Below are positions 1 through 64,000 of a stretch of DNA of 64,000 nt, piece by piece. The DNA lies in the NCBI RefSeq assembly GCF_001641125.1, contig NZ_LWLP01000001.1:442156-506155 (forward strand), given 5' to 3'. The notes below the pieces were generated by a model. That model was not told the DNA's origin, did no database searches, and saw only the letters and a program-made list of their open reading frames with translations. Numbering within the stretch: position 1 is the stretch's first letter; each line of letters opens with the position of its first letter. The translations under genes were made by a program, and so were the position numbers. This DNA comes from Arthrobacter sp. OY3WO11. Lineage in GTDB: Bacteria; Actinomycetota; Actinomycetes; Actinomycetales; Micrococcaceae.

Positions 1-59
1 GCGCGGATGCCTGCGGCGCCGCGAAGGCGCGGATGCCTGCGGCGCCGCGAAGGCGCGCC
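1..59. repeat. 26-bp GC-rich tandem repeat at left edge
   Basis: Two exact consecutive copies of a 26-base unit (1-26 and 27-52, beginning GCGCGGATGCCTG) are followed by a partial third copy. The array probably continues to the left of the window. It lies downstream of the MBL-fold gene, whose stop is at 103, and no coding frame is convincing here. It could be a terminator-like or intergenic repeat. Confidence 0.7.
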
Positions 60-102
60 AGGCATTCCCGGCGCGCCCCGCGCGAGTTCCTTGTGCCGCC
101 GG

Positions 103-723
103 CTACTGCGAAACCTTCGCCAGCGTTTCCGTTTCCGCCGCGATGGTGGTGTTGTCCCCGTGGCCGGTACGGACCACAGTCTCGGGCGGGAGGGTGAGCA
201 GGCGTTCCCGGATGGAGGCCAGGATGGTGGGGTAGTCGCTGTAGGACCGGCCGGTGGCACCCGGGCCGCCGTTGAACAGCGTGTCCCCGGTGAAGACCGT
301 TCCTTCGCTTTCCAGGTAGAAGCAGGTCGAGCCGGGGGAGTGGCCGGGGGTGTGGATGGCCCGCAGGACAGTCCCGCCCACCTCGAAGACGTCCCCGTCG
401 TTCAGTTCCCGGTCCGGACGCGCGTCCGGGTAAACCTGCTGCCAGAGGACCAGGTCCTCGGGGTTCAGGTAGATCGGGGCGCCTACGGCGTCGGCAACCT
501 CACGCGCAGCGCCGATGTGGTCGTTGTGCGCGTGGGTCTGAAGGATGGCAAGGACCTTCCGGCCCCGGACCTGGTTGATGATCGCGGCGGCGTCGTGCGG
601 GGAGTCGATAATCACGCACTCCTCGTCATTGCCTACGATCCAGACGTTGTTGTCCACGTCCCAGGTGCCGCCGTCGAGCGAAAATGTGCCCGAGGTGACC
701 AGGTTCTCGATGGTGACTGCCAT
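103..723 (-). CDS. MBL-fold metallo-hydrolase, likely S-formylmycothiol hydrolase role
   Basis: A 206-residue metallo-beta-lactamase-fold hydrolase. The HAHNDH metal-binding motif is at residues 64-69, with further ligands later in the GTPGHSPGS and TGHGD segments. Its ATG overlaps the stop of the upstream mycothiol-dependent alcohol dehydrogenase by one base (TAATG), so the two are translationally coupled. In actinobacteria a hydrolase of this type commonly follows the mycothiol formaldehyde dehydrogenase and is thought to hydrolyse the thioester product, releasing formate and mycothiol. The fold is certain. The substrate is inferred from the neighbour. Expected location is the cytoplasm. 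Confidence 0.88.
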   Translation of the reverse strand: MAVTIENLVTSGTFSLDGGTWDVDNNVWIVGNDEECVIIDSPHDAAAIINQVRGRKVLAILQTHAHNDHIGAAREVADAVGAPIYLNPEDLVLWQQVYPDARPDRELNDGDVFEVGGTVLRAIHTPGHSPGSTCFYLESEGTVFTGDTLFNGGPGATGRSYSDYPTILASIRERLLTLPPETVVRTGHGDNTTIAAETETLAKVSQ

Positions 724-1808
724 TAGAGCTCCACCACCGAACGCAGGACCTTGCCCTCGTGCATCCTGTCGAAGGCTTCCTCCACCTCGTCGATGGTGAT
801 GCGCTCCGAGACGAAGGCGTCCAGGTCCAGGTTGCCCTGCTTGTAGTGGCTCACGAGCATGGGGAAGTCGCGGGAGGGCAGGCAGTCGCCGTACCAGGAC
901 GACTTGAGCGAGCCGCCGCGGCCGAAGACGTCCAGCAGCGGCAGTTCCAGCGTCATCTCCGGCGTCGGGACGCCCACCAGGACCACGCGGCCGGCGAGGT
1001 CGCGGGCGTAGAACGCCTGCTTGTAGGTTTCGGGACGTCCGACGGCGTCAATCACCACGTCCGCTCCGTTGCCTCCGGTGAGGGCGCGGATGGCCTCGAT
1101 GGGATCTTCTTTGCTGGAGTCGATGCCGTGGGTGGCGCCAAGGGACTTGGCCATGTCCACCTTGTTGGCGTCGATGTCCACGGCGATGATCGTGGTGGCC
1201 CCGGCGAGCTTGGCGCCGGCGATCGCGGCGATGCCCACGCCGCCGCAACCAATCACCGCGACGGACTCTCCGCGCTTGACCTCGCCGGTGTTGATGGCGG
1301 CGCCGATGCCGGCCATGATGCCGCAGCCCAGCAGGCCGACGGCGGCCGCATCAGCCTCGGGGTCCACCTTGGTGCACTGCCCTGCAGCCACGAGGGTTTT
1401 CTCGGCGAAGGCCCCGATGCCCAGGGCGGGGGAGAGCTCTGTGCCGTCCTCCAGGGTCATCTTCTGGGTGGCGTTGGCGGTGTTGAAACAGTACTGGGGC
1501 TGTCCCTTGGCGCACGCGCGGCATTCACCGCACACGGCACGCCAGTTCAGGATCACGCGGTCGCCGGGGGCAACGGAGGTAACACCGTCACCGACGGCGC
1601 TGACAACACCCGTGGCTTCATGGCCCAGCAGGAAGGGGAAGTCATCGTTGATGGCGCCCTGCTTGTAGTGCAGGTCCGTGTGGCATACACCGCACGTCAA
1701 AATGTCCACAAGGGCCTCGCCCGGGCCCGGATCCGGCACCAGGATGGTCTCCACTGACACCGGAGCGTTCTTCTCCTTGGCGATGACTGCCTTGACTTTG
1801 TGAACCAT
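723..1808 (-). CDS. mscR: S-(hydroxymethyl)mycothiol dehydrogenase
   Basis: A 361-residue zinc-dependent class III type alcohol dehydrogenase. It oxidises the spontaneous formaldehyde-mycothiol adduct to S-formylmycothiol with NAD+. Visible features are the catalytic zinc ligands in CGVCHTD (Cys39) and GHE (His63-Glu64), structural zinc cysteines at about 93, 96, 99 and 107 ([10 protein letters not shown] region), and a Rossmann GCGGVG near residue 186. The close fit to mycothiol enzymes rather than glutathione enzymes agrees with an actinobacterial host. It forms a two-gene operon with the MBL hydrolase and points away from the creatinase cluster. Role: formaldehyde detoxification. Confidence 0.9.
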
Positions 1809-2230
1809 GATTCCAGTGTTCCTTTCGTTGGCCGGACAAAGATCCCGGCCCGGCTATCAAGTCTAGAAGCTGCAGCGCCTCCGGGCGGCTACCCAAAGGG
1901 GCGGGTGTCGGGCACCCAAAAGGGTGGTCGGGCCACTGAAGGTCCTCCTGCCCACGCCCGCCAATTGCGTAATGCACAACACGGTGCGCATAGCGCTTAC
2001 TCGCAATATGTCAGCCGCCCTAGGGGGTGTCAATAGGCCGTTCACCTGCGACGTGCCGTAAACGCGAGGAGGTCCTGGTCAGTGCGCTCTTCTTCCGCAA
2101 CCTTATTGCATCTCGAACAACTGAATCGACTGAGGTCTCCGCACTGGCTCATGCGGCTCAAGCGCGTGTGTGTTGTCCGCATCCTACCCAGTTCCTAGTC
2201 GCAGCGGAATAACTCTCTGCCTCACAACCA

Positions 2231-2260
2231 TTGACCGTGGCGGCCATCACACCTTAGTCT
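2231..2260 (+). promoter_or_regulatory. Putative promoter of transporter-creatinase operon
   Basis: A -35 like TTGACC (2231-2236) is followed after 18 bases by a -10 like TAGTCT (2255-2260). Transcription would begin near 2267, inside the adjacent palindromic operator, leaving a leader of about 43 bases before the ATG at 2310. This fits repression or activation at the start site. Confidence 0.5.
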
Positions 2261-2288
2261 GTTGCAACAGCGTTGCGTTGAATGCAAC
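2260..2288 (+). promoter_or_regulatory. Palindromic operator, candidate IclR-family site
   Basis: Two adjacent dyads. TGTTGCAACA (2260-2269) is a perfect 10-base palindrome. GTTGC-N7-GCAAC (2272-2288) is a 17-base near-perfect palindrome whose spacer reads GTTGAAT. They sit just downstream of the putative -10 of the transporter-creatinase operon. Because the operon is followed by an IclR regulator, that protein is the natural binder. This is an inference and no footprint is known to me. Confidence 0.55.
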
Positions 2289-2309
2289 CACAAACACTTT
2301 GGTGGATAC

Positions 2310-3671
2310 ATGAGTAACGAAACTTCCTCCCCATCCCGCCGCAGCTCCCCGGGCGGCACCCTCAGTGATCCGCGCCCCGCACCTGCCGACAACGCCGTCA
2401 GCAAGGAAACCAGGCGCCGGGTCATCGCTGCCAGCTTCATCGGCAACTTCGTTGAATGGTTCGACTACGCCGTCTATGGCTACCTGGCCGTCACCATCGC
2501 AACGGTCTTCTTCCCGGAATCCGATCCGCAGACCGGGCTGCTGCTGACCTTCGCCCTTTTTGCCATCTCATTCCTGGTACGCCCGCTCGGCGGATTTATC
2601 TGGGGCCACATCGGCGACAGGGTGGGCCGGCGGACAGCCCTCTCCCTGTCAATCCTCATCATGTCCGGAGCGACGTTCTGCATAGCCCTGATCCCGGGCT
2701 ACGACACGATCGGCATCTGGGCGCCCGTCCTGCTCCTGATCATCAGGGTGGTCCAGGGCTTCTCTGCCTCCGGTGAATACGCGGGAGCCTCGGCCTTCCT
2801 GGTGGAGTACGCCCCCGCCAACCGGCGTGGCCTGTACGCCGCCGTCGTCCCCGCCAGCACCGCTGCCGGCCTGCTCCTTGGTTCCCTCATGGCCGGCCTG
2901 CTGACCACCCTGCTCTCCACCGACGCGATGCAGAGCTGGGGCTGGCGGCTGCCGTTCCTCCTGGCCGCCCCGATGGGCCTGATCGGCCGGTACATCCGGA
3001 CAAAGCTCGAAGACACTCCGGTGTTCCGCGAACTGGCCGCCGAGGACCACGCCGTCAAGGCCCCTGTCTCCAGCCTCTTCCGCAACCACTGGCGGCAGCT
3101 GCTGCAGGCCGTCGGCGCCGTGCTGCTCAACGCCGTCGGCTTCTACGTGATCCTCAGCTACATGCCCACCTACCTGTCCTCGGAACTGGGCCTGGGCGAA
3201 ACCGAATCATTCCTTGCCACCACCATCGCGTTGATCACCTACATCGGCTTCATCTTCCTTACCGGCATGCTCTCGGACCGGTACGGGCGCAAGAAGGTGC
3301 TGATCAGCGCATCGGTTGCCTTCATTGTCCTGACCGTCCCTGCCTTCGCGCTGCTCGGCACCGGCAACTTCCTGGTCATCGTCCTGGTCCAGATCCTGCT
3401 GGGCGCCATGCTCACCCTCAACGACGGCACGCTCCCCAGCTTCCTGGCGGAAATGTTCCCCACCCGGGTGCGCTACAGCGGCTTTGCGGTCAGCTTCAAC
3501 CTCTCCAACGCCCTGTTCGGCGGAACCGCCCCGTTCATGGCAACACTCCTCATCGCCGCAACCGCAAGCGACCTGGCGCCGGCCTGGTACCTGGTGGCTG
3601 CCGCCGTCGTCTCCCTCATTGCCGTGTCGCTCTCCAGGGAAACCTGCAAAGAGCCCCTGCGGCACGAATAG
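2310..3671 (+). CDS. MFS transporter, metabolite:H+ symporter (MHS) type, probable creatine uptake
   Basis: A 453-residue, 12-helix major facilitator. The N-terminal signature NFVEWFDYAVYGYLA and the loop HIGDRVGRRTAL are typical of the metabolite:H+ symporter family (ProP, KgtP, ShiA relatives). The ATG at 2310 is preferred. The upstream in-frame TTG at 2262 would lie inside the operator and lacks a ribosome site, whereas GGTGG precedes 2310. The gene lies 62 bases before creatinase in the same direction, so creatine or a related guanidino compound is the likely cargo. The family assignment is firm and the substrate is inferred from context. Confidence 0.85.
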   Translation: MSNETSSPSRRSSPGGTLSDPRPAPADNAVSKETRRRVIAASFIGNFVEWFDYAVYGYLAVTIATVFFPESDPQTGLLLTFALFAISFLVRPLGGFIWGHIGDRVGRRTALSLSILIMSGATFCIALIPGYDTIGIWAPVLLLIIRVVQGFSASGEYAGASAFLVEYAPANRRGLYAAVVPASTAAGLLLGSLMAGLLTTLLSTDAMQSWGWRLPFLLAAPMGLIGRYIRTKLEDTPVFRELAAEDHAVKAPVSSLFRNHWRQLLQAVGAVLLNAVGFYVILSYMPTYLSSELGLGETESFLATTIALITYIGFIFLTGMLSDRYGRKKVLISASVAFIVLTVPAFALLGTGNFLVIVLVQILLGAMLTLNDGTLPSFLAEMFPTRVRYSGFAVSFNLSNALFGGTAPFMATLLIAATASDLAPAWYLVAAAVVSLIAVSLSRETCKEPLRHE

Positions 3672-3733
3672 CTTCCCTCCCACACCAAACCAACTGCACC
3701 TCAACAAATGCACGAGAGAAAGGCATCGTCACG

Positions 3734-4987
3734 ATGACCATCACCACCGAAAACGCCACCACTGTCGCCGAACTCGAGCGCACCAAGATCCTTAAGAACG
3801 GCGAGAAGGTAAGCCTCACGTTCTCCGACACCGAGTTCGAGCGCCGCCTGGCCGGCCTGCGCCGCATCATGGCGGAGAAGGACCTGGACGCCGTGGTCCT
3901 CACCAGCTACCACTCCATCAAGTACTACTCCGACTTCCTCTTCACCACCTTCGGCCGCTCCTACGGCATGGTGGTCACCAAGGATGACACCGTCACCGTC
4001 ACGGCCAATATCGACGCCGGGATGCCTTGGCGCCGCAGCTACGGCGACAACATCGTGTACACGGACTGGCGCCGCGACAACTACATCTTCGCCATCCAGG
4101 AAGTCCTGCGGACCCGCGGCATCAACCCGCGCCGCCTCGGCGTCGAGGATGACTCGCTGCCGCTGGACAACCGCAACAAGATCCAGGCAGCCTTCCCGTC
4201 CGCCACCCTGGTGGACGTGGCCCAGGCAGCCATGCGCCAGCGCATGATCAAGTCCGCCGAGGAAATCGAGGTCATCAAGCACGGCGCCCGCATCGGCGAC
4301 CTGGGCGGCGAAGCCATCCGCAACGCCATCACCGCCGGGATCACCGAGTACGAGGTTGCGCTGATCGGCACCGAGGCCATGGTCCACGAAATCGCCCGGA
4401 CCTTCCCCGACTCAGAAATCCGCGACACCTGGGTGTGGTTCCAGTCCGGCATCAACACCGACGGCGCCCACAACTGGGCCACCACCCGCAAGATCCAGGA
4501 ACACGACATCCTGTCCCTGAACTGCTTCCCCATGACCTCGGGCTACTACACGGCGCTGGAGCGCACCCTGTTCTACGGCGAACCGGATGCCCGCTCCCTC
4601 GAACTGTGGAACATCAACGTGGAAGTCCACAAGCGCGGCCTGGAACTCATCAAGCCCGGCGCCGTCTGCAAGGACATCGCCGCCGAGCTCAACGAGATCT
4701 ACGTGGGCTACGGGCTCCTGGCCAACCGCACCTTCGGCTACGGCCACTCGTTCGGCGTCCTGAGCCACTACTACGGCCGCGAAGCCGGACTCGAGCTCCG
4801 CGAGGACATCGACACGGTGCTGGAGCCGGGCATGGTGGTCTCCATGGAACCGATGATCACCGTCCTTGACGGCCAGCCGGGCGCCGGCGGCTACCGCGAA
4901 CACGACATCCTGGTGGTGGGCGAGGACGGCGCGGAGAACATCACCAAGTTCCCGTTCGGGCCCGAGTACAACATCATCGGCGCCTAA
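3734..4987 (+). CDS. Creatinase (creatine amidinohydrolase)
   Basis: A 417-residue M24 'pita-bread' fold enzyme that hydrolyses creatine to sarcosine and urea. It closely resembles the Pseudomonas creatinase as I recall it, with about 14 extra N-terminal residues. The key residues line up with that constant offset: His246 (in DGAHN; His232 there), Glu276 (ALERT; Glu262) and Glu372 (SMEPM; Glu358). The segments FGYGHSFG and YYGREAGLELREDID are also shared. The metal ligands of the M24 aminopeptidases are replaced, as in true creatinases. No sarcosine oxidase or urease gene is in the window. The upstream MFS gene and downstream IclR gene complete a catabolic unit. Confidence 0.9.
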   Translation: MTITTENATTVAELERTKILKNGEKVSLTFSDTEFERRLAGLRRIMAEKDLDAVVLTSYHSIKYYSDFLFTTFGRSYGMVVTKDDTVTVTANIDAGMPWRRSYGDNIVYTDWRRDNYIFAIQEVLRTRGINPRRLGVEDDSLPLDNRNKIQAAFPSATLVDVAQAAMRQRMIKSAEEIEVIKHGARIGDLGGEAIRNAITAGITEYEVALIGTEAMVHEIARTFPDSEIRDTWVWFQSGINTDGAHNWATTRKIQEHDILSLNCFPMTSGYYTALERTLFYGEPDARSLELWNINVEVHKRGLELIKPGAVCKDIAAELNEIYVGYGLLANRTFGYGHSFGVLSHYYGREAGLELREDIDTVLEPGMVVSMEPMITVLDGQPGAGGYREHDILVVGEDGAENITKFPFGPEYNIIGA

Positions 4988-5020
4988 CGTCCCCAACGGG
5001 CTCCCGGGCCCAAAGAACAC

Positions 5021-5056
5021 CCGGAAGCGGCGGCATCCCCATGGCGCCGCTTCCGG
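5021..5056 (+). terminator. Hairpin between creatinase and IclR gene
   Basis: Perfect 12-bp stem CCGGAAGCGGCG / CGCCGCTTCCGG with a 12-base loop, 34 bases after the creatinase stop. There is no T-run, as is common in high-GC actinobacteria. It may terminate or attenuate transcription into the regulator gene. Confidence 0.6.
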
Positions 5057-5085
5057 CCCTCCCTTAGGGAATGATGGGTAACACC

Positions 5086-5895
5086 ATGAGTGCAACAGAA
5101 CCCGAGACCACAGGCAACGGCGACAACAAGGGCGCTTCCGTCATCGTCAACGCGATCGCGGTCCTCCGGACTTTCACGGCGGACGAGCCCCTCCTCGGCG
5201 TCACCGAGATCGCCAACCGGGTGGGGCTGCACAAGAGCACGGTCTCAAGGATCCTGGCCACCTTCGAGCAGGAGCACCTGGTGGAGCGGGACGCCGAAAC
5301 GCGGCGGTTCCGGCTTGGGCTGGGACTGATTGCCGTGGCCGGACCGCTCCTTGCCGAGCTGGAGGAACGCCGGGTTGCCTACCCTGTACTGCGCGAACTG
5401 TCGGAACAGACCGGCGAAACAAGCGCCCTCATGGTGTGGAGCGGTGATGAATCCATCTGCGTGGAGCAGATCGCCAGCCACCACCAGATCAAGCACACCA
5501 CCCCGCTGGGGGCACGGTACAACGACGCCCTCAGCGCCTCCGTCCAGGTCTTCCTGGCCCGCGAACCCGAACCCCGGGTCCGCTCCCTCCTCAGCAGCGG
5601 GGCCATCAGCTATCCGGGCCTGGACGACTCCAGCCTTGACGCCTACCTGGTCCGGCTGAAGGATGACATCCGGCGCGGCTGGGCCGTCAACTACGGGGAA
5701 ACCTCCATCGATGAAGTAGGACTGGCAGCACCCGTCTTCGACCACCGGGGCGAGGTGGTTGCCGCCGTCCTGATCCCGGCCCCGCGGTTCCGGGTGTCCC
5801 AGGACCGGCTGCAGGCATTGGGGGAGGCCTGCGCCGCCGCCGCAGCGAAGGTCACCGCCCGGCTGGGTGGAAGGGTACGCAGGCCCGCAACGTAG
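5086..5895 (+). CDS. IclR-family transcriptional regulator
   Basis: A 269-residue regulator. The N-terminal winged helix-turn-helix has a recognition segment around GVTEIANRVGLHKSTVSRIL, followed by a linker and the C-terminal IclR effector domain (ending near RLGGRVRRPAT). The ATG at 5086 is preferred because GATGGG lies 7 bases upstream. ATGs at 5071 and 5074 also exist but have poor spacing. It probably senses creatine or a metabolite of it and controls the transporter-creatinase operon through the 2260-2288 dyads. A hairpin separates it from creatinase, so partly independent expression is possible. Confidence 0.88.
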   Translation: MSATEPETTGNGDNKGASVIVNAIAVLRTFTADEPLLGVTEIANRVGLHKSTVSRILATFEQEHLVERDAETRRFRLGLGLIAVAGPLLAELEERRVAYPVLRELSEQTGETSALMVWSGDESICVEQIASHHQIKHTTPLGARYNDALSASVQVFLAREPEPRVRSLLSSGAISYPGLDDSSLDAYLVRLKDDIRRGWAVNYGETSIDEVGLAAPVFDHRGEVVAAVLIPAPRFRVSQDRLQALGEACAAAAAKVTARLGGRVRRPAT

Positions 5896-5904
5896 ACTGG
5901 CAGG

Positions 5905-6723
5905 ATGCGCCTGGTAGCAAGCGATATAGACGGAACGATCCTCGGCCACGATGGCAAAATCAGCGACCGCACCATCCGGGCCTTCCACGCCTGCCGTGAT
6001 GCCGGCGTCGAACTCGTTTTCGTCACCGGACGCCCGCCGCGCTGGCTGCACCCCCTGCAGGACCAGCTGGGCCACTCCGGCACCGTCATCTGCTCCAACG
6101 GAGCCGTGGTCTGGGACCTTGAGGCCGAAAAGCTGGTCTCCGCCCGCACGCTGACCCTCGACGCTGTCCTGGAAGTCCGCCGCGTCATCAAACGGCTGCG
6201 TCCCGCCGCGCTGTTCGCCGCCGAAACGCTCGGGGGGTTCCACCTTGAACCCGGCTTCATCGAAAACGGCTCCAGTGAACTGCTCTCCGAATTCACGCCG
6301 GCGCCGCTGGCCGAAACGCTGGTAACGGACGACGCCGTGGTGAAGTTCCTGGCCATCGTCCGCGAAGGCACCGCCGATGATTTCCTCGCCGAGGTGGCGC
6401 CCGCCGTCGAACACCTCGCCTCCGCCACCCATTCCTCGCCCGGGGTGTCGATGCTCGAGCTCGCCCTGCCCGGGGTCAACAAGGCCGTCACCCTGGCCGA
6501 ATACGCCGCCGCCCTGGGCATCGGCGCCGAGGACGTGGTGGCGTTCGGGGACATGCCCAACGACATCGAGATGCTCCGCTGGGCCGGGCACGGCTACGCC
6601 ATGGCCAGCGGGCACCCGGAAGCGATCCGCGCGGCCGGGCAGCAGGCACCCCACTTTGACGACGACGGCGTGGCCCAGGTTTTGGAGTCCCGGCTGGCCT
6701 CGCTGGGCGTGCAGATTTCCTGA
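5905..6723 (+). CDS. Cof-type HAD-superfamily hydrolase
   Basis: 272 residues. Haloacid dehalogenase motif I is SDIDGTIL near the N-terminus (nucleophile Asp and acid Asp), motif II is VTGRPP, and motif IV is FGDMPNDIEM near residue 215. The large Cof/C2-type cap fits a phosphatase acting on sugar phosphates, nucleotides or flavin precursors. It starts 9 bases after the IclR gene, so it may be co-transcribed. Substrate unknown. A second member of this family lies at 43258. Confidence 0.85.
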   Translation: MRLVASDIDGTILGHDGKISDRTIRAFHACRDAGVELVFVTGRPPRWLHPLQDQLGHSGTVICSNGAVVWDLEAEKLVSARTLTLDAVLEVRRVIKRLRPAALFAAETLGGFHLEPGFIENGSSELLSEFTPAPLAETLVTDDAVVKFLAIVREGTADDFLAEVAPAVEHLASATHSSPGVSMLELALPGVNKAVTLAEYAAALGIGAEDVVAFGDMPNDIEMLRWAGHGYAMASGHPEAIRAAGQQAPHFDDDGVAQVLESRLASLGVQIS

Positions 6724-6842
6724 TTCCCGGCGTCGGGCTTTCTCCCGCCGGACATAGCGCCGTTTTCACAGCTGGCGCTCACCTCGCGTTCACCTTCGCT
6801 CCCTAACGTTGGCGATGGAGGGCCCATCCCCTCCATCCCGGT

Positions 6843-6871
6843 TCAAGGGGTAACAGGCTCAAGGGGTAACA
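6843..6871 (+). repeat. Duplicated Shine-Dalgarno segment
   Basis: The 13-base sequence TCAAGGGGTAACA occurs twice in tandem with a 16-base period (6843-6855 and 6859-6871), immediately before the ATG at 6872. Each copy carries AAGGGG, so the small gene has two potential ribosome-binding sites. The better placed is the second. Confidence 0.6.
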
Positions 6872-7138
6872 ATGGCAAGAAAAGTGAAGCTTGGAACCGC
6901 CGACGCACCGCCGCGCCAGGCAACGCCCGCACCGCACTGGAAAAAGCTCACGCCGGGCAGCCGTGTCCGCGTACTCCTCGCCCCGGGGTTCGAGGCCGGC
7001 GGCCTGGTCGACGCGGTCACTGCGGACCACTCCGCGGTGTGGATCGATTTCGACGGCGGACGCGGCCGGACGCTGCTGCACTGCAGCGACGGCGTGGACA
7101 TCGTTCTTCAGGAAGACGCACTTGCGCACGAGGGCTGA
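6872..7138 (+). CDS. Small hypothetical protein
   Basis: 88 residues, with no family recognised. The N-terminus is basic (MARKVKLG) and Pro/Ala rich. The rest alternates short hydrophobic stretches (SRVRVLLAPGFEAGGLVDAV) with acidic ends, like a small beta-barrel. A good ribosome site (AAGGGG, duplicated) and codon bias typical of the region argue that it is real. It ends 44 bases before the phosphodiesterase gene. Confidence 0.6.
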   Translation: MARKVKLGTADAPPRQATPAPHWKKLTPGSRVRVLLAPGFEAGGLVDAVTADHSAVWIDFDGGRGRTLLHCSDGVDIVLQEDALAHEG

Positions 7139-7182
7139 CGCTGCCTGACCAGGGGCTGACGCTCCTGGAGTACGCTCGCAGT

Positions 7183-7986
7183 GTGACACTCCCGTTCTTC
7201 GACCATGCCGCCGCGGACGGGTCCCCGATACCCATCGCGATGGCCCATCGCGGCTTTTCCCGGGACGGCCTGGAAAACTCCATGGCCGCGTTCCGCGCCG
7301 CCGTCGACCTCGGCTACCGCTACCTCGAAACCGACGTCCACACCACAGCGGACGGTGTGGTGCTCCTCTTCCACGATGAAACGCTGGACCGGGTGACCGA
7401 CGGCAGCGGCCGGGTGTCCGAGCTCCCCGCACATGCGGTGGCCAAGGCGCGGATCGGGGGGCGCGAGCCTATCCCGCGGTGGGACGAGCTGCTCGCGGAG
7501 TTGCCCGAGGTGCGGCTCAACGTGGATGTCAAGGACTGGAACTCGGTGCGCAGCATCGCAGCCGGGATCGAAGAGCACCAGGTGCACCACAGGGTGCTGC
7601 TGACCAGTTTCTCGGACCGCCGGCGGCGGGCGGTGCTGAAATTGCTGAGCCAGCCCGTGGCGGCGTCGGCCGGTGTTGTGTCCGTGGGTCTGTTCACTGT
7701 GCTGGGCCGCCTGCTCCCCGGGCCGGTCTTCAGGTGGAGCATGCGCTGGAACCTTCGCGGAGTCCACGCCCTGCAGGTTCCGGTGCGCTATGGCAGGGTG
7801 CACGTGGTGACGCCGGGCTTTGTCCGGCGCGCGCACTCCCTGGGCCTCGTGGTGCATGTCTGGACCATTAACGACCCGGACGAGATGCGCCGTCTCCTGG
7901 AACTGGGCGTGGATGGGCTGGTCACCGACCGCGCGGACCTGCTCCGAGAAGTGCTGCGCGAACGCGGGGAATGGCCGCACGGCTGA
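7183..7986 (+). CDS. Glycerophosphodiester phosphodiesterase family protein
   Basis: 267 residues from a GTG start. It carries the GDPD signature: AHRGFSRDGLENS at about residues 21-33, the acidic pair in ETDVH, and HDETLDRVTDG. The later TINDPDEMRRLLELGVDGLVTDR segment is typical of the end of the barrel. It hydrolyses glycerophosphodiesters to glycerol-3-phosphate and an alcohol. The GTG at 7183 is chosen because the homologous part begins only there, and upstream codons in the same frame overlap the preceding gene. No signal peptide is evident, so it is probably cytosolic. Confidence 0.85.
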   Translation: MTLPFFDHAAADGSPIPIAMAHRGFSRDGLENSMAAFRAAVDLGYRYLETDVHTTADGVVLLFHDETLDRVTDGSGRVSELPAHAVAKARIGGREPIPRWDELLAELPEVRLNVDVKDWNSVRSIAAGIEEHQVHHRVLLTSFSDRRRRAVLKLLSQPVAASAGVVSVGLFTVLGRLLPGPVFRWSMRWNLRGVHALQVPVRYGRVHVVTPGFVRRAHSLGLVVHVWTINDPDEMRRLLELGVDGLVTDRADLLREVLRERGEWPHG

Positions 7987-8020
7987 CTGCGCCGGCGGCA
8001 CTGACTACTCCCCGGATCCC

Positions 8021-8039
8021 CCGCGGCTGCTAGCCGCGG
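8021..8039. terminator. Bidirectional hairpin between convergent genes
   Basis: CCGCGGCT-GCT-AGCCGCGG forms a perfect 8-bp stem with a 3-base loop. It overlaps the stop of the leftward gene at 8030 and lies 34 bases after the phosphodiesterase stop. Confidence 0.5.
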
Positions 8040-8458
8040 CCTGTGCTGGTGGACGGGTCCTGGTCGCCTTCGGAAGGGTCGGCCCGCAACTCGTCCGGGT
8101 TGGACTCCGGAAGGCCGCCTGAGCCCGGGACACCGCGCTGGGACGCAGGCGATCCGCCCGCCGGAGCGGACGCGCTGCCGGCGAGGCCGCCATCGCCGTC
8201 CGCCTCATCCGACTCCAGGTCGCCGCCAAAGGGGGATTCCGAGGCGGGGCCCGGCGCTGCATCGGTTTCGATCCCTGGTGCCTTTCGCTTCTCCGCCTCC
8301 ATGGCGTTGGATCCTTCGCTGAGGGAGGAGTGGACCTCCACGTCATCGTTCGGGTCCGTGGGCTCAGGAACATGCGCTGACTCTGTGGGCTTTGATGTCC
8401 CCGCCAGATCCTCCATGGCGTTTTCTGCTGCCTTGCCGATGCTGTCGCCGATACCCAT
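8030..8458 (-). CDS. Hydrophilic, probably disordered hypothetical protein
   Basis: 142 residues. The N-terminus (MGIGDSIGKAAENAMEDLAG) could form a short amphipathic helix. The remainder is low-complexity and rich in Ser, Pro, Gly, Glu and Asp, with almost no hydrophobic core and no cysteine. The ribosome site AGAAGGAG lies just upstream of the ATG. Upstream it shares an intergenic region containing the TAAGCATGCT element with the divergent gene at 8599. Stress-protein-like composition, but no family can be assigned. Confidence 0.6.
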   Translation of the reverse strand: MGIGDSIGKAAENAMEDLAGTSKPTESAHVPEPTDPNDDVEVHSSLSEGSNAMEAEKRKAPGIETDAAPGPASESPFGGDLESDEADGDGGLAGSASAPAGGSPASQRGVPGSGGLPESNPDELRADPSEGDQDPSTSTGRG

Positions 8459-8526
8459 GTGACTGCTCCTTCTGACGTCGCGTGCCGGGCACCCCAGCGG
8501 ATGCCCGGAGCATTACCCTTCCAGAA

Positions 8527-8550
8527 TTATCAGCATGCTTACAATTAGTC
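8527..8550. promoter_or_regulatory. TAAGCATGCTTA-type element (site A), divergent
   Basis: The core AGCATGCTTAC (8532-8542) lies between two divergent small genes. Read leftward it is GTAAGCATGCTGATAATT, ending in a good -10 (GATAAT). Read rightward it is followed by AATTAGTC. It matches sites at 14489, 18411, 35382 and 39250, so it is probably a shared promoter/operator. Confidence 0.5.
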
Positions 8551-8598
8551 CAGAGCCGGGGCAAGGAACCGCGGCCGGGCAGGAAGGACGCAAGCACT

Positions 8599-8865
8599 AT
8601 GAGCAGCTACCATCCCGAAAATGATCCCGCGAACCCGGACCAACCGGGCAAGACCCCGCCGGACGACGCCATGAAGGGCGTTGGCCAGCCAACTGGTGGC
8701 CAGCCGGGCGGCGCCGGGCAAGGCGCGAAAGACTCTGCCGGCTCGTCGAATCCGGACCCCGCCGAAGGCAACATCACGGGGCTGGAACCGGGCGGGGGAG
8801 TGCCTCCGGGCGAGACGCCGCCTGCAGAGGACCAGATGAGCGGCGACCAGGGCCACGGCGAATAG
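8599..8865 (+). CDS. DUF6480-like small protein
   Basis: 88 residues, hydrophilic. The C-terminal half contains the stretch GLEPGGGVPPGETPPAEDQM, which I recognise from actinobacterial DUF6480 proteins (NPDP...GLEPGGGVPPGETPP). Unlike many of those it ends without a transmembrane helix. The ATG at 8599 follows AGGAAGGA with suitable spacing. Its upstream region carries the TAAGCATGCTTA-type element. Function unknown; the setting suggests a stress- or stationary-phase protein. Confidence 0.65.
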   Translation: MSSYHPENDPANPDQPGKTPPDDAMKGVGQPTGGQPGGAGQGAKDSAGSSNPDPAEGNITGLEPGGGVPPGETPPAEDQMSGDQGHGE

Positions 8866-8915
8866 CACCCGCGGGCGGGCGGCCCTCCGGATGTCGTCTG
8901 GAGAGCCCGGCCGGG

Positions 8916-9977
8916 TCAGTGCTGTTCGCTGGCGACCGAAGACTCCCCGGCATGCTCGCGTCCAGCAAGCTGGCGGTTGAGCCCGTCCACGTCCAGGCGG
9001 CCGTTCCAGCTGGCCCAGTCCTTGGGCCGGACAGAGGGCCGGCCCAGCAGGTAGCCTTGCCCGGCGCTGATTCCGAGTTCGGTGAGGACTTTGAGTTCCC
9101 CCACGGTCTCCACACCCTCAGCCACGAGGGTGGTGCCGATCTGGTCCGCAAAGTCCACCAGGCAGGCGGCCAGGGCGCGCTGGATGCCGTCCTTGTCCAC
9201 ATCGCCGATCACGTTCCGGCCCAGCTTCAGGAAGTCCGGCCGCAGGTGCACCATCCGGCTCAGCGCCCCCGCCCCTGAATGGGTGTCGTCCACGGCGATC
9301 CTCAGTCCCCGGTCCCGCAGCGGATTGATGGCGGAAATGAACTGCGGGTATTCCTCGTCCTTGACCGTCTCCGTTATTTCGAGCACTACCCGGTCAATGG
9401 GCAGATCGATGTGATCGAACAATTCAGGCAGCCGGGGGTCCAGGCAGGAGGCGGGCGAAATGTTAAGGGACACGAACAGGTTCCCGGGAAGCGACTTCGC
9501 CGCAGCGGCCGCAGATCCCAGCGCGGCGAATTCCAGGTTCGCACCCAGGCCGACGGCGGCGGCCTCGGCAAACCACAGTTCCGCGGCAGCTCCGTCATCG
9601 CTGACGAACCGGGACAATGCCTCGACTCCCACCACGCTTTTTTCTTCCAGCCCATAGATTGGCTGGAAGGCGGTCATGAGCATCTGGCTTTCGAGCAGCG
9701 CGCTGATGCGTGACATGCTGCGGATCGCATCGATTTGCTCCGCCACTTTCGGCGGGACTGCGGGGGTAAGCCGCATTTCCCGGGCGCTCTGCAGCGTTTC
9801 CACGGTATTGGCGTCACTGCGCCGTGTATCCAGGAGATATTCGAGCAGCGCCCGTTCCGGCACTCCCGGATTTTCATCCAGGCTGTTGCTCAGCCGCTGC
9901 CGGACAGCCTCTCCGGACGGATCAGTATCCGCCAGCACAGCGGCAATAATTCCCCATGCCTGTATTCGAACCGACAT
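8916..9977 (-). CDS. EAL-domain protein (c-di-GMP phosphodiesterase-like, atypical loop 6)
   Basis: 353 residues. Residues 1-95 have no recognised domain. From about 100 on there is an EAL domain with the EAL motif (119-121), LNIS (171-174), EITE (200-203), catalytic Lys251 and the EGVET segment. The loop-6 motif that normally reads DDFGTG is DDTHSG (230-235). The two metal-binding aspartates remain but the rest of the loop is changed. That loop couples metal binding to dimerisation in characterised EAL enzymes, so activity is uncertain; it may be weak or act as a sensor. It lies in the same orientation as the GGDEF-EAL gene, 171 bases downstream of it. Confidence 0.85.
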   Translation of the reverse strand: MSVRIQAWGIIAAVLADTDPSGEAVRQRLSNSLDENPGVPERALLEYLLDTRRSDANTVETLQSAREMRLTPAVPPKVAEQIDAIRSMSRISALLESQMLMTAFQPIYGLEEKSVVGVEALSRFVSDDGAAAELWFAEAAAVGLGANLEFAALGSAAAAAKSLPGNLFVSLNISPASCLDPRLPELFDHIDLPIDRVVLEITETVKDEEYPQFISAINPLRDRGLRIAVDDTHSGAGALSRMVHLRPDFLKLGRNVIGDVDKDGIQRALAACLVDFADQIGTTLVAEGVETVGELKVLTELGISAGQGYLLGRPSVRPKDWASWNGRLDVDGLNRQLAGREHAGESSVASEQH

Positions 9978-10148
9978 TAGCTACGCCCCCAGTTGACGAA
10001 GTAATGACCCAGTGGCCCCGATGTTGTTCAATTTCCAAACGCCTTTAAATTCCGGTGTCCATGCTGAAACCTGATTTTCGCGGCGACGAAAACCAGACAC
10101 CGCACGATGATCGTATATCGCGGGAATCAAAAGCGCAGTACTTTACCC

Positions 10149-11690
10149 TTACCGGGTTGCGCTTTCCGCCTGGCCCGCCAACAATTCCGGAATTTGTTCA
10201 GGCGGGACCGGCCTGCTGAAGAAGTAGCCTTGTGCGCTGAGGCAGCCCAAGCCGCGCAGCAGCTCGGCCTGCTCCGCCGTTTCCACGCCCTCCCACACGG
10301 CTTCCAGCCCACAGGCCCTGATCAGCTGCAGGACTGCTGCCACCAGTGCCGGCTGCGTGGGGTCGGTTCCCAGTCCGGTGATGAGGGACCGGTCCACCTT
10401 GACCCGGTCCACGGGCAGCCGGCGCAAATAGCTGATGGACGAGTAACCGGTGCCGAAGTCGTCGATCTCGATCCCCACGCCCAGGCCCCGCAGCCCGCCC
10501 AGCGAGTAGCGGTCCAGTTCGTTCCCTTTGACGATTGCCACTTCCGTCAGCTCCAGGACCACCTGTTCGGGCCTCACGCCCGTTTCCTTCAGGACGTTCC
10601 TGACGTCCTCGATGAACTGCAGGCTCTGCAGGTCTGTGGCTGAGATATTGATCCGGACCGAGAACCGGCTGTCCACCAGGGATGCATTGATCCATTCGCG
10701 GAGCTGGTGCACCGCGGCCCGGAGCACCCACACCCCCAGCTCGGAGATCAGCCCGGCCTCTTCGGCGAGGGGAATGAACTCGTCGGGCATGATGAAGCCG
10801 CGCGTCGGGTGGTTCCAGCGGACCAGGGCCTCCACGCCCTCGATCCGTCCGGTGGCCAGCTCCACCACGGGCTGGTAGTAGAGCGTAAGGCCGCCGTCCT
10901 TGAGTGTGGCACGCAGATCCTCCACCAGCTGGCTCCGGAGCCTGCGGACCAGCAGGAGCCCGGGTTCGAAGCGGTGCAGCCGGTTCTGGCCTTCCGCCTT
11001 CGAGGCATACATGGCGACGTCGGCTTCCATCAGCATGTCCTCGGGAGTCTTGCCGGCGCCGCCGGTGCTGAGCCCGATGCTCGCGCCGCAGCGCACGCTG
11101 CGGCCGGGCAGCTCCACGGGCTGGCCCAGGGCTGCCAGGATGCGGTGCCCCACGATGCCTGCCTGGTCCGGGGACGCCGCAGGCAGGACGATGGCGAACT
11201 CGTCACCGCCCAGGCGGGCAACGACGTCGGACTCGCGGACGGCGCTGCGGATCCTTTCGCCCACAGTGACCAGGACATGGTCGCCGGCGGTGTGGCCCAG
11301 GCTGTCGTTGATGGACTTGAAGGCATCCAGGTCCATCAGCAGGAGGGCCGGGCCCTCCCCGGAAGGGGACGCGGCGTCCGTCTCCAGCGCGCCCTTCAGT
11401 GCGTCGATCAGGGCGGAGCGGTTTGCCAGGCCCGTGAGCGGGTCCTGCATGGCCATCTTCTGCATTTCCAGGTGGGCTTCATGCAGGAGCTGGGTCCGCA
11501 CCTGCACGCGCTGCTCAAGCTCCTCGTAAATGATCTGCAGGTCCTCGGCCAGCAGGTTGGTGCCCATGATGATCGCGTCGAGCTCGTCGCGCGCGGGGGA
11601 CACCTCGATCCGGGAGGTGAGGTCGCCGGACGCCAGGCGCACAATGCCTTCCAGGAGCTGGGAGAGCCGCGGGTCGTTATCCGCAAACAT
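10149..11690 (-). CDS. Bifunctional diguanylate cyclase/phosphodiesterase (GGDEF-EAL)
   Basis: 513 residues. An N-terminal HAMP-like/coiled segment (1-75, with ELEQRVQVRTQLLHEAHLEM typical of the signalling helix) precedes a GGDEF domain. That domain has an intact GGDEF motif (161-165) and an RESD inhibitory I-site five residues before it (152-155). The EAL domain has EAL at 287-289, NIS, DDFGTG at 410-415 and a downstream EGVET. Both halves look catalytically competent. There is no transmembrane segment, so it is likely cytosolic. It begins 18 bases after the histidine kinase gene ends, so the kinase and this enzyme form one operon. Confidence 0.92.
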   Translation of the reverse strand: MFADNDPRLSQLLEGIVRLASGDLTSRIEVSPARDELDAIIMGTNLLAEDLQIIYEELEQRVQVRTQLLHEAHLEMQKMAMQDPLTGLANRSALIDALKGALETDAASPSGEGPALLLMDLDAFKSINDSLGHTAGDHVLVTVGERIRSAVRESDVVARLGGDEFAIVLPAASPDQAGIVGHRILAALGQPVELPGRSVRCGASIGLSTGGAGKTPEDMLMEADVAMYASKAEGQNRLHRFEPGLLLVRRLRSQLVEDLRATLKDGGLTLYYQPVVELATGRIEGVEALVRWNHPTRGFIMPDEFIPLAEEAGLISELGVWVLRAAVHQLREWINASLVDSRFSVRINISATDLQSLQFIEDVRNVLKETGVRPEQVVLELTEVAIVKGNELDRYSLGGLRGLGVGIEIDDFGTGYSSISYLRRLPVDRVKVDRSLITGLGTDPTQPALVAAVLQLIRACGLEAVWEGVETAEQAELLRGLGCLSAQGYFFSRPVPPEQIPELLAGQAESATR

Positions 11691-11708
11691 CGTGTTCCTG
11701 CATTGTGC

Positions 11709-13349
11709 TCAGTTTTCCTGGCTGTGGGTATCAAGGGGCAGGCTGACGGTGACGGTGGTGCCGCTGCCCAGGGTGGAGGACACGTCGATCCGGCCGCCGT
11801 GGCGGGACACGATGTCCTTGGTGATCGCCAGCCCAAGGCCGGTCCCGGGAATGGCGCCGGTCATGGCGTTGGAGGCCCGGTAGAAACGGGTGAAGACGTG
11901 GTCGATCTCGTCGCTCGAAATGCCGATGCCGGTGTCCGCGACGCTGACGGTGGCCCAGCGGGAGCCGTCCGAGGCCGCGTGTGACTCGCTGCCCACCTCG
12001 ATCCGCCCACCGCTCGGGGTGAACTTGATGGCGTTGGACACCAGGTTGGTGAAGACCTGCTGCAGCTGCACCTCGTCGGCAAGAATCTCCGGGTCCTCCG
12101 GAACCGGCTCCACGGCGATGGTGACGTTTTGCTGCGTGGCCAGGGGCCTGAGCGCTGCCGCGACCAGGTCCAGGGTTTGTCCCAGCCGCACGGGGGTGAG
12201 GTGCATCAGGCTGTCATCAAGGCCATTGCGGGAGACGCTCAGCATGTCCTCGATCAGGATCCGGAGCCGCTCCGTGTTCCGGACCACGATGTCCAGCATC
12301 TGGTGGACCTCGGGGGAGACGGGCTGCTCGGTGCTCTCCTGGATCATGTCCAGGTACGCCATGATGGACGTCAGCGGCGTCCGCAGCTCATGGTTCACCG
12401 TGGCCAGGAAGTCGGTTTTGGCCTTATCGAGCTGCTGCAGCTGCTTCACCACCTGCTGCTGGCTGCTGATCAGGTGGCTCTGTATGAGTCCGTGCGCCGC
12501 ATTGCCGGCCACGTGCTGCATGAGCCCGAGCTCGGTGCCGGACCATGTCCGCGGTCCGTCAAGCATCGCGATCCAGATGATGCCCAGCGATGAGCTTCCC
12601 TCGCCCATGGGCACTGCCAGCGAGGAGACCGCGTTGGCGATTTTCGGTGCAGGGGCATCTCCCGCCGCCGGCTCTTCCGTCCCTGCGGTGGACATTGTCT
12701 CGGCGCCGGCCCACAGCCGGTCCGCGGTCTGCCGCGAGTACTGTTCATCCGGAAGCGCCTGTTCGGGGAGGGGTTCCAGCCCCGGCCTGCTCCATGCGGC
12801 GTTGATGCGGGGAACCCGGCTGTCCTCGAAGGTGGCCAGCCAGACATGGTCGGCCTTGAACGTCCGGCCGAAGCCAGCCACCACGTGGCGGGCTATTTCC
12901 TCCGGATCGTTTGTTGCCCGAACAGCGGCGGATACCTCCCGGAGCTGTTCGCGGAGGGCTTCGGTTTCCTGCCGCACGGCCTTGCGGCGGGCCACCTGGT
13001 CGATCAGTGCGGTGGCGCGGTGGACCAGTTCCTTGGTTGGCGGCGGCTTGGCGATGCAGTCATGGATGCCGGAGGGATTCATGGCTGCGAGTTCTGCCGG
13101 GTTGTCCAGGTCCACCACCACCAGCACCGGCGCGGCCGTTTCCACGGCGGAGAGCGAAGCATCGACAACCACAACCGAGGGCTGGCAGGAATCCACTGAA
13201 GCAGCGAGTTCGTCAGCGTCCCCGGCACACAGGACGCTGTAGCCGGCGTCCCGCAACGTCCTGGCGTAAAATTCCAGCCGCCCGCCATCGGGATCTGCCA
13301 CGACGGCGGTGCGCGGCGCGCGCAGGTCACTCGGCGATTCAGTCGCCAC
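11709..13349 (-). CDS. Hybrid sensor histidine kinase (REC-GAF-HisKA-HATPase)
   Basis: 546 residues from a GTG preceded by GGGAAGGGGG. Residues 10-115 form a receiver-like domain with candidate phosphoacceptor Asp63 (VVVDAS) and Lys101 (AKPP). Residues about 135-295 resemble a GAF sensor. The H-box NHELRTPLTS places the phosphorylated histidine at 320. An N-box (LVSNAIKF) and G-boxes (DTGIGIS, GTGLGLAI) complete the ATPase. No membrane helix is seen, so this is a cytosolic kinase. It is directly upstream of a GGDEF-EAL enzyme, suggesting that it controls c-di-GMP turnover. No separate response regulator lies nearby. Confidence 0.88.
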   Translation of the reverse strand: MATESPSDLRAPRTAVVADPDGGRLEFYARTLRDAGYSVLCAGDADELAASVDSCQPSVVVVDASLSAVETAAPVLVVVDLDNPAELAAMNPSGIHDCIAKPPPTKELVHRATALIDQVARRKAVRQETEALREQLREVSAAVRATNDPEEIARHVVAGFGRTFKADHVWLATFEDSRVPRINAAWSRPGLEPLPEQALPDEQYSRQTADRLWAGAETMSTAGTEEPAAGDAPAPKIANAVSSLAVPMGEGSSSLGIIWIAMLDGPRTWSGTELGLMQHVAGNAAHGLIQSHLISSQQQVVKQLQQLDKAKTDFLATVNHELRTPLTSIMAYLDMIQESTEQPVSPEVHQMLDIVVRNTERLRILIEDMLSVSRNGLDDSLMHLTPVRLGQTLDLVAAALRPLATQQNVTIAVEPVPEDPEILADEVQLQQVFTNLVSNAIKFTPSGGRIEVGSESHAASDGSRWATVSVADTGIGISSDEIDHVFTRFYRASNAMTGAIPGTGLGLAITKDIVSRHGGRIDVSSTLGSGTTVTVSLPLDTHSQEN

Positions 13350-13532
13350 AGTGCCCCCTTCCCTCCCAGTTGACTACATTGTATGGCGACGCCGGGCGGG
13401 CGGCTCGGTGAAACCGGCACGTTAAGGGGACGGTAGGCTTTCCTGCCCCTGCGGGGGCGCGGGAAGTGCCGGGATTGCAGGCGTTCAGCCTGCAACAATC
13501 CGGCAGGTCACGTCCGGGAGTGGCGGGGCACC

Positions 13533-13547
13533 TATATTTGTTCCGTG
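13533..13547 (+). promoter_or_regulatory. -10 element for a leaderless transcript
   Basis: TATATT (13533-13538) lies 6 bases before the GTG at 13545 and no Shine-Dalgarno sequence is present. In actinobacteria a TANNNT box at this distance usually puts the transcription start on the first base of the start codon. Confidence 0.45.
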
Positions 13548-14378
13548 TCCTCCCCAGCGAAGTCCCCCGCCGCAAAGTCTGTGCGTTCCGCCCTGCAGAA
13601 GTACCTGATGCTCCCCAAGCTCATCAGGCTGTCCCGCTCTGCCCCCAAGGATCGGCCGGTGGCATGGGACACCTACTGGGCGGGCATCCGGGGGAGGGGA
13701 GCCGGCAGCGAAATTCTCTGGGATCCGGGTACGGACGATGAATTCCTCGGCTACAGGGCTGTCCTGCTCCGATACCTGGACCGGGAACTTCCCGTCATCG
13801 ACGTGGGCTGCGGGCACGGACGTTTCACCAGGGCATTGGCTGGTGTTTTCACCGAGGCTGTCGGCGTGGACGTGTCCGGACACGCCGTCGCCCATGCCGA
13901 TGCGCAGACCCAGGCCGACGGCCGTGCAGCCAGGGTCCGCTACCAGGCCCTGGACATGACCGGGGCCGGAGCGGCCGGCGCCCTCGCTGTCCAGGGCGAC
14001 GCGAACGTCTTCCTCCGGGGCGTCCTCCACGTCCTGGACACGGCGGACCAGGCGGCGATGATCCGCAATCTGCGGCAATTGGCCGGCAACCGCGGCACCG
14101 TATTCCTGGCGGAAACCAATTTCCAGGGCAACCCGGTGGAATATGTCTCCCACCTCGGCGCCACAACCCGCAACATCCCGGCTCCGCTGGAACGGGCCAT
14201 CCGCGGGCTGCCCATGCCAGGCCACTTCGGCCCGGACGAGCGCGCGCGGGCCTTTCCGCCGGAAGCCTGGGAACTCCTGGCTGACGGTGAAGTGGCCATC
14301 GAAACGAACCCGGTGACTGGAGTGGACGGGCAAAGCCGGGTTCCGGGCTATTTCGCGGTGCTGCGCCCGCGGGGCTAA
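13545..14378 (+). CDS. Class I SAM-dependent methyltransferase
   Basis: 277 residues. The methyltransferase motif I VIDVGCGHGRFTRAL lies at about residues 84-98, followed by the acidic strand AVGVDVSGHAV that binds the adenosine ribose. The N-terminal 60 residues are basic and proline rich. The substrate cannot be told from sequence. The start is the GTG at 13545, apparently leaderless. It stands alone, with the kinase operon divergent to its left. Confidence 0.8.
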   Translation: MSSPAKSPAAKSVRSALQKYLMLPKLIRLSRSAPKDRPVAWDTYWAGIRGRGAGSEILWDPGTDDEFLGYRAVLLRYLDRELPVIDVGCGHGRFTRALAGVFTEAVGVDVSGHAVAHADAQTQADGRAARVRYQALDMTGAGAAGALAVQGDANVFLRGVLHVLDTADQAAMIRNLRQLAGNRGTVFLAETNFQGNPVEYVSHLGATTRNIPAPLERAIRGLPMPGHFGPDERARAFPPEAWELLADGEVAIETNPVTGVDGQSRVPGYFAVLRPRG

Positions 14379-14488
14379 CCGGGGTCCTCTTCCCGGAGCC
14401 GTTGGTGATCCTGGTTGGTGATCCCCACAGTTGTTCCACAACAGAGATCCAAAGCCCTTGACACAAGGGAGGATCGGGAGGCTACATG

Positions 14489-14510
14489 GTAAGTAGTCTT
14501 ACTAGTTATA
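14489..14510 (+). promoter_or_regulatory. TAAGCATGCTTA-type element (site E)
   Basis: GTAAG-TAGT-CTTAC is a perfect 5-bp dyad followed by TAGTTATA, a plausible -10. A TTGACA box lies upstream at 14458. The layout (CTTAC followed by an AT-rich block) matches the elements at 8532, 18411, 35382 and 39250. Confidence 0.5.
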
Positions 14511-14535
14511 GCTTCCGGGGGAAAGGCTGGCTACC

Positions 14536-14676
14536 GTGGCACAGGGCAAGGGCAACATGATCAGCGTCCCAGGATTGCGCCGGAACGGGGATGGCCCGGA
14601 TGCCGGCCACAGCGATGGCAGGGCCCGCAGCGGTCCGCTCTTTCGCCCGAAAAACGCCGGCCGCGACCACGCCTAA
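14536..14676 (+). CDS. Possible small protein (46 aa)
   Basis: A GTG-initiated frame of 46 residues beginning MAQGKGNMISVPGLRR, hydrophilic and basic. GGGGGAAAGG about 10 bases upstream could serve as ribosome site, and the regulatory dyad lies 34 bases upstream. No homologue recognised. It may equally be a non-coding leader of the gene at 14769. Confidence 0.3.
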   Translation: MAQGKGNMISVPGLRRNGDGPDAGHSDGRARSGPLFRPKNAGRDHA

Positions 14677-14768
14677 GCCACCACCCTCCCGCCGCGCACT
14701 GCCCGGCACCGGCTGTCCAAATCGGCGTCGCTTCGCCAACGGCGGCCCCAGAACCTACAGGAACCACG

Positions 14769-15188
14769 ATGCGCAAATTCATTCCCTCCGGCGGCCTTCG
14801 GGGGATGCTGCTGCCGCCAACCTACGGCCAGCACGTCACCCACCGCACGGAGTTCACCATCCTTTCGGTCGAGATCTGGGCCACCGGGCTGGTGGTCAAC
14901 ATCCAGTTGGCCTCCGCCGACGGCCCCGAGCCGCGCCTTATCCTGCAGGACCACTTCGGCACCGAGTACTCCTTCCGGGACTCGGCCACGCTGGAGTCCC
15001 GGAACCTGCAGACATTCACCCCTTCCGTGCCCCCGGGTACCAGGAGCCTGACCATCCGGTCGGCCGATGATCCGGAGGGCCGCCCGGTGGTGACGTTCGC
15101 TGTCCCGCTGATGGCCGTGCCGGAAGAGCCGGACTCTCCGCAGAACGGCGAGTACCCGCCGTCGCCGGAGCTCCGCCGCCCGGCCTGA
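14769..15188 (+). CDS. Hypothetical protein
   Basis: 139 residues, with no signal peptide or membrane helix. The middle (residues 25-110) alternates hydrophobic and polar residues, as in a small beta-sandwich (EFTILSVEIWATGLVVNIQL, later SLTIRSADDPEGRPVVTFAV). The C-terminus is Pro/Glu rich. I do not recognise the family. CAGGA lies just upstream of the ATG. The SDR gene follows after 83 bases in the same direction. Confidence 0.65.
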   Translation: MRKFIPSGGLRGMLLPPTYGQHVTHRTEFTILSVEIWATGLVVNIQLASADGPEPRLILQDHFGTEYSFRDSATLESRNLQTFTPSVPPGTRSLTIRSADDPEGRPVVTFAVPLMAVPEEPDSPQNGEYPPSPELRRPA

Positions 15189-15271
15189 CCTGCTGAGGGC
15201 CTCGCCCACCGAATGGCCCGCCACTGAATGCTCCACGCGTTGAATGTGTGACCGACTGAAAGGCTCCCGCC

Positions 15272-16081
15272 ATGCATGACACCGCAGGATTCACTCCAAG
15301 CACCGCCATCGTGACGGGATCGGACTCCGGCATAGGGAAGGCTGCCGCCGTCGCCCTTGCCCGGGCAGGGATGGACATCGGCGTCACCTGGCACTCGGAT
15401 AAGGCCGGGGCCGAGGACACGGCGGACGAGATCCGCCGCCTGGGCCGCAAAGCCGTGGTGCGGCAGCTGGATACCACTGACCTGCGTGCCGCCGCGGCCG
15501 TCGTCGGCGAACTGGCGGACGGGCTGGGCGGAGTGGACGTCTTCGTCAACAACGCGGGAACCGGCGACGGGACCAAGTTCCTGGACCTCGACGTCGACAC
15601 CTGGATGCGCACCCTTGACACCAACCTCAACGGCGCGTTTGTGTGCCTCCAGGCGGCTGCCCGCCGGATGGTGAAGGCAGGCAGGGGCGGGCGCCTCATT
15701 GCCGTCACCAGCGTCCATGAATTCCAGCCGAGGGTGGGGGCATCCGCCTACGACGCGTCCAAGCACGGCCTCGGCGGACTCATGAAGACGCTCGCCCTTG
15801 AGCTTGCCGAGCACGGCATCACCGCCAACAGCGTGGCGCCGGGGGAGATCGCAACGCCGATGACCGGACAGGAGGATGACGACCCCACTGCGAAGGACCG
15901 GCCGGGCGTCCCCCTGGGCAGGCCCGGTGATGCGCGGGAAGTCGCTGCCGTTATCGCTTTCCTCGCCTCACCCGCTTCCAGCTACGTCAACGGCGCCTCC
16001 TGGGCAGTGGATGGAGGGATGCTGCAGATGGGGCCGCAGGCCGGATCCCACATCACCAGCCCGGAGTGGCGCGAAGGGTAG
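15272..16081 (+). CDS. SDR-family oxidoreductase
   Basis: 269 residues of classical short-chain dehydrogenase. The cofactor motif is TGSDSGIGKA (residues 16-25), with NNAG near 90 and the catalytic pair YDASK near 160-164. The C-terminal VNGASWAVDGGM is typical. The cofactor is probably NAD(P)H; the substrate is unknown. It lies downstream of the 139-residue hypothetical protein and may share its promoter. Confidence 0.88.
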   Translation: MHDTAGFTPSTAIVTGSDSGIGKAAAVALARAGMDIGVTWHSDKAGAEDTADEIRRLGRKAVVRQLDTTDLRAAAAVVGELADGLGGVDVFVNNAGTGDGTKFLDLDVDTWMRTLDTNLNGAFVCLQAAARRMVKAGRGGRLIAVTSVHEFQPRVGASAYDASKHGLGGLMKTLALELAEHGITANSVAPGEIATPMTGQEDDDPTAKDRPGVPLGRPGDAREVAAVIAFLASPASSYVNGASWAVDGGMLQMGPQAGSHITSPEWREG

Positions 16082-16131
16082 GCCGGGCGGCGGTGGTGTG
16101 AAGCAGCAGGGGGTGTCCGAATAACGGATTT

Positions 16132-16145
16132 GGCAAGCGCTTTCC
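16132..16145 (+). promoter_or_regulatory. LacI-type operator upstream of glycerate kinase
   Basis: GGCAAGCGCTTTCC is a 14-base near-perfect palindrome with the central CG and flanking AAG/CTT typical of LacI/GalR-family operators. It lies 27 bases upstream of the glycerate kinase start at 16172. No LacI-type regulator is present in the window, so the protein must be encoded elsewhere. Confidence 0.55.
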
Positions 16146-16171
16146 CAAGCACTGCTGGCATGATGGAGCGC

Positions 16172-17296
16172 ATGCGCATTCTTATTGCTCCGGACAAGTT
16201 CAAGGGTTCCCTGACGGCGGCTGAAGCCGCTGCTGCCATCGCGGAAGGCGCGCTGCGCGTGTACCCGGAGGCAGTTGCCACCCAGTTCCCCATCGCCGAC
16301 GGCGGGGAAGGAACCTTGGAGGCAGCCGTGGCCGCCGGCTTCGAGGAGCGGCTCAACGCCGTCGTGGGACCCATCCTGGCGCCCCTGGGTGCCGCGTGGG
16401 CCATCCACACGTCCGACGACGGCAAGGTCACCGCCGTCATCGAAACGGCCCAGGCCTCCGGCCTTGCAGACATGGAACCCACCCCGGCCAACGCGCTCCG
16501 GGCCCACAGCTACGGCTGCGGCCAGCTCATCGCGGCGGCCCTGGACGCCGGCGCCACCGAGATCGTGCTGGGGCTGGGCGGATCGGCAATGACCGACGGC
16601 GGCAGCGGCGCCCTGCGCGCCCTGGGCCTCAAGCCGCTCGACTCGGCCGGGAACGTGGTGCCCCTCGGTGGCGGGTCGCTTGCCGACGTCGCGGCACTGG
16701 ACACCAGCGGGCTGGACCCCCGGCTCGCCGCCACCACCTTCAGGATCGCCGTGGACGTCAGGAATCCGCTCTATGGAACGTCGGGCGCCGCGCACGTCTT
16801 CGCGCCGCAGAAAGGCGCGGACGCGGACACCGTGGAACTGCTCGACGCCGGCCTCCGCAACTGGGCATCCATCCTCCGGGAGGCCACCGGCCGGGACGTG
16901 AACATCCCCGGCGCCGGCGCTGCCGGCGGCTTTCCGGCGTCGTTCCTTGCCTTCACCGGGGCCACGCTGGAAGGCGGCTTCGCGCTGGTGGCAGGGCTCA
17001 CCGGCCTGGCCGGGCAACTGGGTGAAGCGGACCTGGTGATTACCGGAGAAGGGTCCATGGACTCGCAGTCCCTGACCGGAAAAGCTCCCATCGCGCTCGC
17101 GGACGCGGCACGGGAGCGCGGAATTCCCGTGATCGTCGTGGCCGGCCGCATCCTGGTGACGCCCGAGGAGCTCGCTGAACACGGCGTGGTGGCTGCCGCG
17201 CAACTGCTGGACGTGGCTCCCAGCTCGCAGGACGCCGTCGCACACGCCGCCAAGTACCTGGCGTGGGCAACAAGCCAGGTCCTTGAAGGCGCATAG
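16172..17296 (+). CDS. glxK: Glycerate kinase
   Basis: 374 residues of the type I (GarK/GlxK) glycerate kinase family, which phosphorylates glycerate to 2- or 3-phosphoglycerate. The family start MRILIAPDKFKGSL and the segments FPIADGGEGTLEA and VLGLGGSAMTDGGSG are clear, as is ITGEGSMDSQSLTGKAP near the C-terminus. The ATG at 16172 is chosen because the family begins there. In-frame upstream codons run through the LacI-type operator. A solitary gene, it is likely induced by a sugar acid or glyoxylate-derived signal. Confidence 0.9.
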   Translation: MRILIAPDKFKGSLTAAEAAAAIAEGALRVYPEAVATQFPIADGGEGTLEAAVAAGFEERLNAVVGPILAPLGAAWAIHTSDDGKVTAVIETAQASGLADMEPTPANALRAHSYGCGQLIAAALDAGATEIVLGLGGSAMTDGGSGALRALGLKPLDSAGNVVPLGGGSLADVAALDTSGLDPRLAATTFRIAVDVRNPLYGTSGAAHVFAPQKGADADTVELLDAGLRNWASILREATGRDVNIPGAGAAGGFPASFLAFTGATLEGGFALVAGLTGLAGQLGEADLVITGEGSMDSQSLTGKAPIALADAARERGIPVIVVAGRILVTPEELAEHGVVAAAQLLDVAPSSQDAVAHAAKYLAWATSQVLEGA

Positions 17297-17310
17297 CGGC
17301 GCGGAGGGAA

Positions 17311-17664
17311 CTAGACGATTGTGGTGTTGCGGCGACGCCGCCAGATCAACACCACAATCAGGGTTACCAGTGCGATCCCGCCGATGACCCACGGCGCGAA
17401 ATTGACCCTGGTGGACTCGCTCTGGGTCGACTCGCCGGTCCCCGGGTTCGCAGGGCCGGTGGAGGCCGTAGCCCCGGGAGAGGGCGTGGGCGATGTGCCC
17501 GTCACCGCCCACAACGCTGCCGCGCCTGCGTGCGCTGCCGCGCTGGCTTCCGCTGCTGCAGGCGCCGGACCTGCGGAGGTCGAGGCCTGGGCCGCTCCCA
17601 GCGGGAGTGCCGGCGTCGCGATGATCAAAAGTGCCAGGAGCGCAGATCTCAGGATCGTTCGCAT
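17311..17664 (-). CDS. Small secreted, C-terminally anchored hypothetical protein
   Basis: 117 residues. The N-terminal signal peptide is about residues 1-27 (RTILRSALLALLIIATPALP then AQA). A low-complexity Ala/Pro/Thr/Ser-rich middle follows. A single transmembrane helix near 92-109 (PWVIGGIALVTLIVVLIW) is followed by a basic tail RRRRNTTIV. The layout resembles a small surface protein, with no family assigned. Convergent with glycerate kinase, 14 bases apart. Confidence 0.65.
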   Translation of the reverse strand: MRTILRSALLALLIIATPALPLGAAQASTSAGPAPAAAEASAAAHAGAAALWAVTGTSPTPSPGATASTGPANPGTGESTQSESTRVNFAPWVIGGIALVTLIVVLIWRRRRNTTIV

Positions 17665-17801
17665 GCTCTTTTCCTTTCGGGAAGAATCGGCTCAGGTGCC
17701 CCCACCAAGACGGCGACGGCCAGGAATTCGCTTTGCCAGTTGTGGAAGGAATCGAACCAGAACCGGCTGGTGCTCATGTACTGGAGGGCGGTGCTGGCCA
17801 T
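17649..17801 (-). pseudogene. Remnant of a DUF6766-family membrane protein gene
   Basis: A 50-codon frame starting right after the DUF6328 gene and running into the start of the next gene. Its residues about 9-34 (MSTSRFWFDSFHNWQSEFLA, then VAVLVG) match what I recall of the C-terminal part of DUF6766 proteins, which are about 200 residues long (S-FWF-SF-NWQSEFLAV). The rest of the family, including the N-terminal helix and the usual RQRGSPESK tail, is missing. Both ends are cut, so this looks like a decayed gene fragment. Confidence 0.55.
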
Positions 17802-17803
17802 GG

Positions 17804-18325
17804 CTATTCCCCATCAGGGCCGGGCGATCCCTGCCCTGCAGCGGCGCGCCTGTTCAGGTGGATAGGGACGTAGACCAGCAGGACCACCATCACGGCCATG
17901 AGCGCTCCGCCGGCCGTGAGGCCTGCCGTACGTCCCGCGGTCACGTCGAAGACCAGCGCCGCGGTACCTGCGCTCAACAGCGCGATTCCGGCGAGGGTGA
18001 TTTTTGCGATGGTGTCCCCGCTGGATACCAGGGTTTCCTTGAGCCGCTTCCGGAAGAGCCTCCGGTGCACGCTGACCGGCAGGAGGATGAGGGCGGTGGT
18101 GAGCGCCGCAATCACCACGTTGGTGAGGTAGAGGCCAACCTGGAAATCGTCAAGGGTCTCAAAGCGTTCCTGGAAGGGAAGCGTCAGCAGGAAGCCGGCC
18201 AGGATCTGGACGCCCATCTGCAGCACCCGCATCTCCTGCAGCAGTTCGGCCCAGTTGCGGTCCAGCTGCTCCTCACGGGTCTCGTTCCTGCCCGACCTGC
18301 CCGTGTAATCCTCCACCTCGGACAT
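17804..18325 (-). CDS. DUF6328 family membrane protein
   Basis: 173 residues with the signature NWAELLQEMRVLQMGVQILAG followed by FLLTLPFQERF, which marks DUF6328. Predicted membrane helices lie at about 38-55, 68-90, 110-130 and 138-158. The ATG at 18325 is chosen because GGAGGGAGGAGAGG precedes it; an upstream in-frame ATG at 18397 lacks such a site. Function unknown. The family is frequent in actinobacteria. Next to it is a DUF6766 remnant. Confidence 0.78.
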   Translation of the reverse strand: MSEVEDYTGRSGRNETREEQLDRNWAELLQEMRVLQMGVQILAGFLLTLPFQERFETLDDFQVGLYLTNVVIAALTTALILLPVSVHRRLFRKRLKETLVSSGDTIAKITLAGIALLSAGTAALVFDVTAGRTAGLTAGGALMAVMVVLLVYVPIHLNRRAAAGQGSPGPDGE

Positions 18326-18410
18326 TGCCTCTCCTCCCTCCGCCTGCCTGCTCTCCTTCTGCTCTTCCGGCACCCGGAAAGACGGCAGGCGTTGCACCGC
18401 GACCTACATT

Positions 18411-18428
18411 TGATAAGTTTACTGATTA
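18411..18428. promoter_or_regulatory. TAAGCATGCTTA-type element (site D)
   Basis: GATAAGTTTACTGATTATTC lies between the divergent DUF6328 and SDR genes. The rightward half (TTTACTGATTATT) matches the other sites (CTTAC followed by an AT-rich block), and GATTAT could be a -10. It is about 100 bases from the SDR start codon. Confidence 0.42.
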
Positions 18429-18529
18429 TTCGCTCCGATCGGTGGACTTTGTTCCTCCGGCCGGGATAGCTTCGAAGAGCCGGCGTATGGCGGAGCTCTT
18501 CGAAAACCGACACAGTGAGCAGGCGGACT

Positions 18530-19429
18530 ATGAGCGACACAGACAAGCAGAGGGACCAGCCAAAGGATCCCCGGGGCGGCTACCACTCCGGCCCGTTCCC
18601 GGAGCAGGAACAGAAGCAGCCCGGGCTCACGGCGCCAATGGAACCGAAGCCTGACCACGGGGAACTGAGCTACGAGGGGCACGGCAAGCTCCAGGGCAAG
18701 GCCGCCCTCATCACGGGCGGCGATTCCGGAATTGGCAAGGCCGCCGCTATCGCCTTTGCGCGTGAGGGCGCAGACGTGGCCATTTCCTACCTGCCGGAAG
18801 AGGAGGCGGACGCGCAGGACACCGCGGACTGGATCCGCAAAGCCGGCCAGCGCGTCCTGCTGTTTGCGGGAGACGGCAGGGAAGAGGACTTCAGCACCCG
18901 CATCGTTGAGGAAACCGCGTCCGGTTTCGGCCGGCTCGATGTGGTGGTCCTGAACGCCGCGTACCAGAAGAACCGCGAAAGCCTGGAGTCGCTGCCCACC
19001 GAGGAATTCGACCGGGTTTTCAAGACCAACCTTTACTCGCTGCTGTGGACGGCGCGGGCCGCGGTGCCCCATTTGAAGCCGGGCGCGTCCATCATCACCA
19101 CAGCCTCGATCCAGGCCTTCAACCCGTCCCCGGCGCTGATCGACTACGCCATGACCAAAGCCGCCCAGGTGGCGTTCACCAAAGCATTGGCACAGGAACT
19201 CGGGCCGAACGGCATCAGGGTCAACGCCGTGGCCCCCGGGCCCATCTGGACCCCGCTGATCCCGGCGACGGAATGGCCGGACAAACTCCCCACGTTCGGC
19301 CAGGACACACCATTGGAACGGGCGGGCCAGCCGGCCGAGCTCGCGGCCGCCTATGTGCTGCTGGCCTCCGAGGACGGCTCCTACATTTCCGGGGCGGTGC
19401 TGCCGGTTACCGGCGGCAAGGGCCTCTAG
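18530..19429 (+). CDS. SDR-family oxidoreductase, general-stress protein 39/YghA-like
   Basis: 299 residues. An N-terminal extension of about 50 residues (KDPRGGYHSGPFPEQEQKQP) is characteristic of the YghA/YhdF/GS39 group of stress-linked dehydrogenases. It is followed by TGGDSGIGKA near 60, an NAAY segment near 145 and a catalytic YAMTK near 210. The C-terminus GSYISGAVLPVTGG is typical. The ATG at 18530 is preferred over 18515. A hydrophilic small protein follows after 55 bases, so the pair is probably one stress operon under site D. Confidence 0.88.
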   Translation: MSDTDKQRDQPKDPRGGYHSGPFPEQEQKQPGLTAPMEPKPDHGELSYEGHGKLQGKAALITGGDSGIGKAAAIAFAREGADVAISYLPEEEADAQDTADWIRKAGQRVLLFAGDGREEDFSTRIVEETASGFGRLDVVVLNAAYQKNRESLESLPTEEFDRVFKTNLYSLLWTARAAVPHLKPGASIITTASIQAFNPSPALIDYAMTKAAQVAFTKALAQELGPNGIRVNAVAPGPIWTPLIPATEWPDKLPTFGQDTPLERAGQPAELAAAYVLLASEDGSYISGAVLPVTGGKGL

Positions 19430-19484
19430 CGCTTTACCCACGCCAGCAGAGCAGCTTCATCCGAACCGACAACAGGAGGAAACC

Positions 19485-19844
19485 ATGACGCAGGACAACC
19501 AGCACGCCCAGCCCGAATCGGACCCGGGCGGCTACGGCACTCCCACCGCTGAGCAGGAAATGGGCGGATCCCAGGCCTCAGCGAATGGGTCCGGGTCCGG
19601 CACGGGCAGCGCTGACACCAACGAGCCGCAGTCCGATCCGCAGGCGGATCCGGTGCCCCGCGACGTTGACCTACCCTCCAGCGCCGCCGAGATTGATGAG
19701 TCCAACGACGACTCGCAGGGGTCGGCGCCGGTCTCGTCCGAGGCCGGACAGGAAGCCGCCGGACTTCCGGACGGCAGCGGCAACGACCTGCCCGAGGAGA
19801 AGTCACCGAACGACGACGGCGGCGAGAGCTTCGACGCCGGATAA
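19485..19844 (+). CDS. Hydrophilic hypothetical protein
   Basis: 119 residues, very acidic and rich in Ser, Gly, Asp, Gln and Pro, with no hydrophobic segment, so intrinsically disordered. It starts at the ATG after AGGAGGAAACC (19471-19484). Similar in style to the protein at 8030 (DLESDEADGD there, LPEEKSPNDDGGES here). Downstream of the stress-type SDR in the same operon. Possibly a desiccation or stress protectant, but this is only composition-based. Confidence 0.6.
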   Translation: MTQDNQHAQPESDPGGYGTPTAEQEMGGSQASANGSGSGTGSADTNEPQSDPQADPVPRDVDLPSSAAEIDESNDDSQGSAPVSSEAGQEAAGLPDGSGNDLPEEKSPNDDGGESFDAG

Positions 19845-19886
19845 CGGGCCGGGTGCCGCTCCCTGGGGGTGCCCGTATTCCTTTGG

Positions 19887-19930
19887 AGGCCTCCGCTCCG
19901 TGGTTCCCTGCGAACCCGGGGCGGAGGCCT
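19887..19930 (+). terminator. Hairpin after the SDR operon
   Basis: AGGCCTCCGC (19887-19896) pairs perfectly with GCGGAGGCCT (19921-19930) across a 24-base loop. It lies 43 bases after the stop of the small hydrophilic gene, with no T-run. Confidence 0.5.
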
Positions 19931-20081
19931 TCGGCATGTCCGGAGGCGGCGTACTTGGTCGCGTCCGCCGCGTGAGTCCGTCAGGCTGAAGCGCACTGCC
20001 CCTCCCTTGAAACGCGCGGGGGACGTATTCTTAGAAAGAGGTTTTGCAGTAGGCCGGAGCGCTTCAACCAAGGCGTAAATC

Positions 20082-20981
20082 ATGGCGGCTGAACCCGCAG
20101 CGCAGCTCGGCTGGGGACCCCTTCCAGTACCCCCGGAACAGGTCTTCGACAGCAAGGACGTCGAAACGTACCTCTGGGAAGTCACCCGTGACTTCATGGC
20201 GGACATCAAGGGCGAGCCGCGCGGCATCAGCTGGGCGGCCACGCTCTTCCGCCTGGGGCAGGCACGCACCGTCGCCGCCAGCACCGAGGAAGCACTCAAA
20301 GCAAACCAGGAACAGTGCTCCTTCGCTGACGGGCCGGCCATGGAAGCCCTCCGAACCGGCGAATTCGTGCTGCTGTCCGACGTCAGCCGGGACCGGCGCT
20401 GGCCCGGGTACGCCAGCGCAGCCGCCGGCCACGGCGTCCAGTCGCTCCTGTCCATGCCCATCGCCTCCGAGGGCGGGACGAGCGCCGCCATCAACCTCTA
20501 TGCCGCGCTCCCGCACGCCTTCAGCAGCGACGACCTTCTCCGAAGCCGCAGCTACGCGCAGCAGGTGGCTCGGGCCCTGCGTGTTGTGGTGCGGACGGCC
20601 GAGCGCGCCGAAGCCAAGGCGGGGATCGCCGTCGTCCAAAGCTCCCTTGTCCTGGTGGACCTGGCGGTGCGCAGCCTCATGGACGAGTACGGCCTCAACC
20701 GCGAGGGGGCACTTCGGTTCCTGCAGACACAGGCGCTGCACCACGAACTCGACCTGCGCGATGCCGCGCTGAACGTGGTTGCGCCGGGGCCCGGGAGGGA
20801 GAACCCCAGGGCCGGGGAGCCGGGCAGGGAGCCTGCCGGGCTGAGGCAGGGAACGCCCGACGGCGTCGCGGACTTCCGCCTGCTGCCCCCAGCCGAGCTG
20901 GAGCAGGAGGAACAGCCCCGCCGGCGTAAAGCCGGCCGGGGCAAGGACCCCTCACACACCGCGGAAGGGAGGACGGCATGA
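20082..20981 (+). CDS. GAF and ANTAR domain-containing protein
   Basis: 299 residues. Residues about 45-175 form a GAF sensor domain. Residues about 180-235 form an ANTAR RNA-binding helical bundle (SSLVLVDLAVRSLMDEYGLN, then EGALRFLQTQAL and LRDAALNVV). The last 60 residues are polar and disordered. ANTAR proteins act as antiterminators by binding paired hairpins in mRNA leaders. Its stop overlaps the ATG of the SGNH hydrolase by 4 bases (ATGA), so the two are coupled. Confidence 0.85.
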   Translation: MAAEPAAQLGWGPLPVPPEQVFDSKDVETYLWEVTRDFMADIKGEPRGISWAATLFRLGQARTVAASTEEALKANQEQCSFADGPAMEALRTGEFVLLSDVSRDRRWPGYASAAAGHGVQSLLSMPIASEGGTSAAINLYAALPHAFSSDDLLRSRSYAQQVARALRVVVRTAERAEAKAGIAVVQSSLVLVDLAVRSLMDEYGLNREGALRFLQTQALHHELDLRDAALNVVAPGPGRENPRAGEPGREPAGLRQGTPDGVADFRLLPPAELEQEEQPRRRKAGRGKDPSHTAEGRTA

Positions 20982-21907
20982 CAACGCCGAAGCAGGAGCA
21001 GTCGCCCGGCCGGCCAGTTGGCCTGGATGTGGTACGTCCGGTGGAACAGGCTCCTGGAGCAGGGCAGCACCCCTGGCACCGCTTTGTGGCACTCGGCGAC
21101 TCCTTCACGGAGGGTATGGGGGATCCCGAGCCCAAGAACCAGGGCGGGCTGCGGGGCTGGGCTGACCGGGTGGCCGAAGAGCTCAGCGCGGGACAGCCTG
21201 ATTTTGCCTATGCCAACCTCGCGATCCGGGGCTTGCGGCTGCAGCAGATCCTGGATCAGCAGGTCGGCCCGGCGCTGGCCGCACAGCCTGACCTGGTGAC
21301 GCTGTCCGCCGGCGGCAACGACATCGTGTTCCGCCGCGGCGATCCGGACAAGCTGGCCGAGAAGATCGACGCCGGCGTGGAGCAGCTCACCCGCTCCGGG
21401 GCCACTGTGGTCCTCTTCGCCGGCCCCGACTGGGGCGCCACCCCGGTCTTCGGCCAGATACGCGGCAAGGTGGCCATCCTGAACGAAAACCTCCACGTGG
21501 TTGCCGCCCGGCATAACGCTGTGATGGTGGACTTGTGGTGCCTGCGCGACCTCACCAGGCCTGGCATGTGGGACCCTGACCGGCTGCATTTCTCGCCCCT
21601 GGGTCACCACACCATAGCCTTGGGGGTGCTGCAGGCCCTGGCCGTTCCCCACAACCTTGAACCGTTGCAGCCCAAGGCGCTTCCGGCGCGCAACTGGAAG
21701 AAAGCCCGGGCCAACGACCTCGCCTGGGCCCGGGAGTACCTCGTACCCTGGGCGATCCGCCAGGTCAGGCACCCCGCGGAGGCTCCGCTGGTTCCCAAAC
21801 GACCCCGCCCCGGGCCCGTCTTCGGGCACCTGCCAATCGTCCATCCGCAGGGACTGCCCGCCGAGCCCTTGTCCCTGGCCGAGCCCTTGTCCCTGAAGGA
21901 GGCCTAG
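20978..21907 (+). CDS. SGNH/GDSL-type hydrolase
   Basis: 309 residues. Block I is FVALGDSFTEGMGD (catalytic Ser in GDSF, near residue 37), block III is SAGGNDIVF with the Gly and Asn of the oxyanion hole, and block V is DPDRLHFSPLGHH with the catalytic Asp and His. Esterase or lipase activity on an unknown substrate. No signal peptide. The C-terminus contains a short repeat, AEPLSL twice, from an 18-base tandem duplication near 21865-21900. It overlaps the uracil permease gene tail to tail by 4 bases. Confidence 0.85.
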   Translation: MTTPKQEQSPGRPVGLDVVRPVEQAPGAGQHPWHRFVALGDSFTEGMGDPEPKNQGGLRGWADRVAEELSAGQPDFAYANLAIRGLRLQQILDQQVGPALAAQPDLVTLSAGGNDIVFRRGDPDKLAEKIDAGVEQLTRSGATVVLFAGPDWGATPVFGQIRGKVAILNENLHVVAARHNAVMVDLWCLRDLTRPGMWDPDRLHFSPLGHHTIALGVLQALAVPHNLEPLQPKALPARNWKKARANDLAWAREYLVPWAIRQVRHPAEAPLVPKRPRPGPVFGHLPIVHPQGLPAEPLSLAEPLSLKEA

Positions 21908-23256
21908 CGCTTTTTCGGGGCGCGCCTGGCGGCAGCGTTCCCCGACGCCTTGGCCTGGGGAGGCAGCCCCGCCTGCTCGGTTTCGGGCTCGGCTACAGTG
22001 CCCCGCGCCTTCGCGATGGCCTTCATGCCGTGGTAGATCACCAGGGCCGCGGCTGATCCCAGTGCGATGCCGGTGAACTTCAGGTCACCGATGGTCCAGG
22101 TGTAGTCCGCGATGCCGATGATCAGGGCCACCGCGGCGGTAGTCAGGTTCACCGGGTTCGAGAAGTTCACCTTGTTCTGCACCCAGATCTTCACGCCGAG
22201 GATACCGATCATGCCGTACAGCATGGTGGCCGCGCCGCCCAGCACCCCGGCCGGGACGGTGGCTATGAGCTCGCCGAACTTGGGGGAGAAGCTCAAGACG
22301 ATGGCGAAGACGCCGGCCACCCAGTAGGCCGCCGTCGAATAGACCTTGGTGGCGGCCATGACGCCGATGTTTTCGGCGTAGGTGGTGGTGCCGGACCCGC
22401 CGCCGAAGCCGGCCAGGACGGTGGCGGCGCCGTCAGCCATCAGCGCCCGGCCTGAGACGCCGTCGAGGTTCTGGCCTATCATGGCGGCTACGGACTTCAC
22501 GTGGCCGATGTTCTCCGCCACCAGGACCAGCACCACGGGCACGAACAGGCCCAGGACGCCCACATGGAACTCAGGGGTCTGGAACTGTGGCAGGCCCACC
22601 CAGGCTGCGGCCTCCATCTTTTCGTAGCTCACCTCGCCGCGCAGCATCGCCACAAGGTAGCCCACCACCACGCCCACCAGGATGCTGAGGCGGCCCAGGA
22701 TCCCCCGGAACAGCACACTGACCAGGATGATGGTGGCCAGCGTGACCACGGCGGTGACGGGGGCGTCGTCGAAATTGTTCTTTGCTGCGGGGGCAAGGTT
22801 GAGCCCGATCAGCGCTACGATGGCGCCGGTGACGATCGGCGGCATCAGCCGGTTGATCCAGCCCGCGCCGAACTTCTGGACGATGGCGCCCACCAGGGCC
22901 AGGGCCGCGCCGGCCAGGACCACGCCGCCCAGTGCTCCCGGCACGCCGAACTGCTGCTGGGACGCCATGATGGGTGCGATGAACGCGAAGCTTGAGCCAA
23001 GGTAGCTGGGAACCCGGCCTTTGGTGATCACCAGGAACAGCAGCGTTCCGATGCCGGAGAAGAACAGCGTGGTGGCAGGCGGCATGCCGGTGATGATGGG
23101 TACCAGGAACGTGGCGCCGAACATGGCCACCACGTGCTGCATGCCCACGCCGATGGTCAGCGGCCAGGCCAGACGCTCATCGGGGGCTACCACGTGCCCC
23201 GGCTTGATGGACTTGCCTGTGCCGTGCAGCTTCCATTTGATTCCGAGCATGCTCAT
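21904..23256 (-). CDS. uraA: Uracil-xanthine permease (NCS2)
   Basis: 450 residues, a nucleobase:cation symporter-2 family member with about 14 hydrophobic helices. Typical segments are WPLTIGVGMQHVVAMFGAT near the N-terminus, FSGIGTLLF, YLGSSFAFIAP, and the NCS2 signature region GFGGGSGTTTYAENIGVMA. It imports uracil (or xanthine) with protons. The cytosolic C-terminal tail is basic (ARRAPKKR). The start at 23256 follows GGCCTCC; the ATG at 23250 is also possible. Divergent from a RutE-like reductase, sharing an operator-like palindrome. Confidence 0.88.
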   Translation of the reverse strand: MSMLGIKWKLHGTGKSIKPGHVVAPDERLAWPLTIGVGMQHVVAMFGATFLVPIITGMPPATTLFFSGIGTLLFLVITKGRVPSYLGSSFAFIAPIMASQQQFGVPGALGGVVLAGAALALVGAIVQKFGAGWINRLMPPIVTGAIVALIGLNLAPAAKNNFDDAPVTAVVTLATIILVSVLFRGILGRLSILVGVVVGYLVAMLRGEVSYEKMEAAAWVGLPQFQTPEFHVGVLGLFVPVVLVLVAENIGHVKSVAAMIGQNLDGVSGRALMADGAATVLAGFGGGSGTTTYAENIGVMAATKVYSTAAYWVAGVFAIVLSFSPKFGELIATVPAGVLGGAATMLYGMIGILGVKIWVQNKVNFSNPVNLTTAAVALIIGIADYTWTIGDLKFTGIALGSAAALVIYHGMKAIAKARGTVAEPETEQAGLPPQAKASGNAAARRAPKKR

Positions 23257-23390
23257 GGGCGGAGGCCTTTCGGGGGCTTTCGGGGGTGCCGCGGAGGGCG
23301 GAGATTAACTGGGACAAGGATACCGCCCGCGCCCTGCCCGCCGACTGCTGTGTCCGATGTCACGGGCGGTCACGGGAAGAGGACATGGCT

Positions 23391-23406
23391 GGTTGAAGTT
23401 GCAACC
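23391..23406. promoter_or_regulatory. Palindrome in the uraA/rutE-like divergent region
   Basis: GGTTG-AAGTTG-CAACC is a 16-base palindrome with perfect 5-bp arms and inner GTTGCAAC symmetry. It lies about 60 bases before the RutE-like start and 135 bases before the permease start. Similar to MarR-type operators in style; the binding protein is unknown. Confidence 0.45.
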
Positions 23407-23464
23407 ATTGAAAGCATCGAGGCCGGCCCCAAGCAAACGGGGAGGCACAGCGAAAGGTACGCCA

Positions 23465-24070
23465 ATGACCATTGCCCACGAAGAAGCGGTTATCGATTCG
23501 GCCGCCGTCGACGCTATTTTCGCGCAGGCCCGCACCGCCAACTCGTTTACCGGAGAGGTGACCGACGAGCAGGCGCAGGCCATCTACGAGCTCACCAAGT
23601 TCGGCCCCACGGCTTTCAACTCCCAGCCGCTGCGCGTCACCTATGTCCGCTCGGACGAAGCCCGCGCCAAGCTGGTTGACGCCCTCATGGCAGGCAACCG
23701 CGCCAAGACCGCGTCCGCCCCGCTGGTGGCCATCCTCAGCTACGACACCAACTGGGCGGGCCAGTGGGACACCTTCCTCCCCGGCTACAACGCCCCCAAG
23801 GCCATGTACGACGCCAACCCGGAACTCGCCGCCGCCACGGGCAACAATAACGCGCACCTGCAGGCCGGCTACTTCATCCTGGCCGTCCGCTCGCTCGGGT
23901 TCTCCGCGGGCCCCATGACCGGCGCCGACTTCGGTGCCATCGATGAGGCGTTCTTCCCCGCGGGCGGCCAGAAGAGCTTCCTGGTGGTCAACATCGGCCA
24001 GCCCGCAGAAGGTGCCTGGGGCGAAGCCAAGCCCAAGTTCTCCTACGAGGACGTCGTCCGCACCGTCTAG
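23465..24070 (+). CDS. rutE: Malonic semialdehyde reductase (RutE-like nitroreductase)
   Basis: 201 residues of the nitroreductase-like flavoprotein fold. The pattern FGPTAFNSQPLRVTYVRS, then AGYFILAVRSLGFSAGPMTG and AFFPAGGQKSFLVVNIG, follows that of E. coli RutE, which reduces malonic semialdehyde to 3-hydroxypropionate at the end of uracil catabolism. No other rut catabolic genes are in the window. The divergent neighbour is a uracil permease (the RutG role), which supports a pyrimidine link. A broader nitroreductase role cannot be excluded. Confidence 0.75.
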   Translation: MTIAHEEAVIDSAAVDAIFAQARTANSFTGEVTDEQAQAIYELTKFGPTAFNSQPLRVTYVRSDEARAKLVDALMAGNRAKTASAPLVAILSYDTNWAGQWDTFLPGYNAPKAMYDANPELAAATGNNNAHLQAGYFILAVRSLGFSAGPMTGADFGAIDEAFFPAGGQKSFLVVNIGQPAEGAWGEAKPKFSYEDVVRTV

Positions 24071-24162
24071 GACGCTCTCCCACTTAATGCACCCTTTTGG
24101 CCATCGCTCTCTCCTGCGTGAGAGAGCGATGGCGGTTAAGGCGCATTAAGTGAGAGAGCGTC
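24071..24162. repeat. Imperfect 92-bp hairpin, REP/MITE-like element
   Basis: Two 43-base arms (24071-24113 and 24120-24162) are inverted copies matching at 36 of 43 positions, separated by a 6-base loop. The ends GACGCTCTC/GAGAGCGTC pair perfectly and ACTTAATGC is conserved in both arms. It starts immediately after the RutE-like stop codon and ends 41 bases before the next start. The size and structure suggest a dispersed repetitive extragenic palindrome. It could also act as a strong terminator. Confidence 0.75.
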
Positions 24163-24203
24163 GGGCCGCGCGGGCGGGCATAGGGGAGTGGCACACTGGG
24201 CGG

Positions 24204-24701
24204 ATGCGGAACTTCGTCCTCGTCGCGTTCGTGGAGCCGGCCGCTGAAGGCCAGGTCTTTCCGCGGACGCAGTGGCCCCTGCACATCACGCTGGTGAGGT
24301 TCGACGTCGACGACGCCGCTGCCGAACAGGTTGCGGCGCTCGCCGGGCCGCCTGCGGAGAAGGCACTGGGCGCCGCACTGACGGTGGGGGAGGACGCGGG
24401 TTTCGGCCGGAACGGCTCCGTGCCCGTCAGCCTTGTCCAGCCGCAGCCGGACCTGCAGGCCCTGCACGAGCAGTTGGCCACGGCAGTCGAAAGCGCCGGC
24501 GGCAGGATCCTCACGCCGGCCCACACCAGGTCCGGCTACCGGCCGCACATCTCCCACCTGCACGGCCGCCGCCTGAGCCCGGGCGGCACCTTGGTGCTTG
24601 ACCGGGTGGCGCTGGTGGACATGGCGCCGGACGGTGACCGCACCGTCCGGCGCATCCTGCAGCTCTGGAGCCTGCCGGAAACCGGGGCAGCTAGGCGATA
24701 A
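24204..24701 (+). CDS. 2'-5' RNA ligase / 2H phosphoesterase family protein
   Basis: 165 residues with the two histidine motifs of the 2H superfamily: LHITLVRF (His-x-Thr, about residue 27) and PHISHLHG (His-x-Ser, about residue 115). Such enzymes hydrolyse 2',3'-cyclic phosphates or ligate tRNA halves; the cellular substrate is unknown. The ATG at 24204 is chosen because conserved sequence starts at [11 protein letters not shown] and the upstream codons lie at the edge of the hairpin repeat. It overlaps phosphoglucomutase tail to tail by 11 bases. Confidence 0.78.
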
Positions 24702-26352
24702 CGCTGTCCACCAGGGCCTTGGCTTCAGCCTGGACCTGCTTGAGGTGCTCCTCGCCCTTGAAGGACTCGGCGTAGATCTTGTAGACGTCCTCGGTACCGG
24801 ACGGGCGGGCGGCGAACCAGGCGTTCTCCGTGACAACCTTGAGCCCGCCGATGGACGCGCCGTTGCCGGGTGCCTCGGTCAGCTTGGCCAGGATGGGTTC
24901 CCCGGCCAGGCTCGTTGCGGTGACATCCGACGGCGACAGCTTGCCGAGTGCCGACTTCTGCTCCCGCGTGGCTGCTGCGTCAATGCGCGCGTAGACGGGG
25001 GCGCCGAACTGGTCCGTCAGGCCCTTGTAGAGCTGGGACGGTGACTTGCCGGTGACGGCAGTGATTTCCGAGGCGAGCAGGGCCAGCAGGATGCCGTCCT
25101 TGTCCGTGGTCCATACGCTGCCGTCCAGCTTGTTGAAGGAAGCGCCGGCCGATTCCTCGCCGCCGAAGGCGCCCTCACCGGAGAGCAGGCCCGGCACGAA
25201 CCACTTGAAGCCGACCGGAACCTCCACGAGCTTGCGGCCCAGGCTCTGGGCCACGCGGTCGATGATGGAGGACGACACCAGGGTCTTGCCCACCACGGAG
25301 GCCGGGTTCCAGCCGTTGCGGTTGCGGTAGAGGTAGTCGATGGCGACGGCGAGGTAGTGGTTGGGGTTCATCAAACCGCCGTCTGGGGTAACGATGCCGT
25401 GCCGGTCGGCGTCGGCATCGTTACCGGTGGCGACGTCGTAGGCTGCGGTCCCGTCCGCACCGGCAGCCATCCGCTGGATCAGCGAGGCCATGGCGGCCGG
25501 GGAGGAGCAGTCCATCCGGATCTTCTCGTCCCAGTCCAAGGTCATGAAGGCCCACTGCGGATCCACGGTGGGGTTCACCACGGTGAGGTCCAGGTGGTGG
25601 CGCTCGCCGATCTCGCCCCAGTAGTCCACGGATGCACCGCCCATGGGGTCGGCGCCGATGCGCACGCCGGCGTTGCGGATGGCATCCAGGTTCAGGACGG
25701 AGGGAAGGTCGTCCACATAGCTGCTGAGGAAGTCGAACTTGCCGGTGGTGTCCGCAGCCTGGGCGTCGGCCAGCGGAATCCGCTTCACCCCGCGCAGGCC
25801 GTTCTCCAGAAGCTCGTTGGCGCGGTTGGCGATCCAGCCGGTGGCATCGGAATCGGCAGGCCCGCCGTGCGGCGGGTTGTACTTGAAGCCGCCGTCTGCC
25901 GGCGGGTTGTGGCTCGGCGTGACCACGATGCCGTCTGCCTGCGGGGCGCCGGCGCCGGCCTTCCGGTTGTAGGTGAGGATTGCGTGGCTGAGCGCCGGGG
26001 TGGGGGTGTAGCCGTGGCGGGCGTCAACGAGGACCTGGACGCCGTTGGCTGCCAGGACCTCAAGCGCGGAGTTCTGCGCGGGCTCACTGAGGGCATGCGT
26101 GTCCTTGGCCAGGAACAGCGGCCCGGTGATGCCCTGCCCCGCCCGGTACTCCACGATTGCCTGGGTGATGGCAACGATGTGTTGCTCGTTGAACGACGCT
26201 TTCAGGCTGGAGCCGCGGTGTCCGGACGTGCCGAACGCCACGCGCTGGCCGGGATCACCCAGATCGGGCGTGATGTCGTAATACGCGTCAAGGAGCGCAG
26301 TGATGTCAACAAGGTCCTGGGGTTGGGCAACTGTGCCCGCGCGGCTAGCCAT
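24691..26352 (-). CDS. pgm: Phosphoglucomutase (alpha-D-glucose phosphate-specific)
   Basis: 553 residues, full length for the Pgm family, interconverting glucose-1-phosphate and glucose-6-phosphate for glycogen and cell-wall precursor metabolism. Visible are the GTSGHRGSS substrate loop (about 45-53), the phosphoserine loop [11 protein letters not shown] near 150, the metal loop [10 protein letters not shown], and [10 protein letters not shown] for sugar specificity. The [12 protein letters not shown] phosphate-binding loop is near the C-terminus. The ATG at 26352 follows TGGTGG. An upstream ATG (26385) would add residues unlike the family. Confidence 0.93.
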
Positions 26353-26599
26353 GCCACCAGCATGCCAGACAGGGACCTGAGTCAAAACGATCCGTCCGGA
26401 ATCCGGCCACTGTGTCCGGCCTGTGACGGAAGATCGTCATCAAACGAGTAGTCACCCTGAGTACAGGCCCCACCAAAGTACTTATATACCGGCCGCCCCA
26501 CGCCCTGTTACTTTCAAAAAAGTCGGGGAATTCATCCGAAAGCAAGGCACGACGGCGGCCCCCCGGCGTCGTCCTTCCGGCAGGGAAGCAGGGGCGGCC

Positions 26600-27466
26600 A
26601 TGGGGGCAGGAGACGGGAAAGCCGAGCAGTCCAGGCTGGCCGCTGAAAGGGTGGCCAGGCTCAAGCGCCGGCTCGACGAGGCCGAAGGCGCTACAAAGCC
26701 CTGGGACGCGGATGCCTTGAGCGAGAAATTGGTGGCGGACAAGCTGGGCGAGCTGATCCCGCGCGGCTGGTACGTGCTCCATGACGTGCACTGGCCCGGC
26801 CGGCCGAAAGCCAACCTGGACCACGTCCTTGTGGGGCCCGGCGGAGTGGTGGTGGTCGACTGCAAGAACTGGACCGGCGAAGTCCGGGTGTTGTCCGGGG
26901 TGCTCTGGCAGGGGCGTTACGCCAGGACGCAGGCTGTGGAAGGCGCCCTTGCCCAATGTGCCGCGGTGTCGTCCGTGGTGTCCCCGCCATACCGGCGGCT
27001 GGTGCGTCCCATGATCTGTATGGCCGCCCAGCCGGACCTGTTTGGGGTGACTGCCTCGGACGTGGCCGTGGCCGGTACACAGCGTGTGGTGGGTGCTATC
27101 GAGGCGCTGCCCCAGGTGCTGGACCAGAGGACCGTGGCGGGACTTTACGCGCAGCTCGGCCAGGACCTCACCCATGAACAGGAACCGGGCATCATGGCCT
27201 TCCGGCACGTCCGCCCGGGCACGGTGGTTCCGCCCGCGGCGCCACCCGCGAATGCCGGAGCTCCAGCCGCCAGATCGGGTTCGTCAGTGCGTCCGGTGGT
27301 GCGGGGAAACTCTTCGGCTGCCGGGGCCGGGGATGGCTACCGTTCGGCGGGTCACCGTGCCGCTCCAAAGGCCCGGCTGCACGGTACTGGCGGCGCCGGA
27401 CGGTTGGCCCTGCTTGCGGCGTTCGTCATCTTTGCGGTGTACATATTGCCCTATTGGGGGCAATAG
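26600..27466 (+). CDS. NERD domain-containing protein
   Basis: 288 residues. A short coiled stretch (about 10-30, AERVARLKRRLDEAE) is followed by a NERD (nuclease-related) domain at about 40-155, with E-x-L near LSEKLVADKLG, LDHVLVGPGG and VVVDCKNW as the PD-(D/E)XK-like core. A Gly/Ala/Arg-rich linker leads to a single C-terminal membrane helix (ALLAAFVIFAVYILPY). The ATG at 26600 is preferred, with AAGCAGGGGCGG upstream; a longer GTG start at 26423 would include 59 residues of unlikely composition. Function unknown; possibly membrane-tethered nucleic-acid processing. Confidence 0.75.
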   Translation: MGAGDGKAEQSRLAAERVARLKRRLDEAEGATKPWDADALSEKLVADKLGELIPRGWYVLHDVHWPGRPKANLDHVLVGPGGVVVVDCKNWTGEVRVLSGVLWQGRYARTQAVEGALAQCAAVSSVVSPPYRRLVRPMICMAAQPDLFGVTASDVAVAGTQRVVGAIEALPQVLDQRTVAGLYAQLGQDLTHEQEPGIMAFRHVRPGTVVPPAAPPANAGAPAARSGSSVRPVVRGNSSAAGAGDGYRSAGHRAAPKARLHGTGGAGRLALLAAFVIFAVYILPYWGQ

Positions 27467-27518
27467 ATCCGTCCCCGGGCCGGGGGTAGGCTGGAACCAA
27501 GAATGCCTAGGGGGAACC

Positions 27519-28079
27519 ATGTCTGACCAGCCCAGCCAGCGGCCTGAATCCGGCCAACCCGACTCCAGCGCGCCGTCCGGTCTTGAACCGCCCCGGTTCG
27601 CGCCGCCCTACGGCAGCCAGTCGCCGACCGCGGCGCCCTACGGGCAGGGCAGCTATGGGCAGGACAGCCGAGGGGGCGGCTACGGGCAGGGCGCGTACGG
27701 CGAACCGGGCCAGTATGGCGGGGCCTATGGCCAGCCGCCGAGCCCGTATAACCAACAACCCTCCCCCTATGGCCAGCCTGCCGGCCCGTACGCCCAACAG
27801 GGGTACTACGGCATGCAGGCGGAGCCGAAGACGCTGAGCATTGCCAGCATGGTGTGCGGCATCGCCTCGGTGATCATGGGCTGGCTCCTGCTCCCGCAGA
27901 TTGCAGCAATCATCACCGGCCATATGGCGCTCAAACGAGAACCGGCGGGCAGGGGCATGTCCATTGCCGGGCTGGTTCTGGGCTACCTGTGCCTCCTGGG
28001 CTACGGCGCGTTCTGGCTGCTGGCCATCATCGGCCTGGCGATTGCCAGTTCCACGAGCGGTCCGACGTACACGTTCTAA
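27519..28079 (+). CDS. DUF4190 domain membrane protein with Gly/Tyr/Pro/Gln-rich N-terminus
   Basis: 186 residues. Residues 1-105 are low complexity, with repeated YGQ, YGQGSYGQ and QPPSPYNQQPSPYGQP units, and resemble other actinobacterial membrane proteins with prion-like tails. Residues about 108-180 form the DUF4190 unit of two membrane helices (SIASMVCGIASVIMGW, then SIAGLVLGYLCLLGYG) with the intervening GHMALKRE loop. The ATG at 27519 follows GGGGAACC. 52 bases after the NERD gene. Function unknown. Confidence 0.8.
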   Translation: MSDQPSQRPESGQPDSSAPSGLEPPRFAPPYGSQSPTAAPYGQGSYGQDSRGGGYGQGAYGEPGQYGGAYGQPPSPYNQQPSPYGQPAGPYAQQGYYGMQAEPKTLSIASMVCGIASVIMGWLLLPQIAAIITGHMALKREPAGRGMSIAGLVLGYLCLLGYGAFWLLAIIGLAIASSTSGPTYTF

Positions 28080-28110
28080 GCGGCCTGACGCTCATCCACC
28101 TGAACGCTGG

Positions 28111-28144
28111 GACGGCGGCCCGCGCCTGCGGACGTGCCGCCGTC
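28111..28144. terminator. Bidirectional hairpin
   Basis: GACGGCGGC (28111-28119) and GCCGCCGTC (28136-28144) form a perfect 9-bp stem between the convergent DUF4190 and FAD-oxidase genes. Confidence 0.55.
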
Positions 28145-28172
28145 GTGCATTCCACCCAGGCTCCTCACCCCA

Positions 28173-29603
28173 TCAGATGGGTGCCTGCGTTGGCGGGATG
28201 TTGTGGTTGAGGCGGAAGACGTTGTGGGGATCGTAGCGGTCCTTGAGGGCCGCCAGGCGCTGGAACTTCTCCGGCCCGTACGCTGCGCGGGCAGCGTCCT
28301 GGGCCCTCGGCCCCACCTCAGCGCCGAGGAAGTTGACGTACTCCCCGTGCTCCGCGAACGGCCGCATGAGCCCGTAGGCTTTCCGGGCGAACGCGGTCAG
28401 CCGCTCGTCCTCAGAGGGGTCGCGCCAGAAGCCGTAGACATTGAGCCAGTAGCGGGCAGAACGGTTGGGGAACGCCGTTGCATCATCCGTTACCCGTCCG
28501 AAAGCCCCCTCCATGTGGTGGATGTCTATGCCGGTACCCTCCCACGCCAGCTCGGAGGCGAAACTCAGCAGGACATCCACTGACTCCCCATCGAGACGCG
28601 AAAAGGAGACGTTCTTCCAGTAGCCGCGCGAACCTTTGGGAAACACGCTGTCCATGGCGCTCTGCCAGTCAAGCCAGGAGGTAGGGCCTACTTCCTCTTC
28701 GTCAGGCGGGGCGGCGGCCCGGAGCTGGTCAACCAGGGCGAGCCCTGCTTGCTGGTCCTCCGCCACCCACACGAATCCGATGATCATCCACGGGTCGCCG
28801 CCCATCCCGAATTCCGCCGGGAAGACCAGGAACGAGGTGATCGGGTTCATCTCGTCCGGCAGGTCCCGGGTCCAGGCGGCAAAGGCCAGGAGGGCGTTGC
28901 GCCAGTGTTCCGGCCGGTAGAACAGGTTGCCTCCCAGCGGCTCCGGCGGCAGGGGGCGGGCACGGAAGGTGAAGGAGGACGCCACCCCGAAGTTTCCGCC
29001 GCCGCCGCGCAGCCCCCAGAACAGCTCCGGGTTCTCCTGCCCGCTGGCGCGCAGGTGTTCGCCGGTGGCGGTGACTACGTCCACGGCTTCGAGGTTGTCC
29101 AGGGTCAGGCCGTTGGAGCGTGTCAGCCAACCCACGCCTCCGCCGAGGGTAAGCCCCGCCACGCCTGTTCCGCTGATCACTCCCAGCGGGACGGCAAGGT
29201 TGTGGGCAGCAGTTGCGTGGTCGACGTCGGCAAGGGTGGCTCCGGGTTCCACGGTCACCAGCCTGCTCCCGGCGTCCACCTGGACGTGCTTCAGCGGCCC
29301 CAGGTCCAGTACCAGCCCGCCTTCAACACTGCCGTGTCCGGCGATGTTGTGCCCGCCGCCACGGACGGCCAGCGCCAGGCCGCTGCTACGGACCGCGTCC
29401 AGCACGGCGTCGATGTCGGCGATCGCCCCGGCACGGACGACGGCGCGTGGCCGGAGATCGACCATGCCGTTCCATACTGGCCGGGCTTCTTCGTACAACG
29501 GATCATCCGGCTCGATCAGGATTCCCGACAGCCTGGCGCGCAGCCCGTGCAGCGCCTGCTGTATTTCCAGTTCCCGGTTGGTGTGGTGGGCTGTGGACAT
29601 CAT
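28173..29603 (-). CDS. FAD-binding oxidoreductase (BBE-like)
   Basis: 476 residues of the berberine-bridge/VAO-like oxidase family. The N-terminal FAD domain has VRGGGHNIAGHGS, whose His is the usual site of covalent 8-alpha FAD attachment. The second attachment cysteine of bicovalent members is absent (GVISGTGVAGLTLGGG there). The C-terminal BBE motif is LKDRYDPHNVFRLNHNI. It probably oxidises a carbohydrate or alcohol, substrate unknown. The ATG at 29603 has GGAAG 5 bases upstream. An upstream frame to 29696 exists but lacks family similarity. No signal peptide. Confidence 0.85.
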   Translation of the reverse strand: MMSTAHHTNRELEIQQALHGLRARLSGILIEPDDPLYEEARPVWNGMVDLRPRAVVRAGAIADIDAVLDAVRSSGLALAVRGGGHNIAGHGSVEGGLVLDLGPLKHVQVDAGSRLVTVEPGATLADVDHATAAHNLAVPLGVISGTGVAGLTLGGGVGWLTRSNGLTLDNLEAVDVVTATGEHLRASGQENPELFWGLRGGGGNFGVASSFTFRARPLPPEPLGGNLFYRPEHWRNALLAFAAWTRDLPDEMNPITSFLVFPAEFGMGGDPWMIIGFVWVAEDQQAGLALVDQLRAAAPPDEEEVGPTSWLDWQSAMDSVFPKGSRGYWKNVSFSRLDGESVDVLLSFASELAWEGTGIDIHHMEGAFGRVTDDATAFPNRSARYWLNVYGFWRDPSEDERLTAFARKAYGLMRPFAEHGEYVNFLGAEVGPRAQDAARAAYGPEKFQRLAALKDRYDPHNVFRLNHNIPPTQAPI

Positions 29604-29824
29604 CAGTGCTTCCGCTATGGGCCTAAACCCTTTGGAATATGAGGGGGAAGTAAAAGGCGCCGGAGGAGCCTCGACAGAAGAAATACCTGCGAACACCAGT
29701 GGGCAGGCTCATGCGATGTCCAGAGTTTAAGATTCGCGAAAGGCCCGGTCAACAGCTTTTTGGCGGCCTGGCTTTTCGGCGGCTTGACCTATTGGACGCG
29801 CGGCCGCCTGCTGGCTGAGTGCAG

Positions 29825-30523
29825 CTAGCGGAGCAGCTCCACGTCCGAGACCAGCTCGATGTGGGCCAGCATGGCCTCCGCTGCCCCCTCGGCGTCCTGG
29901 CTCCGGATGGCTTCGGCGATCTTGCGGTGCGAGGCGAGTGACTGCTCGGGCCGGCCGGGCTGGCCCAGGGATTCCATCCGCGTCTCCAGGATCATCTCCG
30001 CGATGAAAGCCATCAGCTGCGCCAGCACGGAGGAGTGCGCTGCGGCCGTGATGGCCTCGTGGAAGAGCTCATCACCGTGGACGCCGCGGTCCCCGTCCTT
30101 GATCTCCCGCGCCATGACGTCGAGGGCGTTGTCGATGGCAGCCAGGTCCTCATCGGTGCGCCGTGCCGCGGCAAGCGCGGCAAGCTTCACCTCCAGGGTG
30201 CTGCGCGCCTCGACAATTTCAGGCAGCCTGCTGCGGTGCTCGCGCAGGCCCTTGATGACGGAGGCGACGCTGGGCCGCCGCGCCAGGACTGCCCCGGTCC
30301 CGTGCTGGACGTCGATGACCCCCAGTACTTCGAGGGCCACCAGGGCCTGGGCGAGGGTTGCGCGGGAAACGCCCAAGCGCTCCGCGAGGTCACGTTCTGC
30401 CGGCAGCAGGTCGCCAGGTTTCAGCTGCGCAGATTCGATGTAGGACAGGATCTGCTCCACCAGCTGTTCATACAGCCGGGGGCGGGAAACGCGTTCAAGT
30501 CCCAGCCGTGATGCCTTCTCCAC
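29825..30523 (-). CDS. FadR-subfamily GntR transcriptional regulator (candidate MatR)
   Basis: 232 residues. The winged helix-turn-helix is around LPAERDLAERLGVSRATLAQ with the wing GVIDVQHGTGAVLA. The C-terminal all-helical FCD domain holds the acidic and histidine metal/effector ligands (FHEAITAAAHSS; SHRKIAEAI). The GTG at 30523 is chosen for its CGAGGG ribosome site. It is divergent from the MatC-like transporter operon, an arrangement like the rhizobial matR-matC pairing, so it probably regulates that operon in response to malonate or malonyl-CoA. Confidence 0.85.
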   Translation of the reverse strand: MEKASRLGLERVSRPRLYEQLVEQILSYIESAQLKPGDLLPAERDLAERLGVSRATLAQALVALEVLGVIDVQHGTGAVLARRPSVASVIKGLREHRSRLPEIVEARSTLEVKLAALAAARRTDEDLAAIDNALDVMAREIKDGDRGVHGDELFHEAITAAAHSSVLAQLMAFIAEMILETRMESLGQPGRPEQSLASHRKIAEAIRSQDAEGAAEAMLAHIELVSDVELLR

Positions 30524-30570
30524 AAAGCCCTCGCTACGTCGTCGGTCCCTCCAGAATACAGGCCGCACTA

Positions 30571-30604
30571 TTGACAGAATGACTCGGTGTCTAGGAGGCT
30601 AGTC
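30571..30604 (+). promoter_or_regulatory. Promoter/operator of the MatC-like operon
   Basis: TTGACA (30571-30576) is a good -35. Thirteen to fourteen bases on lies a dyad GTCTAG-GAGG-CTAGTC (30589-30604), 6-bp arms with one mismatch, overlapping the likely -10 region. The FadR-type regulator is divergent and may bind here. Confidence 0.45.
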
Positions 30605-30657
30605 CAGTGAGCCAGTTACTCACGTCACACTTTTCATTCCCCACTGGAGGACCAACG

Positions 30658-32025
30658 ATGTCCGCTCCTGTTTTATCGATCATCATCCTGGCGGCGATGT
30701 TCCTGCTCGCCACCGTCCTGCCCCTGAACATGGGCGCGCTCGCCTTCGTTGGCGCCTTCCTCCTGGGCGCCGTGGTGCTGGGCATGTCCACCAATGACAT
30801 CCTGGCCAACTTCCCCGGCGGGCTGTTCCTGACCATCGTCGGCGTTACGTACCTCTTCGCCATCGCCCAGAACAACGGCACCATCGATCTCCTGGTCCGG
30901 GGGGCCGTCAGGATGGTGGGAAGCCGTGTTGCACTGATTCCCTGGGTCATGTTCGCTGTCACTGCCGTCATTACCTCGGTGGGCGCACTGTCTCCCGCCG
31001 CCGTCGCCATCATCGCCCCCATCGCCCTCAGCTTCGCGGGCAAGTACAAAATCAACCCACTGCTGATGGGCATGATGGTGATCCACGGTGCGCAGGCCGG
31101 CGGGTTCTCTCCCATCGCCGTCTACGGCGTCACGGTAAACGGCATCCTGGCCAAGACCGACCTCGACTTCAGCCCCACCGCGCTGTTCCTGTCCAGCCTC
31201 GTGTTCAACCTCATCATCGCCGTGGTCCTCTTTGTTGTCCTTGGCGGGCGGAAGCTGCTGTCCTCCCGCGTAAGCCACTTCGTGGAGCAGGCCGCGGAGG
31301 CGCGGATGTCAGTCAGCGTCGGCGCCAAGGCCGGCTCCGATGTTCCCTTCAAGGGGTTCGGCTCCGGCATGTACGGCCCCCGGGATCCGGCAGGCGACGG
31401 CGTGGCGGCCACCAAGGAGCGCTCCGACCGCGTCCCGCAGCTGGTCACCATTGCCGGCCTCATCGCCCTGGCTGTCATCGCCCTCGGCTTCAAGGTCGAC
31501 GTCGGATTTGTCTCCATCACCATCGCGATCGTGCTGGCGCTGGTTTCACCGGCCGCCCAGAAGGGTGCCATCAACAAGATCAGCTGGTCCACCGTGCTGC
31601 TCATTTGCGGCATGCTGACATTCGTCGGGGTGCTGGAGGAGGCCGGAACCATCGAGTTCGTCTCCAACGGCGTGGCCGGGCTGGGAATGCCGCTGCTGGC
31701 GGCTCTGCTGATCTGCTACATCGGTGCCGTGGTGTCCGCCTTTGCTTCGTCCACAGCCATCCTCGCAGCCCTCATCCCGCTCGCCGTCCCGTTCCTTTCC
31801 ACCGGCGAAATCGGCGCTGTCGGCGTGATCTGCGCCCTGGCCGTGGCCTCCACCATCGTGGATGTTTCGCCTTTCTCCACCAACGGTGCCCTGGTCCTTG
31901 CCAACGCTCCCGAAAGCGTGGACAAGGACCGGTTCTACAAACAGATCCTGGGCTACAGCGGCGTGGTGATTGTGGCCGGGCCTGTGCTGGCCTGGCTCGC
32001 ACTGGTGGTCCCCGGCTGGCTCTAG
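30658..32025 (+). CDS. MatC-like malonate/dicarboxylate carrier (SLC13/IT superfamily)
   Basis: 455 residues, about 12 membrane helices. It follows the rhizobial malonate carrier MatC closely as I recall it: ATVLPLNMGALAFVGAFLLG, FPGGLFLTIVGVTYLFAIAQ, NNGTIDLLV, IPWVMF, GMMVIHGAQAGGFSPI, and FASSTAILAALIPLAVPF with SPFSTNGALVLANAP. The MatC N-terminal domain and the two inverted repeats are complete. The start at 30658 has GGAGGA 6 bases before it. First gene of a three-gene operon with a CoA-transferase and a carboxyltransferase. Substrate inferred as malonate. Confidence 0.85.
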   Translation: MSAPVLSIIILAAMFLLATVLPLNMGALAFVGAFLLGAVVLGMSTNDILANFPGGLFLTIVGVTYLFAIAQNNGTIDLLVRGAVRMVGSRVALIPWVMFAVTAVITSVGALSPAAVAIIAPIALSFAGKYKINPLLMGMMVIHGAQAGGFSPIAVYGVTVNGILAKTDLDFSPTALFLSSLVFNLIIAVVLFVVLGGRKLLSSRVSHFVEQAAEARMSVSVGAKAGSDVPFKGFGSGMYGPRDPAGDGVAATKERSDRVPQLVTIAGLIALAVIALGFKVDVGFVSITIAIVLALVSPAAQKGAINKISWSTVLLICGMLTFVGVLEEAGTIEFVSNGVAGLGMPLLAALLICYIGAVVSAFASSTAILAALIPLAVPFLSTGEIGAVGVICALAVASTIVDVSPFSTNGALVLANAPESVDKDRFYKQILGYSGVVIVAGPVLAWLALVVPGWL

Positions 32026-32076
32026 CCCGCATCCGCATCCGAACCTTCCCGCTGTCATGAGAAAAGGAACCAGCGC

Positions 32077-33291
32077 ATGAGCAGAACCGATAGTACGCAA
32101 GGCCCCCTCTCCGGCCACCTCGTTGTCGACCTGAGCCGGGCCCTTGCCGGACCGCATGCCGCCATGATGCTGGCGGACCTGGGAGCGCGCGTCATCAAGG
32201 TGGAGAACCCGGGCGCCGGCGACGACACCCGCGGCTGGGGCCCGCCGTTTGTTGGCCCCGAGGATGACCTCCAGTCCACCTATTTCATGTCCTGCAACCG
32301 CAACAAGGAATCCATCAGCCTGGACCTGAAGAGCGGCGACGGCCAGGCCGTGCTGCGGCGGCTGCTGGAGCGCGCGGATGTGGTGATCGAGAATTTCCGC
32401 CCCGGCGTCATGGACCGGCTGGGCTTCTCCACGGCCGCCATGCACGGGATCAACCCCCGGCTGGTGGTCCTCTCCATCACCGGCTTCGGCCACGACGGTC
32501 CCGAGTCCCAGCGCAGCGGCTACGACCAGATCCTCCAGGGCGAGGCGGGGCTGATGTCCCTCACCGGTTCCGGGCCCACGGATCCCCAGCGCGTTGGCGT
32601 CCCCATCGCGGACCTCCTCGCCGGCATGAACGGCGCCTCCGGGGTGCTGGCGGCCCTGGTTGAACGGGGCCGGACGGGCCACGGGCAGGTGGTGCGGACG
32701 TCGTTGCTGGCGTCACTGATCGGGGTGCACGCCTTCCAGGGGACCCGCACCACGGTGGCGGGCGAAGTTCCGCAGGCCCAGGGCAACCACCATCCGTCCA
32801 TTGCCCCCTACGGGCTGTTCGCCTGCCGGAGCGGGAGCGTGCAGATCAGCGTCGGCAGCGAAAGGCTCTGGGCCTCCTTCGCGGCCGCCTTCGGCCTGGA
32901 CCCGGCGGCGCCGGGCTTTGCCAGCAATGCTGAAAGGGTGCGGAACCGCGCCGGGGTGATTGCCGCCGTCGAGCGCGTCTTTGCTGACTATGAGGCAGCG
33001 GAACTGCTGCAGAAACTGAACGACGCCGGGATCCCGGCAGGCAAGGTGCGCTCGCTTGACGAGGTGTACGCGTGGGAGCAGGTGGCGTCCCAGGGCCTCG
33101 TGGTGGACGTGGAACACCCGCTGCTCGGCAAGGTCAGCCTCCCCGGCCCGCCACTGAGGTTCTTTGCCCCGGGAGACGCCGCTGAAACCACGCTTACCGA
33201 ACACGACGCGCCGCCCCTCCTGGACGAGGACGGTCAGGACATCCGCCAGTGGCTGGGCATGGCAGCCACCGTGACGGCCGGGGCGCAATAG
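32077..33291 (+). CDS. CaiB/BaiF-family (type III) CoA-transferase
   Basis: 404 residues. The N-terminal pattern VDLSRALAGPHAAMMLADLGA with VIKVENPGAGDDTR, then NRNKESISLDLKS, is typical of class III CoA-transferases. The catalytic Asp, carried in GVPIADLLAG, is at about 179. Such enzymes move CoA between carboxylic acids. Placed between a malonate-type carrier and a carboxyltransferase, it could make malonyl-CoA from malonate and another acyl-CoA. It starts 51 bases after the carrier and ends 1 base before the next gene. Confidence 0.88.
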   Translation: MSRTDSTQGPLSGHLVVDLSRALAGPHAAMMLADLGARVIKVENPGAGDDTRGWGPPFVGPEDDLQSTYFMSCNRNKESISLDLKSGDGQAVLRRLLERADVVIENFRPGVMDRLGFSTAAMHGINPRLVVLSITGFGHDGPESQRSGYDQILQGEAGLMSLTGSGPTDPQRVGVPIADLLAGMNGASGVLAALVERGRTGHGQVVRTSLLASLIGVHAFQGTRTTVAGEVPQAQGNHHPSIAPYGLFACRSGSVQISVGSERLWASFAAAFGLDPAAPGFASNAERVRNRAGVIAAVERVFADYEAAELLQKLNDAGIPAGKVRSLDEVYAWEQVASQGLVVDVEHPLLGKVSLPGPPLRFFAPGDAAETTLTEHDAPPLLDEDGQDIRQWLGMAATVTAGAQ

Positions 33292-33292
33292 C

Positions 33293-34801
33293 ATGCCGAC
33301 GGCGGAAAAGGTGCGGCACCTGAGCGCGGCTGAACTGCTGGACAACGTGGTGGACGGGGGCTCCTTCGTCTCCTGGGATGTGCCGGCACAGGAACCCGAG
33401 GTCTCCGCAGAGTACTGCCGCGACCTGGCAAAGGCCCGGGAGCGCAGCGGGACTGACGAATCCGTGATCACGGGCGCGGGGCTCATCAGGGGCCGCCGGG
33501 TGGCGGTGATCGTCAGCGAATTCTCGTTCCTGGCCGGTTCCATCGGCCACGCGGCGGCAGAGCGGATCGTAGCCGCCGTCGAGCGGGCCACCGCAGAGGG
33601 GCTGCCGCTGCTCGCCGGCCCGGCCTCGGGCGGCACGCGCATGCAGGAAGGGACACTGGCCTTCCTGTCCATGGTGAAGATCACCGGGGCCGTGCGGGCA
33701 CACCGCCAGGCCGGGCTTCCGTACCTCGTCTACCTGCGGCACCCCACCACCGGCGGCGTCATGGCCTCCTGGGGGTCCCTGGGCCACATCAACGTGGCCG
33801 AGCCCGGGGCATTGCTGGGGTTCCTCGGCCCCCGGGTTTACGAGGCGCTGTACGGGGAGGCTTTCCCTGCAGACGTGCAAACCGCCGAGAACCTGTTCAA
33901 CAAGGGACTGATCGACGGCGTGGTGGAGCCGGACCAGCTTGCCGACCTTGTGGCCCGGGCCCTGGACATCCTTTGCGGGGAGAAGGCCGCCGTTCCTCCG
34001 GCGCCCGCGACGCTCGCGGTGAGGCCCGCTGCTGCGGACGCCTGGACCTCCATCGGCATTTCCCGCCATCCCAAGCGTCCCGACCTGCGGCAGCTCCTGA
34101 AATATGGTGCCGTTGATGCGCTGCCGCTCAACGGGACGGGCCAGGGGGAGAAGGACCCCGGGCTGCTGCTGGCCCTGGCGCGCTTCGGCGGGCAGTCCTG
34201 CATCGTCCTGGGGCACGCCCGCCCGCTGCGCAAGGACGCCGCCGGCATGGGTCCCGGTTCCCTGCGGGAAGCCCGGCGCGGCATGAAACTTGCGGAGGAG
34301 CTGCGGCTGCCGCTGCTCACCGTCATCGATACCGCGGGTGCCGCGCTCTCGCAGGAGGCGGAAGAAGGCGGGCTGGCGGGAGAGATAGCGCGGTCCCTGC
34401 ACGAACTTATCGGGCTGGCGGCTCCGTCAGTCTCGGTGCTGCTGGGCCAGGGATCCGGGGGAGGGGCGCTGGCGCTGCTGCCCGCTGACAGGACCATCGC
34501 GGCGCAGCACGGCTGGCTGTCCCCGCTGCCCCCCGAGGGGGCCAGCGCCATCGTGCACCGCACGGTGGAGCATGCTCCAGCGATGGCCCAGGCGCAGGGA
34601 GTGAATGTGGCGTCCCTTTACGCCCACGGCCTGGTGGACCACATTGTGGACGAGCGCGATGATGCCTCGCTGGAACCACGTGAGTTCTGCCGGCGGATGG
34701 CCCAGGCCATCGAATATGAGCTGGCATCGATCGCCGGTCTTCCCGTGCAGGGGCTCATTGCCGCGCGGTCCGCGAAGTACCGCACCCTCGGCGCACGGTG
34801 A
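33293..34801 (+). CDS. Fused carboxyltransferase (AccD-AccA type)
   Basis: 502 residues carrying both halves of an acyl-CoA carboxyltransferase in one chain. The N-half has GPASGGTRMQEGT and HPTTGGVMASWGSLGHI oxyanion-hole glycines. The C-half (from about 280) has VIDTAGAALS and GQGSGGGALALLPAD. The N-terminal C4 zinc ribbon of bacterial AccD is absent. No biotin carboxylase or biotin carrier gene is in the window. It might act as a decarboxylase, like the MdcD/MdcE carboxyltransferase pair of malonate decarboxylase, rather than in fatty-acid synthesis. The start is 1 base after the CoA-transferase stop. Confidence 0.82.
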   Translation: MPTAEKVRHLSAAELLDNVVDGGSFVSWDVPAQEPEVSAEYCRDLAKARERSGTDESVITGAGLIRGRRVAVIVSEFSFLAGSIGHAAAERIVAAVERATAEGLPLLAGPASGGTRMQEGTLAFLSMVKITGAVRAHRQAGLPYLVYLRHPTTGGVMASWGSLGHINVAEPGALLGFLGPRVYEALYGEAFPADVQTAENLFNKGLIDGVVEPDQLADLVARALDILCGEKAAVPPAPATLAVRPAAADAWTSIGISRHPKRPDLRQLLKYGAVDALPLNGTGQGEKDPGLLLALARFGGQSCIVLGHARPLRKDAAGMGPGSLREARRGMKLAEELRLPLLTVIDTAGAALSQEAEEGGLAGEIARSLHELIGLAAPSVSVLLGQGSGGGALALLPADRTIAAQHGWLSPLPPEGASAIVHRTVEHAPAMAQAQGVNVASLYAHGLVDHIVDERDDASLEPREFCRRMAQAIEYELASIAGLPVQGLIAARSAKYRTLGAR

Positions 34802-34865
34802 GCTGACCGCGCCGCGTGCGGGCCGCCGTCGGACTCCAGCCCGGCTTCGTTTTCGGGACTGGGCT

Positions 34866-34899
34866 GCGCGGCACCGCACTGCTTCCGGCGGTGCCGCGC
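34866..34899. terminator. Bidirectional hairpin
   Basis: GCGCGGCACCGC (34866-34877) pairs perfectly with GCGGTGCCGCGC (34888-34899): 12 bp with a 10-base loop, between the convergent carboxyltransferase and LapA-family genes. Confidence 0.65.
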
Positions 34900-35354
34900 T
34901 ACTTCCGTTGCCGCAGCCGGGCGCGGTGGGCATTCCTGCGGAGCTGGAGGATACGGGCGCCGCCTGCCATGGCAACCAGGACCCCTCCGGTCACGCTGGC
35001 AATAAACAGGGCCATGCCCAGCGGCACAAGGCCTTCCAGGCCGAAGTACCGCACTGCCACCTGGTCCTGGTTCTGGAGGATGAAGATGATCAGCAGGATC
35101 AGGAGCACCAGTGCCGCTACAACTGCCGCCCAGACAACACCTGCCCGGGTCACCCCTGGCTGGTCCGCAGCGGAGGACGGCTGCGGTACGGGCGTGCCGG
35201 TGCCTGCCGGCAGGGGCGCGTCCGGACGGGTCAGTGCGGAGTCCGCAGTTGAATCCGCGGGTGAGGGTGTGCGGGCCGGCGCCGGGGGGACGCCGGCATG
35301 GTTTCCGGTTCCCGGTTCCGGCTGTCCTGCGGATGGGTAGTTTCCGGTACTCAT
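34899..35354 (-). CDS. LapA-family (DUF1049) membrane protein
   Basis: 151 residues. The N-terminal 75 residues are Pro/Ala/Thr rich and polar. They are followed by a first membrane helix (GVVWAAVVAALVLLILLIIFI), the LapA signature loop LQNQDQVAVRYFG, a second helix near 118-138, and a basic tail (RRNAHRARLRQRK). LapA-type proteins take part in envelope assembly; the actinobacterial function is not established. ATG at 35354 after GGGAACC. The TAAGCATGCTTA palindrome lies 28 bases upstream. Confidence 0.78.
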   Translation of the reverse strand: MSTGNYPSAGQPEPGTGNHAGVPPAPARTPSPADSTADSALTRPDAPLPAGTGTPVPQPSSAADQPGVTRAGVVWAAVVAALVLLILLIIFILQNQDQVAVRYFGLEGLVPLGMALFIASVTGGVLVAMAGGARILQLRRNAHRARLRQRK

Positions 35355-35381
35355 GCTGGTTCCCTTCGTCACGTGCAGATA

Positions 35382-35395
35382 ATAAGCATGCTTAT
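35382..35395 (-). promoter_or_regulatory. TAAGCATGCTTA palindrome (site B)
   Basis: ATAAGCATGCTTAT is a perfect 14-base palindrome. Read leftward toward the LapA-family gene it continues TATCTG, giving a -10-like TATTATCT. It is the clearest member of the set of similar sites in this window. Confidence 0.6.
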
Positions 35396-35521
35396 GGTTC
35401 AACCATAGTGGGAGGGTTTGCCGCTGCACAATGCGGGACGCGCCCTGCTCCGCCCCGCCGCCGGCCTGGAAACAACGGAAGGGCCTTCAGTGAAGACCCT
35501 CCCCGTGTCCTTGGCGCGGCC

Positions 35522-35713
35522 TCAGACCCTCTCCTTGCTCCGTTCAGCTGAAGGGGTGCCCGGCGCCCGCGTCTTCCGCCAGCCCGGGAATGCCCAGAAC
35601 GTGAAGTCCTGCGCCTTGACCGGCTTCTCCGTGGTCTCCTGCTTTGCCTCGGGCTTGCTGTCGGCTTCTTTCCTGATGCCCCACCCGAAGTCCTTGCTGG
35701 ATGAATAGCACAT
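35522..35713 (-). CDS. Small conserved-looking hypothetical protein
   Basis: 63 residues starting MCYSSSKDFGWGIRKEADSK and containing QDFTFWAFPGWRKTRAPG. Strongly charged with a few conserved-looking aromatic residues. A strong ribosome site, GAGGAGG, lies 7 bases before the ATG at 35713. I recall similar short proteins in other Arthrobacter-type genomes but know no function. Confidence 0.65.
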   Translation of the reverse strand: MCYSSSKDFGWGIRKEADSKPEAKQETTEKPVKAQDFTFWAFPGWRKTRAPGTPSAERSKERV

Positions 35714-35826
35714 CACAGACCTCCTCACAGTGACTGCCCTTTAATCGTCCTCCAGATCCGCTGCGGAGTCGACACCTTTGCGCAAGGCCCTGGCCAGGCT
35801 TCCGGCGCTCGTTCCCTCCAGCGCGG

Positions 35827-36054
35827 TCACCCGCCAGCGACGACGCTGTCGGCTTCCTGCGGGCGGTGGAACTCGCACGGTCCATGGTGCCGGAGCGGCA
35901 GGAGGCAGGTCCGTCCGGTGGGGAGATGGACCAGGGCGCAGCGGCCCCGCCCGGCCAGGTCCTCCCTGACAGTGGCGTTGCTGAGATCCGGCCTGGCTCC
36001 GTCCGGTTGGGGACGCACCTCGCCGGCAGCCGTACTGGAATTTTCAGCTTTCAT
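35827..36054 (-). CDS. Small Cys/His-containing hypothetical protein
   Basis: 75 residues. The C-terminal half contains RCALVHLPTGRTCLLPLRHH and GPCEFH, that is three cysteines and three or four histidines that could form a small zinc site. GAGGAG lies 7 bases before the ATG, and codon bias fits. No family assigned. Confidence 0.55.
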   Translation of the reverse strand: MKAENSSTAAGEVRPQPDGARPDLSNATVREDLAGRGRCALVHLPTGRTCLLPLRHHGPCEFHRPQEADSVVAGG

Positions 36055-36191
36055 AAGGGAACTCCTCGTCGAGCAGTGGCTGGCAGAAGGGTGCCGCGGC
36101 CTGGCACTGCCACAAGTCTGCTCCGCCCGGGTTACAGGCGCATTAAGCCGGCGTTAGGAGGAGGTCAACAGCGGCACCGCGGGCAGCCAGT

Positions 36192-37697
36192 TCAGAGCCC
36201 CAACTGGCGCGCCACCTGCAGCAGGAGGGATTCTGATCCCATGGGTCCCACAAGCTGTATTCCCATCGGCAGCCCCTGCCCTGGCGCGCCGCCGGTCCAG
36301 TGCACAGGGAGCGTGATGGCCGGCAGTCCGCAGACGTTCACCATGGAGGACCAGGGCGCGTATTCGCACTGTTTGCGGTAGTCGCCGTCGGCATCGCCCG
36401 GCCACTGCGCCGCGGGCCAGCGGTCAGTGCCGTGCATGGCACCGGTAAACCAGCCCACAGGGCGAGGTGCCTGGGCGAGGGTCGGCATGAGCATCAGGTC
36501 CCACTGCGCGTACTGCGCCACAGTGTCATGCTGGAACTGCCGCAGGAACGCCAGGGACTCGGCGAGTTTCGCCGGGCTCCGCTGCTGGGCGCGGCGCCGG
36601 AACGTGCGGGTCAGGGGCGCCAGCAGCGCTTCACGGTGGGGACTGATCCTGGCCGCTCCTACTGCGGCGGTCCACGCGGTAGTGAACGCGTCGGGATACC
36701 GGTTGTCGTACCGGATGGAAGCTTCGCTGAGGGCGTGTCCGGCATGCTCCAGCAGGTCCCCGCCCACCCGAAGGGCGTCCAGAGCAACCTGCTCCGGGAC
36801 GAAGGGGAAAGTGCCGGACCACGGGCTGTCCAGGCTGATGCCGATCCGCAGCCGCGGGGGCTCCTGTCCAACCGCTGCAAGGTAGCCGCCCTCCGGCCGG
36901 CCCGCAGCGTCAGGCGGCACCAGGGCATCCATCATGAGCGCCGCATCAAGGGAATCCCTGGCGATGGGGCCAGCCACCACCAGCCGCGCGGGATCACCAG
37001 CACCCTCTCCGGCCGGGACCACGCCGCGGCCCGGCTTGAGCCCTACCAGCCCGCAGGCGGCTGCGGGGATCCGGACCGAGCCACCGCCGTCGGTGCCCGG
37101 TGCGAAAGGCAGGAGTCCCGCGGCCACGGCGGCAGCGCTGCCGCCGGACGAGCCCCCTGAGCTCCGGCTCAGGGCATGGGGATTGCGCGACGGCGGCGCG
37201 ATCCGGTTTTCGCTGTAAGCCGTCAGCCCGAATTCGGGAACCTGGGTCTTGCCCAGCGGGGTCACGCCCGCTTCCTTGAGCAGGGCCACCAAAGGGCCGT
37301 CCCCGGGCGCCGGCTTGTGGTCCAAGGCCGCGCTGCCGTGGGTGGTCACCACGCCCGCCACATCGGTGAGGTCCTTGAACGCCAGGGGCATACCGTGGAG
37401 CAGGGGCAACTCGCCGGCGGGGATCTGGGAACGCACTGAATCGGCGGTGCGGGCGTCGGCCATCGCCTGTTCCGCCGTCACCGTGATGAAAGCACCCAGC
37501 AGCGGGTTCTGCTGTTCGATCCTGGCGAGGAAATGCGCCGCGGCCTCCGCAGCTGACACATGGCCTTGGCGCAAGAGGTCCCGAAGGGCGACGGCCGGCA
37601 GTTCGTGGAGTTCACTCAAAGCCGCACGCATCCGCGTAACGGCAGTGCCGGGGCGGGAAGCTTCGGCTTCCCGCAGCGGCCAGGGCGGGCTGCTCAC
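36192..37697 (-). CDS. Amidase (amidase-signature family)
   Basis: 501 residues. The catalytic Ser-cisSer-Lys set is visible: Lys in PLAFKDLTD (about 110), and the two serines in SRSSGGSSGGSAAAVAAG (about 170-187), followed by GTDGGGSVRIPAAACGLVG. It hydrolyses carboxamides, substrate unknown. The start at GTG 37697 has AGGAGGAACC 12 bases upstream, which is rather far. An internal ATG at 37631 (MRAALSELHELPA) is an alternative closer to the family start. No signal peptide. Confidence 0.85.
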   Translation of the reverse strand: MSSPPWPLREAEASRPGTAVTRMRAALSELHELPAVALRDLLRQGHVSAAEAAAHFLARIEQQNPLLGAFITVTAEQAMADARTADSVRSQIPAGELPLLHGMPLAFKDLTDVAGVVTTHGSAALDHKPAPGDGPLVALLKEAGVTPLGKTQVPEFGLTAYSENRIAPPSRNPHALSRSSGGSSGGSAAAVAAGLLPFAPGTDGGGSVRIPAAACGLVGLKPGRGVVPAGEGAGDPARLVVAGPIARDSLDAALMMDALVPPDAAGRPEGGYLAAVGQEPPRLRIGISLDSPWSGTFPFVPEQVALDALRVGGDLLEHAGHALSEASIRYDNRYPDAFTTAWTAAVGAARISPHREALLAPLTRTFRRRAQQRSPAKLAESLAFLRQFQHDTVAQYAQWDLMLMPTLAQAPRPVGWFTGAMHGTDRWPAAQWPGDADGDYRKQCEYAPWSSMVNVCGLPAITLPVHWTGGAPGQGLPMGIQLVGPMGSESLLLQVARQLGL

Positions 37698-37815
37698 GGA
37701 ACAACGGTTCCTCCTAGGGTCACTCAGAAGCTTAACGTGGGCCGGGCCTGCCGCCAGGTGAAGGCGAAAGCACTAGGCTTTAACCCGACACCGATCCGCG
37801 AAGGCAGGACCCTCC

Positions 37816-38142
37816 ATGAGCGATTTCGACAACGTCCCCGTCGGCGACATCCCCGATGATGCCGTCATCCTTGACGTCCGCGAGGACTATGAGTGGGTGG
37901 CGGGCCATGCAGATGGCGCGCTCCACATTCCCATGGACCAGCTTCCGGCGCGGCTGGATGAACTCGATCCGGACGATGATGTCTACGTCATCTGCCGCAC
38001 CGGCGGCCGCTCGTTCCGGGCTGCCCAGTGGCTCACCGGCCAGGGCTATACCGCCATCAACGTTTCCGGCGGGATGGACATGTGGCTGGAGGCCGGCAAG
38101 CCGCTCGTCTCGGACAACGGCCTGAAGCCGATGGTGCTCTAG
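37816..38142 (+). CDS. Rhodanese-like domain protein
   Basis: 108 residues, a single rhodanese domain. Active-site loop CRTGGRS (Cys near residue 66) preceded by DVYVI, with the domain start VILDVREDYEWVAGHADGA. It is a sulfurtransferase or persulfide carrier. Short single-domain form like GlpE/PspE, without a signal peptide. It precedes prephenate dehydratase by 85 bases; no functional link is obvious. Confidence 0.88.
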   Translation: MSDFDNVPVGDIPDDAVILDVREDYEWVAGHADGALHIPMDQLPARLDELDPDDDVYVICRTGGRSFRAAQWLTGQGYTAINVSGGMDMWLEAGKPLVSDNGLKPMVL

Positions 38143-38227
38143 CAAGCAGGCCTGGAGCCGGGCATGTCCCGGGCTGCAGCTTCTGCCGGCGCCTCCCGTC
38201 GGCGCTTATACCGATAAAGGAATGTGT

Positions 38228-39208
38228 ATGTCCGCGTCCTCCCCCACCTATGCCTTCCTGGGGCCACAGGGTACCTTCACCGAGGCAGCCCTCCTGCAGG
38301 TGCCGGACGCTGCGCATTCCACCCGGGTCCCGGCGTCGAACGTCAACGCGGCACTGGACTGGGTGCGCGACGGATCAGTCCACGCTGCGATGGTCCCGAT
38401 CGAAAACTCCGTTGAGGGCGGCGTCACCGCCACCCTCGACGCGATCGCCGGCGGCGGCGAGCTGCGGATCATCCGCGAAGTCCTGGTGCCCATCAGCTTC
38501 GTGCTGGCCGTAAGGCCCGGAGTCCGCCTGGCCGATGTGCGGCGGGTATCAACCCACGGCCATGCCTGGGCCCAGTGCCGCCGGTGGATGGATGCGAACA
38601 TACCGGCAGCCGAATACGTACCCGGCTCATCCACGGCTGCCTCAGCACTGGGGCTTCTTGAGGAAGACCGCCATTATGATGCCGCCATCTGCGCTCCGCT
38701 GGTGGCCCGGGAGCAGCCCGGATTGTCGGTACTGGCTGAGGACATCGGTGACAACCCCGAAGCCGTGACCCGCTTTATCCTGGTCAGCCGGCCGGGTGTC
38801 CTGCCCCCACGCACAGGCGCGGACAAAACCACACTGGTGGTCCCGCTCCCCGAAGACCGGCCCGGTGCCCTGATGGACATTCTCGACCAGTTCGCCAGCC
38901 GCGGCGTGAACCTCAGCCGCATTGAATCCCGGCCCACCGGACAGTACCTGGGGGACTACTTCTTCAGCATCGACGCCGACGGGCACGTGGGCGATGAACG
39001 GTTGGCCGACGCCCTGGCTGGGATCCACCGCATCAGTCCCGCCACCCGCTTCCTGGGCTCATATCCCCGGGCCGACATGCAGGCAGCACCGGTGGAGCCG
39101 CACACTGCTGATCAGGCCTTCCAGGCTGCACGGGAATGGGTGGCGGGCATTCTCCGGCCTGCGCATGAGTCCGCCGAAAGCGGTTCCCCCGCTTCGCCGA
39201 AAGCGTAG
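38228..39208 (+). CDS. pheA: Prephenate dehydratase
   Basis: 326 residues. The prephenate dehydratase domain runs about 6-190, starting YAFLGPQGTFTEAA, with the catalytic TRF motif in AVTRFILVS. The ACT regulatory domain is about 205-285, with PGALMDILDQFASRGVNLSR and the ESRP phenylalanine-binding motif. It converts prephenate to phenylpyruvate in phenylalanine synthesis and is feedback-inhibited through ACT. There is no chorismate mutase domain, as expected in actinobacteria. The ATG at 38228 is 6 bases after AAAGGA; the ATG at 38222 abuts it. Confidence 0.93.
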   Translation: MSASSPTYAFLGPQGTFTEAALLQVPDAAHSTRVPASNVNAALDWVRDGSVHAAMVPIENSVEGGVTATLDAIAGGGELRIIREVLVPISFVLAVRPGVRLADVRRVSTHGHAWAQCRRWMDANIPAAEYVPGSSTAASALGLLEEDRHYDAAICAPLVAREQPGLSVLAEDIGDNPEAVTRFILVSRPGVLPPRTGADKTTLVVPLPEDRPGALMDILDQFASRGVNLSRIESRPTGQYLGDYFFSIDADGHVGDERLADALAGIHRISPATRFLGSYPRADMQAAPVEPHTADQAFQAAREWVAGILRPAHESAESGSPASPKA

Positions 39209-39249
39209 GTGAATGCCGTTCGAAGTACTTCCGCGGGTTGTGGACAATG

Positions 39250-39266
39250 CGTATGCTTACTTGATC
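39250..39266 (+). promoter_or_regulatory. TAAGCATGCTTA-type element (site C)
   Basis: CGTATGCTTACTTGATCC, 37 bases upstream of the 67-residue gene. It matches the rightward half of the other sites (ATGCTTAC followed by an AT-rich stretch). Confidence 0.45.
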
Positions 39267-39302
39267 CACACGGGGGAGGGCCCCTAACGAAGGGAGCGCG
39301 TC

Positions 39303-39506
39303 ATGACCGCCAGCGGCACCGAAAACGACGGCCAGGGGATGATCGTCAACCCCCGGCCCACTGCCGACAACCAGGACTGGGACGGGGACGACGCCGACCG
39401 TGCTGACCGCCTCCGGTTTGAAGAAGAGCAAGCCATGATCCGTGAGCAGTCCGAGGCCCATGCAGCGGCAAAGGCGGCTGAGGAGAAGAAGCGCAAAAGC
39501 GAATAG
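39303..39506 (+). CDS. Small charged hypothetical protein
   Basis: 67 residues. The N-terminal half is acidic (NQDWDGDDADRADRL) and the C-terminal half is a single amphipathic helix or coiled coil (RFEEEQAMIREQSEAHAAAK, then basic KKRKSE). AAGGGAG lies before the ATG. It ends 3 bases before the stop of the convergent lipid-kinase gene. Function unknown. Confidence 0.6.
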   Translation: MTASGTENDGQGMIVNPRPTADNQDWDGDDADRADRLRFEEEQAMIREQSEAHAAAKAAEEKKRKSE

Positions 39507-39509
39507 CCG

Positions 39510-40565
39510 CTAATCCTGGCCCTTGACCCGGATCAGCAAGGACCGCGGCTCCACCTGGACGGTGAGCCTGGTAGCTTCCCCGGCAGTGTCTCCGTCCAAC
39601 TGGATGGCCATCGGTTCGGGGCATTTGATGACCACCCTCCCGGACCGGTAGACGGTCATGACGGGCAGTTTCCCGCTGTGCTTGAACATGATCTTGACGT
39701 ACATCAGCAGCCAGCCGAGGGCACTGCGGGGGCTCATCACCACCACGTCCAGCATCCCGTCGTCAATCATGGCCTGCGGAATGAAGTCGATGCCGCCAGG
39801 GATCAGGCCGCAGTTCGCGAACAAGACGCTGCGGATGTTCCGGACCTGCTCCGGGCTGCCGTCCAGGGAAATCGAGACCTTCTTCCGGCGTCCCGGCAAA
39901 TGCCGCATGCCTGCCTCGGTATATGCCAGCCAGCCCACCGCTTTTTTTAGGCCGTCGTTGGTGTCGGCGAGGATTTCGGCGTCCATGCCTATGCCGGCTA
40001 TCACCAGGAACACGTGCTCGGAGGAGCTGCCGGTGCGTGAGTTTTCGATGCCCATCCGGGCAGTGTCGATATGGCGCTGCCGGCCGAACAGGGCGGTGTT
40101 GACGTTGGCATGCAGGTCGTTGAGGTCCAGGTCCACGTTGCGCGCCAGGAGGTTGCCGGTGCCCAGCGGGATCAGCCCCATGGCAACGTTGGTGTGCACG
40201 AGGGACTCGGCCACCACGCGGACGGTCCCGTCACCGCCGCCCACCAGGACGACGTCGGGCTTGTACGCGAGGGCCGCCGCCACCTGTGAGTAGCCGGGGT
40301 CCGCTGCTGTCGTCTCGAAAAAGACCGGGTCCTCCCAGCCTGCCGCCAGGCAGCCGCGCTGGATGAGGCGTTTCGCTTCGTCCGACTGTGCCTTGATGGG
40401 GTTGAGGATCACCGCGACACGCTGTTCCGTGAGGCCCGGATCCTGGGCATCGCCCCCCACGGTACTGCGGATGTGGAGGGCCTTCAGCCTGCGCACGCCC
40501 CACCAGCTTGAGATGGCAAACGCAAGGGCCACCCCGGTCAGCAGGTACAGGATCCAGTCGCTCAT
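39510..40565 (-). CDS. Diacylglycerol/lipid kinase-family protein
   Basis: 351 residues. The DAGK catalytic domain begins near residue 48 (VILNPIKAQSDEA), with the nucleotide motif GGGDGTVRVVAESL near 110 and IPLGTGNLLARN near 137. An N-terminal hydrophobic helix (LYLLTGVALAFAISSWWG) should tether it to the membrane. The later domain includes the conserved DDGMLDVVVMSP. It phosphorylates a lipid such as diacylglycerol or a related isoprenoid/ceramide-like lipid. Confidence 0.87.
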   Translation of the reverse strand: MSDWILYLLTGVALAFAISSWWGVRRLKALHIRSTVGGDAQDPGLTEQRVAVILNPIKAQSDEAKRLIQRGCLAAGWEDPVFFETTAADPGYSQVAAALAYKPDVVLVGGGDGTVRVVAESLVHTNVAMGLIPLGTGNLLARNVDLDLNDLHANVNTALFGRQRHIDTARMGIENSRTGSSSEHVFLVIAGIGMDAEILADTNDGLKKAVGWLAYTEAGMRHLPGRRKKVSISLDGSPEQVRNIRSVLFANCGLIPGGIDFIPQAMIDDGMLDVVVMSPRSALGWLLMYVKIMFKHSGKLPVMTVYRSGRVVIKCPEPMAIQLDGDTAGEATRLTVQVEPRSLLIRVKGQD

Positions 40566-40644
40566 GGTGCCTCAACAGTAGCCCGGCGGAAGCCTGGCAG
40601 GACCCGCACGTCAGCTGCCGCCCGCCGTCGTGCGCGGGATTGGA

Positions 40645-40659
40645 TACCCTTGTGTGGTG
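40645..40659 (+). promoter_or_regulatory. Candidate leaderless promoter of serS
   Basis: TACCCT (40645-40650) lies 6 bases before the GTG start at 40657 and no ribosome site is present, so the mRNA is probably leaderless. The -35 region is not recognisable. Confidence 0.4.
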
Positions 40660-41937
40660 ATCGACGTAAAAGACCTCAGCGAAAACCCGGACAAATACCG
40701 TGCCAGCCAGCGTGCCCGCCGCGCGGACGAGTCAGTGGTGGACGCGATCATCTCCGCGGATTCCGCCCGCCGGGCGGCGCTGATCCGCTTCGAGAACCTC
40801 CGGGCCGAGCAGAACGCGTTCGGCAAGAAGGTGGCCCAGGCGAAGGGCGACGAGAAGAAGGCCCTGCTGGCCGAGGTCAAGGAGCTGGCCAACGCGGTCA
40901 AGGCAGCCTCCGCCGAGGCCGACGCCGCGCAGAGCAAACAGGATGAGCTGCTGCGCACCATCCCCAACGTCATTGAGGACGGCGTTCCCGAGGGCGGCGA
41001 GGACGACTACGTGGTGGTCAAGACGGTGGGCACGCCGCGTGAATTCCCCGACTTCGAGCCCCGGGACCACCTGGAAATCGGTGAACTGATCGGCGCCATT
41101 GATATGGAGCGCGGCGCCAAGGTTTCCGGTGCCCGCTTCTACTTCCTCCGCGGTGTTGGCGCCCGGCTGGAGATGGCGCTGCTGCAGATGGCCATGGACC
41201 AGGCCATCGAAAACGGTTTTGTCCCGATGATCACGCCCACGCTGGTGCGCCCGGAGACCATGCAGGGCACGGGCTTCGATGTAAAGCACGACGCCGAGAT
41301 CTACCGGCTTGCCGAAGACGACCTTTACCTGGTGGGCACCTCGGAAGTTGCGCTGGCCGGGTACCACGCGGACGAGATCCTGGACTTCTCCGCCGGCCCC
41401 ATCCGCTACGCGGGCCAGAGCTCCTGCTACCGCCGAGAAGCCGGCTCGCACGGCAAGGACACCCGCGGCATCATCCGGGTCCACCAGTTCAACAAGGTGG
41501 AAATGTTCATCTACACCACGGTGGAAGAGGCCGCCGCCGAGCACCAGAGGCTGCTGGCGTGGGAAGAGGAAATGCTGGCCAAGTGCGAGCTGCCCTACCG
41601 GGTGATCGACACTGCTGCCGGCGACCTTGGCACCTCCGCCGCCCGGAAATACGACTGCGAGGCCTGGGTCCCCACCCAGGGCGCGTACCGTGAGCTGACC
41701 TCCACCTCCAACTGCACCACCTTCCAGGCCCGCCGCCTGAACATCCGCGAACGCGCGGTGAATCCGGAGGGGGTAGCCAAGGGCACCCGCGCTGTGGCCA
41801 CCCTGAACGGCACGCTGGCCACCACCCGGTGGATTGTGGCGCTGCTGGAGCACCACCAGAACGCGGACGGCTCCGTCAACGTGCCCAAGGCGCTGCAGAA
41901 GTACCTGGGCGGCCTTGAGGTCCTCCCGGTCCTGTAG
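40657..41937 (+). CDS. serS: Seryl-tRNA synthetase
   Basis: 426 residues. The N-terminal coiled-coil arm (about 25-110, charged Lys/Glu/Ala-rich repeat) binds tRNA. The class II catalytic core has motif 2 ([17 protein letters not shown], then RVHQF) and motif 3 ([19 protein letters not shown], Arg in TLNGT region). [13 protein letters not shown] is also typical. It charges serine onto tRNA-Ser. The GTG at 40657 gives the standard start [11 protein letters not shown]. Complete and standard length. Confidence 0.95.
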
Positions 41938-41980
41938 CTCCCGCTCCTCCTGCACTCGGGTTGCACCCTCGCATGGACAG

Positions 41981-42004
41981 GACACCCGCGAACCCGCGGG
42001 TGTC
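41981..42004 (+). terminator. Hairpin after serS
   Basis: GACACCCGCG-AACC-CGCGGGTGTC: perfect 10-bp stem with a 4-base loop, 43 bases after the serS stop. It also sits just beyond the end of the convergent pseudogene, so it may terminate both. Confidence 0.65.
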
Positions 42005-42008
42005 AGGT

Positions 42009-43008
42009 CTAGTGGCGGGTGCTTCTTGTATTCCCGGGGTTGTTCGATAAGCCCGCCTGGCGCAGGCACGCTTCAAGCAGCAGCGGATCAGAGGCAGTCG
42101 CCCAGTCCCATCGGACTACCCGAAACCCCGCCGCCCGGAGTTTGTCCTCGCGTTTCTTCTCCGCCAGGACGGCCTGGCGCGCCGTTTGAACCCCGAGGTA
42201 CTCGTCGCGCAGATACTTGGCGTCGCCGTCGAACTCCCCAATCAACCGGTGGCGGGGCCAGAAGAAATCAGTTCGAGCGATGAGGACCCCTCCCACATGC
42301 ACTCTTGCCTGCAGCAGGGGAGCCGGGAACCCGAGAACATGCATGTGTGCCCTGCTCAATGACTCGCCCGGGGACTCCGCGTCTGTCCCCGCAAAATCGA
42401 GGACCTGCGTGACCCATCTGCGCCTTGCCTCCGAGGTGAGCAGGGAGGCCTGCTTGAGCAGATCCGCTTTGCCCAGACCGGGGCCGGAAGAAGACCGCCG
42501 GCTGATGGCGTGGTCTGCCAGCACCACCCCGGCAGCGAAGCTTTCCCTTGCAATGACGCCCACCACTGTCTCCGGTAAGGGCGTCACCAGAAGGTTTTTG
42601 TGGCGTACCGCCGCTGCTGGTCGTGGATGCCGGCGGACGCCGTACGAGGTGATCCGTTCAAGTCCGGTCTCTCCCGAGGATCTTCGGGCAGCAGAAGTCG
42701 TTGGCGCGCTGCGGCCGACGTGCCCTCTCGATGCTCCTGACAGGTGAACGAAGCCCGGCACTTCCAGGAGATTCAGGTCCCACACAACAGCAGCCGTATG
42801 CAGGCAGAACGTTGACAGCGGCAGTTTCAGGGTCCACAGCCAGGACTGTCTGGCGGTACCTTTCCCACGGCGGCAGCGAAGTCCACTCTTCTTTCGATGC
42901 ATAGATGCCCTTCCTGACGCGGACCAGCTCGCCGCGGGCATAGCGGCGGCTGAGCGAGCGGACGTCTCCAGTGCTGCGGCGGACGTTGCCGGCATGAATC
43001 AACTGCAT
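42009..43008 (-). pseudogene. Frameshifted AbiEi/winged-helix plus DUF559-type protein
   Basis: The N-terminal part reads from 43008 in one frame (MQLIHAGNVRRSTGDVRSLS, then YARGELVRVRKGIYAS), a type IV toxin-antitoxin AbiEi-like winged helix. Near 42800-42830 the sensible reading moves to the +1 frame (FCLHTAAVVWDLNLLEVPGF onward) and runs to 42009. The C-terminal part (GEFDGDAKYL, then KKREDKLRAAGFRVVRWDW) is a Vsr/DUF559-like PD-(D/E)XK fold with its acidic and Lys/Arg residues kept. A one-base insertion or two-base deletion explains it. A sequencing error is the alternative. Confidence 0.75.
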
Positions 43009-43084
43009 GCGGCTATCCTCGGGCTGCGTGTAGGACGGTTGAAGCGTGGAACCGGTTCATGTGGATAACTGCAAAGAGCGGGGT

Positions 43085-43125
43085 GCACCCCGGAACAGTC
43101 CAAGCACCAGCGAACTCCGGGGTGC
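43085..43125. repeat. Inverted repeat in intergenic region
   Basis: GCACCCCGGA (43085-43094) and TCCGGGGTGC (43116-43125) pair perfectly over a 21-base loop. The left arm also forms the local palindrome GGGGTGCACCCC (43080-43091). It lies upstream of both the pseudogene and the HAD gene; possible regulatory hairpin. Confidence 0.45.
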
Positions 43126-43257
43126 GCTGTCCTCAAAGCGGTGTCCCCAGTGCTGCGCCCACATGGCCGCAGCAAACCAACAAGTGTTAATGCGGAGTTC
43201 AACATATCTGTGGCCTGCGTCCTAGCGCCGCCGGGGGTCGTCTGGTTCACTATGTGA

Positions 43258-44115
43258 ATGACAACGCTGACTGAAACCTCAGTCGCCGGCAACGATGACC
43301 GGCGAGACAACGAAAACAACAACGGGCACAAGCTCATGGTCGCCCTGGACGTGGACGGCACGCTGGTGGACCACGACGGCCACATGTCCCCGGGCGTGCG
43401 GGAATCGGCGCAGGCCGTGGTGGCTGCCGGGCACGAGGTCATGATCGCCACGGGCCGGTCCCTCAACGCCACATTGCCCATCATCGAGAAGATCGGGATC
43501 GAGCGCGGCTACGCTGTCTGCTGCAACGGCGGTGTGACCCTGCGCCTCCACCCCGGGCTGAACGGCGGCTACGAGGTCATCCACAAAGCCACTTTCGACC
43601 CCGGGCCCGCCCTCCGCGCGCTCCGCGAGCGGCTTCCCTCGGCCAAGTACGCGCTGGAGGACGCTGATGGGAACTTCCTGTCCACCGAGCGCTTCCAGGA
43701 CCCCAGTTTCGGCGTCGAGGCTGTCGGCGTGGATTTCCACACCATGCTCGAGGCCACGGCTGTGCGCGTGGTGGTCTTCAGCACGGAGAACACCCCGGAA
43801 GAGTTCAACGAGGCGATCGAGCACATCGGCCTCGCCGGAGTCACCTACTCCGTGGGCTGGACCGCCTGGCTGGATATCGCCGCGGCCGGCGTGACCAAAG
43901 CGAGCGCGCTCGAGAACCTCCGTGGGAGGCTCGGCATTGAACAGCACCTCACGGTGGCCATCGGTGACGGCCGCAACGACATCGAGATGCTCACCTGGGC
44001 CGGACGGGGTGTGGCCATGGGTCAGGCGCCCGAGGAAGTCATCGCCGCTGCGGACGAGGTTACCCACTCCGTGTTCGACGACGGCGCCGCCCACGTGCTG
44101 CGCAGCCTGCTCTAA
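43258..44115 (+). CDS. Cof-type HAD-superfamily hydrolase
   Basis: 285 residues. Motif I is VALDVDGTLVDHDGH (about 28-42), motif II ATGRSLNATLP, motif III Lys in VTKASALENL, and motif IV IGDGRNDIEMLTWAGRGVAM. The first 26 residues are a polar extension; an in-frame ATG at 43336 (MVALDVDGT) could be the true start. A TTCAC-TAT-GTGAA palindrome (43246-43258) overlaps the upstream start codon and could be an operator. Phosphatase, substrate unknown. The histidine phosphatase gene follows 16 bases on. Confidence 0.85.
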   Translation: MTTLTETSVAGNDDRRDNENNNGHKLMVALDVDGTLVDHDGHMSPGVRESAQAVVAAGHEVMIATGRSLNATLPIIEKIGIERGYAVCCNGGVTLRLHPGLNGGYEVIHKATFDPGPALRALRERLPSAKYALEDADGNFLSTERFQDPSFGVEAVGVDFHTMLEATAVRVVVFSTENTPEEFNEAIEHIGLAGVTYSVGWTAWLDIAAAGVTKASALENLRGRLGIEQHLTVAIGDGRNDIEMLTWAGRGVAMGQAPEEVIAAADEVTHSVFDDGAAHVLRSLL

Positions 44116-44131
44116 CGCAGTACAAGGCACA

Positions 44132-44725
44132 ATGGACAGCATGACCCTCACGACTTTCGCCCTCATTCGCCACGGCCAGACAGACTGGAACGCGCAGCGC
44201 CGGCTGCAGGGATCCACGGACATTCCCCTGAACGACGTCGGCCGGGCCCAGGCGCGCGACGCCGTCGCTGTGTTGTCCGCTTACGAATGGGACGCGATTG
44301 TGTCCTCGCCCCTGAGCAGGGCTGCCGAAACCGCGGACCTGATCGCGGCCGGGCTGGGCCTCAGCGATGTGCGCCGAGTCCCGGAACTGACGGAGCGCAG
44401 CTTTGGCCCCGCCGAGGGCATGCAGGCGGGTCCCGAGCTGGAAGCGTTGCGCATTCCCGGCGGTTTCCAGGGCGGCGAAAGCGAGGACAAGGCAGCGGAC
44501 CGGGGACTCGCAGCCCTGGAGGCACTGGCCGAGGAATTCCGCGGCAGCCGGCTCCTCGTCGTCGCACACGGGACGCTCCTGCGGGTCAGCCTCAGCCGCG
44601 CCGTGGGGAGTACCCTGACCAGCATCGACAACGCGGTGCTGAACCTGGCGCACCACCATGCCATCGACGGCTGGCAGCTGGAATACTTCAACGGCGAACC
44701 GGTGATGGCCGCAACGCAGCGCTAA
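44132..44725 (+). CDS. Histidine phosphatase family protein
   Basis: 197 residues of the phosphoglycerate-mutase-like superfamily. RHGQTDWNAQRRLQG contains the catalytic RHG near residue 13. SSPLSRAAETADLIA and the second catalytic histidine in VVAHGTLLRV (near 155) are intact. Likely a small-molecule phosphatase; true phosphoglycerate mutase activity is unlikely from the sequence. The start at 44132 is chosen over 44141 by ribosome-site spacing (AAGGCACA). Operon with the HAD phosphatase. Confidence 0.88.
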   Translation: MDSMTLTTFALIRHGQTDWNAQRRLQGSTDIPLNDVGRAQARDAVAVLSAYEWDAIVSSPLSRAAETADLIAAGLGLSDVRRVPELTERSFGPAEGMQAGPELEALRIPGGFQGGESEDKAADRGLAALEALAEEFRGSRLLVVAHGTLLRVSLSRAVGSTLTSIDNAVLNLAHHHAIDGWQLEYFNGEPVMAATQR

Positions 44726-44737
44726 GCCAGGCCGCCG

Positions 44738-45337
44738 CTAGCGCACCTCAAGGATCAGGGCCAGCAGCCTTGCCGCCGCAGGCCGGGCCGCGTGCTCCTC
44801 ATTCCACTGCGCCCGTGCCACTGCCTTACTGACGGCCTGTGTGGTGATGCCCAGTTCCTGGGCCACCGCCTTCTGCTGGCCGCGGACGCCGGGGGTCATC
44901 AGGTCCAGCACCCGCCACTCGGCCCCGGACCGGTCCCGCACGATATGCCCCAGCAGCCGCAGCACGGCTTCGGCGTCGTGGGCTATGTCCGCCAGCGGCC
45001 CCTCCACTGCAACGGGCACCCGCTCCTTGCTGTTGCGGAGCCGGTCCACGGCACGCCGCGCGTACACCAGCCCGTGGCCCGAGGCGTCCTTGATCTGGTT
45101 GGGCAGCGGCTCGTTGACAGGCCCGACGCCGATCCCCACGTACCAGGAACCGCACCGCAGCGCGATCATCGCTGCCTCCACCGCCTGGTGAGGGCAGTCC
45201 ACGATGCCCTGGACCTCGTCCTCCACCGACCGGTCGAAGTCGAGGCGCGCAGGAATATGCCGCAGGTCCTTGAGGAGCTGCGGCACCCGGTCGCCATCGC
45301 GCCGGCTATCCGTCTGGTTGATTGTCAGCGTGAACAT
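44738..45337 (-). CDS. SatD-like protein with C-terminal helix-turn-helix
   Basis: 199 residues from [18 protein letters not shown]. The pattern [11 protein letters not shown] resembles the DEFQG motif of SatD-family proteins, and the C-terminus holds a helix-turn-helix ([20 protein letters not shown]). A DNA-binding or stress role is likely but unproven. Divergent from phosphoketolase, with an operator-like palindrome only 13 bases upstream of its start, so auto- or cross-regulation of both genes is possible. Confidence 0.6.
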
Positions 45338-45349
45338 CTGAATCCAAAG

Positions 45350-45365
45350 ACTACCGGTTGGTAGC
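45350..45365. promoter_or_regulatory. TetR-type palindrome between the HTH gene and xfp
   Basis: ACTACC-GGTT-GGTAGC: perfect 5-bp arms (CTACC / GGTAG) with a 4-base centre. It lies 13 bases before the SatD-like gene and 110 bases before the phosphoketolase start. The geometry suits TetR-family operators, but no TetR gene is nearby. Confidence 0.5.
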
Positions 45366-45474
45366 AGTCCCTGGGCAAGCGGGGTTGCCTCGGGCTGGCC
45401 CATCTGGTGCGATGGGGGAACGGCCGCACCTGCCTGATGGCGACAGCGGGGGAACACGCTACCTGAGGACGGTT

Positions 45475-47862
45475 ATGACCAGCAGCATGGGGCACGACGA
45501 ACTTGAACTTGTGGACCGCTGGTGGCGCGCCGCCAACTACCTTTCCGTCGGGCAGATCTACCTCCGCTCCAACCCGCTGCTGCGCGAACCGCTGAAGGCC
45601 GAGCACACGAAGTCCCGGCTGCTGGGCCACTGGGGCACCACCCCCGGCCTGAACTTCGTCTATGCCCACCTGAACCGCGTCATCCGCCGCGACTCCGCGG
45701 AAATGCTCTTCGTGGCAGGTCCCGGCCATGGCGGCCCCGCCGTCGTCGCCAACGCCTGGCTGGAAGGCACCTACTCCGAGATCTACGGGCACGTGGGCAA
45801 CGACGCCGACGGCATGGCCGAGCTTTTCCGGCAGTTTTCCTACCCGGGCGGCATTCCCAGCCATGCCGCTCCCGAAACCCCCGGCTCCATCAGTGAGGGC
45901 GGTGAACTCGGGTACTCCCTTGCCCACGCCTACGGCTCGGTGCTGGACAATCCCCAGCTGGTCACCGCCGTCGTCATTGGCGATGGAGAAGCCGAAACCG
46001 GCCCGCTCGCCGCCAGCTGGCACTCCCACAACTTCCTGGACCCGGCCGCTGACGGTGCCGTGCTGCCCATCCTGCACCTGAACGGCTACAAGATCGCCAA
46101 CCCCACCATCCTGGCCCGGATGCCGGAAGAGCAACTGGAACAGCTCCTGCGCGGCTACGGCCATGAACCGTATTTCGTCACTGTGAAGGACCCGGACAAC
46201 ACCGAGCAGGCGCACCGGGACTTCGCCGAGGCCCTGGACCGCAGCCTTGCCGGCATCCGCGCCATCCAGGAATCCCGCCGGAGGCCAGAATCCGGAACCG
46301 ACGGGGCAGAGGGTGTGGAAGGTGCCCCGCGCTGGCCCATGATCGTCCTGCGCTCGCCGAAGGGCTGGACGGGGCCGCGTGTGGTGGACGGGCTGCAGGT
46401 TGAGGGGACGTGGCGGAGCCACCAGGTGCCGCTCTCGGAGGTCCGCACCAACGGGGAGCATCTGAAGCAGCTGGAAGAGTGGCTGCAGTCCTACCGGCCT
46501 GAGGAATTGTTCGACGGCGACGGCCGGCTCCGGCCCGATGTCGCCGGGGCCGCGCCCGCCGGCTCCTTGAGGATGAGCGCCACGCCGCATGCCAACGGCG
46601 GGCTGCTCCGCAAGGCGCTGAAGCTGCCCGCGTACCGGGACCACGCCGTCGAAGTCCCGGAGCCCGGGACGGAACGCGTCAGCCCGATGATCACGCTCGG
46701 CTCGTGGATGCGGGACGTCATCTCGCTGAACATGGAAACCTTCCGGCTTTTCGGTCCGGACGAGACCGCGTCCAACCGCCTGCAGAACGTCTACGAGGTC
46801 ACTGACAAGGTGTGGCAGTACCGGATTGACGACGTCGACGAGCACCTCGCGCGGTCCGGCCGGGTGATGGAGGTGCTCAGCGAACACCTGTGCCAGGGCT
46901 GGCTGGAGGGCTACCTCCTGACCGGCCGGCACGGCGTCTTCAGCTGCTATGAGGCCTTCATCCACATTGTCGACTCCATGTTCAACCAGCACGCCAAGTG
47001 GCTGAAGGTGCACCGGCAGCTGCCGTGGCGCCAGCCCGTGCCCTCGCTGAACTACCTGTTGTCCTCCCACGTGTGGCAGCAGGACCACAACGGGTTCTCG
47101 CACCAGGACCCAGGCTTTATTGACCATGCCGTGAACAAGAAGGCGGAGGTCATCCGGGTGTACCTGCCGGCCGACGCCAACACCCTGCTGTGCGTCATGG
47201 CCCATTGCTTGGCCTCCACGGACTACGTGAACATCGTGGTCAGCGGCAAGCAGCCCTCGCCCACGTGGTTGGGCCCGGCCGACGCCGCCAACCACTGCCG
47301 GCGGGGCCTGGGCATCTGGGACTTCGCGGGGTCAGAGGTGCCCGGCGAGGAGCCCGACGTCGTGATGGCCTGCGCGGGCGACGTCCCCACCGTGGAGACC
47401 GTGGCCGCGGCGGAACTGCTGAAGGAGGGCGCGCCCGGGCTGAAGGTCCGAGTGGTGAACGTGGTGGACCTGATGCGGCTGCAGGACGAGAGCGAGCACC
47501 CGCACGGGCTTCCGGCGCGGGACTTTGACGGGATCTTCACGGCGGACAAGCCCATCATCTTCGCCTACCATGGCTATCCCGCGCTGATCCACAGGCTTGC
47601 CTACCGCCGCAGCAACCAGGACGGGCTGCACGTGCGGGGCTACAAGGAAGAGGGGACCACCACCACACCGTTCGACATGGCGATGCTGAACGGTATAGAC
47701 AGGTTCCAGCTGGCCATCGACGCCATCGACCGGGTGCCCGGGCTGGCCGAGCGGCATTCATCCCTCCGCCAGAGCCTCCAGGACCGGCGGATGCGGGCGC
47801 GCGAACACACCCGCACGCACGGTGAGGACCCGGAGGAGATCCGGAACTGGACCCTCGGCTAA
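45475..47862 (+). CDS. xfp: Phosphoketolase (Xfp)
   Basis: 795 residues, full length for the family. It cleaves xylulose-5-phosphate and/or fructose-6-phosphate with phosphate to acetyl-phosphate plus a sugar phosphate, using thiamine diphosphate. Typical segments are [64 protein letters not shown] and [20 protein letters not shown]. The ATG at 45475 begins [10 protein letters not shown]. No acetate kinase or phosphotransacetylase gene is adjacent. Confidence 0.93.
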
Positions 47863-47867
47863 CCCCT

Positions 47868-48620
47868 CTAGACGACCAGTCCGTCGAGGCCGCAGGACGG
47901 CAGGTGGATCCAGCCCTCGGTGCGGGCGGCTGCGGCGTGCGCGTCGTCAGGCCCTTCCGTCAGTCCGAGGGCAACGGCGCGGGCCGTGAGCGAGGCGATG
48001 ACGGCGTCGAACATGTCGTCCGAGCCGGCCAGCCTGTCCTCCTGGCCGTCCAGGTCCAGCCAGGGCGCTTGCTCCCTCAGGTTGAGGAGGAGCGCGGCAA
48101 GCCGTTCCGCCTCGGAGCTGCCGCGTCCCTTGTAGCCCCGGGCATTCAGGCCCCAGATTTTCAGTGACGCGGCCGGATAGACCTCCGCAAAGCGTCCGGA
48201 ACCGTCCCGGAGCTGCGGCCCGTGGAGCGCTGCGATCTTTGCCTGGATCACGGCGCACCGCATGGCCGGATGCGCCAGCCGGTCAGCGGAAACACTGAGC
48301 GGAATCAGGCCCGTCCGGCCCGTGACGAAGCGGTCCGTGTCGCGGTAGGCCAGCAGCCGCCGTCCTTCTATCCCGTCGAAGGCCAGCACGGGTCCGGCGT
48401 CGAAGGCCAGGTGCCCGGCAAGGAAGGGAATGAGGGCGTCCGGCCAGCCAACCGGGCAGTCCACGCCGGTCATGTCGCTGGCGCCGAACCAGTCCACGAT
48501 TTCCTGGTCCTGCACGTCCGGGCCGAGGTGCACCAGCCGGGCTGAGCCGCGGCTCCACTCGATGACGGCCACGGCCGTCTTTTTTGCCGCCGCGGCCAGG
48601 TCCACTCCGAGCGTCTTCAC
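47868..48620 (-). CDS. DUF429 domain protein
   Basis: 250 residues. The N-terminus MKTLGVDLAAAAKKTAVAVI followed by VDCPVGWP is the DUF429 signature, a RNase H/actin-like fold with acidic residues. Later segments are RRLLAYRDTDRFVTGR and EVYPAASLKIWGL. The family is predicted to be a nuclease-like protein, function unknown. Tail-to-tail with phosphoketolase at 5 bases. Confidence 0.8.
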   Translation of the reverse strand: MKTLGVDLAAAAKKTAVAVIEWSRGSARLVHLGPDVQDQEIVDWFGASDMTGVDCPVGWPDALIPFLAGHLAFDAGPVLAFDGIEGRRLLAYRDTDRFVTGRTGLIPLSVSADRLAHPAMRCAVIQAKIAALHGPQLRDGSGRFAEVYPAASLKIWGLNARGYKGRGSSEAERLAALLLNLREQAPWLDLDGQEDRLAGSDDMFDAVIASLTARAVALGLTEGPDDAHAAAARTEGWIHLPSCGLDGLVV

Positions 48621-48763
48621 GTGACCAGACTCTACCGCCGGCGGCCGGGCGCCAACTGACCCCTACTGATCCGTACTGGACTGTGGATGACGCCCCGCCG
48701 TGGTTCTGCAAGGCTGGTGCGTGGTGGGCCGCCCGGCTGACCAGGCCCGAAAGGAACATCCTT

Positions 48764-49612
48764 ATGCCCTGGCTCGATGTGCTCGGCAACGACATCCACT
48801 ACACGGACTCCGGCCGCGGCCAGCCGGTGGTTATGCTGCATGGCCATGCCTCGGCAGCGGCGTGCTGGGAACCGATCATCCGGGACCTCGAGCGGGACTT
48901 CAGGGTGTTGGCGTACGACACCTATGACCACGGCTGGTCATCGAACTCTCCGCGGCAGGGACCGCTGGCTGACCGGGCTGCGGAGCTGGAGCACTTCATA
49001 GGTTCCCTGGGCCTGGAAGACCCGGTCATTGTGGGGCAGTCCATGGGCGGCATGACCACGCTTCGCTGGGCAGTCCGCCACCCCGGCAGCGCAGCGGCCC
49101 TAGTGGTCTGCGGGATGGGCTGGCCCCTCGTGTCGCCGCCTCCGGGGCAGGCAGGCCAGCCGGAAAAGTTCGAGGTGTTCAGCTCCCTCGACCAGGACGA
49201 GCGGATCTGGCTCGGCGTGGGAAACTCCTTCACAGAGCAGTGGATTGCGGACAACCCGAAGGACTTTGCCCGCTATATCAGGGTCCGTTCAACCGCCACC
49301 GCCATTGAAGCGGCCAGGTACCCGCGCAGCCTGGAACAAAGCCAGGGGGAGTTCCTCAGCGCTGACCCACGGGACGTCGAAGCTTTCCAGCAGGGACTGG
49401 AATCAGTAACCAGCCCGCTGGTGGTGCTGATCGGGGAGGAAGAAAGGCCGCGGATCCGCCGCGGGGCGGAGCACGTTGCCGCCACGGTGCCCGGCGCCCG
49501 TCTCCTGGTTGTCGGGGACGCCGGCCATAATGCCTACTTCCAGCGCCAGGACATCCTGGTGGACGCTGTCCGCAGCACGGTTTCCACCACCCGGGGACGC
49601 CGGCGGGGCTGA
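48764..49612 (+). CDS. Alpha/beta-fold hydrolase
   Basis: 282 residues. The oxyanion-hole region is VVMLHGHASAAACWEP (about 22-37). The nucleophile elbow is GQSMGGMT (Ser near 92). The catalytic His is in GDAGHNAYFQ near 260, with an acidic residue in VLIGEEERP. The ATG at 48764 starts MPWLDVLGNDIHYTD, matching the family; an upstream frame overlaps the neighbouring start. Substrate unknown. Its 3' end overlaps the convergent carboxylesterase by 79 bases. Confidence 0.85.
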   Translation: MPWLDVLGNDIHYTDSGRGQPVVMLHGHASAAACWEPIIRDLERDFRVLAYDTYDHGWSSNSPRQGPLADRAAELEHFIGSLGLEDPVIVGQSMGGMTTLRWAVRHPGSAAALVVCGMGWPLVSPPPGQAGQPEKFEVFSSLDQDERIWLGVGNSFTEQWIADNPKDFARYIRVRSTATAIEAARYPRSLEQSQGEFLSADPRDVEAFQQGLESVTSPLVVLIGEEERPRIRRGAEHVAATVPGARLLVVGDAGHNAYFQRQDILVDAVRSTVSTTRGRRRG

Positions 49613-50958
49613 TCGGGCTGACGCTCCGAGGTGTAATCCAGGGCGCCCGCAATGCCGCCCTCGTCGCCAAGGCTGTCACCGCGCGCAAAACGTGACCACA
49701 GTGCCCGCAGTTCCCGCCCCACGGCGTCCACGTCCTCCCAGCCGGCACCGGCAACCAGTCCTGCTCCCTCCCACGTGTTCCGGTTTCCGAAGAGCAGCGG
49801 AAGGTCGATGGTGTGCGCGGCGCCGAGGACATTCCCAGGGGCATGCCAGTGCAGCACGTAACGGTGGGCGCTGCCGCCGGCCCGGACGTGCCGGCGTGCG
49901 AACTTACGGGCTGCCCGGCCATAAACGGTCTCCGTGACCGCCCAGTTGATGGCCCTGAGGAGGGTGGGGCCGGCAACCGGAATACCGTCCAGCCGGCTGA
50001 GGTAGGGGCTGCGTGGGAGGAACAGCCTCGCTTCCTCGGAGGTGTGGCCGATCAGGATCTCGACGCCGGGCGCGGAGCGGTTCCAGGCGGCCTCGATCCC
50101 GGTTTCCTCCGGTAGGGGCGCGTGCCCGTATTGGGTGCCGAAAGGCATGGCAGCCAGCATCCCGAACTTCCGCGCCACCTGCGCCACGTGGTCCTCCCGT
50201 TCCACCACTTCCATGGCGGGAGTCTCCTCGTTGACGGCCTCGGCGGCGATGCCCATGGCATGGTTCATTTTTGCCCGACCCCGGGAGATGCCCAAGGGTG
50301 CGCTCTGGATAATGGCGCGCTGGAACAAAGCCGGCGCTTCGGCCGTCGCCATCAAGTGGGCGATCGCGTCACCGCCTGCGGACTGGCCGAAGGCCGTCAC
50401 CCTGCGCGGATCGCCGCCGAACGCGGCGATGTTGCGCTGCACCCAGCGGAAGGCCTCGAGCTGGTCCAGCAGGCCCAGGTTGGCAGGCCGGCCCGAGCGG
50501 GTTGCCAGGAAGCCGAAAAGCCCCAGCCGGTAGGTCACCGAGACCACCACCACGCGGTTCTCGGCCACCAGCACCGCCGGGTCGAAGATGGCTAGGTCAC
50601 CGGAACCGGTGGTGTAGGAACCGCCGTGGATCCACACCATCACGGGCAGCCGCGCGCTTTCCGGGCTGGACAGGTCCACGTCCCCGGGCATGGTGATGGA
50701 CAGGTTCTGGCAGTCCTCGCTCCCTGGCAGCTCGCCGTACCGGGTGCCCAGGATGTCGTCCAGGAAGGGCACCGGCCCTTGCGGGCAGGCGGGGGCGGGG
50801 GAGGTTGCGGCATACGGTTCGGCCCAGTCGGGGGCCGGAGCTGGCGGCTGGAAACGTCCGGCGGTGGCGTACGGTATCCCGGTGGCGCGGAGGACGCCGC
50901 CGTCGCGCCAGCCTGTGACGGGACCGCAGGGGGGATAAAACAGGGGCTCGGAACTCAC
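49534..50958 (-). CDS. Type-B carboxylesterase/lipase
   Basis: 474 residues. The nucleophile elbow FGQSAGGDAI (Ser near 190), the oxyanion-hole segment VMVWIHGGSYTTGSG, and SEDCQNLSI near 95 are typical of the family. A catalytic His is expected in HWHAPGNVLGAAHTIDLPLLF. Shorter than eukaryotic members. It starts at the GTG giving MSSEPLFYPP; a longer frame from 51093 lacks similarity. No signal peptide. Its 3' end overlaps the alpha/beta hydrolase gene on the other strand by 79 bases. Confidence 0.83.
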   Translation of the reverse strand: MSSEPLFYPPCGPVTGWRDGGVLRATGIPYATAGRFQPPAPAPDWAEPYAATSPAPACPQGPVPFLDDILGTRYGELPGSEDCQNLSITMPGDVDLSSPESARLPVMVWIHGGSYTTGSGDLAIFDPAVLVAENRVVVVSVTYRLGLFGFLATRSGRPANLGLLDQLEAFRWVQRNIAAFGGDPRRVTAFGQSAGGDAIAHLMATAEAPALFQRAIIQSAPLGISRGRAKMNHAMGIAAEAVNEETPAMEVVEREDHVAQVARKFGMLAAMPFGTQYGHAPLPEETGIEAAWNRSAPGVEILIGHTSEEARLFLPRSPYLSRLDGIPVAGPTLLRAINWAVTETVYGRAARKFARRHVRAGGSAHRYVLHWHAPGNVLGAAHTIDLPLLFGNRNTWEGAGLVAGAGWEDVDAVGRELRALWSRFARGDSLGDEGGIAGALDYTSERQPDQPRRRPRVVETVLRTASTRMSWRWK

Positions 50959-51055
50959 AGGGCAACGATTCCACAGATTCCTGGGAGTCTTCGTCCACTT
51001 GTGCAGGCTTTGAGGGCGGCGAAGCCTGCAAATCTGGACAAAACTCCGGGGATGA

Positions 51056-51102
51056 CGACGGCGGGTGGTGCGGTTCCTGACGAACCGCACCACCCGCCGT
51101 CG
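51056..51102 (-). terminator. Perfect 21-bp hairpin after ppa
   Basis: CGACGGCGGGTGGTGCGGTT plus C (51056-51076) pairs without mismatch with 51082-51102 across the 5-base loop CTGAC. It begins 15 bases beyond the ppa stop. No T-run follows, but stem length and position mark a strong factor-independent terminator. Confidence 0.75.
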
Positions 51103-51117
51103 AGCGTTGAATGGGGA

Positions 51118-51606
51118 CTAGTGGCCCGTGGGCACGTAGCGTTTGATGGAGGCTTCCAGCTCTGCCTCGGCGGCGGCGCGGTCGCCCCAGCCCTCGGCCT
51201 TGACCCACTTGCCCGGCTCCAGGTCCTTGTAACGGGTGAAGAAGTGCTCGATTTCCTTGATCAGGAACTCACTGACGTCGCTGACTTCCTGGATGTGGTC
51301 AAAACGGGCGTCAACGGGAACGCACAGGACCTTGGCGTCTCCGCCGCCGTCGTCGGTCATGTTGAACACGCCGATGGGCCGGGATTCGACGATGACGCCG
51401 GGGTGCAGGTCGAAGTCCTGCAGGAGCACCAGTGCGTCCAGCGGGTCGCCGTCCTCGCCCAGGGTGTTTTCGAAGAACCCGTAATGCGTGGGGTACTGCA
51501 TGGAGGTGAAGAGGACGCGGTCCAGGCGGACGCGGCCGGTCTCGTGGTCGACTTCGTACTTGACGCGTGATCCCTTGGGGATCTCGATGGTCACGTCATG
51601 CTTCAT
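51118..51606 (-). CDS. ppa: Inorganic pyrophosphatase
   Basis: 162 residues of the soluble family I enzyme. [13 protein letters not shown] near the N-terminus is followed by [20 protein letters not shown], the metal-binding signature DGDPLD, and then [10 protein letters not shown]. It hydrolyses pyrophosphate released in biosynthesis. The start at 51606 ([12 protein letters not shown]) matches the family. Divergent from dacB, with 152 bases between start codons. Confidence 0.95.
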
Positions 51607-51758
51607 GGAATGCTCCTCGGCAATTCGGGGGGTTCGCGGCACTTCTGACAGGCAATCAAAGGACTGTCAGTGCCGCCGACTATTATCGAGGATATAGCGA
51701 GAGGCCCTGGAATCAGGAACTTGTGGGGAAATTTCAGGACTTGGGGATTGGCACCGGC

Positions 51759-53288
51759 ATGACCACATCGGGCAGTACGGATCAGTGGCTTGGCCGTGCC
51801 CGGCAGGCGGTGTGGAGCGGCGCCAACGGCGTGCGGACGTCCTGGCCGTTGGTCCTGCTGTCGGCACTTCTGGTGGCCCTCGCCGTTCCGGCAGCACTGC
51901 TGGTGGCGCCGGGCTTCCTCGGTCCGGAACCACCGGCCCCCGCTCCACCTGCGCCTGCCTGGCAGCAGGTTCCAACCGCACTTTCTCCCGTGCCGGGACT
52001 TGCCCCGCCGGATGGCTCCGCTCCCGTTCCGCTCGCGTCCACCGTCAGCGCCCAGTTGGAGCCGCTGCTGAAGGCCGACGGCGGCGGTACCTTCACCGCC
52101 CTGGTCCAGGATGCGCTCACCGGCCAGGTCCTGTTTGACCGTGGCGGTTCGGAAGCCCGGGTGCCGGCGTCCAACATGAAGCTGCTGGCGGCGGTCGCCG
52201 CCCTGCGGGCCCTCGGCCCGGAGCACCGGTTCGCCACCCAGGCTGTCGCCGGGCCAGCGCCGGGTCAGGTGGTGCTGGTTGGCGGCGGCGACGTCCTTCT
52301 TGGGCCCGGCGGGTCCGCCCCGGAACAGGTGATGGGCCACGCAGGCCTGGCAACGCTGGCGGCCCAGGCCGTGGAGGCGCTGCAGGAAGGCGGCGCGGCC
52401 GGGGAGATCAAAGTCCTGGTGGACGATTCCCTCTTCTCCGGCCCCGCCCTGAACCCGGCGTGGGCATCAGGGGACGTGGCCGCCGGTGAAGTCGCTCCCG
52501 TATATCCCCTGGCATTGAACTCCGCCCGCTACGATCCCGCCGTCACCACCGGCCCCCGCCCGCAGGACGCGGCCATGACGGCGGCGGAGGAATTCGCAGC
52601 CCGGCTGCGCACGGAAGGCGCCGCCGCGGGACTCACCGTGGCAGCCGCCGTCGAACGCCGGCCCCAAGCGGGCACCACGGCGCCAGCCGGCCCGGAGGGG
52701 GAGGGGACCAGCCAGCCGGTGGTGCTGGGCGAAGTGCAGTCCGCCACCGTCGCGGAGCAGGTGAACCTGATGCTCCAGGACTCGGACAACTACCTGGCGG
52801 AGGCATTGGGCCGGCTGACAGCGCTGGCTGACGGGCTTCCCGGCAGTAGCGACGGCGCCACGGCAGCGGTGGGTGCGCAACTGGCCGCTGCCGGTTTGGC
52901 GGCGGAGGGGATGAAGCTGGTGGACGTGTGCGGCCTGGCCATGGGCAACCTGGTCCCGGCCCGGCAGTTTTCCGAGGTGGTGCGGGCCATCACGTCCGGC
53001 ACGGACACCCGGCTCCGGGCTGCGCTGGACGGCTTCCCGGTGGCCGGCCTCTCCGGAACCCTGGACACCCGGTACGGTGATGCCGCCACCGCCCGGGGCG
53101 CGGGACTGGTGCGCGCCAAGACCGGCACCCTCAACACCGTGCTGGCACTGAGCGGCTACGTGGTGGACGCGGACGGCCGGCTCCTGGTCTTTTCCTTTAT
53201 TGGGAACGGACTGACCCCCGGTGCCGCGGGGAACAAGGAGGCGCTGGACCGCGCCGCCACCGCGCTCGCCGGCTGCGGCTGCCGCTAA
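51759..53288 (+). CDS. dacB: D-alanyl-D-alanine carboxypeptidase/endopeptidase (PBP4)
   Basis: 509 residues. An uncleaved signal anchor at about 28-50 (TSWPLVLLSALLVALAVPAA) is followed by a Pro-rich linker. The penicillin-binding triad is SNMK (138-141), SDN (in DSDNYLAEALGRL) and KTG (RAKTGTLNTV). It trims or cleaves peptidoglycan cross-links outside the membrane. TATTAT (51681-51686) in the upstream region is a likely -10. The ATG at 51759 is chosen; a GTG at 51723 is possible. Codes MTTSGSTDQW first. Confidence 0.9.
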   Translation: MTTSGSTDQWLGRARQAVWSGANGVRTSWPLVLLSALLVALAVPAALLVAPGFLGPEPPAPAPPAPAWQQVPTALSPVPGLAPPDGSAPVPLASTVSAQLEPLLKADGGGTFTALVQDALTGQVLFDRGGSEARVPASNMKLLAAVAALRALGPEHRFATQAVAGPAPGQVVLVGGGDVLLGPGGSAPEQVMGHAGLATLAAQAVEALQEGGAAGEIKVLVDDSLFSGPALNPAWASGDVAAGEVAPVYPLALNSARYDPAVTTGPRPQDAAMTAAEEFAARLRTEGAAAGLTVAAAVERRPQAGTTAPAGPEGEGTSQPVVLGEVQSATVAEQVNLMLQDSDNYLAEALGRLTALADGLPGSSDGATAAVGAQLAAAGLAAEGMKLVDVCGLAMGNLVPARQFSEVVRAITSGTDTRLRAALDGFPVAGLSGTLDTRYGDAATARGAGLVRAKTGTLNTVLALSGYVVDADGRLLVFSFIGNGLTPGAAGNKEALDRAATALAGCGCR

Positions 53289-53298
53289 GGGAGCGGAA

Positions 53299-53340
53299 GG
53301 GCGGTCCTGCCCCGCATGGGCGGTCCTGCCCCGCATGGGC
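53299..53340. repeat. 19-bp tandem repeat after dacB
   Basis: GGGCGGTCCTGCCCCGCAT occurs twice in tandem (53299-53317, 53318-53336) followed by a partial third copy (GGGCGGCCCTG). It merges into the hairpin at 53331-53377. Confidence 0.7.
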
Positions 53341-53377
53341 GGCCCTGACACACAGGGGGCCAGCACCGCCCATGCGG
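53331..53377 (+). terminator. Nested hairpin after dacB
   Basis: CCGCATGGGCGG (53331-53342) pairs perfectly with CCGCCCATGCGG (53366-53377). An inner hairpin CCCTG-ACACA-CAGGG (53343-53357) sits within the loop. It lies 43 bases after the dacB stop, built partly from the tandem repeat. Confidence 0.6.
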
Positions 53378-53453
53378 CGCCGGGCCGTTCATGGTGGGCA
53401 GATGGTTCGCCGGTGAGCGAACTTAAGGACTATCCCCAGCCTGCTGTGTTCTG

Positions 53454-54596
53454 ATGGGAACCATGGAGCCCACTGCACGCGAGTCGTCAGCCCAGACGTT
53501 GTCCGCCACGGCACAGTCCCTGATCAACTGGGACCTCGCCGCCTCCACCGCCGCGCGCCTGGCCCCGGCCGGGCCGGGGCTGGACCAGCCCGCCATCAGC
53601 GAGGCCGTGGACAGCCTGCGGCGCCTGGCGGATGTGTCCGTGGACCATGTCCACGAGATCACCGGGCTCGAGGCCGCGCGCGACCTCCGCGACTCCTCCG
53701 TGCTGGTGGTGGACCGGGCATCCTGGGCCAAAGCCAACACGCAGAGCTTCGCCGTGATGCTTAAACCCGCCATGGAAAAGATGCTGGAAAACAGGCAGGG
53801 CACCCTGAGCCCGGGCGCCGCCAGCGTCAGCGGGGCCATCACCGGAAGCCAGCTCGGTGCCGTCCTGGCGTTCCTTTCCAGCAAGGTCCTTGGCCAGTAC
53901 GATCCCTTCGCCGCCCTCGCCGAAGGCTCCACCGCGCCTCCGGCCGGCAGGCTCCTGCTGGTGGCCCCGAACATTGTGGCCGTGGAGCGCGAACTCAACG
54001 TCACCCCGGAGGATTTCCGGCTCTGGGTGTGCCTGCACGAACAGACCCACCGCGTGCAGTTTGCCGCGGCCCCGTGGCTCCGGCACCACATGCTGGAGCA
54101 GATCGACGAACTCAGCGTGCACCTGCTGGGCAACGTCGATTCCCTGATGGAGCGTGCCACCGCTGCTGCCCGCTCGCTGAAGGACCGTACCGTCACTGGG
54201 AACACTCCCGGCCGTGGCGCCATCCTGGACCTCCTCCAGGACCCGGAGGAGAAGGCTGCCATCTCGCACCTCACCGCTGTGATGAGCCTCCTTGAAGGCC
54301 ACGCCAACGTGGTGATGGACGCCGTGGACGCCAGCATCATCCCGTCCGTGAAGACCATCCGGCAGCGGTTCAGCGACCGGGGCAAGGACCGCGGCGTGAT
54401 CGAAAAGTTCATCCGCAGCCTCCTGGGCCTGGACGCGAAGATGCGCCAGTATTCTGACGGCGCCAGGTTTGTGCGGGCCGTGGTGGACGCGGCCGGCATG
54501 GAAGGCTTCAACAGGGTCTGGGAGTCCGCGGATCACCTGCCCACCGAACCCGAGATCCACGACGCCAAGCTGTGGCTTGAGCGGATGGGGCTCTGA
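53454..54596 (+). CDS. Zinc-dependent metalloprotease, DUF2342 family
   Basis: 380 residues. The HEQTH motif (about residue 195) within CLHEQTHRVQFAAAPWLR is the gluzincin-like zinc site of this actinobacterial family. Flanking LINWDLAASTAARLAP and VMDAVDASIIPSVKTIR are also characteristic. Also named 'coenzyme F420 biosynthesis-associated' in some annotations. Function unestablished. The gene runs directly into tilS, whose TTG follows the TGA stop without a gap, so they are translationally coupled. Confidence 0.85.
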   Translation: MGTMEPTARESSAQTLSATAQSLINWDLAASTAARLAPAGPGLDQPAISEAVDSLRRLADVSVDHVHEITGLEAARDLRDSSVLVVDRASWAKANTQSFAVMLKPAMEKMLENRQGTLSPGAASVSGAITGSQLGAVLAFLSSKVLGQYDPFAALAEGSTAPPAGRLLLVAPNIVAVERELNVTPEDFRLWVCLHEQTHRVQFAAAPWLRHHMLEQIDELSVHLLGNVDSLMERATAAARSLKDRTVTGNTPGRGAILDLLQDPEEKAAISHLTAVMSLLEGHANVVMDAVDASIIPSVKTIRQRFSDRGKDRGVIEKFIRSLLGLDAKMRQYSDGARFVRAVVDAAGMEGFNRVWESADHLPTEPEIHDAKLWLERMGL

Positions 54597-55811
54597 TTGC
54601 CGCGCAGCCAGCCACCTGAGGCCGTTTCCGCCGCCGAAGCCACCGCCGGGGCCGCCACTGCGGGTGCCGCCACGGGTGCCGCGAACGGCGGTTTCAGCAG
54701 CGGACGACGACGGCCCGGCAGACTGGCGCCCGTCGTCGGCAAAGCGCGCAAAGCGCTGGGGGACACCCTGGCCCAGGCCGGCTATCCGCGCCACGTCCTG
54801 GTTGCCTGCAGCGGCGGCCCGGACTCCCTGGCCCTGGCAGCCGTGGCCGCGTACTTTGCCCGGCGCGGGCATGTGGACGGCCACCCGGTGACGGTCGGGG
54901 CGGCCGTGGTTGACCACCAGTTGCAGGAAGGGTCCGCCCAGGTCGCCGCCAGGACCGCGGAGATGCTGGAGGAGCTGGGCCTGTCCCCGGTGGACATCCG
55001 GACCGCAACGGTGGATGGCACCGGCATGGGACCCGAGGCGGCAGCCCGCGAGGCCCGGCACGCCGCATTGGAAGCGGCAGCGGCAAGCCAGGGGGCGGCG
55101 GCAATCCTGCTGGGCCACACCCTGGACGACCAGGCCGAGCAGGTGCTCCTGGGCCTGGCGCGCGGCTCAGGCACGCGCTCGCTGGCAGGCATGAGGCCTG
55201 CGAGGGGTGCCCTGCTGCGGCCGTTCCTGGGGCTTCGCCGGGCGGATACCGAAGCGATCTGCGAGGTGGAGGAGCTCCAGCCCTGGCATGACCCCACCAA
55301 CTCGGACCCGTCCTATGCCCGGTCCCGGACGCGCGTGGAAGTACTCCCGCACCTGGAGGAAAAACTCGGTCCCGGCGTCGCGGAATCCCTTGCCCGCACA
55401 GCCTCCATCCTGCAGCTCGACGCCGACTACCTCGAGGATGTGGCGGAAGCCACCTTCGCGTCGCTCGTGGAGCGGAACGGCTTGGAACTGAGCCTTCCGG
55501 AGGAAGCGTTGCGCGGCCTGCCCCCTGCCATCAGGTACCGCGTGATCGCCAAGGCCGCGGCCGACGTCGGCGGGCAGCAGCCCAGCTACCAGCGCCTTTT
55601 GGCGGCGGAGGCGCTGCTGCGGCGGCACGGCTCGGCGGGGCCGGTGGAACTCCCCGGCGGAGTGAGCGCCTACCGCCTGTCCCTCGCGCAGCTGGCCGGT
55701 GCGGAAGCCGCGGACAGCCCGGCGGCCGGCGGCAAAGCCAAACCCGTTCCCCGCGGAGCCGCACGCTGTGGGAAGCTAGTACTCCGGCTTCAAAAGCCGC
55801 CCGAAAAATAG
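54597..55811 (+). CDS. tilS: tRNA(Ile)-lysidine synthetase
   Basis: 404 residues from a TTG that abuts the previous stop. The PP-loop ATP motif SGGPDS is at 72-77. ILLGHTLDDQAEQVLLGLARGSG and LRPFLGLRRADTEAICE are characteristic. It modifies cytidine 34 of tRNA-Ile(CAU) to lysidine so AUA is read correctly. The N-terminal 45 residues are Ala/Gly-rich and unlike the family. No ATG or GTG exists before the PP-loop, so the TTG start remains best. Confidence 0.88.
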   Translation: MPRSQPPEAVSAAEATAGAATAGAATGAANGGFSSGRRRPGRLAPVVGKARKALGDTLAQAGYPRHVLVACSGGPDSLALAAVAAYFARRGHVDGHPVTVGAAVVDHQLQEGSAQVAARTAEMLEELGLSPVDIRTATVDGTGMGPEAAAREARHAALEAAAASQGAAAILLGHTLDDQAEQVLLGLARGSGTRSLAGMRPARGALLRPFLGLRRADTEAICEVEELQPWHDPTNSDPSYARSRTRVEVLPHLEEKLGPGVAESLARTASILQLDADYLEDVAEATFASLVERNGLELSLPEEALRGLPPAIRYRVIAKAAADVGGQQPSYQRLLAAEALLRRHGSAGPVELPGGVSAYRLSLAQLAGAEAADSPAAGGKAKPVPRGAARCGKLVLRLQKPPEK

Positions 55812-55841
55812 TCGCACCCCGCATCTACACAGGAGCCATTG

Positions 55842-56393
55842 GTGGATTCAAACGACGTCCAGGCAGACCTCAAGCACGTTCTCTACACCAAGGAACAGAT
55901 CCAGCAGCGGATCACCGAACTCGCTGCCCAGATCGACAAGGACTACGAGGGCCGCGAAATCCTCATCGTGGGCGTGCTCAAGGGTGCGGTGATGGTCATG
56001 GCTGACCTGGCCCGGGCGCTGCACAGCCACATTTCCATGGACTGGATGGCTGTGTCCTCCTACGGTTCCGGCACCCAGTCCTCCGGGGTTGTCCGCATCC
56101 TGAAGGACCTGGACACGGACCTCATGGGCAAGGACGTGCTGATCGTCGAGGACATCATCGACTCCGGCCTCACCCTGTCCTGGCTGAAGACCAACCTGGA
56201 ATCGCGCGGCACGGCATCGGTGGAGATCTGCACCGCCTTCCGCAAGCCCACCGCCGCCAAGGTGGAGATCGACGTCAAGTACGTTGGCTACGACATCCCC
56301 AACGAATTCGTGGTCGGCTACGGCCTGGACTACGCCGAGAAGTACCGCAACCTGGACTTCGTGGGCACCCTGGCCCCGCACGTTTACGAGTAG
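55842..56393 (+). CDS. hpt: Hypoxanthine phosphoribosyltransferase
   Basis: 183 residues. The PRPP-binding motif is VEDIIDSGLTLSWL (Asp pair at about 106-107). The start is MDSNDVQADLKHVLYTKEQI, and VGVLKGAVMVMADL precedes the active loop SSYGSGTQSSG. It salvages hypoxanthine and guanine. The GTG at 55842 is preferred with AGGAG 6 bases before; the TTG at 55839 is an alternative. Typical tilS-hpt-ftsH order. Confidence 0.93.
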   Translation: MDSNDVQADLKHVLYTKEQIQQRITELAAQIDKDYEGREILIVGVLKGAVMVMADLARALHSHISMDWMAVSSYGSGTQSSGVVRILKDLDTDLMGKDVLIVEDIIDSGLTLSWLKTNLESRGTASVEICTAFRKPTAAKVEIDVKYVGYDIPNEFVVGYGLDYAEKYRNLDFVGTLAPHVYE

Positions 56394-56538
56394 GCTGCCC
56401 CTCCCGAACCTCCGCCGCGCCGCCGTCGGCATCGCCCTGCAGAACCCCGCCCTTGGGGCAGGCCCTCCGCCGTCCTGGCAGCGCTACGCCCACAGGGAAC
56501 TTTTGCCGTCCATCATGCGTGATCTACTCCGGACGGTG

Positions 56539-56544
56539 TATAGC
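56539..56544 (+). promoter_or_regulatory. Possible -10 for ftsH
   Basis: TATAGC within GTGTATAGCTAG lies 84 bases upstream of the ftsH ATG, in a 234-base gap. No clear -35 can be named, so this is tentative. Confidence 0.3.
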
Positions 56545-56627
56545 TAGAAGCTGACGCAGCACCATCACGCGCGCAGACTACTCGCCGTGCAGCACTACCA
56601 GAAGGGACGGGGTTAGCCCCCGAACAG

Positions 56628-58691
56628 ATGAAAGCTAAGAATTTCTTCAAAGGCCCGGGCATCTGGATCGTCGTTGTGGTCGGTCTGCTCCTGGTGGCCT
56701 TTGCAACGCTTGCCCCCGGTGGTGCGGCACGGATTGACACGGACAAGGGCCTTGAGCTGCTCTCCGGGGACCAGGTGGAGCAGGCCAAGATCTTCGACGG
56801 CGAAAACCGCGTTGACCTGACTTTGAAGGACAACCTGCAGCTGGACGGGCAGGACAAGGGCAAGAGCGTCCAGTTCTTCTTCGTGGACGCCCGTGCCGAG
56901 GACGTAGTCAAGGCCGTCACGGACTCCAAGCCGGCCCAGGGCTACACGGACCAGCCGATTGAGAGCAACTGGTTCTCCGGCCTGCTCTCCCTCCTGATTC
57001 CCGTCATCCTCCTGGGCGCCCTTTTCTGGTTCCTTATGACCCGCATGCAGGGCGGCGGCTCCAAGATCATGCAGTTCGGCAAGTCCAAGGCCAAGATGGT
57101 CAGCAAGGACATGCCGCAGGTGACCTTTGCTGACGTCGCCGGATCCGACGAAGCCGTGGAAGAGCTCCAGGAGATCAAGGAATTCCTCCAGGAGCCCGCC
57201 AAGTTCCAGGCCGTGGGCGCCAAGATCCCCAAGGGCGTGCTGCTGTACGGCCCTCCGGGTACCGGTAAAACCCTCCTGGCCCGCGCCGTCGCAGGCGAGG
57301 CAGGCGTCCCGTTCTTCTCCATCTCCGGCTCCGACTTCGTGGAAATGTTCGTCGGTGTGGGTGCCTCACGCGTCCGCGACCTGTTCGAGCAGGCCAAGGC
57401 CAACTCCCCGGCCATCATCTTCGTGGACGAGATCGACGCCGTTGGCCGCCACCGCGGTGCCGGCATCGGCGGCGGCAACGACGAACGCGAGCAGACCCTC
57501 AACCAGCTCCTGGTGGAGATGGACGGCTTCGACGTCAAGACCAACGTCATCCTCATCGCCGCCACCAACCGCCCGGACGTGCTGGACCCCGCACTGCTCC
57601 GCCCCGGACGTTTCGACCGGCAGATCGGCGTGGAAGCACCGGACCTGATCGGGCGCGACCAGATCCTGCAGGTCCATTCAAAGGGCAAGCCGATGGCACC
57701 CGGAGTGGACCTCAAGGCCGTGGCCAAGAAGACTCCCGGTTACACCGGCGCAGACCTGGCCAACGTCCTCAACGAGGCAGCGCTGCTCACCGCGCGCTCC
57801 AACGCGAACCTCATCGACGACCGTGCACTGGACGAGGCCATTGACCGTGTCATGGCCGGACCCCAGAAGCGCAGCCGCGTGATGAAGGAGCACGAACGCA
57901 AGATCACCGCCTACCACGAAGGCGGCCACGCCCTGGTGGCGGCAGCGCTGCGGAACTCCAGCCCGGTCACCAAGATCACCATCCTGCCCCGCGGCCGTGC
58001 CCTGGGCTACACCATGGTGGTCCCGGACAACGACAAGTACTCCGTGACCCGCAACGAACTGCTGGACCAGATGGCCTACGCCATGGGCGGCCGCGTTGCA
58101 GAAGAAATCGTGTTCCACGACCCGTCCACCGGCGCGTCCAACGACATCGAAAAGGCCACCGGCACCGCACGCAAGATGGTCACCGAGTACGGTATGAGCG
58201 AGCGCGTCGGTGCGGTCCGGCTGGGCCAGGGCGGCGGAGAGCCCTTCCTGGGCCGCGACGCCGGGCACGAGCGCAACTACTCTGACCAGATCGCCTACGT
58301 GGTGGACGAGGAAGTGCGCCGGCTCATCGACCAGGCCCACGACGAGGCCTACGCCATCCTCACCGAAAACCGCGACGTCCTGGACCGGCTGGCCCTCGAG
58401 CTTCTGGAACGCGAAACCCTGAACCAGGCCGAGATCGCCGACATCTTCCGCGACATCCGCAAACGCGATTTCCGCGAAGTGTGGCTGTCCAAGGAGTCCC
58501 GTCCGGTCCAGATGGCGGGCCCCGTGGAGTCGCGCCAGGAGAGGGCGGAGCGCGAGGCCCAGGAGGAGGCAAAGCAGGCGCGCCTGGATGAGCCGCTCGA
58601 CGCCCAGCCGCCGCACCCGCAGGGTGTTCCGGAGGATGCTCCGTTCCAGGGCGGCGTCACCGACGCGGGCCCGGACACCCTTCGCGGCTAA
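56628..58691 (+). CDS. ftsH: ATP-dependent zinc metalloprotease FtsH
   Basis: 687 residues. Two N-terminal membrane helices (about 11-29 and 116-138) flank a periplasmic-type segment. The AAA+ domain has Walker A GPPGTGKT (208-215), Walker B IIFVDEID and the SRH arginine region near [19 protein letters not shown]. The zinc protease motif HEGGH is at 430-434. The C-terminal tail is rich in charged residues. A membrane quality-control protease. First gene in the run ending with the fol genes. Confidence 0.95.
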
Positions 58692-58700
58692 GCTTTCTAC

Positions 58701-59345
58701 GTGACCCACTTCGACGACGACGACGTTCCCGCCTCCGCCGGATACCCGGCGGAGGGCGGATCCCACCACTCAAAGCACCACAAGGTGGACCGGCCCCGGA
58801 TTGAGGCGGCCGTCCGTGAGATTCTCCTTGCCATCGGAGAGGACCCGGACCGCGGCGGCCTCATCGACACCCCCAAGCGCGTGGCCAAGGCCTACGCCGA
58901 GGTGTTTGCCGGGCTGCACCACGACCCCGCGGACGTCCTGTCCACCACCTTTGACCTTGACCATGAGGAACTCGTCCTGGTCAAGGACATCCCCTTCTAT
59001 TCCACCTGCGAGCACCACCTGGTGCCGTTCCACGGGGTGGCCCACGTGGGTTACATCCCGTCTCACGAGGGCAAGGTGACGGGCTTGAGCAAGCTGGCCC
59101 GGCTCGTGGACATTTATGCCCGCCGCCCGCAGGTGCAGGAGCGGCTCACCACTGAGATCGTCGAGGCGATGGTCCGCTACCTCAAACCCCGTGGCGCCAT
59201 CGTCGTTGTTGAATGCGAACACATGTGCATGTCAATGCGCGGTATCCGCAAGCCCGGAGCGAAGACCGTCACCAGCGCGGTCCGCGGGCAGCTTCATGAC
59301 CCGGCCACCCGTGCCGAAGCCATGAGCCTCATCCTCGGAAGGTAA
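58701..59345 (+). CDS. folE: GTP cyclohydrolase I
   Basis: 214 residues. It opens GTP to 7,8-dihydroneopterin triphosphate, the first step of folate synthesis. Visible are [12 protein letters not shown] (zinc Cys/His ligands), [16 protein letters not shown] and the zinc Cys in [12 protein letters not shown]. The N-terminal 40 residues are polar and variable. It starts with GTG 9 bases after the ftsH stop, and folP follows in the same run, so it is part of a fol operon. Confidence 0.95.
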
Positions 59346-59355
59346 ACCCCAGACC

Positions 59356-60276
59356 ATGGACTCACTAGCTGCAGCGCCGGGAACCGGCCCCGCAACATCC
59401 CCCTTGCCCATCCTTCGCAAACCGCGACCGGCGGCTCGGTTCGAAGACCTCCCCACGGACCGCACGCTGGTCATGGGTATCCTGAACGTCACCCCGGATT
59501 CGTTCAGCGACGGCGGCCGGCATGCCACGGCGGACACTGCCATCGCGGCGGGGCTGCGGATGTTCTACGCCGGTGCGGACATCATTGACGTTGGCGGCGA
59601 ATCCACCCGGCCCGGTGCCGAGGACGTCAGCCCGGAAGAAGAACAGCAGCGCGTGGTCCCCGTCATCCGGGCACTGGTGAAGGCCGGGGCGCTCGTCAGC
59701 ATCGACACCACGCACGCCTCCACGGCCGCCGCTGCGGTGGAAGCCGGTGCTGCCATTGTCAATGACATCTCAGGCCTCAGCATCGAACCGGAAATGGCGG
59801 AGTTCGTGGCGGCCGCCAAGGTTCCGTACATCCTTACCCACCGCCGCGGGGACGCGCGCACCATGAATTCGCTCGCCGACTACAAGGATGTGGCGGGGGA
59901 AGTGGTGGCCGAACTCGCAGGCGTGCGGGACAAGCTGTACGCCGCCGGTGTCACCGCGGAAAAGATCATCGTGGACCCGGGCCTGGGGTTCGCCAAGAAC
60001 GACGCCCAGAACTGGGAGCTCCTGCAGAACCTGGACCAGCTGGACAGCTTGGGCCACCGCGTCCTGGTGGGCGCCTCACGCAAGCGTTTCCTCGGCACCC
60101 TGCTCACGGTGGCCGGCAAGGCCGCCGCCCCGGAGGAGCGCGACGGCGCCACCGCTGCCATCACCGCCATCAGCGCCTACCGCGGCGCCTGGGCTGTCCG
60201 CGTGCACGACGTCGGCCCCAGCCTTGACGCCGTTAAGGTTGCCGCGCGCATGGCCGCGCCCCGCGCCGGCAGCTAA
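59356..60276 (+). CDS. folP: Dihydropteroate synthase
   Basis: 306 residues. TIM barrel with the pterin site LNVTPDSFSDGG (about 38-49) and DVGGESTRPGA. The later segments IVDPGLGFAKN, LVGASRKRFLG and VHDV complete the family. It condenses 6-hydroxymethyl-dihydropterin pyrophosphate with p-aminobenzoate; it is the sulfonamide target. The first 25 residues are a variable leader. folB follows 10 bases on. Confidence 0.95.
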   Translation: MDSLAAAPGTGPATSPLPILRKPRPAARFEDLPTDRTLVMGILNVTPDSFSDGGRHATADTAIAAGLRMFYAGADIIDVGGESTRPGAEDVSPEEEQQRVVPVIRALVKAGALVSIDTTHASTAAAAVEAGAAIVNDISGLSIEPEMAEFVAAAKVPYILTHRRGDARTMNSLADYKDVAGEVVAELAGVRDKLYAAGVTAEKIIVDPGLGFAKNDAQNWELLQNLDQLDSLGHRVLVGASRKRFLGTLLTVAGKAAAPEERDGATAAITAISAYRGAWAVRVHDVGPSLDAVKVAARMAAPRAGS

Positions 60277-60286
60277 GCCGCACCCC

Positions 60287-60694
60287 ATGGACAGGATTAC
60301 GCTGAGCGGAGTGACCGCCGTCGGGCATCACGGCGTGTTTGATTTTGAACGCCGCGAGGGCCAGCCTTTTGTTGTGGACGCAGTGCTGTACCTGGATTTC
60401 GCCAAGGCGGCAAAGTCCGACGACGTCCGGGACACCGCACACTACGGCGAGGTGGCGCAGCGTATTACCGAGTGGATCTCCGGCGAGCCGCTGAACCTGA
60501 TCGAAGCCCTGGCTGTTCGGATCGCGGACGGCCTGCTGGATGAGTTCGGGCTGGTGGCCGTGGACATCACCGTCCACAAGCCGCAGGCGCCCATCGAGGT
60601 TCCCTTCGGAGACGTGGCGGTCAGCGTCCACCGCGCCCGGCGCGATGGGGAAAAGCGCGATGGGGACAAGCAAGCCCAGGGGGAGGGGCCATGA
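60287..60694 (+). CDS. folB: Dihydroneopterin aldolase
   Basis: 135 residues. The start MDRITLSGVTAVGHHGVFDF and the conserved HYGEVAQRITEW and SGEPLNLIEALA (catalytic Lys/Glu pattern) are typical. It converts dihydroneopterin to hydroxymethyl-dihydropterin. The C-terminal 20 residues are Lys/Arg/Gly-rich and variable. ATGA overlap of 4 bases with folK. Confidence 0.92.
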   Translation: MDRITLSGVTAVGHHGVFDFERREGQPFVVDAVLYLDFAKAAKSDDVRDTAHYGEVAQRITEWISGEPLNLIEALAVRIADGLLDEFGLVAVDITVHKPQAPIEVPFGDVAVSVHRARRDGEKRDGDKQAQGEGP

Positions 60695-61236
60695 ACAGCG
60701 GCTATACCAAGGCGGTCCTGGCGCTCGGCAGCAACCTGGGCGAGCGCAACGACACCCTGTCCGAGGCTGTGGCGGACCTCGTTGATCCGCCGGAGGTGCG
60801 GCTGCTCGCCGTGTCGCCGGTTGTGCAGACGAAGGCCGTGGGCGGTCCTCCCAACCAGCCGGACTTCCTCAACATGATCATCACCGTGGAAACCAGCCTG
60901 GCCCCGCACGAGCTGCTGGCACACTGCCAGGCTGTGGAGAACAAGCACCACCGCGTGCGGGAGGTGCGCTGGGGGCCGCGGACGCTCGACGTCGACATCA
61001 TCACCTACGGCGACCTCCGCAGCGACGACCCTGCCCTGACACTGCCCCACCCCCGCGCCGCCGTCCGTGCCTTTGTCCTCTACCCGTGGTCGCTCATCGA
61101 GCCGGCTGCCACCCTGGACGGGGAACGGATCAGTGCCCTGGCCGCACGGGCTGACGATTTTGGCGACCTCGCCCCGTTCGACGGCTTCGGTGACTTCGAC
61201 GGCGTACCCACCGCCGGAGCGGTGGAAGAGCGATGA
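60691..61236 (+). CDS. folK: 2-amino-4-hydroxy-6-hydroxymethyldihydropteridine diphosphokinase
   Basis: 181 residues. ALGSNLGERNDTL near the N-terminus, VVQTKAVGGPPNQPDFLNMI and the signature RWGPRTLDVDIITYG (metal-binding Asp pair) identify it. It transfers pyrophosphate to 6-hydroxymethyl-dihydropterin, just before FolP in the pathway. Overlaps folB and the DUF3180 gene by 4 bases each. Confidence 0.94.
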   Translation: MNSGYTKAVLALGSNLGERNDTLSEAVADLVDPPEVRLLAVSPVVQTKAVGGPPNQPDFLNMIITVETSLAPHELLAHCQAVENKHHRVREVRWGPRTLDVDIITYGDLRSDDPALTLPHPRAAVRAFVLYPWSLIEPAATLDGERISALAARADDFGDLAPFDGFGDFDGVPTAGAVEER

Positions 61237-61805
61237 AACCCATCAATCCGCTGCGCCTCCTGCTGATCGGTTTCATCCTTGCCGTGGCGGGCTGGTCCGC
61301 CACCGTGGTGACCAGCCGGTTCGGCATGTCCACCCCCGTCCTCCCGGCCACCGCCCTGGCCACCATGGGCGTGATCGTGGCCATCACCCTGATCCTGGGC
61401 ATCCGGGTCCTGAAGTGGCGCAACAGCCTCGACGCCAACGGCGCCAGGACGGGCACCAAAGCAGGACCCAGGAAAAGGCCCGTGCTTGATCCGCTCCTCG
61501 CTGCCCGGACCCTGGTCCTGGCCCAGGCCTGCGCCTATGCCGGAACGGTGCTGTTGGGCTGGCACGTAGGCATCTTCCTGGACCAGCTCCGCATCTGGAG
61601 CCTGCGCAGCAACCAGGGCATCACCTGGCTGGCACTTGCCATGGCCGGCGGGGGACTGGTGATGATCGTGGTGGGCCTGCTGGTGGAGCGGTTCTGCAAG
61701 ATCCCGCCGGAGGACGGCGACACCAAGGGCATCGAGGGGAAACCCGGCCGGACCGTGCACGGTGAAGCCTCCGGGGAAGGCGAATATGCGTACCGAGGCG
61801 ATTGA
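61233..61805 (+). CDS. DUF3180 membrane protein
   Basis: 190 residues with four predicted helices: near 10-28, 38-56, 85-110 and 125-150. MKPINPLRLLLIGFILAVAG with RNSLDANGARTG and LDPLLAARTLVLAQACAYAG is the DUF3180 pattern seen directly after folK in many actinobacteria. Function unknown. The C-terminal tail is polar. It overlaps the next gene by 20 bases. Confidence 0.85.
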   Translation: MKPINPLRLLLIGFILAVAGWSATVVTSRFGMSTPVLPATALATMGVIVAITLILGIRVLKWRNSLDANGARTGTKAGPRKRPVLDPLLAARTLVLAQACAYAGTVLLGWHVGIFLDQLRIWSLRSNQGITWLALAMAGGGLVMIVVGLLVERFCKIPPEDGDTKGIEGKPGRTVHGEASGEGEYAYRGD

Positions 61806-62298
61806 CCCTTCCGGCATCACCTGGCAGCGCGTCTCGCCGAAATATGTCACGGTCAGGGTGGTGCAGTGGGCCTTGGGCAACCTCGCCACCGTGCTGGTCC
61901 TGTCCCTTCCGCTGGTGCTTGTCCTCGCGGGCGTGTGGGCCTGGCCGCCGCTGTGGCTGGCAGCTACAGTGCCCGCGGTGGCTTTGGTGGCGGCCCTTTG
62001 GCGGCTTGCCCTCATCCCACGGCAGGTCCGTGCCATCGGTTATGCCGAACGGGACGACGACCTCCTGATCAGGACCGGCATCTTCTTCCAGCGCACCATG
62101 GCCGTCCCCTACGGGCGCATGCAGTATGTGGACATCGGCGTGGGCCCGGTGGAGCGCGCACTGGGGCTGTGCACGCTTAAGCTCCACACCGCATCACCCG
62201 GAACCAACGCCCAGATCCCGGGCCTGCCCGCCGCAGAAGGCGCACGGCTGCGGGAGCAGCTGGCGGCGCGGGGCGAAGCCAGGCTGGCAGGGCTGTGA
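61786..62298 (+). CDS. PH (bPH2/YdbS-like) domain membrane protein
   Basis: 170 residues. Two N-terminal membrane helices (about 32-52 and 52-70) precede a bacterial PH domain: IGYAERDDDLLIRTGIFFQR, then VPYGRMQYVDI and GPVERALGLCTLKLHTASPG, which is the DUF304 (YdbS) signature. The start at 61786 (MRTEAIDPSG) overlaps the previous gene by 20 bases. Paired with a YdbT-like protein. Confidence 0.85.
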   Translation: MRTEAIDPSGITWQRVSPKYVTVRVVQWALGNLATVLVLSLPLVLVLAGVWAWPPLWLAATVPAVALVAALWRLALIPRQVRAIGYAERDDDLLIRTGIFFQRTMAVPYGRMQYVDIGVGPVERALGLCTLKLHTASPGTNAQIPGLPAAEGARLREQLAARGEARLAGL

Positions 62299-63908
62299 CT
62301 GCGGAGGAACCGCGTCCCGGGCCCGCCGCCTTCCCTGACGCAGGCGCTGCAGCGGCTGCTGCCCAGCCAGTCAATGCATCCCAGCCAACCAATGCATCCC
62401 AGCCAGGCAGCGCGTCCGACGGCGAGTGGCTGCGCGTGCACCCGGCGTCGCCCTTTATCCGCGGCTGGGTGGCCCTGGCCGCCATAGCCTTCTTCTTCGG
62501 CCGTGACTTCTTCGAACGCTCGCTGCAGGGCCGGCCGGTCTTCGAGGAAGAGCTCGCCGGGAGGGCTTCCTGGCTGCTGGCGGGCGGCGGAACGGTGCTG
62601 CTGGTCTCGGTGCTGGGCTTCCTCCTCACCTGGTACTTCACCAAATACCAGGTGTCCGGCGGCTACGTCAGGGTTAATACCGGGTTCCTTTTCCGGCAGC
62701 AGCGCCAGGCGAGGCTGGACCGGGTCCAGGCCATCGACATCGTGCAGCCCCTGCTGGCCCGGATCTTCGGCCTGGCCGAACTCAAGTTCGAGGTAGCCGA
62801 CGCAGGAGAGTCGGCGGTGCGGCTGGCCTACCTGAAGATCGACGACGCCCGGCAGCTGCGCGCCACCATCCTGGCCCGTGCCGCAGGGGTGGCCGTTGAC
62901 CCCGCCCACCCGGAGGAGCCCTCGCCCGAGGCGCCAGAATTCCAGGTCCTGTCAGTACCGCCGCAGCGCCTCGTCGGTTCCCTGCTGCTCAGCGAGCAGA
63001 GCTTCTTCGTGGTGGTGGGCGGTATTGCCTCCGTGGTTCTGGCGGCCGCCACGGACAGCCAGGCGTTCTACTTCTACCTCATTCCCGCGGCCCTGGGCCT
63101 GGCCGCCAGCTATTGGGGGCTGTTCAACAAGGGCTACAACTTCACCGCGGCCATCTCCCCGGACGGCATCCGGCTGCGCTACGGCCTGCTGGACACCCAG
63201 GCGCAGACCCTCCCGCCGGGGCGGATCCAGGCCCTGAAGGTCACCCAGCCGCCGCTGTGGCGTCCGCTGGGCTGGTACCGGATGCAGGTCAACGTGGCCG
63301 GCTACGGGGTTGTGGAGAACGCAGGGGAAGGCTCCGCCCGGACCACGCTCCTGCCCGTCGGCACGCTGGCAAACGTGATGGGCATGCTCGCCCTGGTGCT
63401 GCCGGACCCTGGAACCCCGCAGCCCGCCGTCGTCTTCGGTGCGGGGCTGACCGGCCTGGATTCCGACGGCGGATTCGTCACCACCCCGCGGAGGGTCCGC
63501 TGGCTCGCCCCCCTGGGCTGGCGGCGGAACGGGTTCGCGGCCACGGACACCGCCCTGCTGCTCCGCTCGGGGCGCTGGTGGCGGCAGCTTGTGGTGGTTC
63601 CGCACCAGCGCACGCAGTCAATGGCCCTGCACCAGGGCCCGGTGGCGCGCCGGTTCGGCGTTGCCGACCTGGTGCTCCACACCACCCCGGGCCCCGTTGT
63701 GCCGCGCCTGGCCCAGGCCGCTACGGAGGTGGCACTGGCCCTGTTCGACGAACAGGCCGCGCGCGCCCGGCTGGCCAGGAAGCGGCAAACAACCGAACAA
63801 TGGCTCCGGCAGGTGGTACCTGGTGCACCGGCGGCCGCCACCGAACCAGTGGCCGGGCCCCTGGAAACTCCAACTCCTCAACAACAGGAAGGCGGGCAGT
63901 ATGGGTAA
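62295..63908 (+). CDS. PH domain membrane protein (YdbT-like)
   Basis: 537 residues with two or more PH repeats: RVNTGFLFRQQRQARLDRVQ, then RYGLLDTQAQTLPPGRIQA and LLLRSGRWWRQLVVVPHQRT. Membrane helices lie near 55-75, 95-115, 235-260 and 260-285. Residues 15-40 contain a short coding repeat (NASQP units, DNA 62365-62404). Function unknown; YdbST pairs are often linked to envelope stress. GTGA overlap of 4 bases with the upstream gene. Confidence 0.85.
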   Translation: MTAEEPRPGPAAFPDAGAAAAAAQPVNASQPTNASQPGSASDGEWLRVHPASPFIRGWVALAAIAFFFGRDFFERSLQGRPVFEEELAGRASWLLAGGGTVLLVSVLGFLLTWYFTKYQVSGGYVRVNTGFLFRQQRQARLDRVQAIDIVQPLLARIFGLAELKFEVADAGESAVRLAYLKIDDARQLRATILARAAGVAVDPAHPEEPSPEAPEFQVLSVPPQRLVGSLLLSEQSFFVVVGGIASVVLAAATDSQAFYFYLIPAALGLAASYWGLFNKGYNFTAAISPDGIRLRYGLLDTQAQTLPPGRIQALKVTQPPLWRPLGWYRMQVNVAGYGVVENAGEGSARTTLLPVGTLANVMGMLALVLPDPGTPQPAVVFGAGLTGLDSDGGFVTTPRRVRWLAPLGWRRNGFAATDTALLLRSGRWWRQLVVVPHQRTQSMALHQGPVARRFGVADLVLHTTPGPVVPRLAQAATEVALALFDEQAARARLARKRQTTEQWLRQVVPGAPAAATEPVAGPLETPTPQQQEGGQYG

Positions 63909-64000
63909 GCCGGGACGCCTCGGCGTCGGAATCATCGGCGCGGGCAAAGTGGGGGCGGTCCTTGGCGCCGCCCTGCGCGCCGCGGAACACGCCGTCGTGG
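63901..64000 (+). CDS. Rossmann-fold protein, DUF2520-like (partial)
   Basis: Only the first 33 codons are in the window: MGKPGRLGVGIIGAGKVGAV, then LGAALRAAEHAVV. The GxGxxG Rossmann loop (GAGKVG) is present. In actinobacterial genomes the gene after the YdbT-like protein commonly encodes a DUF2520/F420-dependent oxidoreductase-like protein before panC, which this fits. It overlaps the previous gene by 8 bases. Confidence 0.7.
   Translation, partial: MGKPGRLGVGIIGAGKVGAVLGAALRAAEHAVV

What the first reader, a model, noticed from the sequence alone, without database searches (positions are those of the whole stretch)
29825..34801. Candidate non-canonical malonate pathway: FadR-type regulator, MatC-like carrier, CoA-transferase and fused AccD-AccA carboxyltransferase
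The carrier follows rhizobial MatC closely, and the divergent GntR/FadR-type regulator parallels MatR. Instead of MatB (malonyl-CoA synthetase) and MatA (decarboxylase), the operon has a CaiB/BaiF CoA-transferase and, one base later, a one-chain carboxyltransferase without a zinc ribbon. There is no biotin carboxylase or biotin carrier anywhere in the window. One reading: malonate is imported, activated by CoA transfer and decarboxylated by the carboxyltransferase working without biotin, as the MdcD/MdcE pair does. That would be a third bacterial malonate route. The gene adjacency is seen, the family functions are known, and the pathway is inferred.
Basis: partly seen in the sequence, partly recalled or inferred. 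Interest (0 to 1): 0.78.

Follow-up and report, generated by a model that had tools for sequence, protein, structure and literature searches.

The report
Malonate operon with repurposed carboxyltransferase
An Arthrobacter-like bacterium carries a four-gene unit (regulator, carrier, CoA-transferase, one-chain carboxyltransferase) that is predicted to take up malonate, load it onto coenzyme A and remove CO2 with an enzyme of the fatty-acid-synthesis type that likely works without biotin, which would be a malonate route different from the two textbook ones.

Summary
The four genes are real and in the stated order; 72 of 80 related named loci keep it. The carrier is 56% identical to the carrier of a rhizobial matRABC cluster. 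An independent lead points to the same substrate: in other actinobacteria the CoA-transferase/carboxyltransferase pair sits in operons with barbiturase, HyuA/HyuB and carbamate kinase, and barbiturate breakdown is known to end in malonate. Among 394 class genomes, carboxyltransferase and barbiturase-family genes co-occur in 56, within 12 kb in 21 of them (8 families). The carboxyltransferase clade is separate from biotin-carboxylase-linked fused AccDA, has no zinc-ribbon motif (0 of 94), no neighbouring biotin carboxylase and remodelled loops in the AccA-like half. By recalled gene order it includes mycobacterial AccD3, reported to bind no partner. Best reading: malonate + acyl-CoA gives malonyl-CoA, then acetyl-CoA + CO2. 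Substrate and direction are well supported by context; both activities and biotin independence are untested. Against strict coupling, several genomes keep the carboxyltransferase without a close transferase.

The parts
29825..30568 (-). GntR family, FCD subfamily regulator, divergent from the carrier; likely start GTG at 30523
   Evidence: PF07729 100 bits, PF00392 58 bits; conserved beside the carrier in 72 of 80 loci; 29% identical to the GntR of a rhizobial matRABC cluster
30571..30623 (+). conserved divergent promoter/operator candidate: TTGACA at 30571-30576, inverted repeat GAC-N5-GTC at 30581-30591, AGGAGGCTAG at 30593-30602, inverted repeat GTGAG-N7-CTCAC at 30607-30623
   Evidence: alignment of 72 intergenic regions: mean column identity 0.89-0.91 at 30586-30615 against 0.50-0.78 in the other 20-base windows (sequence; repeats); function inferred
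30658..32025 (+). MatC-type dicarboxylate carrier (frame open from GTG 30607; likely start ATG 30658)
   Evidence: PF07158 198 bits; 56% over 453 aa to the carrier of Rhizobium leguminosarum bv. trifolii TA1 matRABC
32077..33291 (+). class III (CaiB-type) CoA-transferase, predicted malonate CoA-transferase
   Evidence: PF02515 391 bits; nearest curated models succinate-glutarate and oxalate CoA-transferase, all under cut-off; Asp179 kept in 116 of 116 aligned relatives
33293..34801 (+). one-chain AccD-AccA-type carboxyltransferase, predicted malonyl-CoA decarboxylase (AccD-like half residues 12-226, AccA-like half 249-501)
   Evidence: PF01039 173 bits, PF03255 157 bits; accD 178, AccA 155, mdcD 43, mdcE 25 bits; clade of 95 rows apart from 12 fused AccDA-type rows

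Best explanation
The four genes form a conserved unit that is predicted to catabolise malonate: the MatC-type carrier would import it, the CaiB-type protein would likely move CoA from acetyl-CoA or succinyl-CoA onto it, and the AccD-AccA-type protein would likely decarboxylate malonyl-CoA to acetyl-CoA and CO2 without biotin. With acetyl-CoA as donor the pair would turn malonate into acetate and CO2 while regenerating its own acetyl-CoA, the same cycle that Mdc runs on an acyl carrier protein, here on free CoA. The GntR/FCD protein would be the malonate- or malonyl-CoA-responsive regulator of the divergent promoter. The same pair is found in a second operon type (barbiturase, HyuA/HyuB, carbamate kinase), where malonate would arise inside the cell from pyrimidines. 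Shown: genes, order, conservation, clade, contexts, no biotin carboxylase beside the clade's loci examined. Inferred: substrate, donor, direction, independence from biotin, regulation.
For: Unit: four-gene order in 72 of 80 named loci of Micrococcaceae and Microbacteriaceae. Carrier: 56% to the carrier that follows malonyl-CoA decarboxylase and malonyl-CoA synthase genes on a rhizobial plasmid (same order in Rhizobium sp. BT03). Second context: in 78 distinct sampled places of the clade (79 rows, L140 and L141 are one place) the transferase is beside CT in 39, MatC in 16, HyuB 14, carbamate kinase 15, barbiturase 13, biotin carboxylase 0; L165 has MatC and barbiturase together. The ring-opening enzyme is barbiturase in the locus tested: 659 bits to PDB 5hwe against 315 for the best cyanuric acid hydrolase (L171). 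56 of 136 CT genomes have a barbiturase-family gene against 24 of 258 others (Fisher p 3e-13, not corrected for kinship); within 12 kb in 21 genomes of 8 families. Swaps: L122 has a MatB-like enzyme (36% over 494 aligned positions) between a MatC remnant and CT; L133 a TctA/TctC carrier. In 3 genomes with MatC-CT but no adjacent transferase (G632, G450, G476), and in G565 (one in-frame stop), a 63-64% transferase lies elsewhere. Decarboxylase rather than carboxylase: clade apart from fused AccDA-type rows (support 100); zinc-ribbon motif in 0 of 94 rows; biotin carboxylase next to 6 of 12 outgroup rows and no clade row; AccA-half loops changed (Trp408 95 of 95 against 0 of 12; Leu352 88 of 95 against Pro or Cys in 12 of 12). 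Mycobacterial AccD3 bound no protein partner in the assay (PMC4347857, passages) and its loss left fatty and mycolic acid synthesis undisturbed (PMC5311964, passages).
Against: No activity or growth phenotype was measured. The genome holds six biotin carboxylase domains, so a biotin partner encoded elsewhere is possible. CT is kept without a close transferase: in the handle search 7 of 18 genomes had a 63-66% transferase and the other 11 had none or only paralogues up to 43% (that list was chosen, 15 of 18 for lacking an adjacent one), and G664, G665 and G666 (Cryobacterium L055, L067; P. oxydans L004) lack it. 24 of 80 barbiturase-family genomes have no CT at the threshold used. Some CT matches have in-frame stops. 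MatA and CT never co-occur in the 394, but with 4 MatA genomes this means nothing (p 0.30). Two of three genomes with strong MdcE also carry CT, so the systems are not exclusive. Eleven of 40 transferase rows show neither MatC/Tct nor pyrimidine genes in the fetched stretch. Kit tests of relatives go both ways: Arthrobacter pokkalii malonate-positive, six comparison strains negative, Paenarthrobacter lasiusi negative (passages; presence of the unit there unknown). The regulator resembles MatR only at 29%.
Confidence: 0.64

Rival explanations
1. Biotin-dependent variant: the carboxyltransferase takes the carboxyl group of malonyl-CoA onto a biotin carrier encoded elsewhere, and a housekeeping biotin carboxylase runs backwards or the carboxyl group goes to another acyl-CoA. 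Malonate is still the substrate.
For: Six Biotin_carb_C places in the genome, fewer other carboxyltransferases (two besides this one), and the AccD-half motif SGGxRMQEG and a glycine-rich GxGxGG-type motif in the AccA half are shared with the fused AccDA-type rows.
Against: No biotin carboxylase beside any of the clade's loci examined; AccD3 bound no partner; AccA-half loops changed. None of this is proof.
Confidence: 0.17
2. Ordinary acyl-CoA carboxylase subunit: it makes malonyl-CoA or another carboxylated CoA ester, and the carrier and transferase serve another dicarboxylate.
For: Best curated models are AccD (178 bits) and AccA (155 bits); source databases often name it acetyl-CoA carboxylase subunit (120 listed).
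Against: Scores are well under the curated cut-offs of 317 and 300; the genome has other carboxyltransferases; no zinc-ribbon motif and no biotin carboxylase neighbour; contexts deliver malonate, the activated form of which is the product and not the substrate of such an enzyme.
Confidence: 0.08
3. Same chemistry on a substituted malonate (methylmalonate from thymine, or another 2-substituted malonate), with malonate as a side substrate.
For: Barbiturase pathways also handle 5-methylbarbiturate from thymine (recalled); in Rhodococcus L215 the pair sits among aromatic-type catabolic genes, so other sources or substrates may exist.
Against: Carrier identity of 56% to the carrier of malonate operons; Rhizobium trifolii MatC is used as a malonate importer (PMC12303837, passages).
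Confidence: 0.11

Closest known systems
Rhizobial matRABC (malonyl-CoA decarboxylase MatA, malonyl-CoA synthase MatB, carrier MatC, GntR-type MatR)
   Same: Carrier of the same family (56%), GntR-type regulator divergent from the operon, malonyl-CoA as intermediate (predicted)
   Different: MatA and MatB are replaced by an AccDA-type carboxyltransferase and a class III CoA-transferase, so no ATP would be spent on a synthetase
Biotin-independent malonate decarboxylase (Mdc; MdcA transferase, MdcC carrier protein, MdcD-MdcE decarboxylase)
   Same: A transferase plus a carboxyltransferase-fold decarboxylase; predicted overall reaction malonate to acetate and CO2
   Different: Free CoA instead of the MdcC carrier, a different transferase family, a carboxyltransferase closer to AccD/AccA than to MdcD/MdcE; no MdcB, MdcG or MdcH among the four genes (genome not searched for them). 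A fused MdcD-MdcE exists in a related genome (L204) and is a different protein
Malonate CoA-transferase activity, EC 2.8.3.3
   Same: The predicted reaction of the CaiB-type protein; the activity is reported for Pseudomonas ovalis (PMC8307300, passage)
   Different: No KEGG number is given for it there; whether that old activity was Mdc is recalled, not checked
Mycobacterial AccD3 (Rv0904c; M. smegmatis MSMEG_5642)
   Same: By gene order recalled for the tubercle bacillus (echA6, prrA/prrB, ctpE), loci L125, L128, L129, L130 and L189 in family f6 are AccD3; 55-59% identical to the window protein
   Different: These loci lack transferase and carrier beside CT; function 'awaits further study' (PMC5311964, passage)
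Fused AccDA of housekeeping acetyl-CoA carboxylase (L103 = L138, L105, L107, L108)
   Same: One-chain AccD-AccA architecture
   Different: They carry a zinc-ribbon motif and sit beside a biotin carboxylase; 32-34% identity to the window protein
Succinate-glutarate/HMG CoA-transferase (SUGCT) and oxalate CoA-transferases, class III
   Same: Family, Asp position aligned with them, dicarboxylate substrates
   Different: Score 313 against a cut-off of 750: not the same equivalog

Membership tests
MatABC malonate pathway | MatC-type carrier | tested here: met
   PF07158 198 bits; 56% to the carrier of a matRABC plasmid cluster
MatABC malonate pathway | Malonyl-CoA decarboxylase of MatA type (PF05292) | tested here: not met
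   No match in the genome (controls silent); the model finds 4 of 394 class genomes
MatABC malonate pathway | Malonyl-CoA synthase MatB | tested here: not met
   Not in the operon; best genome match to NF005702 305.6 bits against a cut-off of 558, though none of the 14 controls passes it either
Biotin-independent malonate decarboxylase (Mdc) | MdcD and MdcE subunits | tested here: not met
   43 and 25 bits against cut-offs of 278 and 237
Biotin-independent malonate decarboxylase (Mdc) | Decarboxylation without biotin | not testable with these tools
   Needs purified protein
Biotin-independent malonate decarboxylase (Mdc) | MdcC carrier protein with its special prosthetic group and its makers | not tested
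   No such gene among the four; genome not searched for MdcC
Biotin-dependent acetyl/acyl-CoA carboxylase, carboxyltransferase subunit | AccD and AccA curated models over cut-off | tested here: not met
   178 against 317 and 155 against 300 bits
Biotin-dependent acetyl/acyl-CoA carboxylase, carboxyltransferase subunit | Zinc ribbon of AccD | tested here: not met
   No zinc-ribbon family; double C..C motif in 0 of 94 clade rows and 5 of 12 outgroup rows
Biotin-dependent acetyl/acyl-CoA carboxylase, carboxyltransferase subunit | Works with a biotin carboxylase and carrier | tested here: inconclusive
   None found beside the clade's loci; six biotin carboxylase domains elsewhere in the genome
Class III CoA-transferase (CaiB family) | Family fold and catalytic aspartate | tested here: met
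   PF02515 391 bits; Asp179 in 116 of 116; that it is the catalytic Asp is recalled from formyl-CoA transferase
Class III CoA-transferase (CaiB family) | A characterised substrate (malonate CoA-transferase, EC 2.8.3.3) | not testable with these tools
   Needs an assay; EC 2.8.3.3 is said to have no KEGG number (PMC8307300, passage)

The most novel reading that the evidence does not exclude
The AccD3-type one-chain carboxyltransferases of actinobacteria, long annotated as acyl-CoA carboxylase subunits, are a family of biotin-independent malonyl-CoA decarboxylases; their CaiB-type partner is the missing gene of malonate CoA-transferase; and together they are a third malonate route used both for imported malonate and as the last steps of pyrimidine breakdown through barbiturate.
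Probability: 0.48. Interest if true: 0.86.

Novelty: new variant of a known kind. Interest (0 to 1): 0.74.

Why it matters
It would give a function to an orphan carboxyltransferase family found in 136 of 394 sampled genomes of the class. It would offer a gene for an enzyme activity that has no KEGG number (malonate CoA-transferase, PMC8307300 passage). It would carry the oxidative pyrimidine pathway beyond malonate. It would also show a biotin-dependent enzyme fold turned into a decarboxylase a second time, apart from MdcD-MdcE. The label 'acetyl-CoA carboxylase subunit', borne by many of the listed relatives, would be wrong.

Tried and rejected
Structure model of the carboxyltransferase: mean pLDDT 61.6 from 12 close sequences; too poor, not used, no fold search made.

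Mutual exclusion with MatA or Mdc as evidence: MatA in 4 of 394 genomes, none with CT, but p 0.30; MdcE over 100 bits in 3 of 394 and two of these also have CT. Dropped as an argument.

Cyanuric acid degradation as the meaning of the ring-opening enzyme: rejected for L171, which matches barbiturase at 659 bits, although NCBIfam's cyanuric acid model also passes its cut-off. Other loci were not tested one by one.

A simple reading of the DxPGxxPG loop as lost in the clade: rejected in that form, because Pro is still found in 32 of 95 rows at the third position; only the positions named in the report separate the groups.

Sigma-70 promoter scan: the conserved TTGACA is not among its hits, so no second hexamer is assigned.

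Paper searches listed no paper that I could recognise as describing a CaiB plus carboxyltransferase malonate route or CT beside barbiturase; the library holds open-licence papers only, and I judged by title, start of abstract and, for nine papers, passages.
Full report
WHAT IS THERE. The window lies at G000:C1:442156-506155 of a 4.52 Mb genome in three contigs; nearest named relatives of the locus are Pseudarthrobacter and Arthrobacter. Pfam: GntR plus FCD; MatC_N plus CitMHS; CoA_transf_3; Carboxyl_trans plus ACCA. The carboxyltransferase (CT) begins one base after the stop of the transferase; the transferase begins 51 bases after the carrier. The carrier probably starts at ATG 30658 behind GGAGGA.

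IS IT A UNIT. The search for related loci kept the 80 best of 252 confirmed relatives. In 72 of 80 the order GntR(-), MatC, CaiB, CT is kept, with members from Arthrobacter, Pseudarthrobacter, Cryobacterium, Tersicoccus, Marisediminicola and Paeniglutamicibacter, while the outer neighbours of the window are conserved only in the nearest relatives. The eight others are L004, L013, L018, L049, L055, L061, L067, L071; L018 and L071 are cut by a contig end. In the intergenic alignment (72 rows, the window among them) one block stands out, around window 30571-30623, with TTGACA and two inverted repeats; it is a candidate operator, its function inferred.

SUBSTRATE. (a) The carrier is 56% identical over 453 residues to the carrier of a rhizobial cluster annotated GntR regulator, malonyl-CoA decarboxylase, malonyl-CoA synthase, then the carrier (annotated hypothetical protein in Rhizobium leguminosarum bv. 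trifolii TA1; SLC13 permease in Rhizobium sp. BT03; comparison). That R. trifolii MatC serves as a malonate importer is stated in PMC12303837 (passages). (b) Looking wider, the phylum sample gave 53 of 296 genomes with a match at E <= 1e-60 and the class sample 136 of 394 at E <= 1e-100. I fetched 79 regions around CT matches. In 17 of 40 transferase rows the pair lies near HyuA, HyuB, a carbamate kinase or a ring-opening amidohydrolase; the fullest loci have all of them in a row, and an amidase like that of L132 lies near 4 rows and a nucleobase permease near 1. Domain searches confirm the families for representatives from L171, L174 and L132. The ring-opening enzyme of L171 matches PDB 5hwe, named barbiturase, at 659 bits against 315 for the best cyanuric acid hydrolase. 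That barbiturase and ureidomalonase lead to malonate is established knowledge (Soong and others; recalled, the paper seen only in a reference list). So two unrelated contexts, one importing malonate and one making it, share this pair.

(c) Tally over 79 rows of the clade (78 places, L140 and L141 being one; L138, an outgroup locus, and L139, without CT, left out): transferase next to CT 40 rows, MatC 17, GntR 16, HyuA 12, HyuB 14, barbiturase 13, carbamate kinase 15, TctA 1, biotin carboxylase 0. L165 has MatC, transferase, CT, carbamate kinase and barbiturase together. Eleven transferase rows have neither context in the fetched stretch. (d) Over the same 394 genomes barbiturase-family genes (E <= 1e-30) are in 80; both in 56, CT alone 80, barbiturase alone 24, neither 234; odds ratio 6.8, p 3e-13 without correction for kinship. 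In 21 genomes of 8 families the two lie within 12 kb. (e) In L122 a MatB-like enzyme, 36% over 494 aligned positions, lies between a broken MatC and CT, on the other strand. In L133 a TctA/TctC carrier stands where MatC would be. In G632, G450 and G476, where MatC is next to CT without the transferase, a 63-64% transferase lies elsewhere in the genome, far above the paralogues there at up to 40%; in G565 one at 64%, with an in-frame stop, lies about 7.4 kb from the barbiturase gene.

WHAT THE CARBOXYLTRANSFERASE IS. It scores 178 and 155 bits with AccD and AccA models and 43 and 25 with MdcD and MdcE: by descent an AccDA-type protein, under the curated cut-offs of all of them. In a tree of 107 rows (quick method, SH-aLRT only, midpoint root; two pairs of rows are identical) 95 rows are split with support 100 from 12 fused AccDA-type rows. 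Transferase-linked loci occur at the deepest branches of the 95 (L132, L133, L134, L137), MatC and barbiturase contexts are interleaved, and mycobacterial-type loci with an enoyl-CoA hydratase and PrrA/PrrB or CtpE (L125, L128, L129, L130, L189) form a subgroup without the transferase. From recalled gene order of the tubercle bacillus I take these as AccD3 (Rv0904c; name and locus tag are tied). G074 and G560 carry both an AccD3-type copy and a GntR-MatC-CaiB-CT copy; M. smegmatis is said to have a second accD3 homologue, MSMEG_2169 (PMC5311964, passages).

CARBOXYLASE OR DECARBOXYLASE. For decarboxylase: biotin carboxylase is next to 6 of 12 outgroup rows (47-48% identity; L103 and L138 are one place, L113 is a partial match of 81 residues) and no clade row (stretches of different length). 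The double C..C motif of the zinc ribbon is found in 0 of 94 clade rows and 5 of 12 outgroup rows. In the AccA-like half, Trp408 is in 95 of 95 against 0 of 12, Pro411 in 94 of 95 where the outgroup has Val in 12 of 12, and Leu352 in 88 of 95 where the outgroup has Pro or Cys; the AccD-like half shares the SGGxRMQEG type of motif with the outgroup. In MdcE the matching loops carry Gln100, Tyr102 and Ser142, thought to meet the malonyl group, and MdcD-MdcE can decarboxylate malonyl-CoA (PMC5534430, passages; I placed the residues by counting along the chain shown). [quoted passage not shown] smegmatis showed undisturbed fatty and mycolic acid synthesis. Against: six biotin carboxylase domains in the own genome, no assay, and the changed loops are only consistent with loss of biotin, not proof.

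RESULTS AGAINST STRICT COUPLING. Of 18 genomes searched by handle (15 chosen for having a CT place without adjacent transferase, G074, G560 and G393 having one), 7 have a 63-66% transferase; the other 11 have none or only paralogues up to 43%. G664, G665, G666 and the 2.5 Mb MAG G667 lack it too. The decarboxylase could there act on malonyl-CoA from other sources. 24 of 80 barbiturase-family genomes have no CT at the threshold. Several CT matches contain in-frame stops. Phenotypes in print go both ways and are not tied to the genes. A class III transfer of CoA to malonate is not a new reaction: EC 2.8.3.3 is reported for Pseudomonas ovalis (passage); what would be new is the gene and its partner.

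OWN GENOME. No MatA-type match (controls silent, but the model rings in 4 of 394 class genomes), no MatB model over cut-off (no control over it either), only a weak MdcE match (3.2e-4), no barbiturase-family match. Two other carboxyltransferases exist, one PCC-like and one MCC-like (labels inferred).

VERDICT. The malonate reading is well supported by context; the reaction and the independence from biotin are inferred. It is predicted to work like Mdc (transferase plus carboxyltransferase-fold decarboxylase) but is a member of neither Mdc nor MatABC by the features tested.

Noticed in passing
L171:3413-14130, L174:6639-15400, L160:2138-12166: Operon HyuA-HyuB-CaiB-CT-carbamate kinase-barbiturase; HyuA/HyuB plus carbamate kinase suggest an ATP-linked or carbamoyl-phosphate step in ureidomalonate breakdown, which I did not pursue.
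   Followed up: partly
L204:511-2774: A fused one-chain MdcD-MdcE with an MdcG-like gene (by eye) behind it in an actinobacterial genome (G074) that also carries two CT copies.
   Followed up: partly
L004 around 9843-10001: In Pseudarthrobacter oxydans USM2 the carrier and transferase are missing and a GntR remnant runs straight into CT; deletion or assembly effect; the genome has no other close transferase.
   Followed up: partly
L055:10001-11488, L067:10001-11485: Two Cryobacterium species keep CT alone beside a monooxygenase-like gene (by eye), without a close transferase in the genome.
   Followed up: partly
rows G344, G329, G387, G381, G596, G635, G612, G543: CT matches with in-frame stops, possibly decaying genes; not examined.
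   Followed up: no
L133:8230-9947, L136:7975-9680: A crotonase and a TauE-like permease gene (by eye) recur downstream of CT in deep-branching genomes.
   Followed up: no
L215:1-15365: Rhodococcus sp. USK13 plasmid: transferase-CT pair inside an aromatic-type catabolic cluster, hinting at a further source of malonate or a related acid.
   Followed up: no
L106, L110: Fused AccDA-type genes outside the clade, without the zinc-ribbon motif and with a GntR gene beside them (47-52% to the window regulator).
   Followed up: no
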